Source of the DNA: Streptomyces sp. GC420
Lineage (GTDB): Bacteria; Actinomycetota; Actinomycetes; Streptomycetales; Streptomycetaceae
DNA length: 64,000 nucleotides
Direction of reading: 5' to 3'
Assembly: GCF_009916105.1 (NCBI RefSeq)
Contig: NZ_JAAAXQ010000001.1
Span: 1-64,000, forward strand
Position numbers and translations under genes: made by a program
Shown: positions 1-64,000 of the stretch, one piece after another
Layout: each line of letters starts with the position of its first letter
Position numbering within the stretch: position 1 is the first letter of the stretch
Notes under the pieces: model-generated
Databases searched by the model: none
What the model was told of the DNA's origin: nothing
What the model saw: the letters and a program-made list of their open reading frames with translations, nothing else

Positions 1-795
1 GGTGGGGTACGGGCCGGACTGGCAGCGAGGGCACCAGTAGGTGGGGCGCAGGCGCAGACCGTCGCCCTGATCGGCGGACCGGATGGAGGTGCCGCAGCGC
101 AGGCAGGGACGGGGCACGCGGCCGTAGACCCACAGACGCCGGTCGGGGCGGTCCACGCGGGTGGTCATTCGCGCCGGGCGCTCGCGATTGGCCTCGAGCA
201 GCTTCCTGGCGAGCGCGACGAGACGCGCGGGGGCAGGGAACTCGCCCGTGGGCAGCCAGGGGGTGACACCGGCCATGAAGCACAGCTCGCTCTTGTAGAC
301 ATTGCCGATGCCCGCCAGGTTGCGCTGGTCGAGCAGGGCCTCGCCGAGCGGCCGCTCCGGCACGGCCAGGAGGTTCCGCAGCGCTTGGTCCGGATCCCAG
401 TCGGGGCCGAGCAGATCGGGCCCGAGGTGACCGACGGCCCGGTCCTCCTGGGCGGTGCGCAGCAGTTCCAGCACGGGCAGCCGGTAGCCGAAGGCGGTGC
501 GCCCGGCCGTGCCGAGCACCGCACGGATCTGGTGCGCGGGGCCGCCCCTCGGGCGCTCCGAGGCACCGCAGAGCTTCCAGGAGCCGTCCATCCCGAGGTG
601 CGAGTGCAGCGTCAGCCCGCCCTCGACCCGTGTCAGCAGGTGCTTGCCGCGCGCGGCCACCTCGACGACGGTGCGGCCTGTGAGGTCGGTCGTCGCGAGC
701 TTGGGCACCCGCATGTCCCAGCGGACGAGCCGCTCGCCCGCGAGTGCTTCGTGCAGGCGCTTCGCGGCCTGCCAGACGGTGTCTCCTTCGGGCAT
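1..795 (-). CDS. nei: Fpg/Nei-family DNA glycosylase, C-terminus cut by window edge
   Basis: The product is a bifunctional base-excision repair enzyme that removes oxidised bases and nicks the abasic site. The start at 795 gives MPEGD: Pro2 is the Schiff-base nucleophile and Glu3 the acid residue, and MPEGD (rather than MPELP) points to the Nei side of the family. The helix-two-turn-helix region (DQRNLAGIGNVYKSE) lies around residues 160-175. The C-terminal zinc finger has both cysteine pairs visible (CLRC, then CPRC about residue 256). 265 codons are in the window, close to the usual family length of about 270, so only a few residues are missing. It is followed upstream on the same strand by lhr, in a DNA-repair neighbourhood. 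Nei versus Nei2 subtype is not resolved here. Confidence 0.93.
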   Translation of the reverse strand, partial: MPEGDTVWQAAKRLHEALAGERLVRWDMRVPKLATTDLTGRTVVEVAARGKHLLTRVEGGLTLHSHLGMDGSWKLCGASERPRGGPAHQIRAVLGTAGRTAFGYRLPVLELLRTAQEDRAVGHLGPDLLGPDWDPDQALRNLLAVPERPLGEALLDQRNLAGIGNVYKSELCFMAGVTPWLPTGEFPAPARLVALARKLLEANRERPARMTTRVDRPDRRLWVYGRVPRPCLRCGTSIRSADQGDGLRLRPTYWCPRCQSGPYPT

Positions 796-833
796 GTCTC
801 CATGATGCGGGGTGCCGCCACGGCCGGGTGTGT

Positions 834-865
834 GCCGGTGCCGCCGCAGAGGGTGCGGCACCGGC
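834..865 (-). terminator. Hairpin between lhr and nei
   Basis: An 11-bp perfect inverted repeat (GCCGGTGCCGC and its complement) flanks a 10-base loop. It sits between the lhr stop and the nei start. There is no T-run, as is usual in Streptomyces terminators. It may end lhr transcription or only weaken readthrough into nei. Confidence 0.5.
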
Positions 866-895
866 CCGGGCGGGGAGACCCGGCCCCCGTGGGAG

Positions 896-3800
896 TCAGG
901 GGCGCAGGCGCAGCCCTCGCGGTGTGGGATGGAAACCCGCCGCCTCCAGGGCACGGCCGAGGGGCGAGGAGAGCGACGGGGTGCCGTTGGTGCGCTCGAC
1001 TGTGAGGGAGCCGAGAGCCCCGGCGCGGGCCGAGTCCGCGAGCGCGGAGACGGCGGCGGCCAGGCGGTCGTCGTCGCCGGGTTCCGAGTCGGGCGACCGC
1101 CAGGCGAGCAGTGTCTTGCCGCCGCGTTCCATGTACAGAGTGAGCTCACCGTCGACGAGGACGACGGTGCGCGGGGACGGCTCCGCGTCCCGCCGGCCCT
1201 GATACCCGCCGAACTCCGGCTGAGAAGCCCGGCCGCGCTCACGCGCCGTGTTGATCGCCCGCAGCCGGTCGACGGCGCCGTCCATCGCGAACTGGGCCGC
1301 GCCCAGGCCCTCCACGACATAACCGCGGCGGGCCTGACCGCTGTCCTCGAAGGCGGACAGGACGCGATAGGCGGCGGAGAACCCGCCCTCGACGCCTTCC
1401 GCCGAGACCGCGCCCCGCGTCACCACACCGTGGCGGTCGAGGAGCGTACGGGCAAGGGCGTGTGCCCGGTGCGTGGTGTCGGACTCGCGGTCCGGGAGCA
1501 GCGACCAGCGGCCGGCGACGGTGGGCGGCCCCGAGCGGGAGACAGGGCGGGAGCCGGACACGGCGAGCGCACCGAAGCGGCCGCGGGGAACGGCCCGTTT
1601 GGCCCGGTGCGCCGTGGCCCCCGCCGTACGGCCCGATCCCATCAGCGAGCGCAGCGGGGCCAGGGTGTCGTTGGTGAGCCGCCCGGACCAGGCGAGCTCC
1701 CACAGCACATCGGCCAGTTGGGGATCGGTGGCCTCGGGATGGGCGGCGGCCCGGACCTGATCGGCGATCTGGCGGAAGAACAGCCCGTAGCCGCCGGAGA
1801 GCGTGTCGAGCACGGACCGGTGCAGCGGGGACAGCTCCAGCGGGTGCGGCTCGTGGAGCAGCAGCGGGGCCGTGTCGGCGAGATAGAGCGAGACCCAGCC
1901 GTCCTTGCCCGGCAGCGAGCCCGCGCCCGCCCACACGACCTCTCCCGCCGTCGTCAGCTCGTCGAGCATGGCCGGGTGGTAGTCCGAGACCCGGGCGGGC
2001 AGGACCAGCTTCTCCAGCGCGGAGGCGGGCACCGGAGCACCCTGCAACTGCTCGACGGCGCGCACCAGTCCGTCGACGCCCCGCAGACTGTGCGTGCCCA
2101 GGTGCTGCCACTGCGGCAGGAAGGTCGCGAGCGTGGCGGGCGGCACGGGTTCGAGTTCCTGGCGCAGCGCGGCCAGGGACCGCCGGCGCAGCCTGCGCAG
2201 GACCGCCGCGTCGCACCACTCCTGGCCGGTGCCCAGGTCGGCTCCCGCGGCGCGCGGTGCCTCGTCGGAAAGGTGGTGGCGGGCGAAGGGAGGGCGGAAC
2301 TCGCCCGGCACGACCCGGCCGCTCGCGGCGAGACGGTGCAGCGCCCCGTCGGTGACGGCAGTGCCGAGGCCGAAGCGGGCCGCGGCGGCGGCGGAGGTGA
2401 ACGGGCCGTGCGTACGGGCGTAGCGGGCGAGGAGGTCGCCGAGGGGATCCTTGACGGGCTCCGTGAACGCCTCGGGGACGCCGACCGGGAGTGCGGTGCC
2501 CAGCGCGTCCCGGAGCCGTCCCGCGTCCTCCACGGCGGCCCAGTGGTCCTGGCCCGCGATCCGCACCCGGATGGCGCGGCGGGTCGCGGCCAGTTCACGC
2601 GGCCATTCCGGTTCGCCGCCGCGCTCCGTCAGCTCCGCGTCGGTGAGCGGGCCGAGCAGCCGCAGCAGATCGGCGACCCCCTCGACGTCCTTGATCCGCC
2701 GGTCCTCGGTGCGCCACTGGAGCTCCTGCTCCAGCTCGGCCAGCACCTCGGGATCGAGCAGTTCACGCAGCTCCGCCTGGCCGAGCAGTTCCGCGAGCAG
2801 CCTGGAGTCCAGCGACAGCGCGGCGGCACGCCGCTCGGCGAGGGGCGAGTCCCCCTCGTACAGGAACTGGGCCACGTAGCCGAAGAGGAGGGAGCGGGCG
2901 AAGGGCGAGGGCTCCGGGGTGGTCACCTCCACCAGGCGCACCCGCCGGGACTCGATGTCGCCCATGAGCTCCGCGAGGCCCGGTACGTCGAAGACGTCCT
3001 GGAGGCACTCGCGGACCGCCTCCAGGACGATCGGGAAGGAGCCGAACTCGCTGGCCACCTGGAGTAGTTGCGAGGCACGCTGGCGCTGCTGCCACAGCGG
3101 GGTGCGCTTGCCGGGGCTGCGGCGCGGCAGCAGCAGGGCGCGGGCGGCGCATTCACGGAAGCGGGCGGCGAACAGCGCGGAGCCGCCCACCTGGTCGGTG
3201 ACGATCTGCTCGATCTCGCCCTTGTCGAAGAGGGCGTCGGACGCGCCGACGGGCGCCTGCTCCGCGTCGTACTCCGTGCCCTGCCCGGCCGGTTCCGTGT
3301 CGAGCAGGTCGAGGCCCATCAGGTCGGCGTCCGGCAGCCGCAGCACGATCCCGTCGTCAGCGTGCATGACCTGCGCGTCCATGCCGTACCGCTCGCCGAG
3401 GCGGGCGCCCAGCGCCAGCGCCCAGGGGGCGTGCACCTGGGCGCCGAACGGGGAGTGGATGACGACGCGCCAGTCGCCCAGCTCGTCACGGAACCGCTCG
3501 ACGACGATGGTCCGGTCGTCGGGGACATGGCCGCAGGCGCGGCGCTGCTCGTCGAGATAGGCCAGCACGTTGTCGGCGGCCCAGGCGTCCAGGCCAGCGG
3601 CGAGCAGCCGCAGCCGGGCGTCTTCCGCCGAGAGTCCGCCCACCTCGCGCAGGAACGCCCCCACGGCGCGCCCCAGCTCCAGCGGCCTGCCCAGCTGATC
3701 GCCCTTCCAGAAGGGCAGCCGTCCCGGCACGCCGGGAGCGGGCGAGACCAGCACCCGGTCACGGGTGATGTCCTCGATGCGCCACGAGGTCGTACCGAGG

Positions 3801-5542
3801 GTGAACACATCGCCCACCCGCGACTCGTACACCATCTCCTCGTCGAGCTCACCGACCCGGCCGCCGCCCTTCTTCGGGTCGGCGCCGGCGAGGAAGACAC
3901 CGAACAGCCCGCGGTCGGGGATGGTGCCGCCAGAGGTGACGGCGAGCCGCTGGGCCCCCGGGCGGCCCGTGACCGTACCGGCGACGCGGTCCCAGACCAC
4001 ACGCGGGCGCAGCTCGGCGAAGGCGTCCGACGGGTAGCGGCCCGCGAGCATGTCCAGGACAGCGGTGAACGCGGACTCGGGCAGGGAGGCGAAGGGGCCG
4101 GCGCGGCGGACGACCGCGAGGAGGTCGTCGACCTGCCAGCTGTCCAGGGCGACCATCGCGACCAGCTGCTGGGCGAGGACGTCGAGCGGGTTGGACGGGA
4201 CGCGCAGCGACTCGATCGCGCCCTGCCGCATCCGTTCGGTGACCACCGCCGACTGCACCAGGTCTCCGCGGTACTTCGGGAAGACCACGCCCTTGGAGAC
4301 CGCGCCCACCTGGTGGCCCGCGCGGCCCACCCGCTGCAGCCCGGAGGCCACCGAGGGCGGCGACTCGACCTGGACGACCAGGTCCACCGCGCCCATGTCG
4401 ATGCCCAGCTCGAGGCTGGACGTGGCGACGACCGCGGGCAGCCGGCCCGCCTTCAGGTCTTCCTCGACCAGCGCCCGCTGCTCCTTGGACACCGAGCCGT
4501 GGTGCGCGCGGGCCAGCAGCGCCGGCGCGCCGTGGGCCTTCCCCGACTGGGCCATGATCTCCGCCGGAGGCGGCCCTTCGGGAAGCGCCTCCCCCATGGC
4601 CCGTTCGTACGCGATCTCGTTGAGGCGGTTGCACAGCCGCTCGGCGAGCCGCCGCGAGTTGGCGAAGACGATCGTCGAGCGGTGCGCCTGGACGAGGTCG
4701 GCGATCCGCTCCTCCACATGAGGCCAGATCGAGGGCCGCTCTCCGGTGTCACCCTCCTGCACCGGGGAGCCGCCCAGCTCGCCCATGTCCTCCACGGGCA
4801 CGACCACCGACAGGTCGAACTCCTTGCCCGACGGCGGCTGGACGATCTCCACCCGGCGCCGCGGCGACAGGAACCGGGCCACCTCGTCCACGGGGCGGAC
4901 CGTGGCCGAGAGACCGATCCGCCGGGCGGGCCGGGGGAGCAGCTCGTCGAGCCGCTCCAGGGACAGCGCCAGATGCGCCCCTCGTTTCGTCCCCGCGACC
5001 GCGTGCACCTCGTCCAGGATGACGGTCTCGACGCCGGTCAGGGCCTCGCGGGTCGAGGACGTCAGCATCAGGAACAGCGACTCGGGGGTCGTGATGAGGA
5101 TGTCGGGCGGTCGGGTGGCCAGCGCCCGGCGCTCGGCCGGCGGGGTGTCCCCGGAGCGGATGCCCACCCTCACCTCCGGCTCGGGCAGCCCGAGCCGCAC
5201 CGACTCCTGCTTGATGCCGGTCAGCGGGCTGCGCAGATTCCGCTCGACGTCGACGGCGAGGGCCTTGAGGGGGGAGACATAGAGCACACGGCAGCGCTTC
5301 CCGGCCTCGGCGGGCGGCGGCGTGGAGGCCAGTCCGTCCAGCGCGGAGAGGAACGCGGCAAGGGTCTTGCCCGAGCCGGTGGGCGCGACCACGAGGACGT
5401 CGGATCCCGCGCCGATCGCCCGCCACGCACCCGCCTGGGCCGCCGTGGGCGCCGTGAACGCCCCCGCGAACCAGCTCCGGGTCGCGGGGGAGAAGGCCGC
5501 CAGCACCGAAGCCGGGTCGTCCGCCCTGTCCTTGTCCGCCAT
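896..5542 (-). CDS. lhr: Large helicase-related protein Lhr, ATP-dependent 3'-5' helicase
   Basis: This is a 1548-residue superfamily 2 helicase of the Lhr type, a DNA and RNA-DNA hybrid unwinding enzyme linked to DNA damage response in actinobacteria. Walker A (APTGSGKT) is at residues 53-60, followed by the DEVH box (VILDEVHAVAGTKRG), SAT motif (IGLSATVRP) and motif VI (QRVGRAGHQ). The long C-terminal half carries the Lhr-specific winged-helix and DEAD-associated region, and its length matches the family's roughly 1500 residues. I chose ATG 5542 (MADKDRADD). A CAGGAT hexamer ends exactly 6 bases upstream of it, so the mRNA may be leaderless. The GGAGG in between is too close to act as a normal Shine-Dalgarno site. 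The frame stays open upstream to 5623, but that stretch does not look like protein. Confidence 0.95.
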   Translation of the reverse strand: MADKDRADDPASVLAAFSPATRSWFAGAFTAPTAAQAGAWRAIGAGSDVLVVAPTGSGKTLAAFLSALDGLASTPPPAEAGKRCRVLYVSPLKALAVDVERNLRSPLTGIKQESVRLGLPEPEVRVGIRSGDTPPAERRALATRPPDILITTPESLFLMLTSSTREALTGVETVILDEVHAVAGTKRGAHLALSLERLDELLPRPARRIGLSATVRPVDEVARFLSPRRRVEIVQPPSGKEFDLSVVVPVEDMGELGGSPVQEGDTGERPSIWPHVEERIADLVQAHRSTIVFANSRRLAERLCNRLNEIAYERAMGEALPEGPPPAEIMAQSGKAHGAPALLARAHHGSVSKEQRALVEEDLKAGRLPAVVATSSLELGIDMGAVDLVVQVESPPSVASGLQRVGRAGHQVGAVSKGVVFPKYRGDLVQSAVVTERMRQGAIESLRVPSNPLDVLAQQLVAMVALDSWQVDDLLAVVRRAGPFASLPESAFTAVLDMLAGRYPSDAFAELRPRVVWDRVAGTVTGRPGAQRLAVTSGGTIPDRGLFGVFLAGADPKKGGGRVGELDEEMVYESRVGDVFTLGTTSWRIEDITRDRVLVSPAPGVPGRLPFWKGDQLGRPLELGRAVGAFLREVGGLSAEDARLRLLAAGLDAWAADNVLAYLDEQRRACGHVPDDRTIVVERFRDELGDWRVVIHSPFGAQVHAPWALALGARLGERYGMDAQVMHADDGIVLRLPDADLMGLDLLDTEPAGQGTEYDAEQAPVGASDALFDKGEIEQIVTDQVGGSALFAARFRECAARALLLPRRSPGKRTPLWQQRQRASQLLQVASEFGSFPIVLEAVRECLQDVFDVPGLAELMGDIESRRVRLVEVTTPEPSPFARSLLFGYVAQFLYEGDSPLAERRAAALSLDSRLLAELLGQAELRELLDPEVLAELEQELQWRTEDRRIKDVEGVADLLRLLGPLTDAELTERGGEPEWPRELAATRRAIRVRIAGQDHWAAVEDAGRLRDALGTALPVGVPEAFTEPVKDPLGDLLARYARTHGPFTSAAAAARFGLGTAVTDGALHRLAASGRVVPGEFRPPFARHHLSDEAPRAAGADLGTGQEWCDAAVLRRLRRRSLAALRQELEPVPPATLATFLPQWQHLGTHSLRGVDGLVRAVEQLQGAPVPASALEKLVLPARVSDYHPAMLDELTTAGEVVWAGAGSLPGKDGWVSLYLADTAPLLLHEPHPLELSPLHRSVLDTLSGGYGLFFRQIADQVRAAAHPEATDPQLADVLWELAWSGRLTNDTLAPLRSLMGSGRTAGATAHRAKRAVPRGRFGALAVSGSRPVSRSGPPTVAGRWSLLPDRESDTTHRAHALARTLLDRHGVVTRGAVSAEGVEGGFSAAYRVLSAFEDSGQARRGYVVEGLGAAQFAMDGAVDRLRAINTARERGRASQPEFGGYQGRRDAEPSPRTVVLVDGELTLYMERGGKTLLAWRSPDSEPGDDDRLAAAVSALADSARAGALGSLTVERTNGTPSLSSPLGRALEAAGFHPTPRGLRLRP

Positions 5543-5646
5543 GCCTCCATCCTGCACCGCGCCACTGACAATGCCCGCCGCACCCGTGTGTCCGCGCCCC
5601 GACGGCCCGCACCCGGCACCCACGGCCGGGGCGCAGAATGGGAGGC

Positions 5647-6504
5647 ATGGACGAGGAGGTGGCGCGGTCGGCGGTGCCCGCCACGAGGGGCGAGCGGGCC
5701 AGGCACTGGCAGTACGAGGAACTGCCGGGTGTCGACCTGCTCCGCGCCAGCTACGTCCGCAAGACGTTCGTGACGCACACCCACGAGAACTACGTGATCG
5801 CCGCCATCACCGACGGCGTCGAGGTGTTCCACCACACAGGGGAGGACCGGTACGCCGGGCCCGGCACGCTGGCGCTGGTCAACCCCGACACCCCGCACAC
5901 CGGCAGGGCCGAGGGCCCCGAGGGCTGGCAGTACGGAGCCGTGTACCCGGGGCCGGACGTGGTGGCCGAGATAGCAGCCGAGACCACCGGGATCCGCGGC
6001 ACCCCCGGGTTCTCGTCCCCGGTGCTCCACGACCCCTACGCGGCGCGCCTGGTCGCCGAGGTCCTGCGCGCCGCCGACGAGGGGAACGCGCTCGCCGCGG
6101 ACACCTTGCTGCGGGTGGCCGTCGCGCGTCTGCTGCGTCTCAACGGCGGCGGCATGCCACCGCGCACGGCGCGCTCCGCCGGCGCGCGGAACGCCGCCCG
6201 CGCCCGGGCCGTCCTGGAGGAGCACATGGCCGGGCCGCCCTCCCTGGAGAGGCTCGCCGCCGACCTCGGCACCAGCCCGTTCGCACTGCTGCGCGCCTTC
6301 AAGGCGGCCTACGGAATGCCCCCGCACGCCTGGCTCACCGACGCCAGGGTCCGTGCCGCCCGCAGAATGCTCGACCGGGGCGTCACCCCGGCCGAGGCCG
6401 CGGTCGCGGTGGGCTTCACCGACCAGCCGCACCTGAACCGGCACTTCACCCGCATCGTGGGAGTGCCGCCCGGCGCCTACCGCCGTGAGCGCGCGCGAAC
6501 CTGA
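5647..6504 (+). CDS. AraC-family transcriptional regulator
   Basis: The protein has 285 residues. Its N-terminal half is a cupin-type ligand domain (THTHENYVIAAITDGVEVF, then PDTPHTG). Its C-terminal third is the AraC/XylS double helix-turn-helix: LERLAADLGTSPFALLRAFK is the first HTH, and PAEAAVAVGFTDQPHLNRHF with GVPPGAY is the second. It lies directly upstream of an azlC-azlD pair on the same strand and probably controls that exporter. An ATG at 5638 is also possible. I prefer 5647, because a CAGAAT hexamer at 5634-5639 is at leaderless spacing from it. The ligand is unknown, but an amino acid is likely from the neighbours. Confidence 0.9.
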   Translation: MDEEVARSAVPATRGERARHWQYEELPGVDLLRASYVRKTFVTHTHENYVIAAITDGVEVFHHTGEDRYAGPGTLALVNPDTPHTGRAEGPEGWQYGAVYPGPDVVAEIAAETTGIRGTPGFSSPVLHDPYAARLVAEVLRAADEGNALAADTLLRVAVARLLRLNGGGMPPRTARSAGARNAARARAVLEEHMAGPPSLERLAADLGTSPFALLRAFKAAYGMPPHAWLTDARVRAARRMLDRGVTPAEAAVAVGFTDQPHLNRHFTRIVGVPPGAYRRERART

Positions 6505-6589
6505 GCATGCGAGAACGTGAGCCTGGCGAGACCGGGCGAGCGGAAACGCGTGCGCAAGAACGTACAAGACCCGCCTGCCCCCGTCCCCG

Positions 6590-6595
6590 TAACGT
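6590..6595 (+). promoter_or_regulatory. -10 element (TAACGT) of a probable leaderless azlC transcript
   Basis: TAACGT matches the TANNNT consensus of housekeeping promoters and ends 7 bases before the GTG at 6603. No Shine-Dalgarno sequence is present. The predicted transcription start is at or next to the start codon. Confidence 0.5.
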
Positions 6596-6602
6596 CCCAG
6601 CC

Positions 6603-7472
6603 GTGGCAGAAACGACACACCCGGAAGAGAAAGCACCCGGAAGCGCACCCGGAAGCCCATCCGGAGGCGGTCGGGGAGGCGGCCGCGCCCCGGGAGCGGC
6701 CGGAATCCCCGTCGCCGGCGGGAGCAAGCGGGACTCGGCCGTCGTCAGGGACGCGCTGGCCGTCGGTATCGCCGTCGGCCTGTCCGGCTTCGCGTTCGGC
6801 GTCACCTCGGCGGGCGCCGGCCTGAGCCTTGCGCAGACCTGTGTACTCAGCCTTCTCGTCTTCACCGGCGCCTCGCAGTTCGCGCTGGTCGGAGCCCTGG
6901 CGGCAGGCGGCAACCCGCTCACCGCCGCGGCCGGTGCCTTCTTCCTCGGCGTACGCAACGCCTTCTACGGCCTGCGCCTGTCCCAGCTGCTGGCGCTGCC
7001 GCGCGCGGCCCGTCCCTTCGCCGCGCACTGGGTCATCGACGAGACGACCGTTGTGGCGCTCGCCCAGCCCGGCCGGCGCAGCGCGCGCATCGGGTTCACG
7101 GTCACCGGCGCCACCCTCTACGTGCTGTGGAACCTCACCACTCTCCTGGGGGCGCTCGGCGCCGAGGCCATCGGCGACACCAACGCCTGGGGTCTGGACG
7201 CGGCAGGGCCCGCCGTCTTCCTCGCCCTGCTCGCCCCCATGCTGCGCAGCACCACCGAGCGCGCCGTCGCCGGAACGGCCGTCGTCCTCGGCCTCGGCTT
7301 CCTGCCGGTGCTGCCCGGCGGCGTGCCCGTGCTCGTCGCCGCGCTCGCCGCACCCGCCGTGCTCTGCCTACAGGGCCGCCGGATCCACCGGACCGAAGCC
7401 GAGGGCAGGCCACCGGCCAACGGGCACGCCGACCGGCACGAGCCGCACGCCGCCCCGGAGGACAACCGTTGA
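6603..7472 (+). CDS. azlC: AzlC-family branched-chain amino acid exporter, large subunit
   Basis: This 289-residue integral membrane protein is the large subunit of an AzlCD exporter, a family that secretes branched-chain amino acids or analogues. After a polar, Gly/Pro-rich N-terminus of about 35 residues come the AzlC signatures: LSGFAFGVTSAGAGLS, LLVFTGASQFALVG, FFLGVRNAFYGLRLS and HWVIDETTVVAL. The rest is hydrophobic helices. I chose GTG 6603 because the reading frame above it has poor composition and a -10-like TAACGT sits 7 bases upstream. The stop overlaps the TTG start of azlD, so translation is coupled. Confidence 0.9.
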   Translation: MAETTHPEEKAPGSAPGSPSGGGRGGGRAPGAAGIPVAGGSKRDSAVVRDALAVGIAVGLSGFAFGVTSAGAGLSLAQTCVLSLLVFTGASQFALVGALAAGGNPLTAAAGAFFLGVRNAFYGLRLSQLLALPRAARPFAAHWVIDETTVVALAQPGRRSARIGFTVTGATLYVLWNLTTLLGALGAEAIGDTNAWGLDAAGPAVFLALLAPMLRSTTERAVAGTAVVLGLGFLPVLPGGVPVLVAALAAPAVLCLQGRRIHRTEAEGRPPANGHADRHEPHAAPEDNR

Positions 7473-7777
7473 ACACCTGGACCGCCATCGCAGTCACCGC
7501 CCTCGGCTGCTACCTGGTCAAGCTGATCGGCCTGCTGGTCCCCGCCGGCTCGCTGGAACGTCCGCTCGTGAAGCGGCTGGCCGCGCTGCTCCCCGTGGCG
7601 CTGCTGGCCGCGCTCACCGCGCAGCAGACGTTCAGCACCGGCCAGCACCTCGCCGTCGACGCCCGCGCGGCAGGGCTCGCGGCGGCGGCGCTCGCGCTGG
7701 TGCTGCGCGCCCCCTTCCTGCTCGTCGTCGGCGCGGCCGTGATCGTCACCGCGGGGGCGCGCGCCATGGGCGGATGA
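7469..7777 (+). CDS. azlD: AzlD-domain protein, small exporter subunit
   Basis: This is a 102-residue membrane protein with four hydrophobic stretches, the partner of AzlC. It starts at TTG 7469, which overlaps the azlC stop (TTGA). The unusual start is well supported: GGAGG at 7457-7461 lies 7 bases upstream, and the sequence from LNTWTAIAVTALGCYLVKL onward is typical AzlD. Its length matches the family's usual 100-110 residues. The overlap implies one operon with azlC and equimolar synthesis. Confidence 0.88.
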   Translation: MNTWTAIAVTALGCYLVKLIGLLVPAGSLERPLVKRLAALLPVALLAALTAQQTFSTGQHLAVDARAAGLAAAALALVLRAPFLLVVGAAVIVTAGARAMGG

Positions 7778-7783
7778 TCCCGC

Positions 7784-7821
7784 GGACGGACGGACGGACG
7801 CGCTGCCGCGCCGTGGCGTCC
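7784..7821. terminator. GGAC tandem repeat and hairpin between convergent genes
   Basis: Four tandem copies of GGAC (7784-7799) lead into a stem (GGACGC 7796-7801 with GCGTCC 7816-7821) and a GC-rich loop. It separates the convergent azlD and the hypothetical gene ending at 7840, so it is a plausible weak bidirectional terminator. Confidence 0.35.
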
Positions 7822-7839
7822 GCCCGCGCGTCCCGTCCC

Positions 7840-8754
7840 TCAGCCGATGTCCCGCCCGTACGCGCGCAGCGTCAGCAGGGCCTCGATCGTCACGGCCGGG
7901 CGCGCCTCCAGGGCCGTTCCGGGGGCCCATTGCCGCCGGCGGAGCGGCCAGCCGCCGTCCTCCTGCTGCTCGCTCGCAAGGAAGTCCAGCGAGCGCTCCA
8001 TCTCCTCGTCCGTGAACCAGCCGCGCGCCAGCGAGCCCGGCCGTTTCGCGTAGTCGTGCGGATGGTGCAGCTCCCCGGGGGCGTAGCCGTCCGGCACGGG
8101 GTGGTCGGTGCGCCGCTCCGGGTCCAGCACGGCGAGCCGCTGCTCGCGCACCAGCCGTCCCAGCCGGTCCGCCGCCGCCTCCGCCCGGGCGCGGTCCGGG
8201 GCGCCGTCGAGAAAGGCGACGGCCGCCTCGACCTCGTACGGATGGGACTTCTCCAAGGACTCCACCGCCGACCAGCAGAAGTCGGTCGCCCGGAACAGCC
8301 AGGCGTGCCACACGTCGTTGCGGTGCAGCAGGCCCACCACGGGTCCCGTGGCCAGCAGATCACTCGGCGGAGAGTCGGTCACCAGCACGAACGGGGCGTG
8401 CGGATAGCCACGCAGCGAGGGGTGGACGGCGGGCAGCGCGCCGTCCACCGTCGACACCTCGGTCAGATATCGGCACACGCGCTCCGTCCGCTGCCCGCCG
8501 CAGCGTCCGACGGAGTCCAGGACGCGCAGGGCGTGCGCGGTGTGGAGGGGCTGGCTCACCGGGCCACGCAGGTCGGGTTCCAGGGCGTGACCGTAGCCGC
8601 CGTCCTCGTTGAGGTAGGCGGCCAGGGCGGCCTCGACGGCGTCCGCGCCTCCGCCCAGGAAGTGATGGGCGAATCGCCGCTGCTCGAGTACACGGGCCGT
8701 GAGCCATACGAAGTGTTCTGCACGGGACAGGGAAGATGCTCCGGTTCGGGCCAT
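7840..8754 (-). CDS. Conserved hypothetical protein, possible alpha/alpha-toroid fold
   Basis: I do not recognise a named function for this 304-residue protein. It is soluble, with no signal peptide. Two segments resemble the QW-type repeats of squalene cyclase and prenyltransferase toroids: YLNEDGGYGHALEPDLRGP near residue 47 and EQQEDGGWPLRRRQW near residue 275. Several helical blocks rich in Leu and Arg lie between them. I see no DxDD or other terpene cyclase motif, so a binding or non-cyclase role is more likely. The ATG at 8754 has no Shine-Dalgarno, but a TACGGT hexamer (minus strand) ends 6 bases upstream, suggesting a leaderless mRNA. It is divergent from the DUF3046 gene. Confidence 0.75.
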   Translation of the reverse strand: MARTGASSLSRAEHFVWLTARVLEQRRFAHHFLGGGADAVEAALAAYLNEDGGYGHALEPDLRGPVSQPLHTAHALRVLDSVGRCGGQRTERVCRYLTEVSTVDGALPAVHPSLRGYPHAPFVLVTDSPPSDLLATGPVVGLLHRNDVWHAWLFRATDFCWSAVESLEKSHPYEVEAAVAFLDGAPDRARAEAAADRLGRLVREQRLAVLDPERRTDHPVPDGYAPGELHHPHDYAKRPGSLARGWFTDEEMERSLDFLASEQQEDGGWPLRRRQWAPGTALEARPAVTIEALLTLRAYGRDIG

Positions 8755-8834
8755 GTGCAGACCGTAGGAGCGGAAAGCGCTGTAGGCGAGCGGCTCCGGT
8801 CCGGCTGCACTCTCAGGGGAGCAATACTGGGGTC

Positions 8835-9029
8835 ATGCGGTTGACGGTGTTCTGGGAACGGATGACGGATTACTTCGGCGCGGCGTACGCGGACACCTTC
8901 GCGCGCGACCACGTGATGTCCGAGCTCGGCGGCCGCACCGTGTACGAGGCACTCGACGCGGGGTGGGAGGCCAGGTCCGTCTGGCAGGGCGTCTGCGCCG
9001 CCATGGGCATTCCCGCCGACAAGCGCTGA
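8835..9029 (+). CDS. DUF3046 small protein
   Basis: This 64-residue protein matches the actinobacterial DUF3046 family (MRLTVFWERMTDYFG near the start, YADTFARDHVM, LGGRTVYEALDAG, WQGVCAAMGIP). The function is unknown. In many actinobacteria it is encoded a short distance upstream of recA, as here, which hints at a role in or near recombination without proving one. The ATG at 8835 has AATACT ending 6 bases upstream (leaderless spacing) and no good Shine-Dalgarno. It is short, acidic to neutral and has no membrane segment. Confidence 0.85.
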   Translation: MRLTVFWERMTDYFGAAYADTFARDHVMSELGGRTVYEALDAGWEARSVWQGVCAAMGIPADKR

Positions 9030-9181
9030 CGCGGACGCCGGCGGATGGCGCCGGCGCCGGGAGCGGCTCCACGGTTCCCGGGGAGCAGCCCGCGGCCCTC
9101 GGGAGCTCCGGGAACGACCCGGCTCGGCCGGGAGCGCGTCCACCGTCACGGGCGGCGCCCGCCGTACGGGACACTGGGCCG

Positions 9182-10540
9182 GTGGCCACCACAGACGAGA
9201 CGACCGACGAGCCCATCTCCGGCACGCCGACCGGCGCACCGGCGGCGGGCGCGCTGCCGGACTCACCGGCGGTGGCGCCGGCCGACGACGCCACCGCGGC
9301 TTCCGGACCCCCGTCCACCGGCCGCGCTCAAGACGCGGCGGCCACCGCCTCCGCGAGTGCCGACTCCGTCCCGCCGCCGGTCGGCATGGCTGGTGCCGCG
9401 GCCGGTGCGGCGGCCCGGATGCCGCGCTGGCTGCCGCGCGCCATGGTGCTCGCCCTCTCCCTCATCGGCTGCTTCCAGCTCGTGGTCTGGGGCTTCCACC
9501 AGCTCGTGGGGCTGCTGATCAACGTCCTGATCGCGTTCTTCCTCGCCCTCGCCGTGGAACCGGCGGTCGACTGGATGGCCGCCCGCGGCGTGCGCAGGGG
9601 CCTCGCCACCGGGCTCGTCTTCCTCGGAGTGCTCGTCGCCAGTGCCGGGTTCATCACCCTCATGGGAACGATGCTCGCCGGACAGATCACCGCGATGGTC
9701 GAGGACTTCCCCAAATACATCGACTCGGTGATCAAGTGGATCAACGACACCTTCCGCACCGAGCTCTCCCGCGTCGAGATCCAGGACAGCCTGCTCCACT
9801 CCGACTGGCTGCAGAAGTACGTCCAGAACAGCGCGACGGGCGTCCTCGACGTCTCCGCCCAGGTGCTGGGCGGTCTGTTCAGAATGCTGACGATCCTGCT
9901 GTTCTCGTTCTACTTCGCGGCCGACGGACCGCGGCTGCGCCGGGCCCTGTGCTCGGTGCTCCCGCCCGCCAAGCAGGCCGAGGTGCTGCGCGCCTGGGAG
10001 ATCGCGGTCGCCAAGACCGGCGGCTACCTCTACTCGCGCGCCCTCATGGCGCTGATCTCAGGCACCGCCCACTTCGTGCTGCTGGAGACCCTGAACGTGC
10101 CCTATGCCCCCGCGCTCGCCATGTGGGTCGGTCTGGTCTCGCAGTTCATCCCCACCATCGGCACGTACCTGGCAGGGGCCCTGCCCATACTGATCGCCTT
10201 CACCGTCAATCCCTGGTACGCGCTGTGGGTGCTCGTGTTCGTCGTCATCTACCAGCAGTTCGAGAACTACCTGCTGCAGCCGCGCATCACGGCCAAGAGC
10301 GTCGACATCCACCCTGCCGTGGCCTTCGGATCGGTCCTGGCCGGCACCGCGCTGCTCGGCGCCGTCGGCGCGCTGATCGCCATCCCGGCCATCGCCACCC
10401 TGCAGGCGTTCCTGGGTGCCTATGTGCGGCGGTACGAAGTCACGGACGACCCCAGGGTGCACGGCAGGGGCAGGCCCCGGCGCGGCGCCGCATCGGCCCT
10501 GGCCCAGGTCCGGTGCTCGCTCTGGGACCGCTCCCGGTGA
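9182..10540 (+). CDS. AI-2E family transporter (UPF0118)
   Basis: This 452-residue polytopic membrane protein belongs to the AI-2E/PerM family, whose members are proposed exporters of small molecules or ions. The first 75 or so residues are a disordered Thr/Ala/Pro-rich tail. Then come hydrophobic helices with the family signatures LLINVLIAFFLALAVEP, FYFAADG, FIPTIGTYLAG and EPxxTA-like QPRITAKSVDIHP. The substrate cannot be told from sequence. GTG 9182 was chosen because the protein-like composition begins there and a GACACT hexamer ends 6 bases upstream. It lies between DUF3046 and the CitG-like gene on the same strand. Confidence 0.88.
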   Translation: MATTDETTDEPISGTPTGAPAAGALPDSPAVAPADDATAASGPPSTGRAQDAAATASASADSVPPPVGMAGAAAGAAARMPRWLPRAMVLALSLIGCFQLVVWGFHQLVGLLINVLIAFFLALAVEPAVDWMAARGVRRGLATGLVFLGVLVASAGFITLMGTMLAGQITAMVEDFPKYIDSVIKWINDTFRTELSRVEIQDSLLHSDWLQKYVQNSATGVLDVSAQVLGGLFRMLTILLFSFYFAADGPRLRRALCSVLPPAKQAEVLRAWEIAVAKTGGYLYSRALMALISGTAHFVLLETLNVPYAPALAMWVGLVSQFIPTIGTYLAGALPILIAFTVNPWYALWVLVFVVIYQQFENYLLQPRITAKSVDIHPAVAFGSVLAGTALLGAVGALIAIPAIATLQAFLGAYVRRYEVTDDPRVHGRGRPRRGAASALAQVRCSLWDRSR

Positions 10541-10596
10541 AACGGGCCCACAGCGTGTTCACAGCGTGAGGACAGCCCATTCAGGAGCGACCGCCC

Positions 10597-10602
10597 TAGC
10601 GT
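10597..10602 (+). promoter_or_regulatory. -10 element (TAGCGT) of a probable leaderless citG-like transcript
   Basis: TAGCGT fits TANNNT and ends 6 bases before the ATG at 10609. The start would fall at about the A of ATG. Confidence 0.5.
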
Positions 10603-10608
10603 GCGTCC

Positions 10609-11520
10609 ATGCGTGCGAACAGCATGGTCCTCAGAAGATCCCCTTCCGCGGCCGCACCGGGGCCGGGGAAGGCGGCGGTGACACGGCCTTCCGGGCCGGG
10701 TGAGGTCCTGGCGGACGCGGCCGTGGGCGCCCTCGTCGCGGCCGTGGAACTCACGCCGAAACCCGGCCTCACCGACGGCCGGGGGCCCGGCCCCGGCGCG
10801 CGTACGGACCTGGTGGGCGCTCGCTGGGCGGCCGGGGCGCTCTTCCCCGGCCTGGCCGCGACGGCCGCCGCCGCGCGCCGCGCCGGGGCCGCGACGCCGC
10901 AGTTGCGCGAGGAACTCGGTGCGATCGGCCGGTGCACGGAGTGGACCGTCAGACGGGCGGCCTGCGGCACGGACACCCATCGCGGCGCCGTCTGGGTCCT
11001 CGGCCTGCTGGTCGCGGCCGCCGCGGTGGAACCGGGCGCGGCGCCGTGCGAGCTGGCCGGCCCGGCCAAGGCGCTCGCCGCCCTGCGTGACCGGCGGGCA
11101 CCGAGCCGGCCGAGCCGGGGGTCCAGCGTCTCGGCCCGCTACGGGGCGGCCGGCGCGAGGGGCGAGGCGCGCGCCGGGTTTCCGCACCCCAGGCGGGCCC
11201 TGGAGGCGCTGCGGGCCGCGCGACGGCAGGGACACCCGGAGGAGACGGCCCGGCTGCGGGCCCTTCTCGGCATCATGGCCACCCTCCAGGACACCGGTCC
11301 GCTGTATACGGCGGGCCCCCAGGGGCTGCGGTTCGTCCAGCGGGGCGCGAGCGGTGTCCTGGAAGCGGGCGGGCCCGAGTCCGCCGAGGGGCGGGAGGCC
11401 CTGCGGTCGCTCGACGCGGGGCTGCGGGAGCGCGGCGTACGGCCGGGCGGCAGCGAAGCGCTCCTGGCCGGTGCCCTGTTTCTGGACCGGCTGGAGTCCC
11501 TGGAGCGGCGCGCCGGATGA
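10609..11520 (+). CDS. CitG/MdcB-like triphosphoribosyl-dephospho-CoA synthase homologue
   Basis: This 303-residue protein is related to the enzymes that make the prosthetic-group precursor of citrate lyase and malonate decarboxylase from dephospho-CoA and ATP. Family blocks are visible: ELTPKPGLTD near residue 48, DTHRGAVWVLGLL near 124, GEARAGFPHP near 183 and GGSEALLAGALFLDRLE near the end. The usual GAHxDM reads GARTDL here, so one conserved His is an Arg. No citrate lyase or malonate decarboxylase subunit is nearby. The cognate target may be elsewhere or the function may have changed. The gene converges on the LysR regulator with only 35 bases between stops. Confidence 0.8.
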   Translation: MRANSMVLRRSPSAAAPGPGKAAVTRPSGPGEVLADAAVGALVAAVELTPKPGLTDGRGPGPGARTDLVGARWAAGALFPGLAATAAAARRAGAATPQLREELGAIGRCTEWTVRRAACGTDTHRGAVWVLGLLVAAAAVEPGAAPCELAGPAKALAALRDRRAPSRPSRGSSVSARYGAAGARGEARAGFPHPRRALEALRAARRQGHPEETARLRALLGIMATLQDTGPLYTAGPQGLRFVQRGASGVLEAGGPESAEGREALRSLDAGLRERGVRPGGSEALLAGALFLDRLESLERRAG

Positions 11521-11526
11521 ACACGG

Positions 11527-11545
11527 GGGCGCACGCCGCGCGCCC
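11527..11545. terminator. Short hairpin between convergent stops
   Basis: A 6-bp stem (GGGCGC/GCGCCC) with a 7-base loop occupies the 35-base gap between the citG-like and LysR stops. It is weak as a terminator on its own. Confidence 0.3.
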
Positions 11546-11555
11546 GGCCGGACGG

Positions 11556-12386
11556 TCAGGCAGCCCTGATCTGCGCGGCGGAGAGAGCCGTGACCGCGGC
11601 GATCTCGGCGAACTCCCGCACGAGCGGCGAACGCCGGTCGCTGCTCCACGCCAGGCAGACCTGGCTGGGATTGATGCCGTCGACCGGAACCCGGACGACG
11701 TCCTCGCGGGGGTGGGAGACGGCCGTCGACAGCGGAAGGATGGCGACACCGTCCCCGGCGGCGACGTGCTCCAGATCCTGGGCGCGTGCCACGGCGTCGG
11801 GGTGGTGCAGCAGGCGCTCGGAGGCCAGCTCGGTAATCGTGAGCGAGGCCCGTCCGGCGAGCCGGTGCCCCAGGGGAAGGGCCGCGACCCTGGGCTCGCT
11901 GAACAGTGGACACAGCCGCAGACCGCGATGGTCGACCGGCATGCGCACGAAGCAGACGTCGGCCCGGCCGTCCCGTACGGCCTCGGCCTGGTCCTCGTCG
12001 GAGGTGTGCGGCAGGCGCAGGAGCTGGACCGACAGGTCGGGGTGCCGGGCGGTCAGCGTGCGCGTGGCCGCGGTCACGGTGATCCCCGGCAGGAGGGCGA
12101 TGGTGAACTCCGAGGCGCCGTGGGCGGCCCACTGGACCCGCCGGCGCAGCGCCTCGGCCGAGAGCAGCAGCGGCCTCGCGTCGTCGAGCAGCCGCCGCCC
12201 GGCCACGGTCAGCCGGGTGGAACGGTGGTCGCGGTCGAGGAGAGTCACCCCCAGATCGCCCTCGAGCGCCCGGATCTGCCGCGAGAGCACGGGCTGCGCG
12301 ATACGCAGCCGCTCCGCCGCCCGGCCGAAGTGCAGTTCCTCGGCCACGGCCACGAAATACCGCAGCTTTCTGAGGTCGACGTCCAC
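11556..12386 (-). CDS. LysR-family transcriptional regulator
   Basis: The 276-residue protein has a typical N-terminal winged HTH ([23 protein letters not shown], then [20 protein letters not shown]). The rest is a LysR-type periplasmic-binding-like effector domain. GTG 12386 was chosen because GGAGG lies upstream at normal distance and the HTH then begins at residue 5. The frame continues to 12650 but overlaps the recA control region. It is divergent from recA and convergent with the citG-like gene. The adjacent unrelated promoter makes the target hard to guess, and no inverted T-N11-A box stood out. Confidence 0.9.
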
Positions 12387-12523
12387 GGATCCTGTCTCCT
12401 CCCGGCCCGCTGCTCCCGGCCCGCTGCTCCTTCCAGGGTAGAGCGCTCGCGCGTCTCTCCGGTTCGCGCGTCCAGGGGAGGACAGCGGCGAGGGCCGCGG
12501 AGACCGGTGGTGACCGGCCCCGC

Positions 12524-12553
12524 TTGACACCGAATTCGAACATCCATTCTTAT
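12524..12553 (+). promoter_or_regulatory. recA promoter
   Basis: TTGACA at 12524-12529 is a perfect -35 hexamer. TCTTAT at 12548-12553 follows after 18 bases as a -10. The LexA box lies in the spacer, so repressor and polymerase would compete directly. The predicted start near 12560 gives a leader of about 155 bases that contains two DnaA boxes. Confidence 0.65.
12536..12551. promoter_or_regulatory. LexA (SOS) box of recA
   Basis: TCGAACATCCATTCTT contains GAAC-N4-ATTC, one mismatch from the actinobacterial GAAC-N4-GTTC core. It sits inside the recA promoter spacer. DNA damage would relieve LexA repression here. Confidence 0.75.
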
Positions 12554-12604
12554 GGAGTCCCGGGCCGGATTCCGCGGGCGCCCGGGCGGTGCCGGCCCGG
12601 TGCG

Positions 12605-12626
12605 TTGTCCACAGAGTTGTCCACAG
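12605..12626 (+). promoter_or_regulatory. Two direct DnaA boxes in the recA leader
   Basis: TTGTCCACAG occurs at 12605-12614 and again at 12617-12626, 12 bases apart start to start. TTGTCCACA is the preferred Streptomyces DnaA box. The pair lies between the recA promoter and the recA start at 12716. Direct repeats at just over one helical turn would allow side-by-side binding. Whether DnaA acts here is inference. Confidence 0.6.
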
Positions 12627-12715
12627 GCTGGGGTGGACGTCGGGGCGCATTGTCAGTGGCAGGCGTTAGCGTCGTGGACGTGAAGCGATCGACTCAAGCA
12701 AATCGGGTGGAACCC

Positions 12716-13846
12716 ATGGCAGGAACCGACCGCGAGAAGGCGCTCGACGCCGCGCTCGCACAGATTGAACGGCAATTCGGCAAGGGCGCGGTGATGCGCC
12801 TGGGCGAGCGGCCGAACGAGCCCATCGAGGTGATCCCGACCGGGTCGACCGCCCTGGACGTGGCCCTCGGCGTCGGCGGACTGCCGCGCGGCCGTGTGGT
12901 GGAGGTCTACGGTCCGGAGTCCTCCGGCAAGACGACCCTGACGCTGCACGCCGTGGCCAACGCCCAGAAGGCCGGCGGACAGGTGGCCTTCGTGGACGCC
13001 GAGCACGCACTCGACCCCGAGTACGCCAAGAAGCTCGGCGTGGACATCGACAACCTGATCCTGTCCCAGCCGGACAACGGCGAGCAGGCGCTGGAGATCG
13101 TGGACATGCTGGTCCGCTCCGGCGCGCTGGACCTGATCGTCATCGACTCCGTGGCCGCGCTGGTGCCGCGCGCGGAGATCGAGGGCGAGATGGGCGACTC
13201 CCACGTGGGTCTCCAGGCCCGTCTGATGAGCCAGGCCCTCCGGAAGATCACCAGTGCGCTGAACCAGTCCAAGACCACCGCGATCTTCATCAACCAGCTC
13301 CGCGAGAAGATCGGTGTGATGTTCGGTTCCCCGGAGACCACGACCGGTGGCCGGGCGCTGAAGTTCTACGCCTCGGTGCGCATCGACATCCGCCGCATCG
13401 AGACGCTGAAGGACGGCACCGAGGCGGTCGGCAACCGGACCCGCTGCAAGGTCGTCAAGAACAAGGTCGCGCCGCCCTTCAAGCAGGCCGAGTTCGACAT
13501 CCTGTACGGCCAGGGGATCAGCCGCGAGGGCGGCCTGATCGACATGGGCGTGGAGCACGGCTTCGTCCGCAAGGCCGGCGCCTGGTACACGTACGAGGGC
13601 GACCAACTCGGCCAGGGCAAGGAGAACGCCCGCAACTTCCTGAAGGACAATCCCGATCTCGCCAACGAGATCGAGAAGAAGATCAAGGAGAAGCTGGGCG
13701 TCGGAGTCCGGCCGGAGGCCGCCGAGGCCGAGCCCGGCGCGGACGCGGCGGCCGCCGTTCCGGCCGCCGCCGCGGCCTCTGTGCCCGCTCCCGCTCCCGC
13801 GGCCAAGGGTGGAAGGGCGGCCAAGACCGCCACTGCCAAGAGCTGA
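12716..13846 (+). CDS. recA: Recombinase RecA
   Basis: RecA (376 residues) forms the ATP-dependent strand-exchange filament and is the co-protease that triggers LexA cleavage. Walker A GPESSGKT is at residues 66-73. LIVIDS (Walker B), the L2 loop region ([22 protein letters not shown]) and the [18 protein letters not shown] core are intact. The C-terminus is a long Ala/Pro/Glu tail (about residue 335 on), typical of Streptomyces RecA. The ATG at 12716 has GGTGG five bases upstream. recX follows 12 bases downstream in the same operon. A LexA box and two DnaA boxes precede the gene. Confidence 0.99.
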
Positions 13847-13858
13847 CGCGAGCCGATC

Positions 13859-14542
13859 GTGACACGGAGAACCGACTGGCCGGAGGCCGGGGGAGACGGC
13901 CCGGCGATCCGGAGGGACCGGCCGGAGGGCTCCGGGGGCCGCAGGGCGGCGCGCCCAGGCGCGGCGGCGGACCCCGGGAGCCGACCGGGCCGCCGGGACG
14001 GCGGTGCCTCCTCCCCGTCGAGGGCCGAGGAGGCGGCACCGCGCGACCCGGGTGAGCAGGCGCGGGCTATCTGCCTGCGCCTGCTCACCGGGACTCCCCG
14101 CACCCGCAAGCAACTCGCGGACGCCCTGTACAAACGGGGCATCCCCGACGAGGTCGCATCTGAAGTGCTCTCCCGCTTCGAGGACGTCGGACTGATCGAC
14201 GACGCCGCCTTCGCCGGGGCCTGGGTCGAGTCCCGGCACCACGGCCGCGGGCTGGCCCGCCGAGCGCTGGCCCGCGAACTGCGCACCAAGGAGGTCGACT
14301 CCGCCGTGATCGACGAGGCCGTGGGCCGGCTCGACTCCGAACAGGAGGAGGAGACCGCCCGCGCACTGGTGGAGCGCAGACTCCGCTCCACCCGCGGCCT
14401 CGACCGCGACAAACGGCTGCGCCGACTGGCCGGAATGCTGGCCCGCAAGGGATACGGCGAAGGCCTGGCCCTGCGGGTGGTCAGGCAGGCCCTCGAAGAG
14501 GAGGGGGAGGAGCTGGAAGGGCTGGACGAGTACGGGCTCTGA
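13859..14542 (+). CDS. recX: RecA regulator RecX
   Basis: RecX (227 residues) caps RecA filaments and limits their extension. The N-terminal 55 residues are Arg/Gly/Pro-rich and look disordered. The family core starts near residue 62: ARAICLRLLTGTPRTRKQLADAL, VLSRFEDVGLIDDAAFAGAW and RGLARRALARELRTKEV are the three-helix repeats typical of RecX. It starts at GTG 13859, 12 bases after the recA stop, so it is co-transcribed with recA and shares its SOS control. Confidence 0.95.
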   Translation: MTRRTDWPEAGGDGPAIRRDRPEGSGGRRAARPGAAADPGSRPGRRDGGASSPSRAEEAAPRDPGEQARAICLRLLTGTPRTRKQLADALYKRGIPDEVASEVLSRFEDVGLIDDAAFAGAWVESRHHGRGLARRALARELRTKEVDSAVIDEAVGRLDSEQEEETARALVERRLRSTRGLDRDKRLRRLAGMLARKGYGEGLALRVVRQALEEEGEELEGLDEYGL

Positions 14543-14559
14543 AACCGGCTCCGCCGGCC

Positions 14560-14589
14560 CTCCGGGTGGGCCTCGCCCTCCACCCGGAG
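14560..14589. terminator. Bidirectional terminator hairpin after recX
   Basis: A 10-bp perfect stem (CTCCGGGTGG and its complement) with a 10-base loop lies between the convergent recX and FAD monooxygenase stops. Confidence 0.6.
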
Positions 14590-14603
14590 CGATGACTCCC
14601 GCT

Positions 14604-16214
14604 TCAGTGCCCGGCCGTGGTCTTCGTACCCGCCCCCGCCGATCCGCCCCTGACCGTGTCCGCGCACGCGTACAGCTCGGCGGGCCGCACCCCGGCGAAG
14701 GCGGCGACGAGATGTCCGTCGGGCCGCACGACCAGCACGGTGTGCGCCGCCGCGCTCGGATAGCTCTCCGTCACCAGCAGTTCGGCGGGCATCGGCAGGG
14801 CGGACACCGCTGCCGCCAGCCTCGGCATCACGCCTGCCTGCATCCAGTGCCGCCGGTCCCACACCCCCGTGCCCGGTGCGACGAGCACCACCAGCAGCCC
14901 TCTGCCGAGACGTTCCCGCAGCCGTACCGCCGCACCGTCGGGAGCGGTCACCGGCACGTCCTCGACCGGTGCGCCCGGCTCCGTGCCGACCGGCACCTCA
15001 GAGTCGGATCGCGCCGGGACCAGCGGGGATCGGGCGTACACCGGGGGCGCACCCAGCGGGCCGCGCCCCAGATGCCCGTCGGCGAGCAGCGTGTCGTGAT
15101 TGCGCGCGCTGCCCGGGAGGTAGGTGCGCAACCCTCCGCCCCCGCGCAGTATCGGCAACGCCTGGTCGGCCGCGCGCAGCCGGGCGGCGACGGCGGAGCG
15201 CCGCTCCGCCTGGTAGCTGTCCAGGAGCGTGTCCGAGGCGCCGTGGTGCCAGGCCAGTGCGAGTTTCCAGGCGAGGTTGCCGACGTCCCGCAGTCCCTCG
15301 TCGAGTCCTTGGGTGCCGATCGCGCCCAGCAGATGCGCCGCGTCGCCCGCGAGGAAGGCCCGGCCCACCCGCCAGCGGCGCGCCAGCCGGTGGTGCACGG
15401 TGTGCACACCGGTGTCCAGCAGCTCGTAGGGCGGTGTGGTGCCGCACCAGCCCTCCAGCGTCTCCCGCACCCGGGCGATCAGCTGCTCCGGCGTGACCAG
15501 GTCGCTGCGCGGCGGCAGCAGCCAGTCGATCCGCCACACCCCGTCGGGCAGGGGCCGCGCCGTCACCTCCGCGGCCGCCCCCCGCCACGGCGGGGCGCGG
15601 TGCAGCAGCGCCTCGTCGGTCCACGGGAGTTCGGCGCGCAACGCCGCGACGGCGTGCCGCTCGACCGCCGTACGGCCGGGGAAGCGGACATCGAGGAGCT
15701 TGCGGACCGTGGAGCGTGGGCCGTCGCAGCCGACCAGCCAACTGCCGCGCCACCACGTGGCGTTGCCGCCCCGGGTGTGTGCGGTGATGCCGGCGGCGTC
15801 CTGTTCCAGTGAGTCGAGCCGCGCTCCGGGGACCAGCTTGACCAAGTGCTCGTCCGCCAGCGCGGCGCGCAGCCCCCGGGTCAGCACGTGCTGGGGGAGG
15901 TGCAGGGGGGCCGGGCCCGCGTCATCCGTGCCGGGTTCCGCCGCGGCGCCGAAGACCATCCGGCGCAACTCCTGCCGCCGCCGGAAGCTCCGCCACGCGG
16001 AGGGCCGCACACCGCCCTCGCCGCCGGTCGTGACCACGCCGAGCCGTTCGACGAGGGCGGCCGTGTCCTCGCGCAGCACGACGGTGCGGGCGGGCCGCCG
16101 TTCCTCCTTGCCCGGGCCCTCGTCGAGCACCACGCAGGGCACCCGCTGCGACGCGAGAGCCAGTGCCAGCGAGAGCCCGACCGGGCCCGCGCCGACGATG
16201 ATCACCGGGTCCAC
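14604..16214 (-). CDS. FAD-dependent aromatic-type monooxygenase
   Basis: This 536-residue flavoprotein belongs to the PheA/TfdB-type single-component hydroxylases that use NAD(P)H and O2 on aromatic or polyketide substrates. The N-terminal dinucleotide fold reads VIIVGAGPVGLSLALALA at about residues 4-21. The DG-type motif is WLVGCDGPRSTVR. The GD motif is GDAAHLLGAIGTQGLDEGLRDVGNLAWKLALAWH, with the Pro of the usual HxxPP replaced. A thioredoxin-like C-terminal domain follows. I chose GTG 16214 because GGAG lies 7 bases upstream and the Rossmann fold then starts at once. No biosynthetic partner is adjacent, so the substrate is unknown. Confidence 0.88.
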   Translation of the reverse strand: MDPVIIVGAGPVGLSLALALASQRVPCVVLDEGPGKEERRPARTVVLREDTAALVERLGVVTTGGEGGVRPSAWRSFRRRQELRRMVFGAAAEPGTDDAGPAPLHLPQHVLTRGLRAALADEHLVKLVPGARLDSLEQDAAGITAHTRGGNATWWRGSWLVGCDGPRSTVRKLLDVRFPGRTAVERHAVAALRAELPWTDEALLHRAPPWRGAAAEVTARPLPDGVWRIDWLLPPRSDLVTPEQLIARVRETLEGWCGTTPPYELLDTGVHTVHHRLARRWRVGRAFLAGDAAHLLGAIGTQGLDEGLRDVGNLAWKLALAWHHGASDTLLDSYQAERRSAVAARLRAADQALPILRGGGGLRTYLPGSARNHDTLLADGHLGRGPLGAPPVYARSPLVPARSDSEVPVGTEPGAPVEDVPVTAPDGAAVRLRERLGRGLLVVLVAPGTGVWDRRHWMQAGVMPRLAAAVSALPMPAELLVTESYPSAAAHTVLVVRPDGHLVAAFAGVRPAELYACADTVRGGSAGAGTKTTAGH

Positions 16215-16298
16215 GGGGTGGCTCCAGGGGCCCTGAGTGACGTAGGGGGAAACGTGCGGGAACTGGCAGTTGGAGCCCGGTGCGCGATCACAATGCGT

Positions 16299-16327
16299 AT
16301 GCAACCCATTGCGGGTGCTTGCGTCAA
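16299..16327 (-). promoter_or_regulatory. Possible promoter of the FAD monooxygenase
   Basis: On the minus strand TTGACG (16322-16327) is followed after 17-19 bases by a TGCATAC stretch that could serve as the -10. The region also holds an imperfect CAATG/CATTG inverted repeat that could be an operator. The -10 is poor, so this is tentative. Confidence 0.35.
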
Positions 16328-16332
16328 GTGAC

Positions 16333-16362
16333 GAAGGCAGCGGCGTGACCACCGCTGCCTTC
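16333..16362 (-). terminator. Terminator after gluD
   Basis: An 11-bp perfect stem (GAAGGCAGCGG and its complement) with an 8-base loop lies 54 bases past the gluD stop in the direction of transcription. It would end the gluABCD mRNA and insulate the monooxygenase promoter. Confidence 0.65.
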
Positions 16363-16415
16363 CTGTCACTCACACGTTGCTGACGTACCGCCGGTCCGCC
16401 GGCTCCACCGGCACG

Positions 16416-17351
16416 TCAGAACTTGCCGCGCGGCCCGTCCGGTGGTCCTCCCGGCCCGGTGAGGTCGTCGTGGCCCATGTGCTCGCCCGGGGTCGACAGC
16501 TCCGTGACGGCGTCGGCGGTCACCACCGCGCCCGTGGACCGCTTGCCGCGCCGCAGCCGGGCTTCCAGCCAGCTCGCGAAGCTGGTGAGGAGGAAGTTCA
16601 GCACGATGAAGATCAACGCGACCACGATGAAGCTGGGAATGACGTTGGCGTAGTTGGCGGCCAGCGTCTTGCGGGCGTTGAGCAGCTCGGTGAAGCTCAG
16701 CATCACACCGCCGAGCGCGGTGTCCTTCACGATGACGACCAGCTGGCTGACGATCGCCGGCAGCATCGCGGTGACGGCCTGCGGCAGCAGGATGCTGGTC
16801 ATCGTCTGGCCCTTGCGCAGACCGATCGCCTTCGCGGCCTCCGACTGGCCGAGGGGCAGCGAGAGGATGCCGGCCCGGACCACCTCGGCGAGGACGGAGG
16901 CGTTGTAGAGCACCAGTCCGGTGACGACCGCGTACATCGGGCGCTGGTCACTGGGGATGTCCGTGGACCTGACGTAGATCTCGTTGGCGAACAGCATCAG
17001 CAGCAGCACCGGGATGGCGCGGAAGAACTCGACGACCGCGCTGGCCGGAACCCTGACCCAGCGGTGGTCGGAGAGCCGGGCGATTCCGAAGACGGCGCCC
17101 AGGGGGAGGGCGATCACCATCGAGAGCGCGGCGGCCTTCAGCGTGTTGCCGAGGCCCGGCAGCAGGTACGTCGTCCACGCCTGGGACTGGGTGAAGGGCT
17201 CCCACAGGGACCAATCCAGCTGGCCCTTGTCGTCCAGGGCTCCCCAGATCCACCACAGCAGCAGGGTGAGCAGGGCGAAGAAGACGACCGAGAGGACGAG
17301 GTTGCGCCGCTTGGCCCGGGGACCGGGGGCGTCGTAGAGAAGGGACGTCAC
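16416..17351 (-). CDS. gluD: Glutamate ABC transporter permease GluD
   Basis: This 311-residue membrane protein is the second permease of the GluABCD glutamate importer. It has an N-terminal membrane segment near residues 18-36. A His/Glu/Gln-type permease domain follows, with the EAA loop EAAKAIGLRKGQTMTSILLPQA that contacts the ATPase, and the RAIPVLLLMLFANEI block. A polar C-terminal tail of about 45 residues follows the last helix. The GTG start at 17351 overlaps the gluC stop by four bases (GTGA), so translation is coupled. It is the last gene of the operon. Confidence 0.93.
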   Translation of the reverse strand: MTSLLYDAPGPRAKRRNLVLSVVFFALLTLLLWWIWGALDDKGQLDWSLWEPFTQSQAWTTYLLPGLGNTLKAAALSMVIALPLGAVFGIARLSDHRWVRVPASAVVEFFRAIPVLLLMLFANEIYVRSTDIPSDQRPMYAVVTGLVLYNASVLAEVVRAGILSLPLGQSEAAKAIGLRKGQTMTSILLPQAVTAMLPAIVSQLVVIVKDTALGGVMLSFTELLNARKTLAANYANVIPSFIVVALIFIVLNFLLTSFASWLEARLRRGKRSTGAVVTADAVTELSTPGEHMGHDDLTGPGGPPDGPRGKF

Positions 17352-18016
17352 CGCTTCACCGCCAGTCGCTTGGCGAGCCAGCCGAGGATCAGACCGGTCG
17401 GCAGGGTCAGTACCACGAATCCGAGGGCGAAGATCGCGGCGATCAGCAGCGTCTGTGCTTCGTTCTCGATCATTTCCTTCATCACCAGGGCCGCTTCCGC
17501 CACTCCGATGGCGGCCGCCACCGTGGTGTTCTTGGTCAGGGCGATCAGCACATTGGCGAGCGGGCCGATGACCGAACGGAACGCCTGCGGCAGCACGATC
17601 AGCGTAAGGACCTGGGAGAAGCTCAGACCGATCGCGCGCGCCGCCTCGGCCTGGCCGACGGGCACGGTGTTGATGCCGGAGCGGATCGCCTCGCAGACGA
17701 AGGCCGCGGTGTAGGCGGACAGGCCCAGGACGGCGAGCCGGAAGCCCTGCGCCTCGAAGTCGTCGGCCGCGCCCAGGGTCACGCCGAAGATGTCGGCGAG
17801 TCCGAGCGAGGTGAAGACGATGATGACGGTCAGAGGGATGTTCCGGACGATGTTCACATAGGCGGTGCCGAATCCGCGCATGAGCGGGACAGGGCTGACC
17901 CGCATGGCGGCCAGCAAGGTGCCCCAGACAAGGGCGCCGATTCCGGAGAGGACGGTGAGTTTCACCGTCACCCAGAAGGCCCCCAGCACGTCGTAATCTT
18001 CAAGAAAGTCGAACAC
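17348..18016 (-). CDS. gluC: Glutamate ABC transporter permease GluC
   Basis: This 222-residue permease pairs with GluD in the inner membrane. It shows the HEQ family features: VRNIPLTVIIVFTSLG in the first half and the EAA loop QAEAARAIGLSFSQVLTLIVLPQA at about residues 122-145. About five hydrophobic helices are visible. GTG 18016 is preceded by GGGAG. It follows gluB after a strong hairpin (18065-18101) that probably lowers permease expression relative to the binding protein. Confidence 0.94.
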   Translation of the reverse strand: MFDFLEDYDVLGAFWVTVKLTVLSGIGALVWGTLLAAMRVSPVPLMRGFGTAYVNIVRNIPLTVIIVFTSLGLADIFGVTLGAADDFEAQGFRLAVLGLSAYTAAFVCEAIRSGINTVPVGQAEAARAIGLSFSQVLTLIVLPQAFRSVIGPLANVLIALTKNTTVAAAIGVAEAALVMKEMIENEAQTLLIAAIFALGFVVLTLPTGLILGWLAKRLAVKR

Positions 18017-18064
18017 GATCTCCCGCGCTTCCGCGTGTGTGGCTTCCGCGTATGTGGAGGGCCG

Positions 18065-18101
18065 GGTGCGCCGCCGTCCTCACGGCGGACGGCGGCGCAC
18101 C
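18065..18101 (-). terminator. Intercistronic hairpin between gluB and gluC
   Basis: A perfect 15-bp stem (GGTGCGCCGCCGTCC and its complement) with a 7-base loop sits just after the gluB stop and before gluC. It has no T-run. In solute-uptake operons this position usually holds a partial terminator or a structure that protects the upstream mRNA. Confidence 0.7.
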
Positions 18102-18115
18102 GGAGTGGCCCGGCG

Positions 18116-18958
18116 TCACTTGACGATGTCGCCGATCTTCGGAGCGGGCTCGTTCTCGTAGCCGGCCGGGCCGAAGTTGTCCTTGACGGCCTTCTCCCAG
18201 GCGCCGTCGCTGACCATCTTCTCCAGCGCGTCGTTCACCTTGTCCACCGTCTCGGTGTCGCCCTTCTTGACACCGATGCCGTAGTTCTCGTTGCTCAGGC
18301 TGAGGCCCGCGAGCTTGAACTTGCCCTTGTACTGGTCCTGCGAGGCGAAGCCCGCGAGGATCGAGTCGTCGGTCGTCACCGCGTCCACGGCGCCGCTGGA
18401 CAGACCGGCGATGCACTCCGAGTACGTGCCGTACTCGCGCAGCTGCGCCTTCGGGGCGATGGAGTCCTTGACGTTCTGCGCCGAGGTCGAACCCGTCACG
18501 GAGCACAGCTTCTTGCCGTTGAGGTCCTCGCCCTTGGCGATGCTCTCGTCGGCGCGGATCAGCAGGTCCTGGTGCGCGAGCAGGTACGGGCCGGCGAAGT
18601 CGACCTTCTGCTTGCGCTCGTCCGTGATCGAGTACGAGGCGGCGATGATCTTGACGTCACCGCGCGACAGGGCGGTCTCGCGGTCGGCGCTCGGGGTCTC
18701 GACCCACTCGATGTCCTTGGCGTCGTAGCCGAGTTCCTCGGCCACGTAGGTCGCCACGTCGACGTCGAAGCCCGAGTACGTGCCGTCCGGCTCCTTCAGG
18801 CCGATGCCCGGCTGGTCGAACTTGATGCCGATCTTGATCTTGTCGCCACCACCGCCGGAACCGGAGCCGCTGTCGCCGTCGTCGGATCCGCAGGCGGTGG
18901 CGGTCAGCGAGAGGACGAGCGCTGCGGCGGCCGCGGCGGTGACCTTGCGAAGCATCAT
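18116..18958 (-). CDS. gluB: Glutamate-binding lipoprotein GluB
   Basis: This 280-residue solute-binding protein presents substrate to GluCD. It starts MMLRKV, followed by a hydrophobic signal and a lipobox ending LTATAC, so it is lipidated outside the membrane. The mature part has the family-3 amino-acid binding fold (DKIKIGIKFDQPGIGLKEPDG, GFDVDVATYVAEELG, then the KVDFAGPYLLAHQDLLIR hinge block). Two ATG codons are adjacent; the first (18958) has AGGGAAG at better spacing. gluA lies 90 bases upstream and gluC follows behind a hairpin. Confidence 0.94.
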   Translation of the reverse strand: MMLRKVTAAAAAALVLSLTATACGSDDGDSGSGSGGGGDKIKIGIKFDQPGIGLKEPDGTYSGFDVDVATYVAEELGYDAKDIEWVETPSADRETALSRGDVKIIAASYSITDERKQKVDFAGPYLLAHQDLLIRADESIAKGEDLNGKKLCSVTGSTSAQNVKDSIAPKAQLREYGTYSECIAGLSSGAVDAVTTDDSILAGFASQDQYKGKFKLAGLSLSNENYGIGVKKGDTETVDKVNDALEKMVSDGAWEKAVKDNFGPAGYENEPAPKIGDIVK

Positions 18959-19048
18959 GATGAACTTCCCTAGGGTTGACGTAATGAGCGTGTCTGCTGA
19001 ACGGGCTCGGTACGCGCACGTCCACGGGGGGACGCGCACGGACCCGGC

Positions 19049-19834
19049 TCAGTGGTGAAGGATCTTCGACAGGAAGTCCTTGGCGCGGTCGCTGCGGGGG
19101 TTGCTGAAGAACTGGTCGGGAGTCGCTTCCTCCACGATCCGCCCGTCGGCCATGAAGACGACACGGTTCGCGGCCGATCGGGCAAAGCCCATCTCGTGCG
19201 TGACGACGACCATCGTCATCCCGTCCCGGGCGAGCTGCTGCATGACCTCCAGCACCTCATTGATCATCTCCGGGTCGAGTGCCGAGGTCGGCTCGTCGAA
19301 CAGCATGACCTTCGGGTCCATGGCCAGTGCCCTGGCGATTGCCACCCGCTGCTGCTGGCCGCCGGAGAGCTGGGCCGGGTACTTGTCGGCCTGCGTGGCG
19401 ACACCCACCCGGTCGAGCAGGTTGCGGGCCTGCTCCTCGGCCGCCTTCTTGTCCTTCTTGCGGACCTTGACCTGTCCCAGTACGACGTTCTCCAGGACGG
19501 TCTTGTGCGCGAAGAGGTTGAAGGACTGGAAGACCATGCCGACGTCCGCGCGCAGCCTGGCCAGCTCACGCCCCTCCGCGGGCAGCGGCTTGCCGTCGAT
19601 CGTGATCTCGCCGGAGTCGACGCCCTCCAGCCGGTTGATGGTGCGGCACAGCGTGGACTTTCCGGACCCCGAGGGCCCGATCACGACGACGACCTCGCCG
19701 CGGGCGATGGTCAGGTCGATGTCCTGGAGCACATGCAGCGCGCCGAAGTGCTTGTTGACGTTGTTCAGCACGACCAGGGCGTCGGCGGCTGCGGGGGCCG
19801 GCACGGCATCCTTCGTCACTGATACTCCGCTCAT
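19049..19834 (-). CDS. gluA: Glutamate ABC transporter ATP-binding protein GluA
   Basis: This 261-residue ATPase drives glutamate import. Walker A is GPSGSGKST, the Q-loop is [13 protein letters not shown], the signature is LSGGQQQR, and Walker B is [13 protein letters not shown] followed by the H-loop THEMGFAR. It is the first gene of gluABCD. The ATG at 19834 gives [10 protein letters not shown]; a GTG at 19819 (VTKDA) with GGAG five bases upstream is an equally reasonable start. A promoter is likely in 19840-19930, where the minus strand holds TTATGC and TAATGA 18 bases apart. Confidence 0.94.
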
Positions 19835-19862
19835 CGGCTTATTGCTCCGTCCTCCTCGGTTG

Positions 19863-19884
19863 GGACGGACCTTAATGACCGTCC
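19863..19884. promoter_or_regulatory. Inverted repeat upstream of gluA
   Basis: GGACGG and CCGTCC are separated by 10 bases (ACCTTAATGA) in the leader or promoter of gluA. Its size and position suit an operator or a small leader hairpin. No regulator can be assigned. Confidence 0.35.
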
Positions 19885-20121
19885 GCGACCAGCGTCATTA
19901 CATCTGAGCGGAAATTGAGCATAACGATCTGGCTGCATCCCGACACTCTGCGTGAACAGGACCGGCCCCGGCGTACCGTGTCGATAACGGAAACCTCGCG
20001 GAAACAGAGAACGTCTTGACTGTGCGGCCGGACATCCGGGTGGATTCCCTGGTACACCCGCACGACACCCGCACACGCACACACGACTTACGCCGCCACG
20101 AGCGAGACCGGAGGGAGGCCC

Positions 20122-20814
20122 ATGAGACTTCTGCTCGTCGAGGACGACAACCATGTCGCCGCGGCCCTGTCCGCCGTGCTTGCAAGACACGGCTTCGACG
20201 TCACCCACGCCCGCAGCGGCGAGGAGGCGCTGCAGGCCCTGCTGCCCACCGACCGCGCGCCCTTCGGGGTGGTGCTCCTCGACCTCGGCCTGCCCGACCA
20301 GGACGGCTACGAGGTCTGCGGAAAGATCCGCAAGCGCACCAGCACCCCCGTGATCATGGTGACCGCCCGCTCCGACGTGCGCTCGCGCATCCACGGTCTC
20401 AACCTCGGCGCCGACGACTACGTGGTCAAGCCCTATGACACCGGCGAACTGCTCGCCCGCATCCACGCCGTCGCCCGGCGCACCGTGAGCGGCGAGGAGG
20501 CCGGCCAGGCCGCCGAGAGCGAGCTGCGGTTCGGCGCGGTCAGCGTCGAACTGCCCACCCGGCGGGTGCTGGTCGACGGCACCGCGGTCCAGCTGACCCG
20601 CAAGGAGTTCGACCTGCTGGCGCTGCTCGCCCAGCGCCCCGGTGTGGTCTTCCGCCGGGAACAGATCATCAGCGAGGTGTGGCGCACCAGCTGGGAGGGC
20701 ACCGGGCGCACCCTGGAGGTGCATGTCGCCTCGCTGCGCTCCAAGCTGCGCATGCCCGACCTGATCGAGACCGTCCGCGGCGTCGGCTACCGGCTCGTCG
20801 CCCCGCCCGGCTGA
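20122..20814 (+). CDS. OmpR/PhoB-family response regulator
   Basis: The 230-residue regulator has a receiver domain (residues 1-115) with acidic pocket E7-D8-D9, phospho-acceptor D54 in LLDLGLPD, the T of VTARSD and the K of VVKPYD. A winged-helix DNA-binding domain follows (LTRKEFDLLALLAQRPGVVFRREQI, TLEVHVASLRSKL, IETVRGVGYRL). GGAGGGAGG precedes the ATG at good distance. The sensor kinase gene follows 33 bases downstream, so they form one two-component system. It is divergent from gluA, and gluA control is possible but not shown. Confidence 0.95.
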   Translation: MRLLLVEDDNHVAAALSAVLARHGFDVTHARSGEEALQALLPTDRAPFGVVLLDLGLPDQDGYEVCGKIRKRTSTPVIMVTARSDVRSRIHGLNLGADDYVVKPYDTGELLARIHAVARRTVSGEEAGQAAESELRFGAVSVELPTRRVLVDGTAVQLTRKEFDLLALLAQRPGVVFRREQIISEVWRTSWEGTGRTLEVHVASLRSKLRMPDLIETVRGVGYRLVAPPG

Positions 20815-20834
20815 ACCGCGCTCCCCTCCTGAAG

Positions 20835-20840
20835 TACCCT
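20835..20840 (+). promoter_or_regulatory. -10 element (TACCCT) at leaderless spacing to the kinase start
   Basis: TACCCT fits TANNNT and ends 7 bases before GTG 20848. The kinase may thus have its own leaderless promoter besides readthrough from the regulator gene. Confidence 0.4.
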
Positions 20841-20847
20841 CCCTGAG

Positions 20848-22269
20848 GTGCGCACCCGCCTGCTCCCCCTGCTGATCGTCCTCATGGCGGGCGTTCTCCT
20901 GGCGCTCGGCTTCCCGCTCGCCGTGAGCTTCGCGGCCGCCGAACAGCAGGAGGTCGTCGTCGACCGGATCGACGACACCGCGCGCTTCGCGGCCCTCGCC
21001 CTCACCGAGACACCGGCCTCCGGGTCCGCCCCCTCCGGCACCACCGGGCGCGACGACGACCGGCGCGGCCCGCTCTCGGAGGACCTGAAGCGCTACCACG
21101 CGGTGTACGGCATCAAGGCGGGCGTCTTCTACCGCAATCGCGAGGCCCTGGCCGCGGCACCGGAGGACTGGACGGTGCCCGGCAGCGGCGACGCCGACGA
21201 AGCCTTCCGGGAGGCGCTGGCCAGCCGCCGCAGCCACGACCCCGAGCAGGTCTGGCCCTGGCAGCGCAACGGACGGCTCGTCGTCGCCTCCCCGGTCGTC
21301 AGGGACGGTGACGTCATAGCCGTCGTCCTCACCGACTCGCCCACCGGGCAACTGCGTTCCCGCATCCTGCGCGGCTGGCTGCTCATCGGCGCCGGGGAGG
21401 CCGCCGCGATGCTGCTGGCCGTGGGGCTGGCGTTCCGGCTCACCGGCTGGGTGCTGCGCCCGGTTCGCATCCTGGACGCCGCAACCCACGACATCGCGAC
21501 CGGCCGGATGAACTCCAGGGTCGCGGCCTCCGGCGGTCCGCCGGAACTCAGGCGGCTCGCCCGCTCGTTCAACGAGATGGCCGACAACGTCGAGGAAGTG
21601 CTCGAACAGCAGCGGGCGTTCGTCGCGGACGCCTCCCACCAGCTGCGCAATCCGCTGGCCGCGCTGCTGCTGCGCATCGAGCTGCTCGCCCTGGAACTCC
21701 CCGAGGGCAACGAGGAGATCGCCTCCGTGCGCACCGAGGGCAAGCGCCTGGCCCAGGTGCTCGACGACCTGCTCGACCTCGCGCTCGCCGAGCACGCCCC
21801 CGCCGACCTCAAAGTCACCGACATCGGGGCCCTCACCGCGGAACGCATCGCCGCCTGGAGTCCCGTCGCGCAGGACAAGGGGGTCCGGCTCACCGCCTCG
21901 GGCGCCGCGGCCACGACGGCCTGGGCGGACCCGGTGGCCCTCTCCAGCGCCCTGGACGCCGTCATCGACAACGCCGTGAAGTTCACGGCCCCCGGAGAGT
22001 CCGTCGAGGTCCGCGTCGCCGCCGACGGCGACACCTCGACCATCACCGTCACGGACCTCGGCCCCGGCCTGAGTGCGGAGGAACTCGAACGCATCGGTGA
22101 CCGCTTCTGGCGCAGCAGCCGGCACCAGAACGTAAGGGGCTCGGGACTGGGCCTGTCCATCTCCCGCGCGCTGCTGGCCGCGGGCGGGGGCTCGATCTCG
22201 TACGCCGCGCACGAGCCGCACGGGCTGAGGGTGACCGTCACCGTGCCGCGGACCGGCCCCGGGACCTGA
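20848..22269 (+). CDS. Sensor histidine kinase
   Basis: This 473-residue membrane kinase is the partner of the response regulator just upstream. It has a first membrane segment at residues 5-30, an extracytoplasmic sensing loop of about 140 residues (32-172), a second membrane segment at 176-197 and a HAMP linker (RPVRILDAATHDIATGRM). The DHp helix (FVADASHQLRNPLAALL) carries phospho-acceptor His264. The HATPase domain has the N box (DNAVKF), G1 (DLGPGL) and G2 (GSGLGLSIS). The loop is large enough for a Cache-like sensor. A TAXI solute-binding protein gene faces it and could supply the signal. Confidence 0.94.
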   Translation: MRTRLLPLLIVLMAGVLLALGFPLAVSFAAAEQQEVVVDRIDDTARFAALALTETPASGSAPSGTTGRDDDRRGPLSEDLKRYHAVYGIKAGVFYRNREALAAAPEDWTVPGSGDADEAFREALASRRSHDPEQVWPWQRNGRLVVASPVVRDGDVIAVVLTDSPTGQLRSRILRGWLLIGAGEAAAMLLAVGLAFRLTGWVLRPVRILDAATHDIATGRMNSRVAASGGPPELRRLARSFNEMADNVEEVLEQQRAFVADASHQLRNPLAALLLRIELLALELPEGNEEIASVRTEGKRLAQVLDDLLDLALAEHAPADLKVTDIGALTAERIAAWSPVAQDKGVRLTASGAAATTAWADPVALSSALDAVIDNAVKFTAPGESVEVRVAADGDTSTITVTDLGPGLSAEELERIGDRFWRSSRHQNVRGSGLGLSISRALLAAGGGSISYAAHEPHGLRVTVTVPRTGPGT

Positions 22270-22302
22270 CGGCCGCCCGGCAGGCCCGGTGCGCCGTGCC
22301 GA

Positions 22303-22320
22303 CCCGGCGGGCGCGCCGGG
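22303..22320. terminator. Hairpin between convergent kinase and TAXI genes
   Basis: CCCGGCG/CGCCGGG forms a 7-bp stem with a four-base loop in the 144-base convergent gap. The same gap holds an imperfect direct repeat (CGCGGGCACGGG, twice). Confidence 0.45.
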
Positions 22321-22413
22321 CAGACCCCGCGGGCACGGGCACGAGCCCCGGGGACAGGAGGCCGGACAGTCCCGCGGGCACGGGGAGCGGCCGTGAGGGC
22401 TCGTCAGGGCTCC

Positions 22414-23403
22414 TCAGGGCTTGACCGAGCGGTAGTACCGCTCCGCCCCCTTGTGCAGCTCCAGCGGATCCGTGTAGATCGCCGTGCGCAGATCCACCAG
22501 CTGGGCCGCGTGCACCTCGCGGCCGATCGAGTCGCGGTTCTCTATCACCGTCCGGGTCACCCCCTCGGTGAGGTTCTCGTCCGTGCGGTCCGTCGTCAGC
22601 AGCAGGTTGGGCACCGCGACGGACGAGACCTCGGCCGCTTCCGCGACGTTCCTGTAGGCGTCCGCGGGGATCACGGCGGAGCGGTAGTCGGCGGTGTCGC
22701 GCTGGCTCTGCAGCCCGGAGACAAGGTCGCCCAGGGGAACCAGCCGGATCGGGATCTCCTCCGAGAGCTTGCTGACCTTGTCGGTGGGCAGTCCGCCCGA
22801 CCAGAAGAACGCGTCGATCTCCCCGTCGGCCAGCTTCTTCGGCATCGTGTCGATCCCTATGAGGTGCGGCTCGATGTCCTTGCGGGGATCGATGTCGGCG
22901 GCCTTCAGCAGCCGGTCCGCGATCAGCTTCACCCCGGAGTTCGCCTGGCCCAGTGCCACCCGCTTCCCACGCAGGTCCGCGGGCTCGCGGATGCCGGAGC
23001 CCGCGCGCACGACCAGCTGCATGTAGTCGTCGTACAGCCGGGCACAGGCGCGCAGCCGGGAGCCGGCCTCGGGGTGCTCCGTCACGTAGGCGGCGACGGC
23101 GTCCGCGGCCGCCACGGCGAAGTCGGCCCTGCCGGAGACCAGCCGCTCGATGTTGTCCGGCGAGCCGTGGCTGTTGACCAGCCGCACCTCCACATCGGGC
23201 AGCTCGTCGGCCATGCGCTGCTGGAGCTTCTTGCCGTACAGCTCGTAGACCCCGCCCCTGACGCCCGTCGCGAAGGTCACCTCGCCCCCGGGCGAGGGCC
23301 GGCCCTCGCCGCGCAGGGCCCACCACAGCAGCAGCGCAAGCGCCACCAGCGCCGCGCCCACGGCGAGCCGTGCCCGCCTGCTCCTGGGAATCGCCGTCAC
23401 CAC
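22414..23403 (-). CDS. TAXI-family TRAP-type solute-binding protein
   Basis: This 329-residue protein binds a small carboxylate-like ligand outside the membrane. It has one N-terminal membrane segment (residues 12-30) and no lipobox, so it may stay anchored. TAXI features are [57 protein letters not shown] and [14 protein letters not shown]. No TRAP permease (DctQM-like) gene is adjacent. Orphan TAXI proteins beside sensor kinases are known and can act as ligand receptors for them. Here the gene converges on the kinase gene. GTG 23403 is used as the start. Confidence 0.9.
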
Positions 23404-23480
23404 ACCCGCGATCCTGCCAGAGGAGGTACGCGGAAGTCAGGGGCAGGGTGCCGGAGGTACCCCGTACTCTGGTCCGTGAG

Positions 23481-24977
23481 ATGAGCGCGAAGACTTACGA
23501 GGTGCGCACCTACGGGTGCCAGATGAACGTCCACGACTCCGAGCGGCTGTCCGGCCTGCTGGAGGACGCCGGCTACGTACGGGCGCCCGAGGGCACCGGC
23601 GAGGGCGAGGCCGACGTCGTCGTCTTCAACACCTGCGCGGTGCGGGAGAACGCCGACAACCGGCTGTACGGCAACCTCGGCCGGCTCGCCCCCATGAAGG
23701 CGAAACGGCCCGGCATGCAGATCGCCGTGGGCGGCTGCCTGGCGCAGAAGGACCGCGACACCATCGTCAGGAAGGCGCCCTGGGTCGACGTCGTCTTCGG
23801 CACGCACAACATCGGCAAGCTGCCCGTGCTGCTGGAGCGCGCCCGCGTCCAGGAGGAGGCGCAGGTCGAGATCGCCGAGTCGCTGGAGGCGTTCCCCTCG
23901 ACGCTGCCCACCCGCCGCGAATCGGCGTACGCCGCCTGGGTCTCCATCTCCGTCGGCTGCAACAACACCTGCACCTTCTGCATCGTCCCCGCGTTGCGGG
24001 GCAAGGAGAGGGACCGCAGGACCGGCGACATCCTCGCCGAGATCGAGGCGCTCGTCGGCGAGGGCGTCTCCGAGATCACCCTGCTCGGGCAGAACGTCAA
24101 CGCCTACGGCAGTGACATCGGCGACCGTGAGGCCTTCAGCAAGCTGCTGCGCGCCTGCGGCGGCATCGAGGGCCTGGAGCGGGTCCGGTTCACCTCCCCG
24201 CATCCCCGCGACTTCACCGACGACGTGATCGCCGCCATGGCCGAGACCCCGAACGTGATGCCGCAGCTGCACATGCCGCTGCAGTCCGGCTCGGACACGG
24301 TGCTGAGGGCCATGCGCCGCTCCTACCGTCAGGAGCGGTACCTGGGCATCATCAGGAAGGTCCGCGAGGCCATCCCGGACGCCGCCGTCTCCACCGACAT
24401 CATCGTGGGCTTCCCCGGCGAGACCGAGGAGGACTTCGAGCAGACCCTGCACGTCGTGCGCGAGGCCCGGTTCGCCCAGGCCTTCACCTTCCAGTACTCC
24501 AAGCGGCCCGGGACGCCCGCCGCCGAGATGGAGAACCAGATCCCCAAGGAAGTGGTGCAGGCGCGGTACGAGCGTCTGGTCGCCCTTCAGGAGGAGATCT
24601 CCTGGGAGGAGAACAAGAAGCAGGTCGGCCGGGTCCTCGAGGTCATGGTCGCCGAGGGCGAGGGCCGCAAGGACGGAGCCACCCACCGTCTTTCCGGCCG
24701 GGCCCCCGACAACCGCCTGGTCCACTTCACCAAGCCGGACCATGAGGTCCGCCCCGGCGACGTCGTCACGGTCGGGATCACCTACGCCGCCCCGCACCAC
24801 CTGCTCGCGGAGGGACCCACGACCAAGGTCCGGGCCACCCGTGCCGGTGACGCCTGGGCCAGGCGCAACGCCGCCCCGTCCCAGCAGGAGAAGCCGGCCG
24901 GGGTGCTGCTCGGCCTGCCCACGTTCGGGGCCCCGGCCCCGCGGCCGGAACCCGCGGCGGGCTGCGGCTGCGACTGA
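23481..24977 (+). CDS. miaB: tRNA-2-methylthio-N6-dimethylallyladenosine synthase MiaB
   Basis: This radical-SAM methylthiotransferase modifies i6A37 of tRNAs and works after MiaA, whose gene lies 1.8 kb downstream. In its 498 residues the N-terminal UPF0004 domain carries cluster cysteines C13 (TYGCQMN), one in NTCAVR and one in GGCLAQ. The radical-SAM triad is [13 protein letters not shown] domain follows ([29 protein letters not shown]). The C-terminal 50 residues are an Ala/Pro-rich extension ending in CGCD. ATG 23481 starts the conserved region; TACTCT lies 10 bases upstream. Confidence 0.97.
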
Positions 24978-25120
24978 CACCGATCCGTCGCGCGGTCTGG
25001 CGTCCCCGAGTGCCCGTCCCCCGGGGACCGGCGGCGGTGCCCCACCGGGCCGCGGGGCCGCCGACGGACATCACGTGCGCGGCGGCGGCCGTGCGCGACG
25101 GCGGGCGGGCGGCGCGTTGC

Positions 25121-25126
25121 TAGGGT
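25121..25126 (+). promoter_or_regulatory. -10 element (TAGGGT) of a probable leaderless transcript
   Basis: TAGGGT ends 7 bases before ATG 25134, and no Shine-Dalgarno site is present. Confidence 0.55.
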
Positions 25127-25133
25127 GCCGATC

Positions 25134-25832
25134 ATGCTCGTAGCCGCCGCCGTGTGCCCCTGCCCGCCCCTTCTCGTGCCCGAGGTCGCCCAGGGCGCCG
25201 CCCCCGAACTGGACGCGGTGCGGCACGCGTGCGAGGGCGCCGTGTCGGTGCTGGCCGCCGCGCGACCCGACCGGCTGGTCGTCGTCGGTCTCGGGGACGG
25301 CAGGTACCCGGCGGGGACGCCGGGATCCTTCCGCGGCTTCGGCGTGGACATCGATGTGCGCCTGGGCGCGGGGGAGCCAGGACCCGGCCGGGAGCTCTCG
25401 CCGCCGCTGGCCGTGGCGGCCTGGTTGCTGGCCCGTACGCACTGGTCGGCGGCGCCCGTCGAGGGCCTGGGCGTGGACGATGCCTCCGCCGCGGACCACT
25501 GCGCGGCCCTGGGGCGGGAGCTCGCGGCGCAGGACGACCGGCTCGCCCTGCTGGTGATGGGGGACGGCAGCGCCTGCCGCACGGTCAAGGCGCCCGGCTA
25601 TCTCGACGAACGGGCGGCGCGGTTCGACGCCGTGGTGGCCCGCGCCCTCGGGGCCGCCGACACCGGGGCCCTCGAGTCGCTGGACGCCGGGCTCGCCCGG
25701 GAACTCAGGGTCTCCGGCCGGGCGCCGTGGCAGGTCTTGGCGGGGGCGGCCGAGGGCGCCGGCCTGGCAGGGGAACTGCTCTGTGAGGAAGCGCCGTACG
25801 GCGTGGGCTACTTCGTCGCCGCCTGGTCCTGA
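25134..25832 (+). CDS. Class III extradiol dioxygenase (LigB)-like protein
   Basis: This 232-residue protein resembles the LigB/AMMECR1-associated fold. It begins MLVAAAVCPCPPLLVPE, and has AARPDRLVVVGLGDG, RELAAQDDRLALLVMGDGSACR and a C-terminal CEEAPYGVGYFVAAW. The His residues that bind iron in true extradiol dioxygenases are not obvious: the early His and the HGS-type motif are missing. I therefore call it LigB-like, not a proven dioxygenase. It sits between miaB and miaA in Streptomyces genomes as I recall. The function is unknown. Confidence 0.8.
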   Translation: MLVAAAVCPCPPLLVPEVAQGAAPELDAVRHACEGAVSVLAAARPDRLVVVGLGDGRYPAGTPGSFRGFGVDIDVRLGAGEPGPGRELSPPLAVAAWLLARTHWSAAPVEGLGVDDASAADHCAALGRELAAQDDRLALLVMGDGSACRTVKAPGYLDERAARFDAVVARALGAADTGALESLDAGLARELRVSGRAPWQVLAGAAEGAGLAGELLCEEAPYGVGYFVAAWS

Positions 25833-25934
25833 CCCGCGGGCACCTGGGACAGCCGGCCTTCGCGTCCGCCCGTCCGCCCGTTCGTCCACCCGGCCGAAGT
25901 CGGGAGACCCGCCCAGGCGGGGCGGCGACGGCGA

Positions 25935-25960
25935 GGCCGCGAAGCCGGAGCTTCGCGGCC
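25935..25960. terminator. Bidirectional terminator hairpin
   Basis: An 11-bp perfect stem (GGCCGCGAAGC and its complement) with a CGGA tetraloop lies in the 175-base gap between the convergent LigB-like gene and the small antitoxin-like gene. Confidence 0.65.
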
Positions 25961-26007
25961 GTCGATACCGCGGGATGCCGCTGGTTGACCCGCTGATCTG
26001 CCGCTGG

Positions 26008-26262
26008 TCAGGGAGCCTGAGGCCCGGCCGGGGGCGGCGACTGCTTCCCCTCGTCCTTGTGCGCGAGCCGGTCCAGGGCACCCTTCGCCTTGTCCGTGCC
26101 CGAGTGGATCTTCCCGCTGTACTTGCCCTTGGTCTTGCTGTCGACCGCCTTGGCGGCCTTGTCCAGACCGTGCTCGATCCTGCCCTCGTGGTGCTGCGCG
26201 AGATCGCCGGCCTTGCCCTTGAGTTGCCCGGCTTTGGCCTTGATGTTGTCCAGCAGGCCCAT
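26008..26262 (-). CDS. MT0933-type antitoxin-like protein
   Basis: This 84-residue, Lys-rich, helical protein (MGLLDNIKAKAGQLKGKAGDL, then KAVDSKTKGKYSGKIHSGTDKAKGAL) fits the family named after the Mycobacterium MT0933/Rv0909 antitoxin. AAGGAAGGTGG precedes ATG 26262. The mycobacterial toxin partner is an SRPBCC-fold protein, and none is encoded here. The neighbour 23 bases upstream is an unrelated 96-residue protein. An antitoxin role is therefore doubtful in this setting; a small stress-related protein is equally possible. Confidence 0.75.
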   Translation of the reverse strand: MGLLDNIKAKAGQLKGKAGDLAQHHEGRIEHGLDKAAKAVDSKTKGKYSGKIHSGTDKAKGALDRLAHKDEGKQSPPPAGPQAP

Positions 26263-26285
26263 GGGCCACCTTCCTTCGTGGAGCG

Positions 26286-26576
26286 CTACTTGCGGGCGCC
26301 CTCGCCGGTCTCACTGTCGGCAGCGTCCTCGGCGGACTGCTGCTTGGGGATCTCTACGCCCTCCGCAGCCGTCTCGCCTGCCTCCGGGAGGTCAACGAGC
26401 CGCACCGCGTCGGAAGTTCCGGAAGCGGCGTGCGTCGCGGCCCGGGACGCCGGCTCCGCGGGGGCAGCCGGTGGCCCCGTCTTCCCCTCGGCCGCGGCCG
26501 CCACCGGACTCCCCGTTTCCGTCGACACCGTCGGGCCGCCCGACTTCCTGCGGAGAATTCGTGACAGAAAACCCAT
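26286..26576 (-). CDS. Small hypothetical protein, low complexity
   Basis: This 96-residue protein starts at ATG 26576 with GGAG six bases upstream. It begins with a short basic amphipathic segment (MGFLSRILRRKSGGP). It continues as an Ala/Thr/Glu-rich, probably disordered chain ending AEDAADSETGEGARK. There is no known domain. It is the first gene of a likely two-gene operon with the antitoxin-like gene 23 bases downstream, and divergent from miaA. The basic N-terminus could bind membranes; this is inference. Confidence 0.65.
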   Translation of the reverse strand: MGFLSRILRRKSGGPTVSTETGSPVAAAAEGKTGPPAAPAEPASRAATHAASGTSDAVRLVDLPEAGETAAEGVEIPKQQSAEDAADSETGEGARK

Positions 26577-26756
26577 ATCTGCTCCGTATGGTACTCGTGA
26601 GGGCGAAATTCCGCGCCGCCGGGAGCGCCCCATTGCGCCGCCCGAGCGCCCCCGCCCCGAATGGGCCGCCGGAACCTCGCAACTGGCAACGACCCCGGCC
26701 CCGCGCCGTCACGTAGCTCGTTCGAGGAGGCGTACGGGGTTTGCGAGACTGGGACC

Positions 26757-27695
26757 GTGACAACCGCATCCCCCACTCCCCTGGTCATCGCCGTCGTCGG
26801 CCCCACGGCGGCCGGAAAGTCCGATCTGGGTGTCTCCCTCGCCCGTACGTTCGGCGGCGAGGTCGTCAACGCCGACTCGATGCAGCTGTACCGGGGGATG
26901 GACATCGGTACCGCCAAACTGACGCCGGAGGAACGCGGCGGCATCCCGCACCATCTCCTCGACATCTGGGACGTGACCGAGACCGCCAGCGTCGCCGAGT
27001 ACCAGAAGCTCGCCCGAGCCGAGATCGACCGGCTGCTCGCCGAGGGCTCCGTCCCGGTCCTCGTCGGCGGCTCGGGCCTGTATGTCCGGGGAGCCATCGA
27101 CAACCTGGAGTTCCCCGGCACCGACCCCGTCGTGAGGGAGCGGCTGGAGGAGGAGCTGGTACTGCGTGGCCCGGGGGCGCTGCACGCCCGGCTCGCCGTC
27201 GCCGACCCCGAGGCCGCCCGCGCCATCCTGCCGAGCAACGGCCGCCGGATCGTCCGGGCCCTGGAGGTCATCGAGATCACCGGTCAGCCCTTCACGGCCA
27301 ACCTCCCCGGCCACGACTCGGTGTACGACACCGTGCAGATCGGCGTCGACGTCGCCCGCCCCGAACTGGACCAGCGCATCGCCCGCCGGGTGGACCGCAT
27401 GTGGGAGGCGGGTCTGGTCGACGAAGTGCGCGCACTGGAGGCACAGGGCCTGCGCGAGGGGCGCACGGCGGCCCGCGCGCTCGGCTACCAGCAGGTGCTC
27501 GCGGCGCTCGCCGGGGCGTGCACAGAGGGCGAGGCGCGTGCCGAGACCGTACGCGCCACGAAGCGCTTCGCGCGCCGCCAGGACTCGTGGTTCAGGCGCG
27601 ACCCGCGGGTGCGCTGGCTCAGCGGGGCCGCGGGCGACCGGGCGGAACTCCTTGCCCGTGCTCAGGCGTTGGTCGAACGGGCTATTACAGCCTGA
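26757..27695 (+). CDS. miaA: tRNA dimethylallyltransferase MiaA
   Basis: MiaA (312 residues) adds dimethylallyl to A37 of tRNAs that read UNN codons, providing the substrate for MiaB. Walker A is GPTAAGKS at residues 15-22. Further motifs are VVNADSMQLYRGMDIGTAK, VPVLVGGSGLYVRG, RIVRALEVIEITGQP and ATKRFARRQDSWFRRD. GTG 26757 is chosen. GAGACT ends 6 bases upstream with TTCGAG 18 bases before it as a possible -35, so the mRNA may be leaderless. The gene is divergent from the antitoxin-like pair. Confidence 0.96.
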   Translation: MTTASPTPLVIAVVGPTAAGKSDLGVSLARTFGGEVVNADSMQLYRGMDIGTAKLTPEERGGIPHHLLDIWDVTETASVAEYQKLARAEIDRLLAEGSVPVLVGGSGLYVRGAIDNLEFPGTDPVVRERLEEELVLRGPGALHARLAVADPEAARAILPSNGRRIVRALEVIEITGQPFTANLPGHDSVYDTVQIGVDVARPELDQRIARRVDRMWEAGLVDEVRALEAQGLREGRTAARALGYQQVLAALAGACTEGEARAETVRATKRFARRQDSWFRRDPRVRWLSGAAGDRAELLARAQALVERAITA

Positions 27696-27803
27696 TCACG
27701 TGATGGCATCGGGACGCCCCGCCCGTGCTCGGGGCGGTCCCGGGCGTGCCATCATCGAGCTTCGATCGAGTACCACAGTCATCAGTTGGGAGGGCGCGTG
27801 GCG

Positions 27804-28460
27804 ATGGAGGCCGGCCCTCGTGACAGAGCACAGCAGGACCCGGTTCGGGACGACCGCGAGCGCGCCGCCGCGGCGGAGCTGTCCCGGGACGGCCTGGCAC
27901 GGCCGGGGGCCGGAGGTTCCTCCCGCACACCCTCCGGCGGAGCCGCGGACACGGACGGGCTCGAAGAGCTGGGGGGCCTCGGAGCGGGCGACCCGCCGGA
28001 TCCGGGCGGCCCGGCCCCGGGAGGCCTGGACTCCGGTGGCCTGGACTCCGGTGGCCTGGACTCCAGGGGCTTGGATTCCGGCCGCCTGGAGGCCGGCGAC
28101 GACCTCGACGCCATCGACGGCGCGGCCTCGTTCAGGGAACTCCGACCGCAGCGGAAACTGCGGATCTGGCAGCTCGCCCCGATCGTCGGCCTCGCGGCCG
28201 TCGGCTCCCTGATGTTCGCCTTCCCGCTGGCCTTCGAGTTCGGCGACGGCGGAGCCGTGGTCGCCATGCTGGGGCTGCTGATCAGCTGCTGTGCGGCGGG
28301 CTGGGGCATGATGGCCGCCCGCCGGGTCGGGTACACCTGGCCGGGACTGCCGGAGCGCGGCTCCGGGCGGCGGACGGACTGGAGGGTCGTCCTCGTCTAC
28401 ACCGCGGTGCTCGCGGCCGTGGTCGCGCTCGCCGTGTGGCGGGTGGCCAGGCTCCGCTGA
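27804..28460 (+). CDS. Membrane protein with a Gly-Leu-Asp-Ser repeat tail
   Basis: This 218-residue protein of unknown function has two parts. The first 110 residues are polar and include a five-residue repeat (GGLDS, about four copies) encoded by a 15-bp DNA repeat. The second half has three hydrophobic segments (IWQLAPIVGLAAVGSLMFAF, VVAMLGLLISCCAAGWGMM, VVLVYTAVLAAVVALAVW). It is probably a bitopic-tail or three-helix membrane protein with a cytoplasmic N-terminus. ATG 27804 is 9 bases from GGGAGGG; a GTG at 27798 is too close to that site. It lies between miaA and dapF. Confidence 0.75.
   Translation: MEAGPRDRAQQDPVRDDRERAAAAELSRDGLARPGAGGSSRTPSGGAADTDGLEELGGLGAGDPPDPGGPAPGGLDSGGLDSGGLDSRGLDSGRLEAGDDLDAIDGAASFRELRPQRKLRIWQLAPIVGLAAVGSLMFAFPLAFEFGDGGAVVAMLGLLISCCAAGWGMMAARRVGYTWPGLPERGSGRRTDWRVVLVYTAVLAAVVALAVWRVARLR
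28023..28082 (+). repeat. 15-bp tandem repeat inside the membrane protein gene
   Basis: GGCCTGGACTCCGGT is repeated four times with few changes, keeping frame and encoding GLDSG units. Copy number could vary between strains. Confidence 0.85.
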
Positions 28461-28519
28461 GCCGGATCGCCGGTCCGGCCCGCCCCCGGGTGCGAGCGCT
28501 CCGCGAGCCGTGGACCCCG

Positions 28520-28525
28520 TACGAT
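28520..28525 (+). promoter_or_regulatory. -10 element (TACGAT) of a probable leaderless dapF transcript
   Basis: TACGAT ends 6 bases before ATG 28532, with only G-rich sequence between and no separate Shine-Dalgarno at normal distance. Confidence 0.55.
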
Positions 28526-28531
28526 CGGGGG

Positions 28532-29389
28532 ATGAGCACCGCGCGCATCGCCTTCCTCAAGGGGCACGGGACCGAGAACGACTTCGTGATCGTCCCCGAC
28601 CCCGACAACACCGTCGCCCTGTCCCCCCGCCTCGTGGCGCGGCTCTGCGACCGGCGCGCCGGCATCGGCGGCGACGGCGTGCTGCACGTGGTGCGCTCCG
28701 CGGCCCATCCCGAGGCCGCCGCCATGGCCGGCGAGGCCGAGTGGTTCATGGACTACCGCAACGGCGACGGCTCCGTCGCGGAGATGTGCGGCAACGGCGT
28801 GCGCGTCTTCGCGCGGTACCTCCAGCGCGCGGGTCTCGCCGGGGAGGGTGACCTCGCCGTCGCCACGAGGGCCGGGGTGCGCAAGGTCCACATCGCCAAG
28901 AACGGTGACATCACCGTCTCCATGGGGCGCGCCGAGCTCCCCGAGGAGGGCGTCACCGTCGCCGTCGGCGGCCGTAGCTGGCACGCGCGCAACGTCAGCA
29001 TGGGCAACCCGCACGCCGTGGCCTTCGTCGAGGACCTCGACCACGCGGGTGACCTGCTCACCGTTCCCCCGTTCACTCCTGCCTCCGTCTACCCGGACGG
29101 CGCGAACATCGAGTTCGTCGTCGACGTCGCCCCGCGTCATGTCGCCATGCGGGTGCACGAGCGCGGTGCGGGCGAGACCCGTTCCTGTGGCACCGGCGCC
29201 TGCGCTGTCGCCGTGGCCGCCGCCCGCCGGGACGGCCTGGACCCGGCGGTGACCGGCGCGCCCGTGACCTACACGGTGGATGTACCGGGCGGCACGCTCG
29301 TTATCACTGAGTTGCCGGACGGGACGGTCGAGATGACCGGGCCCGCGGTCATCGTCGCCGAGGGCCAGATCGATCCCGACTGGCTCTGA
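28532..29389 (+). CDS. dapF: Diaminopimelate epimerase DapF
   Basis: DapF (285 residues) converts LL- to meso-diaminopimelate for lysine. Streptomyces cell walls use LL-DAP, so here it serves mainly lysine supply. The two catalytic cysteines are C86 (EMCGNGVR) and C219 (SCGTGACA). GTENDF near residue 14 and GIGGDG near 45 are the other family blocks. ATG 28532 is preceded at leaderless distance by TACGAT. The RSH gene follows on the same strand after 264 bases. Confidence 0.97.
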   Translation: MSTARIAFLKGHGTENDFVIVPDPDNTVALSPRLVARLCDRRAGIGGDGVLHVVRSAAHPEAAAMAGEAEWFMDYRNGDGSVAEMCGNGVRVFARYLQRAGLAGEGDLAVATRAGVRKVHIAKNGDITVSMGRAELPEEGVTVAVGGRSWHARNVSMGNPHAVAFVEDLDHAGDLLTVPPFTPASVYPDGANIEFVVDVAPRHVAMRVHERGAGETRSCGTGACAVAVAAARRDGLDPAVTGAPVTYTVDVPGGTLVITELPDGTVEMTGPAVIVAEGQIDPDWL

Positions 29390-29514
29390 TCACCGGCGAG
29401 TTGCGCCGCTCGCCGCGCAGGACCCGGCCCGGCCCCGGCATCCGGGTCCGTCCGGGGTCCCCGGCGGCCTCCCGTCCGCGTGTGCCCGGGTTCGAAACCG
29501 CAATCGTGTGAACC

Positions 29515-29551
29515 CTCGCTCGAATGGGTGATCCGTTTCACGCTGAGCGAG
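29515..29551 (+). promoter_or_regulatory. Inverted repeat upstream of the RSH gene
   Basis: CTCGCTC and GAGCGAG are separated by 23 bases in the dapF-RSH gap. A TAGCAT at 29581 could be the -10 of an RSH promoter, which would place this repeat around -50 to -80. A regulator-binding role is possible. Confidence 0.3.
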
Positions 29552-29653
29552 AGCGGGGCAACGGCACGTGGTGGGCTCGATAGCATCAATCACCGGCCCG
29601 GACGCCATCAGGCCAGCGCGTTCCACCGCCGGTCGATGCTGCCGGAGGTGCCC

Positions 29654-31885
29654 ATGAGTGCAGAGGCCACGAACCCTGGTGTTCCCGGTGTTCCCGATGC
29701 CCCGGTTGCTCCCGGAACGTACGGCCGCAGGCGCGGCCGACCGCGGATCGATCTGCGCAGGCTGGGCCGGGCGGCACTGCTCGGACCGACGTCCAGGGAC
29801 CGGCTGCCGGACGCCATCGGCCATGTCGCCGACGCGCATCGGGCGCATCATCCGGACGCCGATCTGTCCGTACTGCGCCGTGCGTACGAACTCGCGGAGG
29901 CCTCTCACCGCGGTCAGTACCGGAAAAGTGGTGAGGCATACATCACACACCCCCTCGCCGTGACCCTCATCCTCGCCGAACTCGGCGCGGAGACAACGAC
30001 TCTGACGGCCTCTCTGCTGCACGACACCGTCGAGGACACCGAGGTGACCCTCGATCAGGTGCGTGCCGAGTTCGGCGAGGAGGTCAGCTATCTCGTCGAC
30101 GGCGTCACCAAACTGGAGAAGGTCGACTACGGAGCGGCGGCGGAGCCGGAGACCTTCCGCAAGATGCTGGTCGCCACCGGCAACGACGTACGCGTGATGT
30201 CGATCAAACTCGCCGACCGGCTGCACAACATGCGCACCCTCGGCGTCATGCGCCCGGAGAAGCAGGCGCGCATCGCCCGGGTGACGGGAGACGTGCTCAT
30301 CCCGCTCGCCGAACGGCTCGGCGTGCAGACTCTCAAGACCGAGCTGGAGGACCTGGTCTTCGCGATCCTCAACCCGGAGGCGTACGAGGAGACGCGTTCG
30401 CTGGTCGCCGCCAACGCCCGGCGGCCGGGTCCCGACCCCCTGGAGAGCTCGGCCGGAGCCTTCCGCGCCGTCCTGCGCGAATCCGGGATCGCCGCCGAAG
30501 TGGTCATCCGCCCACGGCATTTCGTCTCCCTGCACCGGGTGAAACTGAAACGCGGCGGCGAGCTGCGCGGCGCGGACTTCGGCCGGCTGCTCGTGCTCGT
30601 CACTGAGGACGCGGACTGCTACGGGGTCCTTGGCGAACTGCACACCTGCTTCACCCCGGTCGTCTCGGAGTTCAAGGACTTCATCGCGGCCCCGAAGTAC
30701 AACCTGTACCAGTCGCTGCACACCGCGGTCGCCGCACCGGGCGGCGAAGTCGTCGAAGTGCTCATCCGCACCCACCAGATGCACAAGGTCGCCGAGGCCG
30801 GCGTGGTCGCCCTCGGCAACCCCTACGTCCCGACCGACGGCTCCGAGGCCCCCACCGACGGCGAGCGCGCCGACCCGACCCGCCCGGGCTGGCTCTCCCG
30901 GCTGCTCGCCTGGCAGCAGGCGACCCCCGACCCGGACGCCTTCTGGAGCTCGCTGCGTGCCGACCTGGCCCAGGACGCGGAGATCACCGTCTTCCGCGTC
31001 GACGGCGACCCGCTGGGCCTGCCGGCCGGTGCGACATGCGTCGATGCCGCCTACGCCGTCCACGGCGAGGCCGCCCACGCCTGTATCGGCGCCCGCGTCA
31101 ACGGCCGCCTCGCGGCCCTGAGCACAGTGCTGCGCGACGGCGACAGCCTCCAGCTCCTGCTCACCCAGGACCCGGCCGCCGGCCCCGCGCCCGAGTGGCT
31201 CGGCCATGCCCGTACGGCCGCGGCGCGCCTGGCGATCACCCGCTGGATCGAGGCACATCCCGAGGCACGTGCGGAGACGGCGCACACCGCCGGAACGACC
31301 GCCGGAACGACCGCCGGCGGCGCGGAGCCCGGCCCCGGTCCCGCCTCCGGGGCCGGTGCGCCGGGTGCGGAACGGGGCACCGAGGCCGCCGGGGCACGCC
31401 CGGCGGCCTCCGCCACGGCCGACGCGGGCGCCGTTGTGCCCGAGCTGCCCGGTGCTTCCGTCCGGCTTGCCGGCTGCTGTACGCCGGTGCCGCCCGACCC
31501 GGTCACCGGCTTCCTCGTACGGGGCGGAGTCGTGGCCGTCCACCGCGCGCAGTGCCCCGCCGTGGCCCGGATGGAGCGTTCGGGCCGCCGTGCGGTCGGC
31601 GTGGGGTGGGACGAGGACGGCGAGGCGGACTGCCGGGTGACGCTCGTCGCCGAGTCCTTCGGACGGCCCCACCTGCTGGCCGACCTCACGGAGGCCATCG
31701 CCCTGCAGGGGGCGGCCATCGTCTCCGCCACCGTCGAGCCGCCCAACGAACAGCGTGTGCGGCACACCTACACGCTCCAGCTCCCCGACGCCGCGCGACT
31801 GCCCGCCCTCATGCGGGCGATGCGTGACGTGCCGGGCGTCTACGACGTGGGCCGCGCCCAGCACCGGACGGCGACCGCGGGGTAG
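29654..31885 (+). CDS. RelA/SpoT-homologue (RSH) with intact HD hydrolase and degenerate synthetase
   Basis: The 743-residue protein keeps the RSH order. The HD hydrolase domain spans about 75-235, with H123-D124 in LLHDTVEDTE and the ED pair at 127-128. A synthetase-like domain spans about 270-385, followed by TGS (about 445-515) and a C-terminal ACT domain (about 670-743). In the synthetase region the usual GRxK...YSIYrK basic motif reads IRPRHFVSLHRVK. The DLxAxRV block with its Asp and Arg reads GADFGRLLVLV. FKDFIAAPKYNLYQSLHT is retained. I infer a hydrolase-biased or regulatory protein, not the main (p)ppGpp synthetase. ATG 29654 has GGAGG at good spacing. It resembles what I recall as S. 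coelicolor RshA. Confidence 0.9.
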   Translation: MSAEATNPGVPGVPDAPVAPGTYGRRRGRPRIDLRRLGRAALLGPTSRDRLPDAIGHVADAHRAHHPDADLSVLRRAYELAEASHRGQYRKSGEAYITHPLAVTLILAELGAETTTLTASLLHDTVEDTEVTLDQVRAEFGEEVSYLVDGVTKLEKVDYGAAAEPETFRKMLVATGNDVRVMSIKLADRLHNMRTLGVMRPEKQARIARVTGDVLIPLAERLGVQTLKTELEDLVFAILNPEAYEETRSLVAANARRPGPDPLESSAGAFRAVLRESGIAAEVVIRPRHFVSLHRVKLKRGGELRGADFGRLLVLVTEDADCYGVLGELHTCFTPVVSEFKDFIAAPKYNLYQSLHTAVAAPGGEVVEVLIRTHQMHKVAEAGVVALGNPYVPTDGSEAPTDGERADPTRPGWLSRLLAWQQATPDPDAFWSSLRADLAQDAEITVFRVDGDPLGLPAGATCVDAAYAVHGEAAHACIGARVNGRLAALSTVLRDGDSLQLLLTQDPAAGPAPEWLGHARTAAARLAITRWIEAHPEARAETAHTAGTTAGTTAGGAEPGPGPASGAGAPGAERGTEAAGARPAASATADAGAVVPELPGASVRLAGCCTPVPPDPVTGFLVRGGVVAVHRAQCPAVARMERSGRRAVGVGWDEDGEADCRVTLVAESFGRPHLLADLTEAIALQGAAIVSATVEPPNEQRVRHTYTLQLPDAARLPALMRAMRDVPGVYDVGRAQHRTATAG

Positions 31886-31896
31886 AGGGCGGGGGA

Positions 31897-31990
31897 CCGT
31901 CTCGCCCGGCCGTCTCGCCCGGGCCTGTCCCGCCGGGATCCGTCTCGCCCAGGCAGGCCCCGTGTCCGGCCCGGCCCCGTGTCCTGCCCG
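31897..31990 (+). repeat. Low-complexity direct repeats between RSH and M1 peptidase genes
   Basis: CCGTCTCGCCC occurs three times and a CCCCGTGTCC-GCCCGG unit twice in this 172-base gap. No hairpin stands out as a terminator. Confidence 0.6.
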
Positions 31991-32057
31991 GCCTCGTTCG
32001 GGTGGGAAAGGAGCGCGCCGCCCCCGCCCCCGGACCGACCGCTGGTAGCTGTGGGGC

Positions 32058-33611
32058 ATGCCGCACCCGTCCCGACACCGACGTGCCCGAGCCGCCCTCC
32101 TGGCCGCCGCCCCGCTCACCCTGATCGCCGCCACCCTGCCGGTCCCACAGGCGCGCGGCATCGGCGATCCGCTCTACCCGCACCTGGGAAACCCCGGATA
32201 CGACGTCATCTCGTACGACCTTGCCCTGACCTACCACGGTGACAACCGCCGGCCGCTGGACGCCGTGACGACCATCCGGGCCAGGGCGACCGACACGCTC
32301 GACCGGTTCAACCTGGACTTCGCGCGGGGAAAGGTCGGTGAGGTCGAAGTCAATGGAGTGAAGGCCGGATTCACGGCCGTGGGAGAGGACCTCGTTGTCA
32401 CCCCGGCCGGCTTCGTCCCCTACGGCGGCCTGATGGAGGTGACCGTACGGCACACCAGCGACCCGGCCGCGCCGGACAGCGGCTGGGTCCGCACCCGTGA
32501 CGGGCTCGCGATGGCCAACCAGGCGGACGCCGCGCACCGCGTCTTCCCCTGCAACGACCATCCCTCCGACAAGGCCTGGTTCACCTTCCGCGTCACCGCC
32601 CCAGACGGGCTGACCGCCGTCGCCAACGGCCTGCCCGCCGATCGCGAGGACCGGGGCCCCGGCACCACCTGGACGTACCGCGGCGCACACCCCATGGCGA
32701 CCGAGCTCGCGCAGGTCTCCGTAGGACGCTCCGCGGTCCTGCGCCGGCCGGGGCCGCACGGGCTGCCGGTGCGCGACGTCGTGCCCGAGAAGGACGCCAC
32801 CGCGCTGGAGCCGTGGCTGCGCAAGACGCCCGCGCAGATCGCGTGGATGGAGGAGCGCGTCGGACGCTACCCCTTCGAGACGTACGGTCTGCTGGTCGCG
32901 GACACCACGACGGGCTTCGAGCTCGAGACGCAGACCCTGTCCCTGTTCGAACGGGGACTCTTCACCGGGTCGCGGCTCCCCGAGTGGTACGTCGACTCCG
33001 TCATGGTGCACGAGCTGGCCCACCAGTGGTTCGGCAACAGCGTCAGCCCGCGCGACTGGAGCGATCTGTGGCTCAGCGAGGGGCACGCCACCTGGTACGA
33101 GATGCTCTACGCCGAGGAGCACGGCGAACTCACCGCCGGGCAGCGGATGCGCGCGGCCTACCGCTACTCCGACGTCTGGCGGGAAGCCGGGGGACCGCCG
33201 GCCGCGCCGAAGCCGCCGGAGCCCGGGCGGAAACTGGGCATCTTCCGCCCGGTGGTCTACGACGGCAGCGCGCTGGTGCTGTACGCACTCCGGGAGGAGA
33301 TGGGGCGGGAGGCCTTCGAGCGGCTTCAGCGGGAATGGACCGGCACGCACCGGGACGCCGTGGCGGCCACGGAGGACTTCACCGAGCTGGCCTCGGACAT
33401 CGCCGGGCGTGACCTCTCGGCCTTCTTCGAGGGCTGGCTGTACGGGGCGAAGACCCCGCCCATGCCGGGGCACCCGGACTGGAAGGCGGACGCTCGCGCG
33501 GCGCCCGGGCCCGCCAGGGCGGGGAATACTCGCGTGACTGGCCCGGCGCACCGTGCGACCATCGACAGGTCGGCGGCTGGGCGGGAATCCTCCGAGGACC
33601 CCGCGCGTTGA
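32058..33611 (+). CDS. Secreted M1-family zinc metallopeptidase
   Basis: This 517-residue aminopeptidase-N-like enzyme has an N-terminal signal peptide (MPHPSRHRRARAALLAAAP, then AATLPVPQARG) and is probably exported. The zinc site is HELAHQWFG (H318, E319, H322) with the third ligand E341 in WLSEGHATWYE. An N-terminal beta domain spans about 40-230. The exopeptidase GxMEN motif is not clearly present: the matching place reads TTGFELETQT, so the N-terminus specificity may be altered. The C-terminal 40 residues are low complexity. TAGCTG lies 6 bases before the ATG, again leaderless spacing. Confidence 0.92.
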   Translation: MPHPSRHRRARAALLAAAPLTLIAATLPVPQARGIGDPLYPHLGNPGYDVISYDLALTYHGDNRRPLDAVTTIRARATDTLDRFNLDFARGKVGEVEVNGVKAGFTAVGEDLVVTPAGFVPYGGLMEVTVRHTSDPAAPDSGWVRTRDGLAMANQADAAHRVFPCNDHPSDKAWFTFRVTAPDGLTAVANGLPADREDRGPGTTWTYRGAHPMATELAQVSVGRSAVLRRPGPHGLPVRDVVPEKDATALEPWLRKTPAQIAWMEERVGRYPFETYGLLVADTTTGFELETQTLSLFERGLFTGSRLPEWYVDSVMVHELAHQWFGNSVSPRDWSDLWLSEGHATWYEMLYAEEHGELTAGQRMRAAYRYSDVWREAGGPPAAPKPPEPGRKLGIFRPVVYDGSALVLYALREEMGREAFERLQREWTGTHRDAVAATEDFTELASDIAGRDLSAFFEGWLYGAKTPPMPGHPDWKADARAAPGPARAGNTRVTGPAHRATIDRSAAGRESSEDPAR

Positions 33612-33654
33612 CGCCACTGACAGTCTGCGGACCTCCATCGACGTAAAGGATCAA

Positions 33655-35142
33655 ATGACCTCCTCTTCATCCCCTTCCCAGGACGCATTCACCGAGGGCC
33701 GCCGGGCCGACGCCCTGATGGAAGAGGACGTCGCCTGGAGCTACGAGATCGACGGCGAGCGGGACGGCGACCAGTACGACCGCTCGGACCGCGCGGCGCT
33801 GCGGCGTGTGGCGGGTCTGTCGACCGAACTCGAGGACATCACCGAGGTCGAGTACCGACAGCTGCGCCTGGAGCGCGTGGTGCTGGTCGGCGTCTGGACC
33901 TCCGGAACCATCCAGGACGCGGAGAACTCGCTCGCCGAGCTGGCCGCCCTCGCCGAGACGGCGGGCGCCCTCGTGCTGGACGGCGTGATCCAGCGGCGCG
34001 ACAAGCCGGACCCGGCGACCTACATCGGCTCCGGCAAGGCGATGGAGCTCCGCGACATCGTGCTGGAGACCGGTGCCGACACCGTCGTGTGCGACGGTGA
34101 GCTCAGCCCCGGCCAGCTCATCCACCTCGAAGACGTCGTCAAGGTGAAGGTGGTCGACAGGACCGCCCTGATCCTCGACATCTTCGCCCAGCACGCCAAG
34201 AGCCGTGAGGGCAAGGCCCAGGTCTCGCTCGCCCAGATGCAGTACATGCTGCCCAGGCTCCGCGGCTGGGGCCAGTCGCTGTCCCGGCAGATGGGTGGCG
34301 GTGGCTCGGGCTCCTCGGGCGGCGGCATGGCCACCCGTGGTCCCGGTGAGACCAAGATCGAGACGGACCGGCGGCGGATCCGCGAGAAGATGGCGAAGAT
34401 GCGCCGGGAGATCGCGGAGATGAAGACGGGCCGGGAGATCAAGCGGCAGGAACGGCGCCGCAACAGGGTCCCCTCGGTCGCCATCGCCGGTTACACCAAC
34501 GCGGGCAAGTCCTCGCTGCTCAACCGCCTCACGGGCGCCGGCGTGCTGGTGGAGAACGCCCTGTTCGCCACCCTCGACCCGACCGTGCGCCGGGCCGAGA
34601 CGCCCAGCGGCCGTGTCTACACCCTGGCCGACACCGTCGGCTTCGTACGGCACCTGCCGCACCATCTCGTCGAGGCGTTCCGCTCCACCATGGAGGAGGT
34701 CGGCGACTCCGACCTGATCGTCCACGTGGTGGACGGTTCGCACCCGGCGCCGGAGGAGCAGCTGGCCGCGGTGCGCGAGGTGATCCGTGACGTGGGCGCG
34801 GTGGACGTGCCCGAGATCGTGGTCATCAACAAGGCGGACGCGGCGGACCCGCTGGTCCTGCAGCGGCTGCTGCGCATCGAGAAGCACTCGATCGCGGTGT
34901 CGGCGCGCACGGGCGAGGGCATCCCCGAGCTGCTGGCCATGATCGACGCCGAGCTGCCTCGGCCCGAGGTCGGGATCGAGGCGCTCGTGCCCTACACGCG
35001 CGGCGACCTGGTGGCACGGGTGCACGCCGAGGGCGAGGTGATCTCCGAGGAGCACACCCCGGAGGGCACGCTGCTCAAGGCCCGGGTGCACGAGGAGCTG
35101 GCGGCGGACCTCGGTCCGTTCGTGCCGGTCGTCTCGGCCTGA
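33655..35142 (+). CDS. hflX: GTPase HflX
   Basis: HflX (495 residues) is a ribosome-binding GTPase that splits or rescues stalled 70S ribosomes under stress. The N-terminal HflX domain has RRDKPDPATYIGSGKAMEL, then the coiled region after a Gly/Ser-rich linker (GGGGSGSSGGG), ending in GPGETKIETDRRRI. The G domain has G1 GYTNAGKSSLLNRL, G3 DTVGFVRHLPH, G4 NKAD and G5 SART. ATG 33655 has AAAGGA upstream. A perfect palindromic terminator follows. Confidence 0.96.
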   Translation: MTSSSSPSQDAFTEGRRADALMEEDVAWSYEIDGERDGDQYDRSDRAALRRVAGLSTELEDITEVEYRQLRLERVVLVGVWTSGTIQDAENSLAELAALAETAGALVLDGVIQRRDKPDPATYIGSGKAMELRDIVLETGADTVVCDGELSPGQLIHLEDVVKVKVVDRTALILDIFAQHAKSREGKAQVSLAQMQYMLPRLRGWGQSLSRQMGGGGSGSSGGGMATRGPGETKIETDRRRIREKMAKMRREIAEMKTGREIKRQERRRNRVPSVAIAGYTNAGKSSLLNRLTGAGVLVENALFATLDPTVRRAETPSGRVYTLADTVGFVRHLPHHLVEAFRSTMEEVGDSDLIVHVVDGSHPAPEEQLAAVREVIRDVGAVDVPEIVVINKADAADPLVLQRLLRIEKHSIAVSARTGEGIPELLAMIDAELPRPEVGIEALVPYTRGDLVARVHAEGEVISEEHTPEGTLLKARVHEELAADLGPFVPVVSA

Positions 35143-35165
35143 TCCGGCCCGGTCCGCCGGCCGGT

Positions 35166-35221
35166 CACCAACGCCCGAAGGGCCGCTCCCCCGCGGGGGA
35201 GCGGCCCTTCGGGCGTTGGTG
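35166..35221. terminator. 56-base perfect palindrome, bidirectional terminator
   Basis: The whole 56 bases are self-complementary: 28-base arms running from CACCAACGCC inward to a CCCCCGCGGGGG centre, with no mismatch. It lies 23 bases past the hflX stop and 90 bases from the stop of the convergent protease gene. The RNA from either strand folds into an almost loop-free, very stable hairpin. Confidence 0.85.
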
Positions 35222-35311
35222 CGGTGAGCGGCGGCGTGACGTGTGCGGTGCGTGTGCCCGCCGCGGTGCCGAGCCGGCCGTGTCGCGCTGCGGCACGGCC
35301 GGCGTACGCGG

Positions 35312-36487
35312 TCAGCTCCGGCCGGCGAACTTGTCGCTCATCGAGGTGAAGACCGCCTCGGCGCCCTCGCCGAGGCTCGGTCCGGCGAGCCAGCCGGCGG
35401 TGACCGGGCCGATCGAGGTGTTCGACACCAGCGCCAGCTTGCCGTCCTCCTGCTCGGCGAACCAGCCGCCGCCGGAGGAGCCGCCGGTCATGGTGCAGCC
35501 GATGCGGTACATCGTGGGCTGCTCGGGGCTGATCGAGAGCCGACCCGGCTTGTCGATGCACTTGTACATCTTGGCGCCGTCGAACGGCGGAGCGGCCGGG
35601 TAGCCCCAGGCACCCATGGCGTCGATGTCGGCGACGGCCGGGGTGCCGAAGCTGACCGGCAGCGCGGCGCCGACGGTCTCCTCCAGGGACTTGCCGCTGC
35701 CGTCCTCGGGGGTCACGTGGAGCACGGCGTAGTCGTACGGGGCTCCCGCGCCGCCGGTCGTGGCGCCCTGAGTGATCCATTCGCCGGAGGTGGTGACCCA
35801 GTCGGCCCAGAACACGCCGTACGGGGCGACCTCGGAGGAGGCGGCGCCGTTCAGTTCGTTCGCGGACCTGGCGCTGTCGTTGTAGGCCGGGACGAAGGCG
35901 ATGTTGCGGAACCAGCCGCCCTCCTGGCCCGCGTGCACGCAGTGACCCGCGGTCCACACCAGGTTGGACTTGCCGGGGTTGGCGGGGTCCTTGACGATCG
36001 TGCCGGAGCAGACCGCCTGGCCCTCCGGGGTGTCGAAGACGATCTTGCCGACCGGAGCGGCGTAGTCGTGGTACGGCGTCTTCTCCGCCTCGGCCTCGAC
36101 CGGCTCGGGCTCCGGGTCCGTCACACCCTGGTCGGCGGCGGCGTCACTGGCCGACATCGTCCTGGCCGGCGGCTCCGCCTCCTGGATCCGCTCCGGCTTC
36201 CACAGGCCTTCGATGACCGGGTTGACGAAGTCCTTCGCCTCGCGCAGCCAGTCGTCCTTGTCCCAGTTCTTCCAGGCGCCGTTCTTCCACTTGTCGACGT
36301 CGATGCCGTGCTCCTTGAGCCGGTCGGCGATGTCGGCCAGATCCCCGGCGTCGCTGCCGGCGGCCTGGGAGGCGGTGGAGCTCGGCTTGGCGTTCGCCTC
36401 GTCCTCGGACGGACCGCAGGCCGTGGCGGTGAGAGTCAGGGCGGTGACAAGCCCGGTGGCGACCACCAGCGGACGTATGGATCGCAT
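35312..36487 (-). CDS. Trypsin-like serine protease lipoprotein
   Basis: The 391-residue protein has a lipoprotein signal ending in LTATAC (Cys24). A Trp- and charge-rich region (residues 60-105: DKWKNGAWKNWDKDDW) and an acidic linker follow. The protease domain has catalytic H182 in TAGHC, D252 in YDYAVL and S338 in GGSSGGGW. So all three catalytic residues are present. It is likely tethered outside the membrane. The Trp-rich pre-domain recalls the pro-regions of secreted chymotrypsin-like peptidases. ATG 36487 gives the signal peptide; GGGGG lies upstream at loose spacing. Eight consecutive A residues sit just upstream on the coding strand. Confidence 0.9.
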   Translation of the reverse strand: MRSIRPLVVATGLVTALTLTATACGPSEDEANAKPSSTASQAAGSDAGDLADIADRLKEHGIDVDKWKNGAWKNWDKDDWLREAKDFVNPVIEGLWKPERIQEAEPPARTMSASDAAADQGVTDPEPEPVEAEAEKTPYHDYAAPVGKIVFDTPEGQAVCSGTIVKDPANPGKSNLVWTAGHCVHAGQEGGWFRNIAFVPAYNDSARSANELNGAASSEVAPYGVFWADWVTTSGEWITQGATTGGAGAPYDYAVLHVTPEDGSGKSLEETVGAALPVSFGTPAVADIDAMGAWGYPAAPPFDGAKMYKCIDKPGRLSISPEQPTMYRIGCTMTGGSSGGGWFAEQEDGKLALVSNTSIGPVTAGWLAGPSLGEGAEAVFTSMSDKFAGRS

Positions 36488-37064
36488 TGTGCAGAAACCC
36501 CCGATAGGTTCTTTTTTTACAGTTGTGAGATCCGGTGGGTGAGTTGTGCGGGCGGTAAGCCGCCATGTACACGTCACTCGATCAGCATCCCGGCAGCCGT
36601 CTTCGAAGCCGAAGTGCGGCCCCCCACTATGCCCGTTGGGAAGCTCTCGCACGGCATGGGGTCCGATTCGCGAGATCCGGTGAACGGCCCCCGGGACCGC
36701 CCTCCTCTTCCCGGGCCCCGGGCGCGTGGCCGCTCGGGCGTGACCGGCCGCCGGACACACTCGTACCGCCGCGTGCGGCGGAGGGTGGACGGATCGATCG
36801 CATCGTGTGACTCCCCCTGGACAACGCTCGAACCCCTGAGCCGGCCGGGCTCCCCACCCGGCCGGTCACGGTGCACCGACAGGGACTCCACCATGCCGGT
36901 GTCGTAGGGGACGGCGTCCGACCGGCTCTTGGTTCCTGGGCCAAGGATCTTCCGCGTGACCGTGATCCGCCGCGAGCCGCGTCGTTGGTAGGTACGGAGG
37001 CCCGAGCCGTACGTCCGGCGGTGCGGCCGCCCCTGGAGCGACACCACCGGAAGGACCGAGTTCC
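36488..37064. other. 577-base non-coding region between divergent genes
   Basis: No convincing gene is seen. The left part holds a T8 run (36511-36518) near the protease promoter, the most AT-rich spot nearby. At 36841-36865 a 9-bp perfect stem (CCGGCCGGG/CCCGGCCGG, 7-base loop) could be a leader hairpin or terminator. I looked for a DmdR/IdeR iron box (TTAGGTTAGGCTCACCTAA type) ahead of the siderophore genes and did not find one. GGAAGGA at about 37049 is the ribosome site of the next gene. Confidence 0.6.
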
Positions 37065-38528
37065 GTGGCCGTGACCGAACCCGCGCGGGTGGCAGCACCG
37101 TCTGCCGCACCGTCCCAGAAAGCCGGCAACGCTCCCGGCGTGATCCCGCGGCGGTCCGGCTCCGGCGGAACCGGTGACGGGACCGTGCGCGGCGGGATCG
37201 CCCCCGCGTACGAGGAGATCCTGCGGAGGCAGTCGCTGCGCGAATCGGCGGCCCGGACCTATGCCCGCTCGCTCCCCGTCGTGCCCGTGCGGGCCAGGGG
37301 TCTGACGATCGAGGGCGCCGACGGCCGCCGCTACCTGGACTGCCTCTCCGGAGCCGGAACCCTGGCGCTCGGCCACAACCACCCGGTCGTCCTCGAAGCC
37401 ATCAGGAAGGTCCTCGACTCCGGCGCCCCGCTCCAAGTCCTCGACCTCGCCACCCCCGTCAAGGACGCCTTCGTCACCGAACTGTTCGCCACGCTGCCGT
37501 GCGGGCTCGCCGACCGAGCCCGGGTCCAGTTCTGCGGGCCGGCCGGCACCGACGCCGTGGAGGCCGCGCTCAAACTCGTGCGCACCGCGACCGGCCGCAG
37601 CGGAGTCCTCGCCTTCACCGGCGCCTACCACGGCATGACCGCCGGCGCCCTCGACGTCTCCGGCGGCGCCCGGGAGCCCCGGGTCACCCGGCTGCCGTAC
37701 CCGCAGGACTACCGCTGCCCCTTCGGTGCCGGCGGCGAGCGCGGCGCCGAACTCGCCGCCCGCCTCACCGAGAGCCTGCTCGACGACCCCAAGAGCGGGG
37801 TGGGCGCACCCGCCGGGATGATCCTCGAACCCGTGCAGGGTGAGGGCGGGGTCGTCCCCGCACCGGACTCCTGGGTGCGCACGATGCGGAGGATCACCGA
37901 AGAACGCTCCGTCCCGCTGATCGCCGACGAGGTGCAGACGGGCGTCGGACGCACCGGGGCCTTCTGGGCGGTGCAGCACAGCGGCGTCGTACCCGATGTG
38001 ATGGTGCTCTCCAAGGCCATCGGCGGCAGCCTGCCGCTCGCCGTCATCGTCTACCGGGAAGACCTCGACGTATGGCAGCCCGGTGCCCATGCCGGCACCT
38101 TCCGCGGCAACCAGCTCGCCATGGCCGCGGGCGCCGCCACCCTCGCCCACGTGCGGGAGAACGGGCTCGCGGAGCGTGCGCGCGTGCTGGGCGCCCGGAT
38201 GAAGCGTGAGCTCCAGCGCCTCGCCGCCGAGTTCGACTGCGTCGGGGACGTACGCGGGAGAGGGCTGATGCTCGGCGTGGAGCTCGTCGACCCCGGGGCC
38301 GCGGACCCGTCCTCCTCCGGCCCACCGCCCGCCGCGCCCCGACTGGCGGCCGCCGTGCAGCGGGAATGCCTGCGCCGCGGCCTGATCGTCGAACTCGGCG
38401 GCCGCCACGCCTGCGTCGTACGACTGCTGCCGCCGCTCATCATCACCGACGAACAGGCCTCGGCGGTGCTCGACCGTCTCGCCGACGCGCTGGCCGCCGC
38501 CGTACGCACCTACGCACCACCCCGTTGA
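37065..38528 (+). CDS. Diaminobutyrate-2-oxoglutarate aminotransferase
   Basis: This 487-residue class III PLP enzyme should make L-2,4-diaminobutyrate from aspartate semialdehyde and glutamate. It resembles RhbA of rhizobactin synthesis. Landmarks are [21 protein letters not shown], the [14 protein letters not shown] block, YHGMT, the PLP-ring [11 protein letters not shown], and Lys in VLSKAIGG. The first 40 residues are a disordered tail. Ectoine biosynthesis is another user of this activity, but the next genes are NIS siderophore genes, which favours a siderophore role. GTG 37065 follows GGAAGGA. Confidence 0.88.
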
Positions 38529-38530
38529 CT

Positions 38531-38586
38531 CCAGCCCTCCAGCCCTTCAGCCCTTCAGCCCTTCAGCCCTCCAGCCCTTCAGCCTC
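38531..38586 (+). repeat. 8-bp tandem repeat between siderophore genes
   Basis: Seven units of YCAGCCCT fill most of the 110-base gap between the aminotransferase and IucA/IucC genes. Length variation here could change spacing but not reading frame. Confidence 0.85.
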
Positions 38587-38638
38587 CGGCCGCTGCCGCC
38601 GCACGGTCCGCACCGCCCCCTCATACAAGGAAGGCCCC

Positions 38639-40780
38639 GTGAACCCCAGCCCCCAGGCCGGTACTCCCGCGATCCGGACGCCCGGAAACGACACGAAGAC
38701 CCCGGAGGCCACCGCGACCGGCGCGGTCCCGGCCGAACTCCGAACGGGAACCGCCCGTCCGGCCCCGTCCGGCGCCCGGCCACCGACGGAGTCGGCCCCC
38801 ACCGTCCCGCGCCAGCTCGACGGCGCCCGCGAGTCGCGCGACGCCGCGGGGGACGCGGTGACACGTCGCCGTGCCACGGGCACGGACCCGGCCGTGAGCC
38901 CGCGGCTTCCACGGGTCACCGGAGCCGGCGACGAGGCTTCCGATCCGCTCGACGACGCCGATCCCCGCAGGGCGGCGGAGGCCGCCGCGGTCGAGAACCT
39001 GCTCCGCTGCTGGGTCCGCGAGCACGACATCCCCCGGCCGTCGGGGGCGGAGCTGCGCCTGCCGCTCCCCGCCTGCGGATCGGCGCTCGTCGTACCCGTG
39101 CGGTACTGGTCGGCCACGGGCTGGCACCGCTTCGGGCCGGCCAGGCTCGAAGCCGCCCCGCACCGCGCGCCCGAGGCGGACGCGGTCACCGTCGCCGCGC
39201 TCCTCGCACGAGAGGCGGCAGTCGCGTCACGCTCCCCGGGTGCGGGTGCGGGTGCGGGTGCGGGTGCGGGTGCGGGTGCGTCGGACACGGCCACACCTGT
39301 CACGGCCGGGCACGCGGGGACCGCGCCGGCGCCGGGCCCGCACCGTGAGGCGGGCACCGATCTCGTGGCCCGCGTCGCGGACTCCGTCCTGCGCACCGCC
39401 GTCTTCATCGCCGACCGCCGGGCCTCGCCCGGCGACAGGGCGGAGGAGCTGTTCCTCAGCGCCGAGCAGTCCCTGCTGCTCGGCCACCCGATGCACCCGA
39501 CCCCCAAGAGCCGCGAAGGTCTCTCCGAGGCCGAGACACGGCTCTACTCACCCGAACTGCGCGGCTCCTTCCCCCTGCACTGGATAGGTGTGGACCACTC
39601 CGTGCTGGCCACCGACTCCGCTTGGACAGAGCGCGGCCGCCCGGTGCCCGCCGCAGTGCTCACCGCGCGACTCGCCGGCGAAGGCCTCCGGGTCCCCGAC
39701 CACACCGCCCTGCTGCCTCTGCACCCCTGGCAGGCACACGAGCTGAGGCACCGCCCCGACGTCGCGGCCCTCCTCGAAGCGGGACTCCTCCACGACCTCG
39801 GCGCCCACGGCGAGCCCTGGCACCCCACCTCCTCCGTACGCACCGTCCACCGGCCCGGCGCTCCGGTGATGCTGAAACTCTCCCTCGGCCTGCGCATCAC
39901 CAATTCCCGCCGCGAGAACCTCCGCAAGGAACTCCACCGCGGCACCGAGGTGCACCGGCTGCTGCGGACCTGGCTGACCGAGCGGTGGCAGTCCGCGCAC
40001 CCCGGCTTCGACATCGTCAGGGACCCCGCCTGGCTGGCGGTCGACGGACCCGGCGGAACACCCGTGCCCGGCCTCGACGCCATGCTCAGGCACAACCCCT
40101 TCGGCCCCGGCGACGACGCCGTCTGCGTCGCCGGGCTCACCTCACCACGTCCCTGGCCAGGCGAGCCCGTCATGCGTTCCCGTCTCGCCAGGACCGTGGA
40201 CCGTCTCGCCACCCGGACCGGCCGGCCCGCCACGGCCGTGGCCGCGGAGTGGTTCCTGCGCTACCTCGAAGCCGTCGTACGCCCGGTGCTCGGGCTCGAC
40301 GGGGCCGCGGGCATCGCCCTCGAGGCGCACCAGCAGAACACCCTCGTCCTGCTCGACACCGAGGGCTGGCCTGCCGGCGGCCGCTACCGCGACAACCAGG
40401 GCTACTACTTTCGGGAGTCCCACCGCTCCGCGCTCGACGCCCGGCTGCCCGGCATCGGCAGCCTCAGCGACACGTTCGTGTCCGACGAGGTCACCGACGA
40501 GCGGTTCGCCTACTACCTCGGCATCAACAACGTCCTCGGCCTCATCGGGGCCTTCGGGTCCCAGGGCCTGACCGACGAACGTGTCCTCCTGGCCGCGTTC
40601 CGCCGCTTCCTCGCGGACGCCACCGCACTCGGTTCCCCCCTGCCGGAACGCCTCCTCGACTCGCCCGTCCTGCGCTGCAAGGCCAATCTGCTCACCCGGC
40701 TGCACGGCCTCGACGAACTCGTCGGACCCGTCGACACCCAGTCCGTCTACGTCACGATCGCCAACCCCCTGCACGCATGA
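38639..40780 (+). CDS. IucA/IucC-family NIS siderophore synthetase
   Basis: This 713-residue ATP-dependent synthetase joins a carboxylic acid such as citrate to an amine. The family core starts near residue 110. It includes GHPMHPTPKSREGLSEAE, LLPLHPWQAHEL, SSVRTVH, MLKLSLGLRITNSRREN and LEAHQQNTLVLLD, and ends with the FhuF-like region (DERFAYYLGINNVLG). The first 105 residues are disordered, and a Gly-Ala hexanucleotide repeat lies near residue 200. The protein is thus about 100 residues longer than typical. GTG 38639 has GGAAGG five bases upstream. It is co-directional with the aminotransferase and acyltransferase. Confidence 0.92.
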   Translation: MNPSPQAGTPAIRTPGNDTKTPEATATGAVPAELRTGTARPAPSGARPPTESAPTVPRQLDGARESRDAAGDAVTRRRATGTDPAVSPRLPRVTGAGDEASDPLDDADPRRAAEAAAVENLLRCWVREHDIPRPSGAELRLPLPACGSALVVPVRYWSATGWHRFGPARLEAAPHRAPEADAVTVAALLAREAAVASRSPGAGAGAGAGAGAGASDTATPVTAGHAGTAPAPGPHREAGTDLVARVADSVLRTAVFIADRRASPGDRAEELFLSAEQSLLLGHPMHPTPKSREGLSEAETRLYSPELRGSFPLHWIGVDHSVLATDSAWTERGRPVPAAVLTARLAGEGLRVPDHTALLPLHPWQAHELRHRPDVAALLEAGLLHDLGAHGEPWHPTSSVRTVHRPGAPVMLKLSLGLRITNSRRENLRKELHRGTEVHRLLRTWLTERWQSAHPGFDIVRDPAWLAVDGPGGTPVPGLDAMLRHNPFGPGDDAVCVAGLTSPRPWPGEPVMRSRLARTVDRLATRTGRPATAVAAEWFLRYLEAVVRPVLGLDGAAGIALEAHQQNTLVLLDTEGWPAGGRYRDNQGYYFRESHRSALDARLPGIGSLSDTFVSDEVTDERFAYYLGINNVLGLIGAFGSQGLTDERVLLAAFRRFLADATALGSPLPERLLDSPVLRCKANLLTRLHGLDELVGPVDTQSVYVTIANPLHA
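39239..39280 (+). repeat. (GGTGCG)7 microsatellite in the synthetase gene
   Basis: Seven perfect hexamers encode an alternating Gly-Ala run between two family blocks. Changes in copy number would stay in frame. Confidence 0.9.
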
Positions 40781-40814
40781 ACGCCACCCCGGCACACGAG
40801 AGGAGGACGTCACC

Positions 40815-41618
40815 GTGCGAGGCATCGAAACCGGCCCCGGGCAGGAAGCCGTCACCGGGAACGGCGCCCCGTCGGGCAGCACCGACGACGCCCTCGACGA
40901 CACCATCGACCTGCACCTCACCGAGGAGGTGATCCCGCTCCTCGAAGAGGATCCCGAGCCCCCCGACCCCGGACCCGGGACGGGCGACCTGCTCGACTCC
41001 GTCCCCGGCTGGGGTCCCGTCACCACCCCCGCCGGCGTCTTCCAGCTCGTACCCGTGCGCGTCGAGCGCGACCTGCCGCTCCTCACCCGCTGGATGAACG
41101 ACCCGGCGGTCGCCCCGTTCTGGGGTCTCGACGGTCCGGCCGGGACCACCGCCGCCCACCTCGAGTCCCAGCTGGCGGGGGACGGCCGCAGCATCCCCTG
41201 CCTCGGAGTCCTCGGCGGCACACCGATGAGCTACTGGGAGATCTACCGTGCCGATCTCGACACCGTGGCCCGCCACTACCCGGCACGCCCCCACGACACC
41301 GGCCTCCACCTCCTCGTCGGAGGCGTGGCCGACCGGGGCCGCGGCATCGGCACCACACTGCTGCGAGCCGTCGCCGACCTGGTGTTCGACAAACGCCCGC
41401 GGTGCGCCCGCGTCATCGCGGAACCCGACCTCCGCAACGCGCCGTCCATCGCGGCCTTCCTGGGCGCGGGCTTCCGGTTCGCGGCCGAGGCCGACCTCCC
41501 CGACAAGCGCGCGGCCCTCATGATCCGGGACCGTGCGCTGCGCCACCTCCTCCCACCGAATCCGCACAGCGGCACCGCCGTCCCCGCCACGGTGCCCGGC
41601 CGCTTTCCCGAGCGGTGA
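40815..41618 (+). CDS. GNAT acyltransferase of the siderophore set (IucB/RhbD-like)
   Basis: The 267-residue protein has an acidic N-terminal tail of about 75 residues. An acyl-CoA N-acyltransferase domain of the IucB/MbtK type follows (FQLVPVRVERDLPLLTRWMNDP, WEIYRAD, DTGLHLLVGGVADRGRGIGTTLL, RVIAEPDLRNAPSIAAFLGAGF). In NIS pathways this enzyme acetylates a hydroxylamine to give a hydroxamate. No flavin N-hydroxylase gene is nearby. GTG 40815 is preceded by GAGGAGG, 34 bases after the synthetase stop, so it is the third gene of the operon. Confidence 0.88.
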   Translation: MRGIETGPGQEAVTGNGAPSGSTDDALDDTIDLHLTEEVIPLLEEDPEPPDPGPGTGDLLDSVPGWGPVTTPAGVFQLVPVRVERDLPLLTRWMNDPAVAPFWGLDGPAGTTAAHLESQLAGDGRSIPCLGVLGGTPMSYWEIYRADLDTVARHYPARPHDTGLHLLVGGVADRGRGIGTTLLRAVADLVFDKRPRCARVIAEPDLRNAPSIAAFLGAGFRFAAEADLPDKRAALMIRDRALRHLLPPNPHSGTAVPATVPGRFPER

Positions 41619-41658
41619 CCCCCCGCTTGTCAGTGCCGCACCGTAGGCTGGTCGACCT

Positions 41659-43647
41659 ATGACGAAGCCTTCACTCCCCGAGCTCCTCCATGCCGCCGTC
41701 ACCGCCGTCGGCGGCGTGGAAAGACCTGGTCAGGTCGCCATGGCCGAAGCCGTCGGCCAGGCCGTCGAGGACGGCTCCCACCTGTTGATCCAGGCCGGCA
41801 CAGGCACCGGCAAATCGCTCGGCTATCTGGTGCCGGCGCTGGCCCACGGGGAGCATGTCGTCGTCGCCACCGCCACGCTGGCGCTGCAGCGCCAGCTGGT
41901 CGAGCGTGACCTTCCGCGTACGGTCGAGGCACTGCACCCGCTGCTGCGCCGTCGCCCCCAGTACGCCATGCTCAAGGGCCGTTCCAACTACCTGTGTCTG
42001 CACCGCCTCCACGAGGGCATGCCGGACGACGAGGAGGACGCCCTCTTCGACCAGTTCGAGGCCGCCGCGCCCACCAGCAAGCTGGGCAAGGACCTGCTGC
42101 GGCTGCGCGACTGGGCCGACGAGACGGAGACGGGCGACCGGGACGGTCTGAGCCCGGGTGTCTCGGACCGTGCCTGGTCCCAGGTGTCGGTGTCCTCCCG
42201 CGAGTGCCTCGGCGCGTCGAAGTGCGCGTACGGCGCGGAGTGCTTCGCCGAGGCCGCCCGGGAGCGCGCCAAGCTCGCCGATGTCGTCGTCACCAACCAC
42301 GCGCTGCTGGCCATCGACGCCATCGAGGGTGCGCCCGTGCTGCCGCAGCACGAGGTGCTGATCGTCGACGAGGCCCACGAACTGGTCTCCCGCGTCACCG
42401 GTGTCGCCACCGGCGAACTCACCCCCGGCCAGGTCAACCGCGCCGTCCGCAGGGCCGCGAAGCTGGTCGACGAGAAGGTCGCGGACGCGCTGCAGACCGC
42501 CGCCGAATCCTTCGAACGGCTGATGGAGCTCGCTCTGCCCGGCCGGCTGGAGAAGATCCCTGAGGACCTGTCGTACTGCCTGATGGCGCTCCGCGACGCG
42601 GCGCGCACGGTGATCTCGGCACTCGGCTCCACGCGCGACAAATCCGTCCAGGACGAGGACGCGGTGCGCAAACAGGCCCTGGCCGCCGTCGAGAACGTGC
42701 ACGCCGTCGCGGAGCGCATCGCGGGCGGCTCAGAGTACGACGTCGTCTGGTACGAACGGCACGACCGTTTCGGCGCCTCGCTGCGTGTCGCCCCGCTGTC
42801 GGTCTCGGGCCTGCTGAGGGAGAAGCTCTTCGAGGACCGATCCGTCGTCCTCACCTCCGCCACGCTCAAGCTCGGCGGTGACTTCAACGGTGTGGGCGCC
42901 TCGCTGGGCCTGGCTCCGGAAGGCACCGAGGGGGAGGACATCCCGGTGTGGCGGGGGATCGACGTCGGGTCCCCCTTCGACTATCCCAAGCAGGGCATCC
43001 TGTATGTCGCAAAGCATCTGTCCCGGCCGGCGCGCGACGGTGAGCGCGGTGACATGCTCGACGAGCTCACCGAGCTGATCCGGGCCGCGGGCGGCCGTAC
43101 GCTCGGGCTCTTCTCCTCGATGCGCGGCGCCCAGTCGGCCGCGGAGGAACTGCGGTCCCGCATCCCTGAGTTCCCCATCCTGCTGCAGGGCGAGGAGACG
43201 CTGGGCGAGCTGATCAAGAACTTCGCGGCCGATCCCGGAACCTGCCTGTTCGGCACGCTCTCGCTCTGGCAGGGCGTGGACGTGCCGGGCGCGAGCTGCC
43301 AGCTGGTGGTCATGGACAAGATCCCGTTCCCGCGGCCCGACGATCCTCTGATGAGTGCCCGACAGAAGGCAGTCGAGGAGGCGGGCGGCAACGGCTTCAT
43401 GGCGGTCGCCGCCACGCACGCGGCCCTGCTTATGGCGCAGGGCGCGGGCCGCCTGGTCCGGGCCTCGGGGGACAGGGGTGTGGTCGCCGTGCTGGATCCG
43501 AGGCTGGCCACGGCCCGCTACGGCAGCTATCTGCGCGCCTCTATGCCGGACTTCTGGTACACAGTGGACCGCAATCAGGTGCGCCGTTCCCTGGCTGTGA
43601 TCGACGCCGCGGCGAAGGCGTCCTCCGACCCGTCCTCCGGAGCCTGA
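41659..43647 (+). CDS. dinG: DinG-type ATP-dependent DNA helicase
   Basis: This 662-residue XPD/DinG-like 5'-3' helicase has Walker A AGTGTGKS at 46-53, the DEAH box at 237-240 and LTSATLKLGG. C-terminal motifs include LFGTLSLWQGVDVPG and GRLVRASGDRG. Four cysteines (C113, C183, C189, C195) are spaced for a 4Fe-4S cluster that could couple activity to redox state. It lies back to back with lexA, but no LexA box is visible in the 40 bases upstream. TAGGCT lies 9 bases before ATG 41659. Confidence 0.93.
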   Translation: MTKPSLPELLHAAVTAVGGVERPGQVAMAEAVGQAVEDGSHLLIQAGTGTGKSLGYLVPALAHGEHVVVATATLALQRQLVERDLPRTVEALHPLLRRRPQYAMLKGRSNYLCLHRLHEGMPDDEEDALFDQFEAAAPTSKLGKDLLRLRDWADETETGDRDGLSPGVSDRAWSQVSVSSRECLGASKCAYGAECFAEAARERAKLADVVVTNHALLAIDAIEGAPVLPQHEVLIVDEAHELVSRVTGVATGELTPGQVNRAVRRAAKLVDEKVADALQTAAESFERLMELALPGRLEKIPEDLSYCLMALRDAARTVISALGSTRDKSVQDEDAVRKQALAAVENVHAVAERIAGGSEYDVVWYERHDRFGASLRVAPLSVSGLLREKLFEDRSVVLTSATLKLGGDFNGVGASLGLAPEGTEGEDIPVWRGIDVGSPFDYPKQGILYVAKHLSRPARDGERGDMLDELTELIRAAGGRTLGLFSSMRGAQSAAEELRSRIPEFPILLQGEETLGELIKNFAADPGTCLFGTLSLWQGVDVPGASCQLVVMDKIPFPRPDDPLMSARQKAVEEAGGNGFMAVAATHAALLMAQGAGRLVRASGDRGVVAVLDPRLATARYGSYLRASMPDFWYTVDRNQVRRSLAVIDAAAKASSDPSSGA

Positions 43648-43678
43648 CCGGCGCCCTGTCGATCGAGGGGACATGGCT

Positions 43679-43713
43679 GGGCCCCGGAACCGGCGCAGTT
43701 GGTTCCGGGGCCC
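43679..43713. terminator. Bidirectional terminator between dinG and lexA
   Basis: A 13-bp perfect stem (GGGCCCCGGAACC and its complement) with a 9-base loop lies between the convergent stops. Confidence 0.75.
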
Positions 43714-43735
43714 GGTCGGTCGGGGTGTGTCGGTG

Positions 43736-44521
43736 TCACACCCGGCGCAGTACCGCCACCACCTTGCCGAGGATCGTCGCCTCGTCACCGGGGATAGGCT
43801 GGTACGCGGAGTTGTGCGGCAGCAGCCAGACATGGCCGTCCTCGCGCTTGAACCGCTTCACCGTGGCTTCGCCGTCCAGCATGGCTGCCACGATGTCGCC
43901 GTTCTCGGCGACCGGCTGTCGGCGGACCGTCACCCAGTCACCGTCGCAGATGGCGGCCTCGATCATCGAGTCACCGACGACCTTGAGGACGAAGAGCTCA
44001 CCGTCACCGACGAGCTGCCGGGGGAGGGGGAACACGTCCTCGACCGATTCCTCGGCGAGGATGGGACCACCGGCGGCGATCCGGCCGACCAGCGGCACGT
44101 ACGACGCGGCGGGCTTGCCCGCGGTGTCGGTGGGCTGCGCGCTCGGCTGGTCGGAGCCGCGCACTTCGTAAGCCCGGGGGCGGTGCGGGTCACGGCGCAG
44201 GAATCCCTTGCGCTCCAGCGCCATGAGCTGGTGTGCGACGGACGACGTACTGGACAGGCCGACCGCTTGGCCGATCTCCCGCATCGACGGAGGGTATCCG
44301 CGGCGCTGCACGGAGTCCCTGATCACCTCGATGACCCGACGCTGCCGGTCCGTGAGCCCGGTGCTGTCCGCGCGGATTCCCGGAGGCCGGCCCGGCAGCG
44401 AGCGTGCGGGCTTCTGCCCCTCGTGGTTCGTGGCTGCGTCGTTCATGGCATGCACCGGGTCGAGTCGGCTCTGGGAGCGGTTCTGGGCGGTGATGGTGGC
44501 GCTGTCTGCGGTGGTGGTCAC
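43736..44521 (-). CDS. lexA: SOS repressor LexA
   Basis: LexA (261 residues) represses SOS genes and cleaves itself when RecA filaments form. The N-terminal winged HTH is [44 protein letters not shown]. The cleavage site is A150-G151 (RIAAGGP). The catalytic dyad is S185 (GDSM) and K222 (ATVKRFK). A 55-residue disordered N-terminal tail precedes the HTH; an internal Met at 26 ([10 protein letters not shown]) is an alternative start. A LexA box lies 62-77 bases upstream of the GTG, so it is autoregulated. Confidence 0.97.
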
Positions 44522-44582
44522 GGCGGCCCCTCTCGTATGTTCTCCCTAGCTCGACAACGGTAGTTGCTATCGAAAGGTTGCG

Positions 44583-44598
44583 CCAAACACACGTTCGA
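44583..44598. promoter_or_regulatory. LexA (SOS) box of lexA
   Basis: On the minus strand the site reads TCGAACGTGTGTTTGG, a perfect left half and near-perfect right half of the TCGAAC-N4-GTTCGA consensus. It lies in the lexA promoter region and would give autorepression. It could also influence the divergent nrdR side. Confidence 0.8.
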
Positions 44599-44875
44599 GT
44601 GAAATTTCGCAATAGGCCTTACGTGATCATGCGACAGGGTGTATAGCGATGCTCTCGAACTTCCGGCATACCGGGGTGAACGGCCCGCTCCGGTTGTTCG
44701 GCGGGACCTCGCCCCGGTGCGGCACCCCGCCCCCCTGTGCCGGAGGGGTGTTCTCTCCCGTAGTCTCTGCTCGTCCCCGCGAAGGCTTCGCCGGTCCCTT
44801 CGGCCGGTCCTGCGCGCATGCCCTGCCAATGGCCGGAAAGTGCGACACGCCAAGGGTTCGATTCGGCAGCGAAAC

Positions 44876-44921
44876 CCCAGATGTAGTGGTTGGATTGAAG
44901 TTGCCGCCCAGAAGTTGTGGT
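44876..44921. promoter_or_regulatory. Two NrdR boxes upstream of nrdR-nrdJ
   Basis: CCCAGATGTAGTGGT (44876-44890) and CCCAGAAGTTGTGGT (44907-44921) match at 13 of 15 bases and start exactly 31 bp apart, three helical turns. Their complement resembles the ACACTACATCTNGTGG type of actinobacterial NrdR box. A TATGCT at 44952-44957 could be the -10 just downstream, so NrdR bound here would block transcription of its own operon. Confidence 0.75.
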
Positions 44922-45031
44922 CCTTGGTGCTCCGGGCGCTCCGGCATCGCCTATGCTGGTGGCTGCTTCGCGGGGGGTCGGAAGGCCCTGGCGAGGCCGT
45001 TCAGTCGTGCTGTGAAGGAGGGTTGGGAACG

Positions 45032-45556
45032 ATGCACTGCCCCTTCTGCAGGCACCCCGACAGCCGGGTCGTCGACAGTCGTACGACCGATGACGGCACG
45101 TCGATCCGCAGGCGCCGTCAGTGCCCCGACTGCTCCCGCCGTTTCACCACGGTGGAGACCTGCTCGCTGATGGTGGTCAAGCGGAGCGGGGTGACCGAGC
45201 CCTTCAGTCGGACCAAGGTCATCAATGGCGTGCGCAAGGCGTGCCAGGGGAGGCCCGTCACGGAGGACGCGCTCGCCCAGCTCGGCCAGCGGGTCGAGGA
45301 GGCGGTGCGTGCCACCGGCAGCGCCGAGCTGACGACGCACGACGTGGGGCTGGCCATACTCGGCCCGTTGCAGGAACTCGACCTCGTCGCGTATCTGCGG
45401 TTCGCCTCCGTCTACCGGGCCTTCGACTCGCTCGAGGACTTCGAGGCCGCGATCGCGGAGCTGCGTGCCGGGCGGCCCCCCGCCCACAGTGGAACGGGAG
45501 AGACCGAAGGGGCCCCTGGGGCCCAGGTCCCCGTGTCCGCCACCGCCGCCGACTGA
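45032..45556 (+). CDS. nrdR: Transcriptional repressor NrdR
   Basis: NrdR (174 residues) senses ATP/dATP and represses ribonucleotide reductase genes. The zinc ribbon has C3, C6, C31 and C34. The ATP-cone domain covers about residues 48-138 ([40 protein letters not shown]). The last 25 residues are a disordered tail. ATG 45032 has AAGGAGG about 10 bases upstream. nrdJ follows 120 bases later. Paired NrdR boxes upstream imply autoregulation of the operon. Confidence 0.97.
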
Positions 45557-45618
45557 CACGGCGGCACACCGGACCCGTCCGGGATGCGCCGACGCGTCCC
45601 GGGCAGAAGACAGACACC

Positions 45619-45658
45619 GTGCCCCGGAAGATTTGGGCACATCAGGGCGTTTTCGCCC
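45619..45658 (+). promoter_or_regulatory. Two adjacent hairpins just before nrdJ
   Basis: GTGCCC/GGGCAC (45619-45640, 10-base loop) is followed by GGGCG-TTTT-CGCCC (45645-45658). The second ends 7 bases before the GGGAGG ribosome site of nrdJ. They may attenuate or time nrdJ relative to nrdR, or be processing sites. Confidence 0.5.
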
Positions 45659-45676
45659 GCATATGGGAGGCGGCAC

Positions 45677-48568
45677 ATGACAGAGACGACGAGCGGCCCG
45701 GCACGAGGTTCCCGCGCCAAGAGCGGCAAGGCGAGCAAGGGCCTGCGCATCGAGCGCATCCACACCACCCCCGGCGTGCACCCGTACGACGAGGTGGAAT
45801 GGGAGCGCCGTGACGTCGTCATGACCAACTGGCGCGACGGCTCGGTCAACTTCGAGCAGCGTGGCGTCGAGTTCCCCGCCTTCTGGGCGGTGAACGCGGT
45901 CAACATCGTCACCAGCAAGTACTTCCGCGGCGCGGTCGGCACCCCGCAGCGCGAGACGAGCCTCAAGCAGCTCATCGACCGCATCGTGAAGACGTACCGC
46001 AAGGCCGGCGAGGACCACGGCTACTTCGCCTCCCCCGCCGACGCCGAGATCTTCGAGCACGAGCTTGCCCACGCCCTGCTCCACCAGATCTTCAGCTTCA
46101 ACTCCCCGGTGTGGTTCAACGTCGGCACGCCGCAGCCCCAGCAGGTCTCCGCCTGCTTCATCCTTTCCGTCGACGACTCCATGGAGTCGATCCTCGACTG
46201 GTACAAGGAAGAGGGCATGATCTTCAAGGGCGGCTCCGGCGCCGGCCTGAACCTCTCCCGCATCCGCTCCTCCAAGGAACTCCTCTCCTCCGGCGGCAAC
46301 GCCTCCGGCCCGGTCTCCTTCATGCGCGGGGCCGACGCCTCCGCGGGAACCATCAAGTCCGGCGGCGCCACCCGCCGCGCGGCCAAGATGGTCATCCTCG
46401 ACGTCGACCACCCCGACATCGAGGACTTCATCGAGACCAAGGTGAAGGAGGAGGAGAAGATCCGCGCCCTGCGCGACGCGGGCTTCGACATGGACCTGGG
46501 CGGCGACGACATCACGTCCGTCCAGTACCAGAACGCCAACAACTCGGTCCGTGTGAACGACGAGTTCATGAAGGCCGTGGAGAGCGGCGGCAAGTTCGGA
46601 CTGCGCGCCCGGATGACCGGTGACGTCATCGAAGAGGTCGAGGCCAAGGCGCTCTTCCGCAAGATGGCCGAGGCCGCCTGGGCCTGCGCGGACCCCGGCA
46701 TCCAGTACGACGACACCATCAACCGCTGGCACACCTGCCCCGAGTCCGGCCGCATCAACGGCTCGAACCCGTGCAGCGAGTACATGCACCTGGACAACAC
46801 GTCCTGCAACCTCGCCTCGCTGAACCTGATGAAGTTCCTCAAGGACGACGGCGAGGGCCACCAGTCCTTCGACATCGAGCGCTTCTCCAGGGTCGTCGAA
46901 CTCGTCATCACGGCGATGGACATCTCCATCTGCTTCGCCGACTTCCCGACCGAGAAGATCGGCGTCAACACCCGCGCCTTCCGCCAGCTGGGCATCGGCT
47001 ACGCCAACCTCGGCGCCCTGCTCATGGCCACCGGCCACGCCTACGACTCCGACGGCGGCCGCGCCCTGGCAGGTGCCATCACCTCGCTGATGACGGGAAC
47101 GTCCTACCGCCGCTCCGCCGAACTCGCCGCCGTCGTGGGCCCGTACGAGGGCTACGCCCGCAACGCCGAGCCCCACAAGCGCGTCATGAAGCAGCACGCC
47201 GACGCCAACGCGACGGCCGTCCGCACGGACGACCTGGACACCCCGATCTGGGCCGCCGCCACGGAGGCCTGGCAGGACGTGATCCGCCTCGGCGAGAAGA
47301 ACGGCTTCCGCAACTCCCAGGCGTCCGTCATCGCCCCGACCGGCACCATCGGCCTGGCGATGTCCTGCGACACCACCGGCCTCGAGCCCGACCTCGCGCT
47401 GGTCAAGTTCAAGAAGCTGGTCGGCGGCGGCTCGATGCAGATCGTCAACGGAACCGTTCCGCAGGCGCTGCGCCGCCTCGGCTACCAGCCGGAGCAGATC
47501 GAGGCGATCGTCGCCCACATCGCCGAGCACGGCAACGTGATCGACGCCCCGGGGCTCAAGCAGGAGCACTACGAGGTCTTCGACTGCGCCATGGGCGAGC
47601 GCTCCATCTCCGCGATGGGCCACGTCCGCATGATGGCGGCGATCCAGCCGTGGATCTCCGGCGCCCTCTCCAAGACGGTGAACCTGCCCGAGTCCGCCAC
47701 GGTCGAGGACGTCGAAGAGGTCTACTTCGAGGCCTGGAAGATGGGCGTCAAGGCGCTCGCCATCTACCGCGACAACTGCAAGGTGGGCCAGCCGCTCTCC
47801 GCCAAGAAGAAGGACCGGAAGGCCGAGCCCGCCGCGGAGAAGGCGGTCGAGCCGGCCAAGGTCGAGAAGGTCGTCGAGTACCGCCCGGTGCGCAAGCGCC
47901 TCCCCAAGGGACGGCCCGGCATCACCACCTCGTTCACGGTGGGGGGCGCCGAGGGTTACATGACGGCCAACTCCTACCCCGACGACGGTCTGGGCGAGGT
48001 CTTCCTGAAGATGTCCAAGCAGGGTTCGACCCTTGCGGGCATGATGGACGCCTTCTCCATCGCCGTCTCCGTCGGCCTGCAGTACGGCGTCCCGCTGGAG
48101 ACGTACGTCTCGAAGTTCACGAACATGCGCTTCGAGCCCGCGGGCATGACGGACGACCCGGACGTGCGGATGGCCCAGTCGATCGTCGACTACATCTTCC
48201 GCCGCCTGGCGCTGGACTTCCTGCCGTTCGAGACCCGCTCCGCCCTCGGCATCCACTCTGCCGAGGAACGTCAGCGGCACCTGGAGACCGGCTCCTACGA
48301 GCAGTCCGTCGACGACGAGGACGTGGACGTGGAGGGCCTGGCCCAGTCCGCCCCCCGGCAGCAGGAACTGAAGGCGGTCGTCGCCGCCCCGAAGCCGGAG
48401 GCCGCCCAGCCCGCCCCGCAGGAGGCGCACACCTCGGCCGAACTCGTCGAGATGCAGCTCGGCATCCAGGCCGACGCGCCGCTCTGCTTCTCCTGCGGCA
48501 CGAAGATGCAGCGCGCCGGCTCCTGCTACATCTGCGAGGGCTGCGGCTCGACGAGCGGCTGCAGCTGA
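45677..48568 (+). CDS. nrdJ: Vitamin B12-dependent class II ribonucleotide reductase NrdJ
   Basis: NrdJ (963 residues) makes deoxyribonucleotides with adenosylcobalamin and works with or without oxygen. The barrel starts near residue 45. Visible blocks are FSFNSPVWFNVG, SACFILSVDDSMESI, FKGGSGAGLNLSRIRS, NPCSEYMHLDNTSCNLASLN and ASVIAPTGTIGLAMSCDTTGLEPD. A Lys/Ala/Glu-rich linker lies near 712-735. The C-terminus holds a CxxC...CxxC cysteine cluster (CFSCGTKM, CYICEGCG) used for thiol re-reduction or metal binding. ATG 45677 follows GGGAGG. NrdR sits upstream in the same operon. No B12 riboswitch is seen before nrdR or nrdJ. Confidence 0.98.
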   Translation: MTETTSGPARGSRAKSGKASKGLRIERIHTTPGVHPYDEVEWERRDVVMTNWRDGSVNFEQRGVEFPAFWAVNAVNIVTSKYFRGAVGTPQRETSLKQLIDRIVKTYRKAGEDHGYFASPADAEIFEHELAHALLHQIFSFNSPVWFNVGTPQPQQVSACFILSVDDSMESILDWYKEEGMIFKGGSGAGLNLSRIRSSKELLSSGGNASGPVSFMRGADASAGTIKSGGATRRAAKMVILDVDHPDIEDFIETKVKEEEKIRALRDAGFDMDLGGDDITSVQYQNANNSVRVNDEFMKAVESGGKFGLRARMTGDVIEEVEAKALFRKMAEAAWACADPGIQYDDTINRWHTCPESGRINGSNPCSEYMHLDNTSCNLASLNLMKFLKDDGEGHQSFDIERFSRVVELVITAMDISICFADFPTEKIGVNTRAFRQLGIGYANLGALLMATGHAYDSDGGRALAGAITSLMTGTSYRRSAELAAVVGPYEGYARNAEPHKRVMKQHADANATAVRTDDLDTPIWAAATEAWQDVIRLGEKNGFRNSQASVIAPTGTIGLAMSCDTTGLEPDLALVKFKKLVGGGSMQIVNGTVPQALRRLGYQPEQIEAIVAHIAEHGNVIDAPGLKQEHYEVFDCAMGERSISAMGHVRMMAAIQPWISGALSKTVNLPESATVEDVEEVYFEAWKMGVKALAIYRDNCKVGQPLSAKKKDRKAEPAAEKAVEPAKVEKVVEYRPVRKRLPKGRPGITTSFTVGGAEGYMTANSYPDDGLGEVFLKMSKQGSTLAGMMDAFSIAVSVGLQYGVPLETYVSKFTNMRFEPAGMTDDPDVRMAQSIVDYIFRRLALDFLPFETRSALGIHSAEERQRHLETGSYEQSVDDEDVDVEGLAQSAPRQQELKAVVAAPKPEAAQPAPQEAHTSAELVEMQLGIQADAPLCFSCGTKMQRAGSCYICEGCGSTSGCS

Positions 48569-48603
48569 TACTGAGCACCGCCGGGGTGTGAGTCCTGCGG
48601 GTC

Positions 48604-48639
48604 AGGGCGGTGGAGCCGGGTCGTCGGCTCCACCGCCCT
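48604..48639 (+). terminator. Terminator after nrdJ
   Basis: A 15-bp perfect stem (AGGGCGGTGGAGCCG and its complement) with a 6-base loop lies 36 bases past the nrdJ stop. Confidence 0.75.
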
Positions 48640-48704
48640 TCCCGTGGCCGACGCCCCTCCTACCGGTCTTCCGGCACGCGCAGCGCAGGGCCGCGGGGCA
48701 GAGC

Positions 48705-48737
48705 GAGGGGCGGCGAGCCATCGGCTCGCCGCCCCTC
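48705..48737 (-). terminator. Terminator after the TerD gene
   Basis: A 15-bp perfect stem (GAGGGGCGGCGAGCC and its complement) with a 3-base loop lies 25 bases past the terD stop on the minus strand. Confidence 0.7.
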
Positions 48738-48761
48738 GGGCTCCCTCGTCGCGAGGCGCCG

Positions 48762-49286
48762 TCACTCCTTGCCCATCACCCGGGCGAAGTTCCTGGGGTC
48801 GGTGTCGAACCCGCGCAGGGAGGACCTCAGACGCCACGCGCCCGACTCGTCGCGGAAGAACTCGGCGACGGTCGCGGCCGTGGCGTCGGCCACCGGCGTG
48901 AAGTCACCGCCGCCGAGTTCCGTGTATCCCTCGGCGATGCGGTAGGAGGCCCGCCTGATGCGGCCGAACGGCTTACGGGACGCGCCCTGCTGTATCGCGA
49001 TGCCCACGACGACCCGTGTGTACACCGGGGCCATGCGCTCCAGCTCCAGGGTCACGGCCTCGTCGATGCCCAGGCCCTGCCCGGTGCGGCTGTCCCGGTC
49101 GAGCGTGATGGTGCCGTCGGGCGAGCGGCTGTCGAAGTGCACGAGGTAGGCCGGCTCGCCGTACGGGCCCGTGCCGGTGTAGGTAGCGGCGATGATGTCG
49201 AGGTCGTCGTCCTCCTCACCGAGAGGACTGGGGTCCCACTTGAGTGTGATCTGGACCTTCCTGAGCCCCTTGTTGAGATCGCTCAC
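48762..49286 (-). CDS. TerD-family protein
   Basis: The 174-residue protein has the TerD fold seen in tellurite-resistance and stress clusters (VQITLKWDPSPLGEEDDDLDIIAATY, SPDGTITLDRDSRTGQGLGIDEAVTLELERM, YTRVVVGIAIQQG). Acidic residues near 25-30 and 70-80 could bind calcium as in other TerD proteins. It stands alone, without TerABCE partners. GTG 49286 is chosen, with AGGGGGA upstream and the conserved region starting at once. Streptomyces genomes carry many such paralogues, some linked to differentiation. The role here is unknown. Confidence 0.88.
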   Translation of the reverse strand: MSDLNKGLRKVQITLKWDPSPLGEEDDDLDIIAATYTGTGPYGEPAYLVHFDSRSPDGTITLDRDSRTGQGLGIDEAVTLELERMAPVYTRVVVGIAIQQGASRKPFGRIRRASYRIAEGYTELGGGDFTPVADATAATVAEFFRDESGAWRLRSSLRGFDTDPRNFARVMGKE

Positions 49287-49607
49287 CAGGCATTCCCCCT
49301 TCATTACGACCGGCAGGCACAACCTCCGATGTTGTCACGCCCGATGCCCCGGCAGGCCCGCGTTTCCGTTCCGGATGGCCTGATCTTTTCCATGATCACA
49401 TGCGGTCGCCGTCCGGAGCCGTTCCGCTTCGCGGAGACCGGGGGAGAGGGAGAAGGGCGGCCGACCCGGCACGGGCCCGATCGTCACCGCGCTCGGGGTC
49501 CGGCGGTTTCCGTGAACGGCCGCCCGAGGGGGCCGGTGGACCGGTCCCCGCGGACGCCGCTCACCAGGGAGGGACCAAGGGCGCGCGGGGCCCCGTACGA
49601 TGGCGCG
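49287..49607. other. 321-base divergent intergenic region (TerD / DUF4937)
   Basis: No gene is supported. ACAAC/GTTGT at 49319-49335 forms a small inverted repeat near the TerD promoter, and a TAATGA on the minus strand just downstream of it could be its -10. The rest is GC-rich without clear structure until the TACGAT promoter of the next gene. Confidence 0.5.
49596..49601 (+). promoter_or_regulatory. -10 element (TACGAT) of a probable leaderless transcript
   Basis: TACGAT ends 6 bases before GTG 49608. The same hexamer in the same CCCCGTACGATNG context precedes dapF at 28520. Confidence 0.55.
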
Positions 49608-50213
49608 GTGCTGGTCAAGTGGACTCGCTGCACCGTGGTGGACCGTAGGGGGTTCGAGCGGGGACAGCGGAGATGGGCGGGGTTGCTCGGCGAGCCGGGC
49701 TTCCGGGGGCAGAGCGGCGGATGGAGCCGGGGGCGCCCCGGGGTGGCGCACATATTCGCCTTCTGGGAGAGCCGTGCCTTCTACGACTCCTTCATGGCGC
49801 GCTCCCACGACCGCCTCGGCTCCTCGCAACTGGGGACCTTCACGAACGCGCAGGTCAAGCTGTTCGACCATCGCTTCGATGTGAAGACCGGCTTCGAGCC
49901 GCGCTTCACGGACGCCGATGTCGTACGGGTCGCCCACTGCAGGGTGCACCCCGACCGCGTCGACAATTTCGTTCTCATGCAGGAGAAGGTCTGGAACCCG
50001 GCGATGGCGGGCTCGCCCGGGATGCTGCGCGGGCTGTTCGGGGAGGCTCCCGGGAACGAGTTCCTGGTGCTGTCCATGTGGCGGTCGGCCGCCGAGCACG
50101 GCAAATACCGCGCGGAGCGGATAGAGCGCCTGTCCCTGCGCGCCCAGACGGAGGCGGACCTCGCCGCGCTCGCCGGAGACGTGGTGGACCTGGAGCCGAC
50201 CTGGACGGTGTGA
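49608..50213 (+). CDS. DUF4937-domain protein (YdbC-like)
   Basis: This 201-residue protein contains two halves that both look like dimeric alpha/beta-barrel (antibiotic-monooxygenase-like) units. The first is VLVKWTRCTVVDRRGFERGQRRW through FAFWESRAFYDSFMARSHDRL. The second is VVRVAHCRVHPDRVDNFVLMQEKVWNPAMAGSPGMLRGLFG through FLVLSMWRSAAEHGKYRAERI. No catalytic role is known. It starts at GTG 49608 at leaderless distance from TACGAT. It precedes the histidine phosphatase on the same strand. Confidence 0.82.
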   Translation: MLVKWTRCTVVDRRGFERGQRRWAGLLGEPGFRGQSGGWSRGRPGVAHIFAFWESRAFYDSFMARSHDRLGSSQLGTFTNAQVKLFDHRFDVKTGFEPRFTDADVVRVAHCRVHPDRVDNFVLMQEKVWNPAMAGSPGMLRGLFGEAPGNEFLVLSMWRSAAEHGKYRAERIERLSLRAQTEADLAALAGDVVDLEPTWTV

Positions 50214-50350
50214 CCGCGCACCGGCGCCGTGTCGGCGCAGGTGCTCCGTCTCCACGGGTTGCCGGGCGCCGACTGCCCGATATCTACTGGATTGCCGAGT
50301 CGGGGTCGTCACATCGCGGGCACGGGCGCCCGTACGAGCCCCGTTCGATC

Positions 50351-50356
50351 TAGGGT
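50351..50356 (+). promoter_or_regulatory. -10 element (TAGGGT) of a probable leaderless transcript
   Basis: TAGGGT ends 6 bases before ATG 50363, with no Shine-Dalgarno between. Confidence 0.55.
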
Positions 50357-50362
50357 TGCGGC

Positions 50363-51022
50363 ATGGCACGACCTCGGCGCATTGTCCTGATCCGGCACGG
50401 AGAGTCGGAGGGCAATGCCGACGACACGGTGTACGAACGGGAGCCCGATCACGCACTGCGACTCACCGCGACCGGACGCAAACAGGCCGAGGAGGCCGGG
50501 GTGCGGATGCGCCGGCTGTTCGGGCAGGAGCGGGTCAGCGCCTACGTCTCCCCGTACCGGCGCACGCATGAGACGTTCCACCGCCTCGGACTCGACCCCT
50601 CGCTGGTGCGGGTACGGGAGGAGCCCAGACTGCGCGAGCAGGACTGGGGGAACTGGCAGGACCGGGAGGACGTCCGGCTGCAGAAGGCGTACCGGGACGC
50701 GTACGGGCACTTCTTCTACCGATTCGCGCAGGGCGAGTCCGGGGCCGATGTCTACGACCGGGTGGGGGCCTTCCTGGAGAGCCTCTACCGCAGTTTCGAG
50801 AAGCCGGACCATCCGCCGAACGTCCTGATCGTCACCCACGGGCTGACGATGCGGCTGTTCTGCATGAGGTGGTTCCACTGGACGGTCGCGGAGTTCGAGT
50901 CACTGTCCAACCCGGGGAACGCGGATTCGAGGACGCTCATGCTGGGGGACGACGGTAAATACCGGCTCGACCGGCCCTTCGAGCGCTGGTGCACCCCCGA
51001 ACCCTACGACCTCACCCATTAG
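50363..51022 (+). CDS. Histidine phosphatase family protein (phosphoglycerate mutase-like)
   Basis: The 219-residue protein has the RHG phosphatase motif R11-H12-G13 (LIRHGESEGN), a conserved Arg in YVSPYRRTHET, the acid-side REQDWGNWQ and the second His in LIVTHGLTMRLF. These are the four core residues of the branch-1 histidine phosphatases. The substrate is not evident; the protein is unlike true glycolytic mutases in its insert. It is followed 12 bases later by the ADP-ribosylglycohydrolase gene, probably in one operon. Confidence 0.92.
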   Translation: MARPRRIVLIRHGESEGNADDTVYEREPDHALRLTATGRKQAEEAGVRMRRLFGQERVSAYVSPYRRTHETFHRLGLDPSLVRVREEPRLREQDWGNWQDREDVRLQKAYRDAYGHFFYRFAQGESGADVYDRVGAFLESLYRSFEKPDHPPNVLIVTHGLTMRLFCMRWFHWTVAEFESLSNPGNADSRTLMLGDDGKYRLDRPFERWCTPEPYDLTH

Positions 51023-51034
51023 AGTGACTGTGCG

Positions 51035-51967
51035 ATGATCGCTGACCCCTCCCCCCGCCCGAGCGACCGGACCGGTGCGGACGACCCGCGCTTTGAGAGA
51101 GCACTGGCCAGCCTGCGGGGACTGGCCGTGGGAGACGCCCTCGGCTCCCAGTTCTTCGTACCGGCGAACTATCCGCTGCTGAAGCGGCGGGAACTCCCCG
51201 AGGGCCCCTGGTGCTGGACGGACGACACGGAAATGGCCTGCTCGGTGCTGGCCGTGCTCGCCCGCCACGGCCGCATCGACCAGGACGCCCTGGCCGGCTC
51301 CTTCGCCGACCACCACGACTTCGACCGCGGCTACGGCCCCGCCGTCAACAGGCTGCTGCGGCTGGTCAGGGAGGGCGGCGACTGGCGGGAGCTGTCCGCC
51401 GCGCTGTTCAACGGGCAGGGGTCGTGGGGCAACGGCGCGGCCATGCGGATCGCCCCGCTGGGCGCCTGGTACGCCGACGACCCGGAGCAGGCCGCACACC
51501 AGGCCGAGATCTCCGCCTACCCCACCCACCAGCACCGCGAGGCCGTCGTAGGCGCCATGGCAGTCGCCGCGGCCGCCGCCCTCGTGGCCGCGCCACCGGA
51601 GCCGCCGGAGCCCGGGGCCCTGCTCGACGCCGTCGTCGACCTGGTGCCGCGCAGCGCCGTCCAGGCCGGCCTGCGCCGGGCCCGCGGCATGCTCGACTAC
51701 GCCGACGTGACCACGGTCGCGGCCGTGCTGGGGTGCGGACGCAGGACCAGCGCGCACGACACGGTGCCGTTCGCCCTGTGGGCCGCCGCCCGGAACCTCG
51801 GCGACTACGAGGAGGCGTTCTGGGCGACCGCTCAGGCGGGCGGGGACGTCGACACCAACTGCGCGATCGTCGGGGGAGTGCTGGGTGCGGGGCGGACGGG
51901 GGCGCCGCCGGAGAGCTGGGTCCGGAACACGGAGTCACTGCCCGACTGGGTGCCGACGGCTCTCTGA
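51035..51967 (+). CDS. ADP-ribosylglycohydrolase family protein
   Basis: This 310-residue DraG/ARH-type enzyme probably removes ADP-ribose from proteins, DNA or small molecules. The dinuclear Mg site is visible: WTDDTEMA near residue 67 and GGDVDTNCAIVGGVLGA near 270, with GLAVGDALGSQFF at the N-terminus. ATG 51035 lies 12 bases after the phosphatase stop; a TAGAGT spanning that stop could be an internal promoter. Its target here is unknown. Confidence 0.92.
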   Translation: MIADPSPRPSDRTGADDPRFERALASLRGLAVGDALGSQFFVPANYPLLKRRELPEGPWCWTDDTEMACSVLAVLARHGRIDQDALAGSFADHHDFDRGYGPAVNRLLRLVREGGDWRELSAALFNGQGSWGNGAAMRIAPLGAWYADDPEQAAHQAEISAYPTHQHREAVVGAMAVAAAAALVAAPPEPPEPGALLDAVVDLVPRSAVQAGLRRARGMLDYADVTTVAAVLGCGRRTSAHDTVPFALWAAARNLGDYEEAFWATAQAGGDVDTNCAIVGGVLGAGRTGAPPESWVRNTESLPDWVPTAL

Positions 51968-52194
51968 GCGGTCTGAGAATCCGGCGCCCTCCTCCGGTGG
52001 TGCCGGAGTCCGTGGTGCCGGCCCCGGAGTGTCACGGTCCTGCCACAGTGCCGCCGGAGCGCGCTGACGCCCAGCGCACGGTACTAGCGTGTCCGGGACC
52101 GCGCCGCGTTGATCATGGTCGGCGGGCGAACGAGACGCCGGGGCCCGGACGCCGTACCGAGGCGGCGAGGAGGGCCCGGCCGGGAGGGGGGCCT

Positions 52195-54237
52195 GTGGCC
52201 GATACACCCGATACGCCTGACATACCTGACGCGCCAAGGGTGCCGGACGGGGCCGACGTGCGGGAGACGACCGGCGAGCCCGGCGCCCCAGGGGCAGCGG
52301 GGGCCGCAGGAGCAGCGCCCGCCGAGTCCGGGGAGATGGCGGTCGGGGCGTCCGGGCCCGAGGCCGTCGAGGGGTCCCGGTCCTCCGGTTCCGGGCCCGT
52401 GCCGCATGGGGCCACGCCCTCCGGGTCCGGCTCGGCGCCGGGCGCGGGGGAACCCGGCGGGGCAGCCGGCACCGCGGGCGCCACGCGGGAGCCCGTGCCG
52501 CCGCGGGCGTCCGCCGCGTCGACGGCGGCCGGGAGCGGTTCGGCGGATACCCGGCAGCCGGCCCGCCCGGGCCATCCCGGTCACGCCGCCCGTTCCCGGT
52601 CCTCCTCCCCGGGTGCCGCCCCGCGCGGCGCGGCCGCGCACACCGGTCAGGGAACGCGCCGCCCCGCGGCGACGCACTCGGCTCAGTCCTGGTCGCAGCC
52701 CGCGCCCTGGCAGGCCCCGCCGAAGGCCGAGCCGCCCGCGTGGGTGGTGGCGGTCAAGGCGCGGCCGACCGCCACGATCGGCACCGCCACCTTGTGGTCG
52801 GTGCTGGCGACCGCCGTGCTGAGCATGCTGCTGCTCGGCGAGGGGATCGGCCTCAACCTGCTGTTTGTCGCCGTACCGGCCTCCCTCGCGGCGTTCTTCG
52901 CGGCGCGCGCCGCCGGCCGCAGGCCTCGCGCGTGGACCGTCGCGTGGGCGGCCGGCGGGCTCTTGCTTCTGCTGGTGCCCACACTGCGGGACGCCGGCTG
53001 GCCGACATTCCTCGCCATGGTCTCGGCGCTGGCGCTGGGTTCGCTCGCCCTGCACGGCAGTCGTACCTGGCCGGGAGTGCTGTTCGCCCCCTTCGGGCTC
53101 TTCGCTTCGGTCGGCCCCGGCATCCGATGGGCCGTGCAAGGGATCAGGGCTCGGGCGGACGGCTCCCGGGACCGCTGGGGGCCCGTCGTCCGCACCGTCG
53201 TGGTGGCCACCGTGCTGCTGCTGGTCTTCGGTGCCCTCTTCGCGAGCGCCGACGCCGCCTTCGCCGATCTGCTCGGCGGCCTGACACCCGATTTCTCCGT
53301 CGCCGACGGACCGTGGCGGGTACTCCTCTTCCTCGTCGGCCTGATCTCGGCGGTGGCGGTCGCCCGCACCGCCGCCGCCCCGATGCGCTGGGACCGCATC
53401 CGTATCCGGCCGGGCAAGGCCCGCAGGCGGGCGGAGTGGGCGCTGCCACTGATCGCCCTCGACCTGCTCTTCGCGGCGTTCATCGCGGTCCAGCTCGCGG
53501 TGCTGTTCGGCGGCTACCGGAAGGTACTGGCGGAGACGGACCTGTCGTACGCGGAGTACGCACGGCAGGGCTTCTGGCAGCTGCTGTGGGCCACGCTGCT
53601 CACGCTGGTGGTGATCGCTCTCGCGCTGCGCAGCGCGCCGCGCGGCAGGACCGCCGACCGGACCCTCGTCCGGTCGGTCCTCGGCACGCTGTGCACACTG
53701 ACGCTCGTCGTCGTGGCGTCCGCGCTGCGGCGCATGGACCTGTACGTGGACGCGTACGGGCTGACCCGGCTGCGGATCTCCGTCGCCGCCATGGAGATCT
53801 GGCTCGGGCTCGTCATCGTGCTGATCATGGCGGCCGGGGCACTCGGGGCGGTCGGGGCGCGCCGGCTGCCGCGCGCCGTGGCGGCGAGCGCGGGAGCCGC
53901 CGTACTCGCCTTCGGGCTGATGTCCCCGGACGCGGTGGTCGCGGAGCGGAACGTGCAGCGCTACGAGGAGAGCCGCAAGATCGACCTGAGCTACTTCAGG
54001 GACCTGTCCGCCGACGCCGTACCCGCCCTGGACAGGCTTCCCGAACCCCAGCGCTCCTGCGCGCTGGAAGGCATCGCGGACGCTCTCGGCCAGGAGGCGG
54101 ACAAACCCTGGTACGCGACGAGCCTGGGAGAGGCGCGGGCCAGGGACCTGCTGGCGAAGCGGCCGCCGACCGCCGACTACGACACCTGCCGTCGCCTCGG
54201 CGCCTACGACAGCCGCATGCTGGACGGCTCGTACTGA
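52195..54237 (+). CDS. DUF4153/DUF4173-type multi-pass membrane protein
   Basis: This 680-residue protein has a 180-residue disordered Ala/Gly/Pro/Ser-rich cytoplasmic tail, then about ten hydrophobic helices from residue 190 to 590. Family blocks include PLIALDLLFAAFIAVQLAVLFGG, LAETDLSYAEYARQGFWQLLWATLLTLVV and MDLYVDAYGLTRLRI. A C-terminal soluble part with DADYF-like repeats (KIDLSYFRDLSADAVPAL) is probably outside the membrane. The function is unknown. In other bacteria such proteins are linked to envelope or sensor kinases. GTG 52195 is preceded by GGGAGGGGG. Confidence 0.82.
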   Translation: MADTPDTPDIPDAPRVPDGADVRETTGEPGAPGAAGAAGAAPAESGEMAVGASGPEAVEGSRSSGSGPVPHGATPSGSGSAPGAGEPGGAAGTAGATREPVPPRASAASTAAGSGSADTRQPARPGHPGHAARSRSSSPGAAPRGAAAHTGQGTRRPAATHSAQSWSQPAPWQAPPKAEPPAWVVAVKARPTATIGTATLWSVLATAVLSMLLLGEGIGLNLLFVAVPASLAAFFAARAAGRRPRAWTVAWAAGGLLLLLVPTLRDAGWPTFLAMVSALALGSLALHGSRTWPGVLFAPFGLFASVGPGIRWAVQGIRARADGSRDRWGPVVRTVVVATVLLLVFGALFASADAAFADLLGGLTPDFSVADGPWRVLLFLVGLISAVAVARTAAAPMRWDRIRIRPGKARRRAEWALPLIALDLLFAAFIAVQLAVLFGGYRKVLAETDLSYAEYARQGFWQLLWATLLTLVVIALALRSAPRGRTADRTLVRSVLGTLCTLTLVVVASALRRMDLYVDAYGLTRLRISVAAMEIWLGLVIVLIMAAGALGAVGARRLPRAVAASAGAAVLAFGLMSPDAVVAERNVQRYEESRKIDLSYFRDLSADAVPALDRLPEPQRSCALEGIADALGQEADKPWYATSLGEARARDLLAKRPPTADYDTCRRLGAYDSRMLDGSY

Positions 54238-54249
54238 CGCGTGGCGAAC

Positions 54250-54299
54250 GACGTACGGGGAACCGGGCACCGGCAGGTGGGACCGGCTCCCCGTACGTC
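54250..54299. terminator. Bidirectional terminator between convergent membrane protein and MFS genes
   Basis: GACGTACGGGGA (54250-54261) pairs with TCCCCGTACGTC (54288-54299) and encloses a smaller CCGG-based stem. Confidence 0.7.
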
Positions 54300-54347
54300 C
54301 CGCCCGCGGCGAGTGCGGCTGCTTGCGCGCGGGGACCTCGGGGTGTC

Positions 54348-55910
54348 TCAGGCTCCGGCGGATCCGGCCGTGCCCGACGTGCCGCTCAGCGCCTCCAGGT
54401 CGCTCTTGCGGACCCGGACGACCAGCACCGCGGTGAGCAGCGCCACCCCCACCATGGCGACCCCAACCCAGAAGGCGCTGGATATGCCCGAGGTGAGCAC
54501 TTCGTGGGCCCAGGGCGGCGGCAGTTCGCCCGACTCGGCGAACTTGGCCCTCTGCTCGTCCGATGCCTGGGCCATGAACTGCCCGACCTGCTTCTGGCCC
54601 TCCTCGCGGCTCGCGGACCCGAAGGCCGTCACCAGGATGGACAGTCCCAGTGATCCGCCCACCTGCTGGGTGGCGTTGAGCAGCCCGGAGGCAGCGCCGG
54701 CCTCGTGCTGTGCCACGCCGGACAGGGCGGTCAGGGTCAGCGTGACGAAGTTCAGGCCCATGCCGAAGCCGAACAGCAGCATCGGTCCGAGAACTCCCCC
54801 GGCGTACGAGCTGTGGGGGGTGACCATCGTCTGCCAGGCCAGGCCCGTGCCGGTCAGCGCCGTGCCGATGATCAGGAACGGCTTCGGGCCCAGCACCGGC
54901 AGCAGCCGCTGGGAGAGACCGGCGCCGAGCATGATGGCTGCGGTGACCGGCAGGAAGGCGAGGCCGGACATGATCGGTGAGTAGCCCAGCACATCCTGCA
55001 CGAACAGGACGATGAAGAAGAACATGCCGAACATCGCCGCGGCCAGGCTCAGCATGATCACATACGTGCCGGAACGGTTGCGGTCGGCGAACATCCGCAG
55101 CGGGGTGATCGGCTCCCGTGCCCTGGCCTCGATCAGCGTGAAGGCGAGGAGGAGTATCAGCGAGCCACCGAACGAGGCGAGCGTCAGCTCGTCCCGCCAG
55201 CCCTTCTCCGCCGCCCTGATGAAGCCGTAGACGAGGGCGACCATGCCGAGCGTCGAGGTGAGGGCGCCCAGGATGTCGAAACGGCCGGGGTGCCGTTCCG
55301 ACTCGCTGATGTAGACCGGCGTGAGGACCGCGATCAGCAGTCCGATCGGCACGTTGACGAAGAGCACCCAGCGCCAGTCGAGCCACTCGGTGAGCATGCC
55401 GCCCGCGAGCAGGCCCACGGCGCCGCCACCCGCGGAGACGGCCGCGAAGACACCGAACGCCCGGTTCCGTTCCGGTCCTTCGGGGAACATCGTGGTGATG
55501 AGGGCCAGTGAGGTGGGCGAGGCGATGGCGCCTCCGACGCCCTGCAGGGCGCGGGCGGCGAGCAGTTGCCAGGGCTCCTGGGCGAAGCCACCGAGCAGTG
55601 AGGCCGCGGTGAAGAGCAGGATGCCGGTCATGAAGACGCGCCGGCGCCCCAGGATGTCGCCTGCCCGGCCGCCCAGGAGCAGGAGCCCGCCGAAGGTGAG
55701 GGTGTAGGCACTGAGGACCCACGAGAGGTCCGTGGTGGAGAAACTGAGCGCGTCCCGGATGTGCGGAAGGGCGATGTTCACAATCGTCGCGTCGAGTACC
55801 ACCATGAGCTGGCAGGCGGCGATGACGGTGAGTGCGACCCCCGGGTGCCCCTCCCGGCGGGCGGCGCCCGGCGTACGGTGTGCGGTCGGCTTGTCCAGAG
55901 AGGTTGTCAC
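54348..55910 (-). CDS. MFS drug:H+ antiporter, DHA2 (14-helix) family
   Basis: This 520-residue exporter probably pumps out toxic compounds. Landmarks are VVLDATIVNIALPHIRDAL in helix 1, motif A (GGRAGDILGRRRVF), ALQGVGGAIASPTSLALI (motif C-like region) and WRWVLFVNVPIG. Fourteen hydrophobic segments can be counted, and a polar C-terminus follows. GTG 55910 has GGGGGA 6 bases upstream. A TetR gene is divergent, and two identical-core operators lie between them, so the pump is very likely TetR-repressed and induced by its substrate. Confidence 0.93.
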   Translation of the reverse strand: MTTSLDKPTAHRTPGAARREGHPGVALTVIAACQLMVVLDATIVNIALPHIRDALSFSTTDLSWVLSAYTLTFGGLLLLGGRAGDILGRRRVFMTGILLFTAASLLGGFAQEPWQLLAARALQGVGGAIASPTSLALITTMFPEGPERNRAFGVFAAVSAGGGAVGLLAGGMLTEWLDWRWVLFVNVPIGLLIAVLTPVYISESERHPGRFDILGALTSTLGMVALVYGFIRAAEKGWRDELTLASFGGSLILLLAFTLIEARAREPITPLRMFADRNRSGTYVIMLSLAAAMFGMFFFIVLFVQDVLGYSPIMSGLAFLPVTAAIMLGAGLSQRLLPVLGPKPFLIIGTALTGTGLAWQTMVTPHSSYAGGVLGPMLLFGFGMGLNFVTLTLTALSGVAQHEAGAASGLLNATQQVGGSLGLSILVTAFGSASREEGQKQVGQFMAQASDEQRAKFAESGELPPPWAHEVLTSGISSAFWVGVAMVGVALLTAVLVVRVRKSDLEALSGTSGTAGSAGA

Positions 55911-55931
55911 TGCGAATCCCCCAGAATGGAT

Positions 55932-55953
55932 TAGTGAACGTCGCCGTTCACTA
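55932..55953. promoter_or_regulatory. TetR operator 1
   Basis: TAGTGAACG-TCGC-CGTTCACTA is a perfect 9-bp-arm palindrome with a 4-base spacer. It lies 22 bases upstream of the MFS start, so bound repressor would block it. Confidence 0.8.
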
Positions 55954-55976
55954 CGTCGACGGTAGCGAGTCCTCAG

Positions 55977-55998
55977 CAGTGAACGCAAGCGTTCACTG
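55977..55998. promoter_or_regulatory. TetR operator 2
   Basis: CAGTGAACG-CAAG-CGTTCACTG has the same AGTGAACG half-sites as operator 1, centred 45 bp away. It lies 22 bases before the TetR start, so the regulator should also control itself. Confidence 0.8.
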
Positions 55999-56019
55999 AA
56001 GCCCGATGGAGAGAAAACG

Positions 56020-56637
56020 ATGCCCAGTTCGCGCTCGACGGCCACCACGACCACCGCCTCGGCGCCCTCGCGCCGCCGCGGTTCCGTGCTGGAACGGGCG
56101 ATCCTCGACGCCGCGCTCGAGCAGCTCGGCACGGTCGGCTGGAACGGCCTGACCATGGAGGGCGTCGCCGCCGGCGCGCAGACCGGCAAGGCCGCCGTCT
56201 ACCGCCGCTGGCCGTCCAAGGAGGATCTCGTCGCCGACGCCCTACGGGCGGGGCTGCCCGAACTCGGTGCGGCGCCCGACTGCGGCAGCGTCCGTGAGGA
56301 CCTGCTGCGGCTGTGTCTCCGGATGCGGGACGCGATGTACTCACGCCCCGGCCACGCTCTTCGCTCTGTCATTCACGAATGCGACGCGACGGCCGCCGAG
56401 CGGTTCCACGGTGTGATCCTCGCCCGGGTCGTGGAGCCCTCGACCCGTCTCATAAGAGACGTCATCCGGCGCGGAATCGAGCGGGGAGACGTTCGCGCCG
56501 ACGCGGACGACGACCTGGTCGCCGATGTCGTTCCCGCCCTGATGATGTACCGCGCGAAGATGTGCGCCAGCGAATGGCCGGAGGCGGACATCGCTGATGT
56601 CATCGACCGCGTGATGCTGCCGCTGCTGCGGCCCTGA
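56020..56637 (+). CDS. TetR-family repressor of the adjacent MFS pump
   Basis: The 205-residue protein has an N-terminal TetR HTH (ILDAALEQLGTVGWNGLTMEGVAAGAQTGKAAVYRRWPSKEDLVADAL, residues 28-75). Its C-terminal ligand domain is of the TetR_C_16/TetR_C_11 style (MRDAMYSRPGHALRSVIHECD, RRGIERGDVRADADDDLVADV). GGAGAG precedes ATG 56020. It is divergent from the MFS gene with two palindromic operators between. The inducer is unknown. Confidence 0.93.
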   Translation: MPSSRSTATTTTASAPSRRRGSVLERAILDAALEQLGTVGWNGLTMEGVAAGAQTGKAAVYRRWPSKEDLVADALRAGLPELGAAPDCGSVREDLLRLCLRMRDAMYSRPGHALRSVIHECDATAAERFHGVILARVVEPSTRLIRDVIRRGIERGDVRADADDDLVADVVPALMMYRAKMCASEWPEADIADVIDRVMLPLLRP

Positions 56638-56643
56638 CGCTTA

Positions 56644-56675
56644 CCGGGCCCGCGTCCGGCGCCCGCCGGGCCCGG
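56644..56675 (+). terminator. Hairpin after the TetR gene
   Basis: CCGGGCCC (56644-56651) pairs with GGGCCCGG (56668-56675) around a GC-rich loop, 7 bases past the TetR stop. Confidence 0.55.
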
Positions 56676-56796
56676 CCCCGGCGCCGGCCGTCACCAGGGC
56701 GCCGGGACGCAAGGCGCGGCGCACGACACCGCGCCCCGGCGGACGCGTGGGGCGGGGTGTCGCCTCTCGTCCGGGCGGCGTAACCTGACTGGCGCC

Positions 56797-57492
56797 ATGC
56801 CGTACGAACCGCCCACACATCGCGTCGAACGCTCCCTCCGGGCCACCACCGGAGCCAGGGTCGTCGCAGGCGTCGACGAGGTCGGGCGGGGTGCGTGGGC
56901 AGGCCCGGTCACCGTCTGCGCCGCCGTCACGGGACTGCGCACGCCCCCTGAGGGGCTCACCGATTCGAAACTCCTCACACCCAGGCGACGTGAGGAGTTG
57001 GCCCGGGTGCTGAACGGCTGGGTCACCGCCCACGCACTGGGGCACGCTTCACACGAGGAGATCGACCGGCTCGGGATGACGGCGGCACTGCGGCTGGCTG
57101 CGGTACGGGCCCTCGACGGCCTTCCCGTCCGGCCCGACGCCGTGATCCTCGACGGCAAGCACGACTACCTGGGCGCGCCCTGGAAGGTCCGCACGGTCGT
57201 CAAGGGCGACCAGTCCTGCGTCGCCGTCGCGGCCGCCTCGGTCATCGCCAAGGTCCACCGGGACAAAATGATGGCCGAACTGGGTATCGAACATGCAGAC
57301 TTCGGTTTTGCGGCCAATGCGGGCTATCCCTCGCCGGTGCACAAGGCCGCGCTGGAGGAGCAGGGGCCGACCCCGTACCACCGTCTGTCCTGGGCCTATC
57401 TCGATGCGCTGCCCCGGTGGCGGCACCTCAAGAAGATCCGGAGTGTCACGGACGATCTGGAAAGCGGGGGCCAACTCGGCTTCGAGTTCTGA
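56797..57492 (+). CDS. rnhB: Ribonuclease HII
   Basis: RNase HII (231 residues) cuts RNA in RNA-DNA hybrids and excises single misinserted ribonucleotides. The DEDD active site is visible: D27-E28 in [14 protein letters not shown], Asp in [11 protein letters not shown] and the later Asp in the KVHRDKMM block. The SVIAKVHRD and [17 protein letters not shown] motifs match the family. ATG 56797 has TAACCT ten bases upstream. It is co-directional with the hypothetical gene 71 bases downstream. Confidence 0.97.
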
Positions 57493-57563
57493 AGTTCGTA
57501 AAGTCGCACGTACGTACCACCCCGCCGCAGCGGGCCGCAGCCACGTTTGGTAGACATCCACCC

Positions 57564-58199
57564 ATGCCTCTCATCCCCGAGGAGCCTCAGATTCACGAGA
57601 GTGTCCCGGGTCCCCGCGCGACGCCGGCCGCAGGCCGTGCCACGGCGACCCCCCGTCCCGTTCCCGGCCCCCGGCCCGCGGCAGCGCCGCGTCCCGGGCG
57701 CCCCGGTCCCGGTCCGGCCAGGCCGGCAGCTCCGGCGCAGCGCGCTCCGCGCGAGCCGGTGAAGCCCGCGGCCGGTCCGGGCGCTGCGCAGGCCACGGCC
57801 ACCACCCCGCAGCCCCAGATCCAGCTCATTCCGGCCTCCGTCACCGGCGCGCTGGACGCCGCCGAGGAGGCGGTCGACCTGCTGCTGGAAAACGGCCGCG
57901 CACCCGGTGACGTCCTGGTGCTCACCACGGGAGAACCACACCCGTGGGCCGCGCACGAACTGTCCTTCGGCGAGGCGGCCTACTGGGCGCAGCACGACGC
58001 GGGCGACGACGTCTTCTACGCCGACAGCGCCGTGGCGGGCCGTGCCGCCGCCAGGCCGGTCGTCGTGGTCGCGCTGAACGGCGGTGCGGACGGCGAGGTC
58101 GGCCGTGCCCTGCCCGTCGCCCTGAGCAAGGCCGGCGCGCTGCTGATCGTCTGCGGCGATCCGAAGCGGATCAACAGCCTGCTCGGCAAGAGCGCCTGA
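57564..58199 (+). CDS. Conserved hypothetical protein with Pro/Ala-rich N-terminus
   Basis: The 211-residue protein has a disordered Pro/Ala/Arg half (residues 1-85) and a folded half of about 120 residues. The C-terminal stretch (ARPVVVVALNGGADGEVGRAL, ALSKAGALLIVCGDPKRINSL) resembles the last motifs of UvrD/Rep helicases, where ALTRA and a final beta strand occur. There is no Walker A, so it cannot be an ATPase by itself. I treat that similarity as weak. It lies between rnhB and the recQ region and could be a DNA-metabolism accessory. TAGACA lies 7 bases before the ATG. Confidence 0.75.
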   Translation: MPLIPEEPQIHESVPGPRATPAAGRATATPRPVPGPRPAAAPRPGRPGPGPARPAAPAQRAPREPVKPAAGPGAAQATATTPQPQIQLIPASVTGALDAAEEAVDLLLENGRAPGDVLVLTTGEPHPWAAHELSFGEAAYWAQHDAGDDVFYADSAVAGRAAARPVVVVALNGGADGEVGRALPVALSKAGALLIVCGDPKRINSLLGKSA

Positions 58200-58540
58200 G
58201 ACCCGCCGGGCTCCCGCTTGCAGCGGTCTGCCCGGTGGACTCCCGCACAGCCGCTCGGGCCCGCAAGGGCCGGGCGGCCGCTTGGGCGTGCCCGGGACCG
58301 TACGGCGCGGCAGCGTGGCGGCCCGGTCGGGCGCCCGCGGGGCCGTGCCTGTGTCCGCGCCACGTCCGCGGCACCGTGTGCCGTGAACAGCCCCGGCTCC
58401 GCCCGCCGTTGCCCGGTGGCCTCCGCCGCACCGGACCATCGCTGCGGCAGGCACGCGGGCACGGCCTGGGGCACCGTCCGTCCGGGGCGGGGCGGTGGGC
58501 GGGACTCCCGTCCGGACCGCTCGCCGCCGGCCGGGGTTGC
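58200..58540. other. 341-base gap between convergent hypothetical genes
   Basis: The stretch is very GC-rich, and several frames stay open only because of base composition. I see no gene, clear terminator or repeat. Confidence 0.5.
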
Positions 58541-59413
58541 TCAGCGGGCCGCCGTGCTGGGCAGGGCCCAGAAGGCGCCGCCGGAGGTCCGCGGCGTGCC
58601 CCGCTGGCCGTCGATCGGTGGGATGACCGGGGCCTGAGGGCTGCGAGGGACCTGCGGCACACGTGAGGCGTGCGCGGCGCCGGACTGAGCCGGGATGGGG
58701 GCCACGGCCCTGACCGGAGAGTCCGCCCTGGCGGCGGGCGCCGACGCGTCGGAGCGCGCCGCCCGCCGGGCCTGCGTCGGGGCGGCTATCCGAGGCGGCC
58801 TGCGCGGCTGCCCCGGGTGCGGGACCGCGACGGCCCCCGGCTCCGGGTCCGGGTGCGGCCGTGCTCCCATGGGAGCGGCGACCGGGGTGTCCGCGTTGGG
58901 ATGCCGGCCGCTGCGGCCCTCGCCCAGCACCTGCCAGCCCTCGTGAGTCAGCGTGATGTACGCACCGCAGCGCAGGCCGTGCAGGGTGCAGGCATCCCGC
59001 AGCCCCCACATCCAGGCCCCGTCCTCCTCCGTCCACCGGCCGTCGCCCTCACGGCAGTAGAGGAGCACCGCCGTCCGTACGGGGGCGCGCCGCCGCAGAT
59101 CGTGCGGGATGACCCGGCGCAGCTGGGCCAGCAGCGCGTTGCGGAACTCCCATCCGTCGGCGGGTATCGCGCGGCGGTGGAACGAGGCGCTGGCGCTCAG
59201 CCGTTCCTCGGGGTCGAGTACGGCGACCACGGCGGTCGAGGCCGTCGGCAGGTGCAGGGAGTGCAGACCGCTGACCACCTCGCGCGGACTGCGCAGCAGG
59301 GGGATGCCCGCGGCCGCCCATTCGGCAGGCTCCAGCATCCGGGCCGCACGGTTGGGCGAGTTGGCGGAAGCGGCTCCCGACTGCGCGGCGGACGGAGCGA
59401 ATCCGAAGGTCAC
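58541..59413 (-). CDS. Conserved hypothetical protein, possible degenerate RadC/JAB-like fold
   Basis: This 290-residue protein has a folded part of about 165 residues and a C-terminal disordered Pro/Arg/Ala tail. The folded part starts MLEPAEWAAAGIPLLRSPREVVSGLHSLHLP. It continues with TAVVAVLDPEERL and ends LHGLRCGAYITLTHEGWQVLG. The order of SP-E-V, a hydrophobic strand and a late L-D/G-I-T-H strand recalls RadC-type MPN domains. The metal-binding HxHPSG motif is absent. I am not sure of this and would call it unknown. GTG 59413 follows AAGGGAGG. It is transcribed in the same direction as recQ, 244 bases downstream. Confidence 0.7.
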   Translation of the reverse strand: MTFGFAPSAAQSGAASANSPNRAARMLEPAEWAAAGIPLLRSPREVVSGLHSLHLPTASTAVVAVLDPEERLSASASFHRRAIPADGWEFRNALLAQLRRVIPHDLRRRAPVRTAVLLYCREGDGRWTEEDGAWMWGLRDACTLHGLRCGAYITLTHEGWQVLGEGRSGRHPNADTPVAAPMGARPHPDPEPGAVAVPHPGQPRRPPRIAAPTQARRAARSDASAPAARADSPVRAVAPIPAQSGAAHASRVPQVPRSPQAPVIPPIDGQRGTPRTSGGAFWALPSTAAR

Positions 59414-59657
59414 GGTCCTCCCTTCGTCTACGCGGAACACGCGAGCTGCACGTTCTGGGTGCCCCTGCGGCGGACATGAGCTGGCTGTGGGAGCGCATCG
59501 CGTCATGGCCCGAAGGCATCGAGCCCGGGCAGTGCGGAAGCGATTCCAATTCTTGCGGTCGTAACGGCATGCGGCAACGAGCAATTGACCGAGGGGGAGG
59601 GAATGTGGCGCTTTGTCGTCAATGTTCGTCAACCCCATCACCCACTGTTACTCCGTG

Positions 59658-61859
59658 TCACCCCTGAACGGCGAGGACCAGGGGGAACACCGCCTCGGCT
59701 CCCGCTCTGCGCAGCAGCCTGGCTGCGACCGCGAGCGTCCAGCCGGTGTCCGTGAAGTCGTCCACGAGCAGCACCGGGCCCGGCGTCGCCGCGATGGCCT
59801 CCGCCAGCGGTGGTGGCACCGTCAGGGCTCCGTGCAGCGCCTTCAGCCGCTGGGCGCTGTTGCTGCGCGGTACCCGCGCGACTCCCGAGTCCTCGGCGTA
59901 CTCCACCGTGCCCAGCAGGGGCATACGGCCGATCTCCGCGATCCGTTCGCCCAGTGAACGGATCAGTCGCGGCCGGGACCTCGAATCGAGGATCACCACT
60001 CCGACCGGCCTCGCCGGGATCGGCCGCGCCCCGTCCTCCGTCCCGGCGGAGGCGTCGGCCGGTGATGCGCCGGATGCCCAACCGCCCGGTCCCTTCGCCC
60101 AGTCTGCGAGCACCGTCACCACCGCGTTCACCACATCGTGGGGAACCGGACCGTCAGGTGCGCCCGGCGCCAGCATGGGACGCAGCCGGTTGCCCCAGCC
60201 GATGTCGGAGAGCCGTCCCAAGGCGCGCCCCGGACCGGCCTGTTCACCGACCGGGATGCGGCCCTTCAGGTCGACACCCACTGCGGCCAGACCCGTGGGC
60301 CACATCTTGCGCGGCTCCACCTCCACGCCGGGACGGCCGAGTTCACCGCGCGCGGCGTCCAGCGCCGCCGGCGAGACCTCGGCGGTGAAGCGGGGGCCCG
60401 CGCAGTTGTCGCACCGTCCGCACGGCGCCGCGTCCTCGTCGTCGAGCTGCCGGCGCAGGAACTCCATCCGGCACCCGCTCGTCGCCGCATACTCACGCAT
60501 CGCCCGTTGCTCGCTCTCGCGCTGCCGAGCCACCCAGGCGTAACGCTCGGCGTCGTAGGACCACGGCTGTCCGGTCGCCGTCCAGCCGCCGCGCACCCGG
60601 CGCACCGCGCCGTCCACGTCCAGCACCTTCAGCATGGTCTCGAGCCTGGAACGGCGCAGTTCCACCAAGGGCTCCAGGGCCGGCAGCGACAACGGGCGAT
60701 CCGCCGCCGCCAGCACGTCGAGCGTGCGCCGCACCTGTTCCTCGGGCGGGAACGCCAGCGAGGCGAAGTACTTCCAGATCGCCTCGTCCTCGGGGCCGGG
60801 CAGCAGGAGCACCTCGGCATGGTCCACTCCCCGCCCGGCCCGGCCGACCTGCTGGTAGTAGGCGATGGGGGAGGAGGGGGAGCCGAGATGCACGACGAAA
60901 CCCAGGTCGGGTTTGTCGAAGCCCATGCCGAGCGCGGAGGTGGCCACCAGCGCCTTGACCCGGTTGGCGAGCAGGTCCTCCTCCGCCTGCTGACGGTCGG
61001 CGTTCTCCGTCTTCCCCGTGTACGCGGTGACGCTGTGTCCGCACTGCCGCAGATACGCGGTGACCTCCTCGGCCGCCGCGACGGTCAGGGTGTAGACGAT
61101 CCCGGAACCCGGCAGCTCGGGCAGGTGATCCGCCAGCCACGCCAGCCGGTGGGCCGCGTCCGGCAGCCGCAGCGCGCCCAGGCTCAGGGACTCCCGGTCC
61201 AGCGGACCGCGCAGCACCAACGCGTCCGAGCCGCTGCCGGTGCCCAGCTGCTCGGCGACGTCGGCGGTGACGCGGGCGTTGGCCGTGGCCGTCGTCGCGA
61301 GCACCGGCACGTCGGGCGGAAGGTCGGCCAGCATCGTCCGCAACCGCCGGTAGTCCGGCCGGAAGTCATGACCCCAGTCGGAGATGCAGTGGGCCTCGTC
61401 GACCACGAGCAGGCCGGTGGCCGAGGCCAGCTTGGGCAGCACCTCATCACGGAAATCGGGGTTGTTCAGCCGCTCGGGGCTGACCAGCAGGACATCCACC
61501 TCGCCCGCGGCCACCTCGGCCTGGACGGTTTCCCACTCCTCGGTGTTGGCGGAATTGATCGTGCGGGCGCGGATTCCCGCACGCCCGGCCGCCTCCACCT
61601 GATTGCGCATCAGCGCGAGAAGCGGAGAAATGATCACGGTGGGGCCGCTGCCGCGCTCCCGCAGCAGCGCGGTGGCCACGAAATAGACCGCGGACTTGCC
61701 CCAGCCGGTGCGCTGCACGACCAGCGCCCGGCGCCGCTCGGCGACGAGCGCCTCGATCGCCCGCCACTGGTCCTCGCGCAGCCGGGCGGATCCCGTGGTG
61801 TCACCGACGAGGCGGGCGAGGACGGAATCGGCGGATGACCGGAGGTCTGTGTTGCTCAT
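59658..61859 (-). CDS. recQ: RecQ-family DNA helicase fused to a phosphoribosyltransferase-like domain
   Basis: The protein has 733 residues. The helicase part has LREDQWRAI, Walker [10 protein letters not shown] (50-58), the DEAH box ([22 protein letters not shown]), ATTATAN, and motif [14 protein letters not shown] zinc-binding RecQ-C subdomain follows ([24 protein letters not shown]). There is no HRDC domain. The last 130 residues include [13 protein letters not shown] and end [21 protein letters not shown], the PRPP-binding loop of type I phosphoribosyltransferases. So the gene encodes a helicase-PRTase fusion. ATG 61859 has TTGCAT 6 bases upstream. An inverted pair of DnaA boxes lies about 50-70 bases upstream. 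Confidence 0.92.
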
Positions 61860-61907
61860 GCCCCCATGCAACCCGATGGCACCGACAAAGCGCGAACGGC
61901 CTCCGAA

Positions 61908-61931
61908 CCTGTGGACAAAGTTATCCACAGG
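61908..61931. promoter_or_regulatory. Inverted pair of DnaA boxes between recQ and the DUF4192 gene
   Basis: CCTGTGGACAA and TTATCCACAGG face each other around a 2-base centre. One arm contains the complement of TTGTCCACA, the preferred Streptomyces DnaA box, and the other contains TTATCCACA, the classic E. coli box. The site lies in the promoter region shared by two divergent genes. DnaA binding is inferred, not shown. Confidence 0.6.
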
Positions 61932-61968
61932 CTCAGCGGGATCGCGCGGTTCGCGGGACCGTCGGAAC

Positions 61969-63339
61969 ATGACCAAGCACAGCGAATCCACCGACCGAAC
62001 CGCCGAGCCGCCGATCACCCTGCGCAGCGCCGCGGAACTCGCCGACGCCCTCCCGTACCTGCTGGGCTTCCACCCGACCGACAGTCTTGTGCTCGTCGCC
62101 CTGCACGGCCCGCGCGGACGGTTCGGCGGCCGGCTCAGACTCGGCATCCCCGCCGCCGAGCACGAGTGGGCCGACGCGGCCCGGCAGGTCGCCGAGTGCC
62201 TGGTGTCCGGCGCCGAACAGCGTGGCGGACGGCCCGACGGAGTCATCGCCTTCCTCTGCCGGGACCCGGGCACCGGCGAGACCGGCCGGGACGTCGTGGA
62301 ACGTCTGCGTCCCCTGGCCCAGCGGCTCCGAACGGCCTGCGGAGCGCTCGACGTGCCCGTGCTGGAAGCCCTCTGCGTCTCCGGCGCCCGCTTCTGGTCC
62401 TACTGCTGCTCGAACACGGCCTGCTGCCCGGCGGAGGGCTCGCCCATGGCACCGCCCGGGACCTCGGTGATGGCGGCAGCCGCCACCTACGCGGGGATCC
62501 AGGTGCGCGGGACACTGAGGGAGCTGGAGACGGGGCTGACTCCCCTCGGCGGAGACACGGCCAAGCAGGAACACGCCCTGGACGCGGCGGGCGCCCGCAT
62601 GGTTCCCCGCATCCTCGACGGCGAGGGCCGGGCGGCCGTCTCCCGCGACACCATCGCTCTCGCCGCACGACTGCTGGACCGCTTCCGTGATGCCGTGCCC
62701 GTCTCCGACCCGGTCCTCGCCGACGGACGCGACGACGCCCTGCTTTCCGACACCGAGGCGGCAGAGCTGGTCATGGGGTTGCAGGACCGTGAGACCCGCG
62801 ACCGAGCGGCGCAGTGGATGGAGGGACCGGAAGCCGGTCCGGCCCTGCGCCTGTGGCGTGCCCTCGCGAGGCGCTGCGTCGGCCCGTACGTCACCCATGC
62901 CGCCGCCCCGCTCGCCCTCGCCGGCTGGGTCGCCTGGTCCACGGGCGACGAGGTGGCCGCCAGGGTCGCCCTCGGCATGGCCCTGAGCACCGACCCCGAC
63001 TACCTCTTCGCCCAACTCCTCCACCACGCCTGCAACGAGGGCCTCGACCCCGAATCCGTACGGCGCTGCCTGCGGCGTGAGCCGGCCGGAGCCGAGGAAC
63101 AGGGCCCACAGGGCGTTCCGGCGGCCGGCGAGCCCGCCACCGCCCCGGCGGCGCTCCCCGGCGCCGGCTCGGCCGCCCGGGACGCCGGGTCGGCCGCGGC
63201 ACCGCCCCGTGGCGGCCCCGCGGCACCCAGAAGGGGAGGGGCGGGCGAACGCGACGACGTGTGCCGCCCGGCGGGCCGCACACGGAAGGCGGGCGGCAGG
63301 CGGCGTGGCGGCCGCCGTGAGAGCCGGAGCGAGGCGTGA
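61969..63339 (+). CDS. DUF4192-domain protein
   Basis: The 456-residue actinobacterial protein has unknown function. The DUF4192 core spans about residues 15-360: [52 protein letters not shown] (a Cys-rich loop), and a helical TPR-like end ([40 protein letters not shown]). The last 90 residues are a disordered Ala/Gly/Arg tail. It is divergent from recQ across an inverted DnaA-box pair. ATG 61969 lacks a strong Shine-Dalgarno. Confidence 0.88.
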
Positions 63340-63807
63340 CGGCGAACCGCACGCACCCCCGGACACGCCCGTTCGGGCCCCGGGCGCCCGGCGACGTCTG
63401 CGGAGCGCGCGGCCGCTGTCCCGCGATGCCGCGGAGCGCTTCGGCCACGGGCTCCGCGAGACGTCCGCGGGGGAGCCGCGGACCTCCGGCGGCACACCGG
63501 CGCCCGGCCGGCACCGCCTGCGGGCAAGGGCCGTCGCGGCGGCCGTTGGTGCGCCCCTTCTGCTGGCTCTCACCTGCATCCGGCCGCGAGGTTTCCGGCG
63601 GGGACCGTCGCACTCGCGCCGGCACGGAGCGCCCCCTCGGCTCCGCGGGGTTCACGGCATGCGGGGCGCCGGCCACCCGCTCACCGTGCGGATCTGCCGA
63701 TTCCCAGGCACGGCCGGGAACGCCCCGCGGCCTCCAACTGGTGCTGTGAACGGGGACTTCACGTACGACTCGCTCGATGCCGGGGCAGATCGGGAACGGA
63801 CTGTTTA
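63340..63807. other. 468-base stretch without a supported gene
   Basis: A frame opens at GTG 63336 (overlapping the DUF4192 stop) and runs to 63749. Its product is Arg/Pro/Gly-rich with no domain, so I do not call it a gene. No strong hairpin or repeat was seen. The right end becomes less GC-rich toward the Nudix promoter. Confidence 0.5.
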
Positions 63808-63822
63808 TCGTCAGGCAGACGA
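63808..63822. promoter_or_regulatory. Palindromic operator upstream of the Nudix gene
   Basis: TCGTC-AGGCA-GACGA is a perfect palindrome with a 5-base centre. It is preceded by GTTTA and followed directly by the TATGAT -10, so a bound protein would block the promoter. NrtR-type regulators often bind such sites at their own genes. Confidence 0.5.
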
Positions 63823-63823
63823 C

Positions 63824-63829
63824 TATGAT
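63824..63829 (+). promoter_or_regulatory. -10 element (TATGAT) of a probable leaderless Nudix transcript
   Basis: TATGAT is nearly the TATAAT consensus and ends 6 bases before ATG 63836. Confidence 0.6.
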
Positions 63830-63835
63830 CGCGGC

Positions 63836-64000
63836 ATGCCCTACGACCCGTCGGCCTTCCCGCCCTTCGCCGTCACCGTCGATCTGGTCGTGCTCACGGT
63901 GCGTCGCCATTCGCTGTGCGCACTGGTGGTACGCCGTGGTGAACCGCCGTTCCAGGGACGCTGGGCGCTCCCCGGCGGCTTTGTGCGGGCCGACGAGGAC
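63836..64000 (+). CDS. Nudix hydrolase domain protein (NrtR-like), 3' end beyond window
   Basis: 55 codons are visible, starting MPYDPSAFPPFAVTVDLVVLTV and reaching RWALPGGFVRADED. The GGFV...E is the beginning of the Nudix box. This N-terminus matches the ADP-ribose-binding Nudix domain of NrtR-type regulators and related ADP-ribose pyrophosphatases. Whether a C-terminal winged HTH follows cannot be seen. The palindrome overlapping the promoter favours an autoregulating NrtR-type protein. Confidence 0.82.
   Translation, partial: MPYDPSAFPPFAVTVDLVVLTVRRHSLCALVVRRGEPPFQGRWALPGGFVRADED

Follow-up and report, generated by a model that had tools for sequence, protein, structure and literature searches.

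A TAXI-family binding protein as the probable third part of a GluR-GluK-type nutrient sensor in Streptomyces sp. GC420 and other Actinomycetes

The window analysed here is a stretch of 64,000 nucleotides from Streptomyces sp. GC420. It contains a block of three genes at 20122-23403, encoding a response regulator, a sensor histidine kinase and, in convergent orientation, a TAXI-family binding protein (Table 1). The converging stop codons of the kinase and TAXI genes are 144 bases apart, and a gluABCD-like operon (16416-19834) lies divergently upstream of the regulator gene. A preliminary description of this DNA had named the same regulator, kinase and convergent TAXI gene, and its coordinates, strands and families were all borne out. 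The TAXI assignment exceeded the cut-offs of both family models (84.35 bits for TIGR02122, 27 bits for PF16868) and agreed with the structure model (pLDDT 88.8), for which the six best PDB matches were all TAXI-type (Z 30.4-33.5).

Table 1. Positions of the genes and of the candidate regulatory site in the window.
Feature	Position	Strand	Evidence
gluD-like permease	16416..17351	-	BPD_transp_1
gluC-like permease	17348..18016	-	BPD_transp_1
gluB-like binding protein of ABC transporter	18116..19039	-	SBP_bac_3 100 bits; lipobox-like LTATAC
gluA-like ABC transporter ATPase	19049..19834	-	ABC_tran; GlnQ best NCBIfam match, 333 bits, below cut-off of 379
Candidate GluR box in conserved gluA-gluR intergenic block	19890..19940		alignment of 66 intergenic regions
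GluR-like OmpR-family response regulator	20122..20814	+	Response_reg 93.6 bits, Trans_reg_C 90.5 bits
GluK-like sensor histidine kinase	20848..22269	+	two TM helices, outer loop of about 140 residues, HAMP, HisKA, HATPase_c
TAXI-family binding protein	22414..23403	-	TIGR02122 252.6 bits, PF16868 159.5 bits

An OmpR-type regulator and a HAMP/HisKA kinase divergent from gluABCD have the same gene order and families as GluR-GluK of S. coelicolor (SCO5778/5779; gluABCD SCO5774-5777). The two gluR primers published for S. alboflavus (PMC12839944, table 1) both matched the regulator gene of the equivalent S. alboflavus locus (L034) exactly, and one of them matched the window at 20389-20407 with 1 mismatch; the gluR name rests on these primers, the S. 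coelicolor sequence lying outside the comparison. The preliminary description had regarded ligand and targets as not known. This no longer holds for the pair, since section 3.17 of PMC9739842 states that GluR-GluK controls gluABCD in S. coelicolor and responds to glutamate. According to the same source it also affects antibiotic output. That account presents GluR-GluK as a two-component system and mentions no third part.

Within the conserved block between gluA and gluR we found the direct repeat CTGAGC-GGAAA-TTGAGC at 19904-19920. The exact form TGAGC-N6-TGAGC was present in 42 of 66 gluA-gluR intergenic regions. At up to 1 mismatch the candidate box had its sole match across the window here, and the same scan gave none upstream of the TAXI gene. 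The gluABCD operon is the likely target of GluR.

The structure model of GluK (pLDDT only 70) placed a sensor region at about 74-165 between two helices, residues 2-54 and 167-217, in agreement with the extracytoplasmic loop of about 140 residues described earlier. The list of structural matches was filled by the kinase core; on our reading of the secondary structure in the model, the small outer region may be PAS/PDC-like. Its residues P137, W138 and P149 were invariant across 70 kinases from regulator-kinase-TAXI triads. The TAXI model began with a single unbroken N-terminal helix (residues 7-31) and the sequence had no lipobox, so the uncleaved-looking anchor of the preliminary description was confirmed. 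The anchor had also been offered there as a pointer to sensing. We rejected it as a mark of sensing, because TRAP-linked TAXIs are tethered as well, with a lipobox in 31 of 31. Among 61 kinase-linked TAXIs a script found a lipobox in 42 and none in 18, and 1 was too short; six of the 18 (L161, L162, L180, L185, L213, L217) carried one by eye, the script having cut too early. In 34 Streptomyces rows a lipobox occurred once and an L-WW helix 33 times. From this distribution we concluded that lipid and helix tethers interchange.

No DctM match was found in the Streptomyces sp. GC420 genome (rated 100% complete, 854 contigs) by a search that was positive in 7 of 14 control genomes, and no GltS match by one that was positive in 2 of the 14. 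A TRAP permease missing its binding protein, which the preliminary description had named as evidence that would count against it, was thus not found. PF16868 had one match in the genome, and the broader model TIGR02122 had 2 at E<=0.001. As neither partner was found in the genome searched, the protein was assigned neither to the TAXI-TRAP nor to the TAXI-GltS systems. We also considered a relic of a lost TRAP operon, and rejected it because the kinase-linked TAXIs form a separate, conserved branch of their own.

The conservation of the block was followed from loci found by likeness to Streptomyces TAXIs, of which a subset was read; TAXI pieces shorter than 700 bases were dropped. Across the order, 378 of 391 genomes had a TAXI above the cut-off. 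The 80 regions read came from the upper part of the match list and included two second Streptomyces copies. In a separate set of 80 named Streptomyces loci the kinase lay within 600 bases of the TAXI gene in 58, convergent in every case, and at 0.7-6.4 kb in 15; in 7 none was seen in the stretch examined. Loss of this linkage in relatives had been named in the preliminary description as a second ground for doubt, and it was encountered to a slight degree: the kinase was more than 600 bases away or unseen in 22 of the 80 loci, 5 of them having no kinase in 8 kb, while the linkage itself recurred far outside Streptomyces in both orientations.

The association was also examined starting from the kinase. 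GluK-like kinases, defined by E<=1e-65, numbered 74 in 246 genomes of the class, and a TAXI gene lay within 500 bases of 57, within 3 kb of 69 and within 6 kb of 72. One of the remaining two was on a contig of only 6,660 bases (G532) and the other was 10.6 kb from a TAXI gene. A dedicated binding-protein gene was in this way linked to kinase and regulator for 72 of 74 kinases. Outside the organism's own family 47 of 49 pairs were within 3 kb, 33 convergent and 14 co-directional, so the association cannot be put down to a single piece of chromosome inherited unchanged. Kinase and regulator adjoined the TAXI gene in all 4 plasmid records read, of 51 with a TAXI match. Among 18 control regions with a TAXI not linked to a kinase, a kinase match occurred in one (L178), 2.5 kb off and outside the GluK branch. 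In one further family (f3), 12 of 14 genomes had neither a TAXI (E<=1e-10) nor a kinase above 195 bits, and both TAXI-bearing genomes had a kinase of about 400 bits. In one Streptomyces genome (G284) the kinase was seen and the TAXI was not, which is not decisive because the contig ends 2 bases past the kinase match.

In a tree of 108 TAXI rows the 68 kinase-linked and 31 permease-linked proteins were separated by a single change (support 100/98), a count matched by none of 500 shuffles, and both solved glutamate TAXIs fell on the permease side. The 70 triad kinases lay on one side of a branch, opposite 2 control kinases and 21 further kinases from the Streptomyces sp. GC420 genome (SH-aLRT 98). 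By FastTree, three GluK-like kinases with no TAXI in the stretch read fell outside the triad branch; six more, whose loci carried a TAXI or were cut by a contig end, fell inside it. Binding protein and kinase appeared to evolve as a unit: their distances were correlated over 57 pairs (r 0.94), and when partners were re-paired within the nine genomes that carry more than one triad, the true pairing ranked best of 4608. Inherited gene order with no functional link could by itself account for adjacency in Streptomyces, where gluDCBA-RR-HK-TAXI-miaB is long conserved and whole in 53 of the 80 loci, but it is a very improbable explanation, as triads persist with altered orientation, with other neighbours, on plasmids and as paralogous copies, and as the true pairing stood first among the 4608.

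The transporter beside the unit was not constant. Leaving aside the main Streptomyces locus, we examined 62 triad loci and assigned gluABCD in 10, DctQM TRAP in 12, DASS in 11, TctA in 6, SDF in 4 and none in 19, several of the 19 having only MFS, EamA or ABC-2 proteins adjoining among the part of the ORFs scanned. The triad-adjacent DctM was Pfam-confirmed in L158, L160, L165, L175 and L246 and SDF in L179, the others being assigned by similarity. Five transporter families (ABC, TRAP, DASS, SDF and TctA) thus alternate while regulator, kinase and TAXI persist. These loci bear on the idea that the TAXI is a transport protein, serving the adjoining transporter as a second binding protein, with a kinase that merely regulates that transporter. 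A TAXI working with the non-TRAP symporter GltS has been reported from Bordetella pertussis (PMC12344293), and 43 of the 62 loci had a recognised transporter for carboxylates or amino acids nearby. The gluABCD loci own a binding protein, however, as do the TRAP loci, with a second TAXI in 12 of 12, and the TctA loci, with TctC in 4 of 4 scanned. Moreover, TAXI and kinase stay matched to each other across changes of transporter family, and neither GltS nor DctM was found in the Streptomyces sp. GC420 genome. We regard this role as unlikely; it may still apply at the DASS and SDF loci, where no binding protein belonging to the symporter was recognised.

The TAXI pocket varied with the transporter. 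Two residues are essential for glutamate in VcGluP: Y45 is kept here (Y53) and Q93 is replaced by alanine. Position 125 was acidic in 22 of 22 gluABCD-linked rows, serine 125 occurred together with arginine 46 in 21 of 21 DASS-, TctA- or SDF-linked rows, and the 11 TRAP-linked triad rows had no uniform residue at 125 (N 6, E 2, S 2, D 1). This match of pocket and transporter amounts to about a single evolutionary contrast, because each set occupies one clade of the TAXI tree.

Dedicated binding proteins of sensor kinases have been described before. As here, AioX-AioS-AioR and ArrX, which sense arsenic oxyanions, comprise such a protein together with kinase and regulator, as presented in PMC5908839, and ArrX was among the structural matches to the TAXI (Z 15.4-15.9). 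They differ in that AioX and ArrX belong to a PhnD-like family and not to TAXI, bind arsenic ligands and control a respiratory enzyme. In BctC-BctE-BctD of B. pertussis a carboxylate binding protein acts on the kinase that controls a carboxylate transporter, as reported in PMC5812351; BctC is the transporter's own TctC doing two jobs, whereas the binding protein here is separate from the transporter. VcGluP and TtGluBP, binding proteins of TAXI-TRAP systems, share the fold (Z 30.4-30.9), the family and the pocket tyrosine with our protein; VcGluP serves a TRAP transporter (PMC11574862). Both lie on the opposite side of the TAXI tree, and the pocket glutamine is replaced here. The TAXI of the TAXI-GltS system, like ours, has no TRAP permease, but its partner is the GltS symporter, which was not found in the Streptomyces sp. 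GC420 genome.

We consider it probable that the block is a three-part nutrient sensor, in which the ligand-bound TAXI contacts and switches GluK and has no role in transport. This role had been suggested in the preliminary description; the comparative part of the case, namely linkage, matched trees and transporter swapping, supports it strongly, and the binding of TAXI to kinase is inferred from that. Its N-terminal helix would anchor the TAXI on the outside of the membrane, where the protein would close on a small ligand, a carboxylate or an amino acid; in this locus the ligand is most likely glutamate or something closely related to it. The closed form would then contact the outer sensor region of GluK and switch the kinase, which would pass phosphate to GluR, and GluR would act on the divergent gluABCD uptake operon. 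The same unit recurs across Actinomycetes beside unrelated carboxylate and amino-acid transporters. Since gluABCD owns the binding protein GluB, the TAXI would have no part in transport; since its relatives adjoin the same kinase family whatever the transporter, it is probably the signal-catching part. The contact with GluK, the need for TAXI in signalling, the identity of the ligand and the direction of the effect are inferred.

A 2017 study of GluR-GluK, cited through PMC9739842, reported binding of glutamate to GluK by biolayer interferometry. GluK might accordingly sense glutamate directly, using its own folded outer region with the invariant residues noted above, and the TAXI might only tune it, by sharpening its affinity or by holding the kinase off until a ligand sets it free. 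Given the reported binding, the TAXI might be dispensable, or may assist direct sensing without replacing it. We think it improbable that the TAXI only tunes a directly sensing kinase; as such tuning is compatible with a complex of TAXI and kinase, we treat it as a variant of the three-part sensor.

For the Actinomycetes as a whole we lean, by a narrow measure, towards a broader proposal: that a dedicated sensory TAXI branch, a kinase branch and a regulator form a portable sensor joined to five transporter families. The pocket would tell the ligand, with an acidic residue (E125) in gluABCD-linked proteins at the place where VcGluP holds the amino group, and with serine there plus arginine 46 in DASS-, TctA- or SDF-linked ones. 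GluR-GluK would then be a three-component system whose primary receptor was overlooked. In the open-licence literature we found no paper on SCO5780, and a screen that mostly covered titles and the opening of abstracts turned up no account of a TAXI-kinase unit in actinobacteria. As far as that literature shows, the dedicated sensory TAXI branch is new, and sensors combining a binding protein and a kinase were already known. If the three-part sensor is real, the published glutamate switch of Streptomyces lacks a recognised receptor subunit, and a predictable class of signal could be assigned to many actinobacterial kinases that are so far unstudied. PMC9602780 puts the number of characterised systems in which a binding protein acts on a sensor kinase at only about 10; the TAXI unit would add an entire branch, one in which transporter and pocket vary naturally.

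Gene calls and family models bore out the regulator, the kinase and the TAXI-family binding protein gene of the preliminary description, with the strands and convergent layout given there; miaB is the next gene after the TAXI gene. In line with the preliminary description, a search of the source genome, which is 8.6 Mb in size with a completeness rating of 100%, found no DctM permease; it found no GltS symporter either. That genome has one PF16868 protein, and TIGR02122, a broader model, matched twice at E ≤ 0.001. Its second-best GluK-like kinase (L223, contig C12:7828-8910) groups with three kinases from other genomes that have no TAXI, immediately outside the branch of TAXI-linked kinases. 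The TAXI gene of S. coelicolor is presumably SCO5780, a locus tag for which the literature search found no paper.

Genes of the regulator-kinase-TAXI locus and the adjoining uptake operon in the window.
Feature	Position	Strand or orientation	Remarks
Response regulator	20122-20814	+	Gene calls and family models
Sensor kinase	20848-22269	+	Gene calls and family models
TAXI-family binding protein	22414-23403	-	Converges on kinase; gene calls and family models
Four-gene amino-acid ABC operon	16416-19834	Divergent, upstream of regulator	Outside the coordinates of the preliminary description

In section 3.17 of a review, GluK/R of S. coelicolor (SCO5779/78) is stated to control the adjacent gluABCD (SCO5774-77) under high glutamate, and glutamate binding to GluK is reported (PMC9739842). 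The gene order at this locus of the window is that described for the S. coelicolor glu locus. The S. alboflavus gluR primers (PMC12839944, table 1) matched exactly the regulator gene of the equivalent locus in S. alboflavus NRRL B-2373 (L034), and one of them matched the window regulator with one mismatch. Because the gene order agrees and the primers match, we treated the window pair as GluR-GluK, the sequence comparison being with S. alboflavus. The earlier statement that ligand and targets are not known therefore fails for the pair, for which the review section names glutamate and gluABCD, and stands for the TAXI, unmentioned in those parts of the literature that were searched. A 2026 paper reports, in the part available, strong induction of gluR by glutamine in S. 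alboflavus (PMC12839944), whereas glutamine is not recognised by GluK according to the review section (PMC9739842); a wider ligand range of a binding protein could reconcile the two.

Within the order, the TAXI scored above the curated cut-off in 378/391 genomes, and a GluK-like kinase adjoined it in 28 of the 30 best-scoring of those 378. The named Streptomyces loci are the best 80 of at least 548 confirmed matches. Among these best 80, the full order gluDCBA-regulator-kinase-TAXI-miaB was found in 53; TAXI and kinase lay within 600 bases of each other in 58, all convergent, and 0.7-6.4 kb apart in 15. In the other 7 the kinase was not found in the stretch around the TAXI, which covered 8 kb beyond it in five, 6.8 kb in one and 400 bases in one. 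Given this split, the linkage in Streptomyces is strong yet breakable by inserted genes, and the loss of linkage in relatives that would speak against the proposal of the preliminary description was seen weakly, in the 22 loci without a kinase within 600 bases. Insertions of 2.2-6.4 kb split the TAXI from gluK in 14 of the best 80 loci (L047, L055, L056, L058, L061, L063, L064, L065, L069, L075, L089, L091, L092 and L038), that of L038 holding a further regulator-kinase pair (30-36% identity). Across the Streptomyces loci L032-L111 gluA is near constant (85-92% identical), and gluB, gluC and gluD occur as two types at unchanged position behind it; gluB, present in 64 loci, was window-like (55% or more) in 25 and below 50% identical in 39. 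The sensor genes show no obvious tracking of these types.

Twelve locus TAXIs were combined into a profile, with which 246 genomes of the class were searched; 79 of them matched at E ≤ 1e-20. Eighty regions from the upper part of the match list were examined, two being second copies in Streptomyces. A GluR/GluK-like pair accompanied the TAXI in 62 of them, including L147, where the kinase is 10.6 kb from the TAXI and beyond the region examined. In the remaining 18 the TAXI stood with a DctQM permease, except for L215 with neither kinase pair nor permease; any kinase match among them was confined to L178, 2.5 kb off. Labelled by neighbour, leaving out pieces under 700 bases, 58 TAXI genes had the kinase as neighbour (37 in convergent and 21 in co-directional arrangement), 29 had the permease and 7 had neither. 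Since these loci had been found by likeness to Streptomyces TAXIs, a kinase-first search was added. It gave 74 GluK-like kinases at E ≤ 1e-65 in 57/246 genomes, with a TAXI within 500 bases of 57, within 3 kb of 69 and within 6 kb of 72; the two exceptions were one kinase whose contig is 6,660 bases long (G532) and another 10.6 kb from its TAXI. Of the 14 genomes in family f3, which belongs to the same order, 12 had neither a TAXI (A1, E ≤ 1e-10) nor a kinase above 195 bits, and both TAXI-bearing genomes had a kinase at about 400 bits. In the set of 18 genomes to which these belong, the Streptomyces genome G284 had the kinase without TAXI on a contig ending 2 bases past the kinase match; in G002 a DctM gene adjoined the TAXI and all kinases scored ≤119 bits, as expected of a transport-type TAXI. 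Sequence records of Nonomuraea gerenzanensis and of Arthrobacter sp. StoSoilB13 also contain regulator-kinase-TAXI triads.

The TAXI tree had 108 rows, of which 68 were linked to a kinase, 31 to a permease and 7 carried no label, the other 2 being solved glutamate TAXIs. A single branch parted kinase-linked from permease-linked proteins (support 100/98; 0/500 shuffles as low), and both solved proteins, VcGluP and TtGluBP, fell with the permease-linked set. The second TAXIs of two TRAP operons (L158 at 10488, L160 at 9515) had been shifted from the kinase-adjacent to the permease set beforehand. In the kinase tree, made by a quick method, a branch with SH-aLRT 98 set the 70 triad kinases apart from two control kinases and from 21 further kinases of the own genome. 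With FastTree, six kinases of TAXI-bearing or contig-cut loci fell inside the triad-kinase branch, and three weaker GluK-like kinases with no TAXI in the stretch examined (L273, L276, L277) fell outside. TAXI and kinase distance matrices correlated at 0.94 over 57 pairs, and at 0.90 with the kinase outer part only. Nine genomes have two or three triads, and re-pairing within them holds species history fixed; the true pairing was the best of all 4608 within-genome pairings. The TAXI-kinase pair therefore duplicates and diverges as a unit.

Near the triad, the 62 regions had gluABCD (10), a DctQM TRAP permease accompanied by another TAXI (12), a DASS symporter (11), TctA (6), an SDF (DctA/GltP-type) symporter (4) or none assigned (19, not every ORF being scanned); DctM and SDF were assigned partly by similarity alone. 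MFS, EamA or ABC-2 proteins were the only kinds seen in several of the 19. Six triads of family f20 (L181, L189, L191, L192, L194, L198) had no recognised carboxylate transporter nearby, and an ABC-2 type membrane protein adjoined both loci scanned (L189, L191); the signal of f20 triads may differ. On the independently annotated Streptomyces plasmid NZ_CP108555.1, a TAXI convergent with kinase and regulator is followed by a fused TRAP permease that has a TAXI of its own. Where looked for, the transporters have their own binding protein: GluB, with a lipobox-like LTATAC, for the gluABCD of the window, a second TAXI in 12/12 TRAP-linked loci and TctC in 4/4 TctA-linked loci scanned. We know of no binding protein needed by DASS or SDF transporters. 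Regulator-kinase-TAXI is the constant unit, and the transporter is exchangeable.

The TAXI model (pLDDT 88.8) resembles solved TAXI-type proteins (Z 30.4-33.5). Pocket positions were numbered relative to VcGluP, in which the glutamate side chain at 125 touches the ligand amino group, as stated in the part of PMC11574862 consulted. In the 68 kinase-linked rows Y45 is kept (60 Y, 8 F), as is S75 (66/68), and Q93 is mostly replaced (A 20, L 18, S 15; Q in 6). Position 125 is acidic in 22/22 gluABCD-linked rows; it is serine, with arginine at 46, in 21/21 rows linked to DASS, TctA or SDF. This split, which is nearly one evolutionary contrast, suggests amino-acid versus plain carboxylate ligands. 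Membrane tethering is common to both TAXI branches, because all 31 TRAP-linked proteins have a lipobox and the kinase-linked ones a lipobox, as in most, or the conserved helix found instead in Streptomyces (in the window model one helix, residues 7-31); some other groups also lack the lipobox.

By secondary structure the GluK outer region is a small PAS-like domain; the loop has 121-144 residues in 69/70 triad kinases, and P137, W138 and P149 are invariant. Between gluA and gluR a strongly conserved block (window 19890-19940) holds the direct repeat CTGAGC-N5-TTGAGC, its core exact in 42/66 intergenic loci and its spacing usual for OmpR-type regulators; the block is a candidate GluR site. The best supported reading is that ligand-loaded TAXI would act on the outer region of GluK, a proposed contact, and that GluR would then act on the gluABCD uptake operon. 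The chief reservation is the direct glutamate-GluK binding reported in the review section (PMC9739842), by which the TAXI may tune the kinase and not replace its own sensing.

Sensors of binding protein, kinase and regulator are already known from the parts seen of papers on AioX-AioS-AioR (PMC5908839) and BctC-BctE-BctD (PMC5812351). In the literature searched, as far as its text was available, we found no description of a TAXI branch devoted to such sensing, linked with a single branch of kinases and able to go with any of five transporter families.
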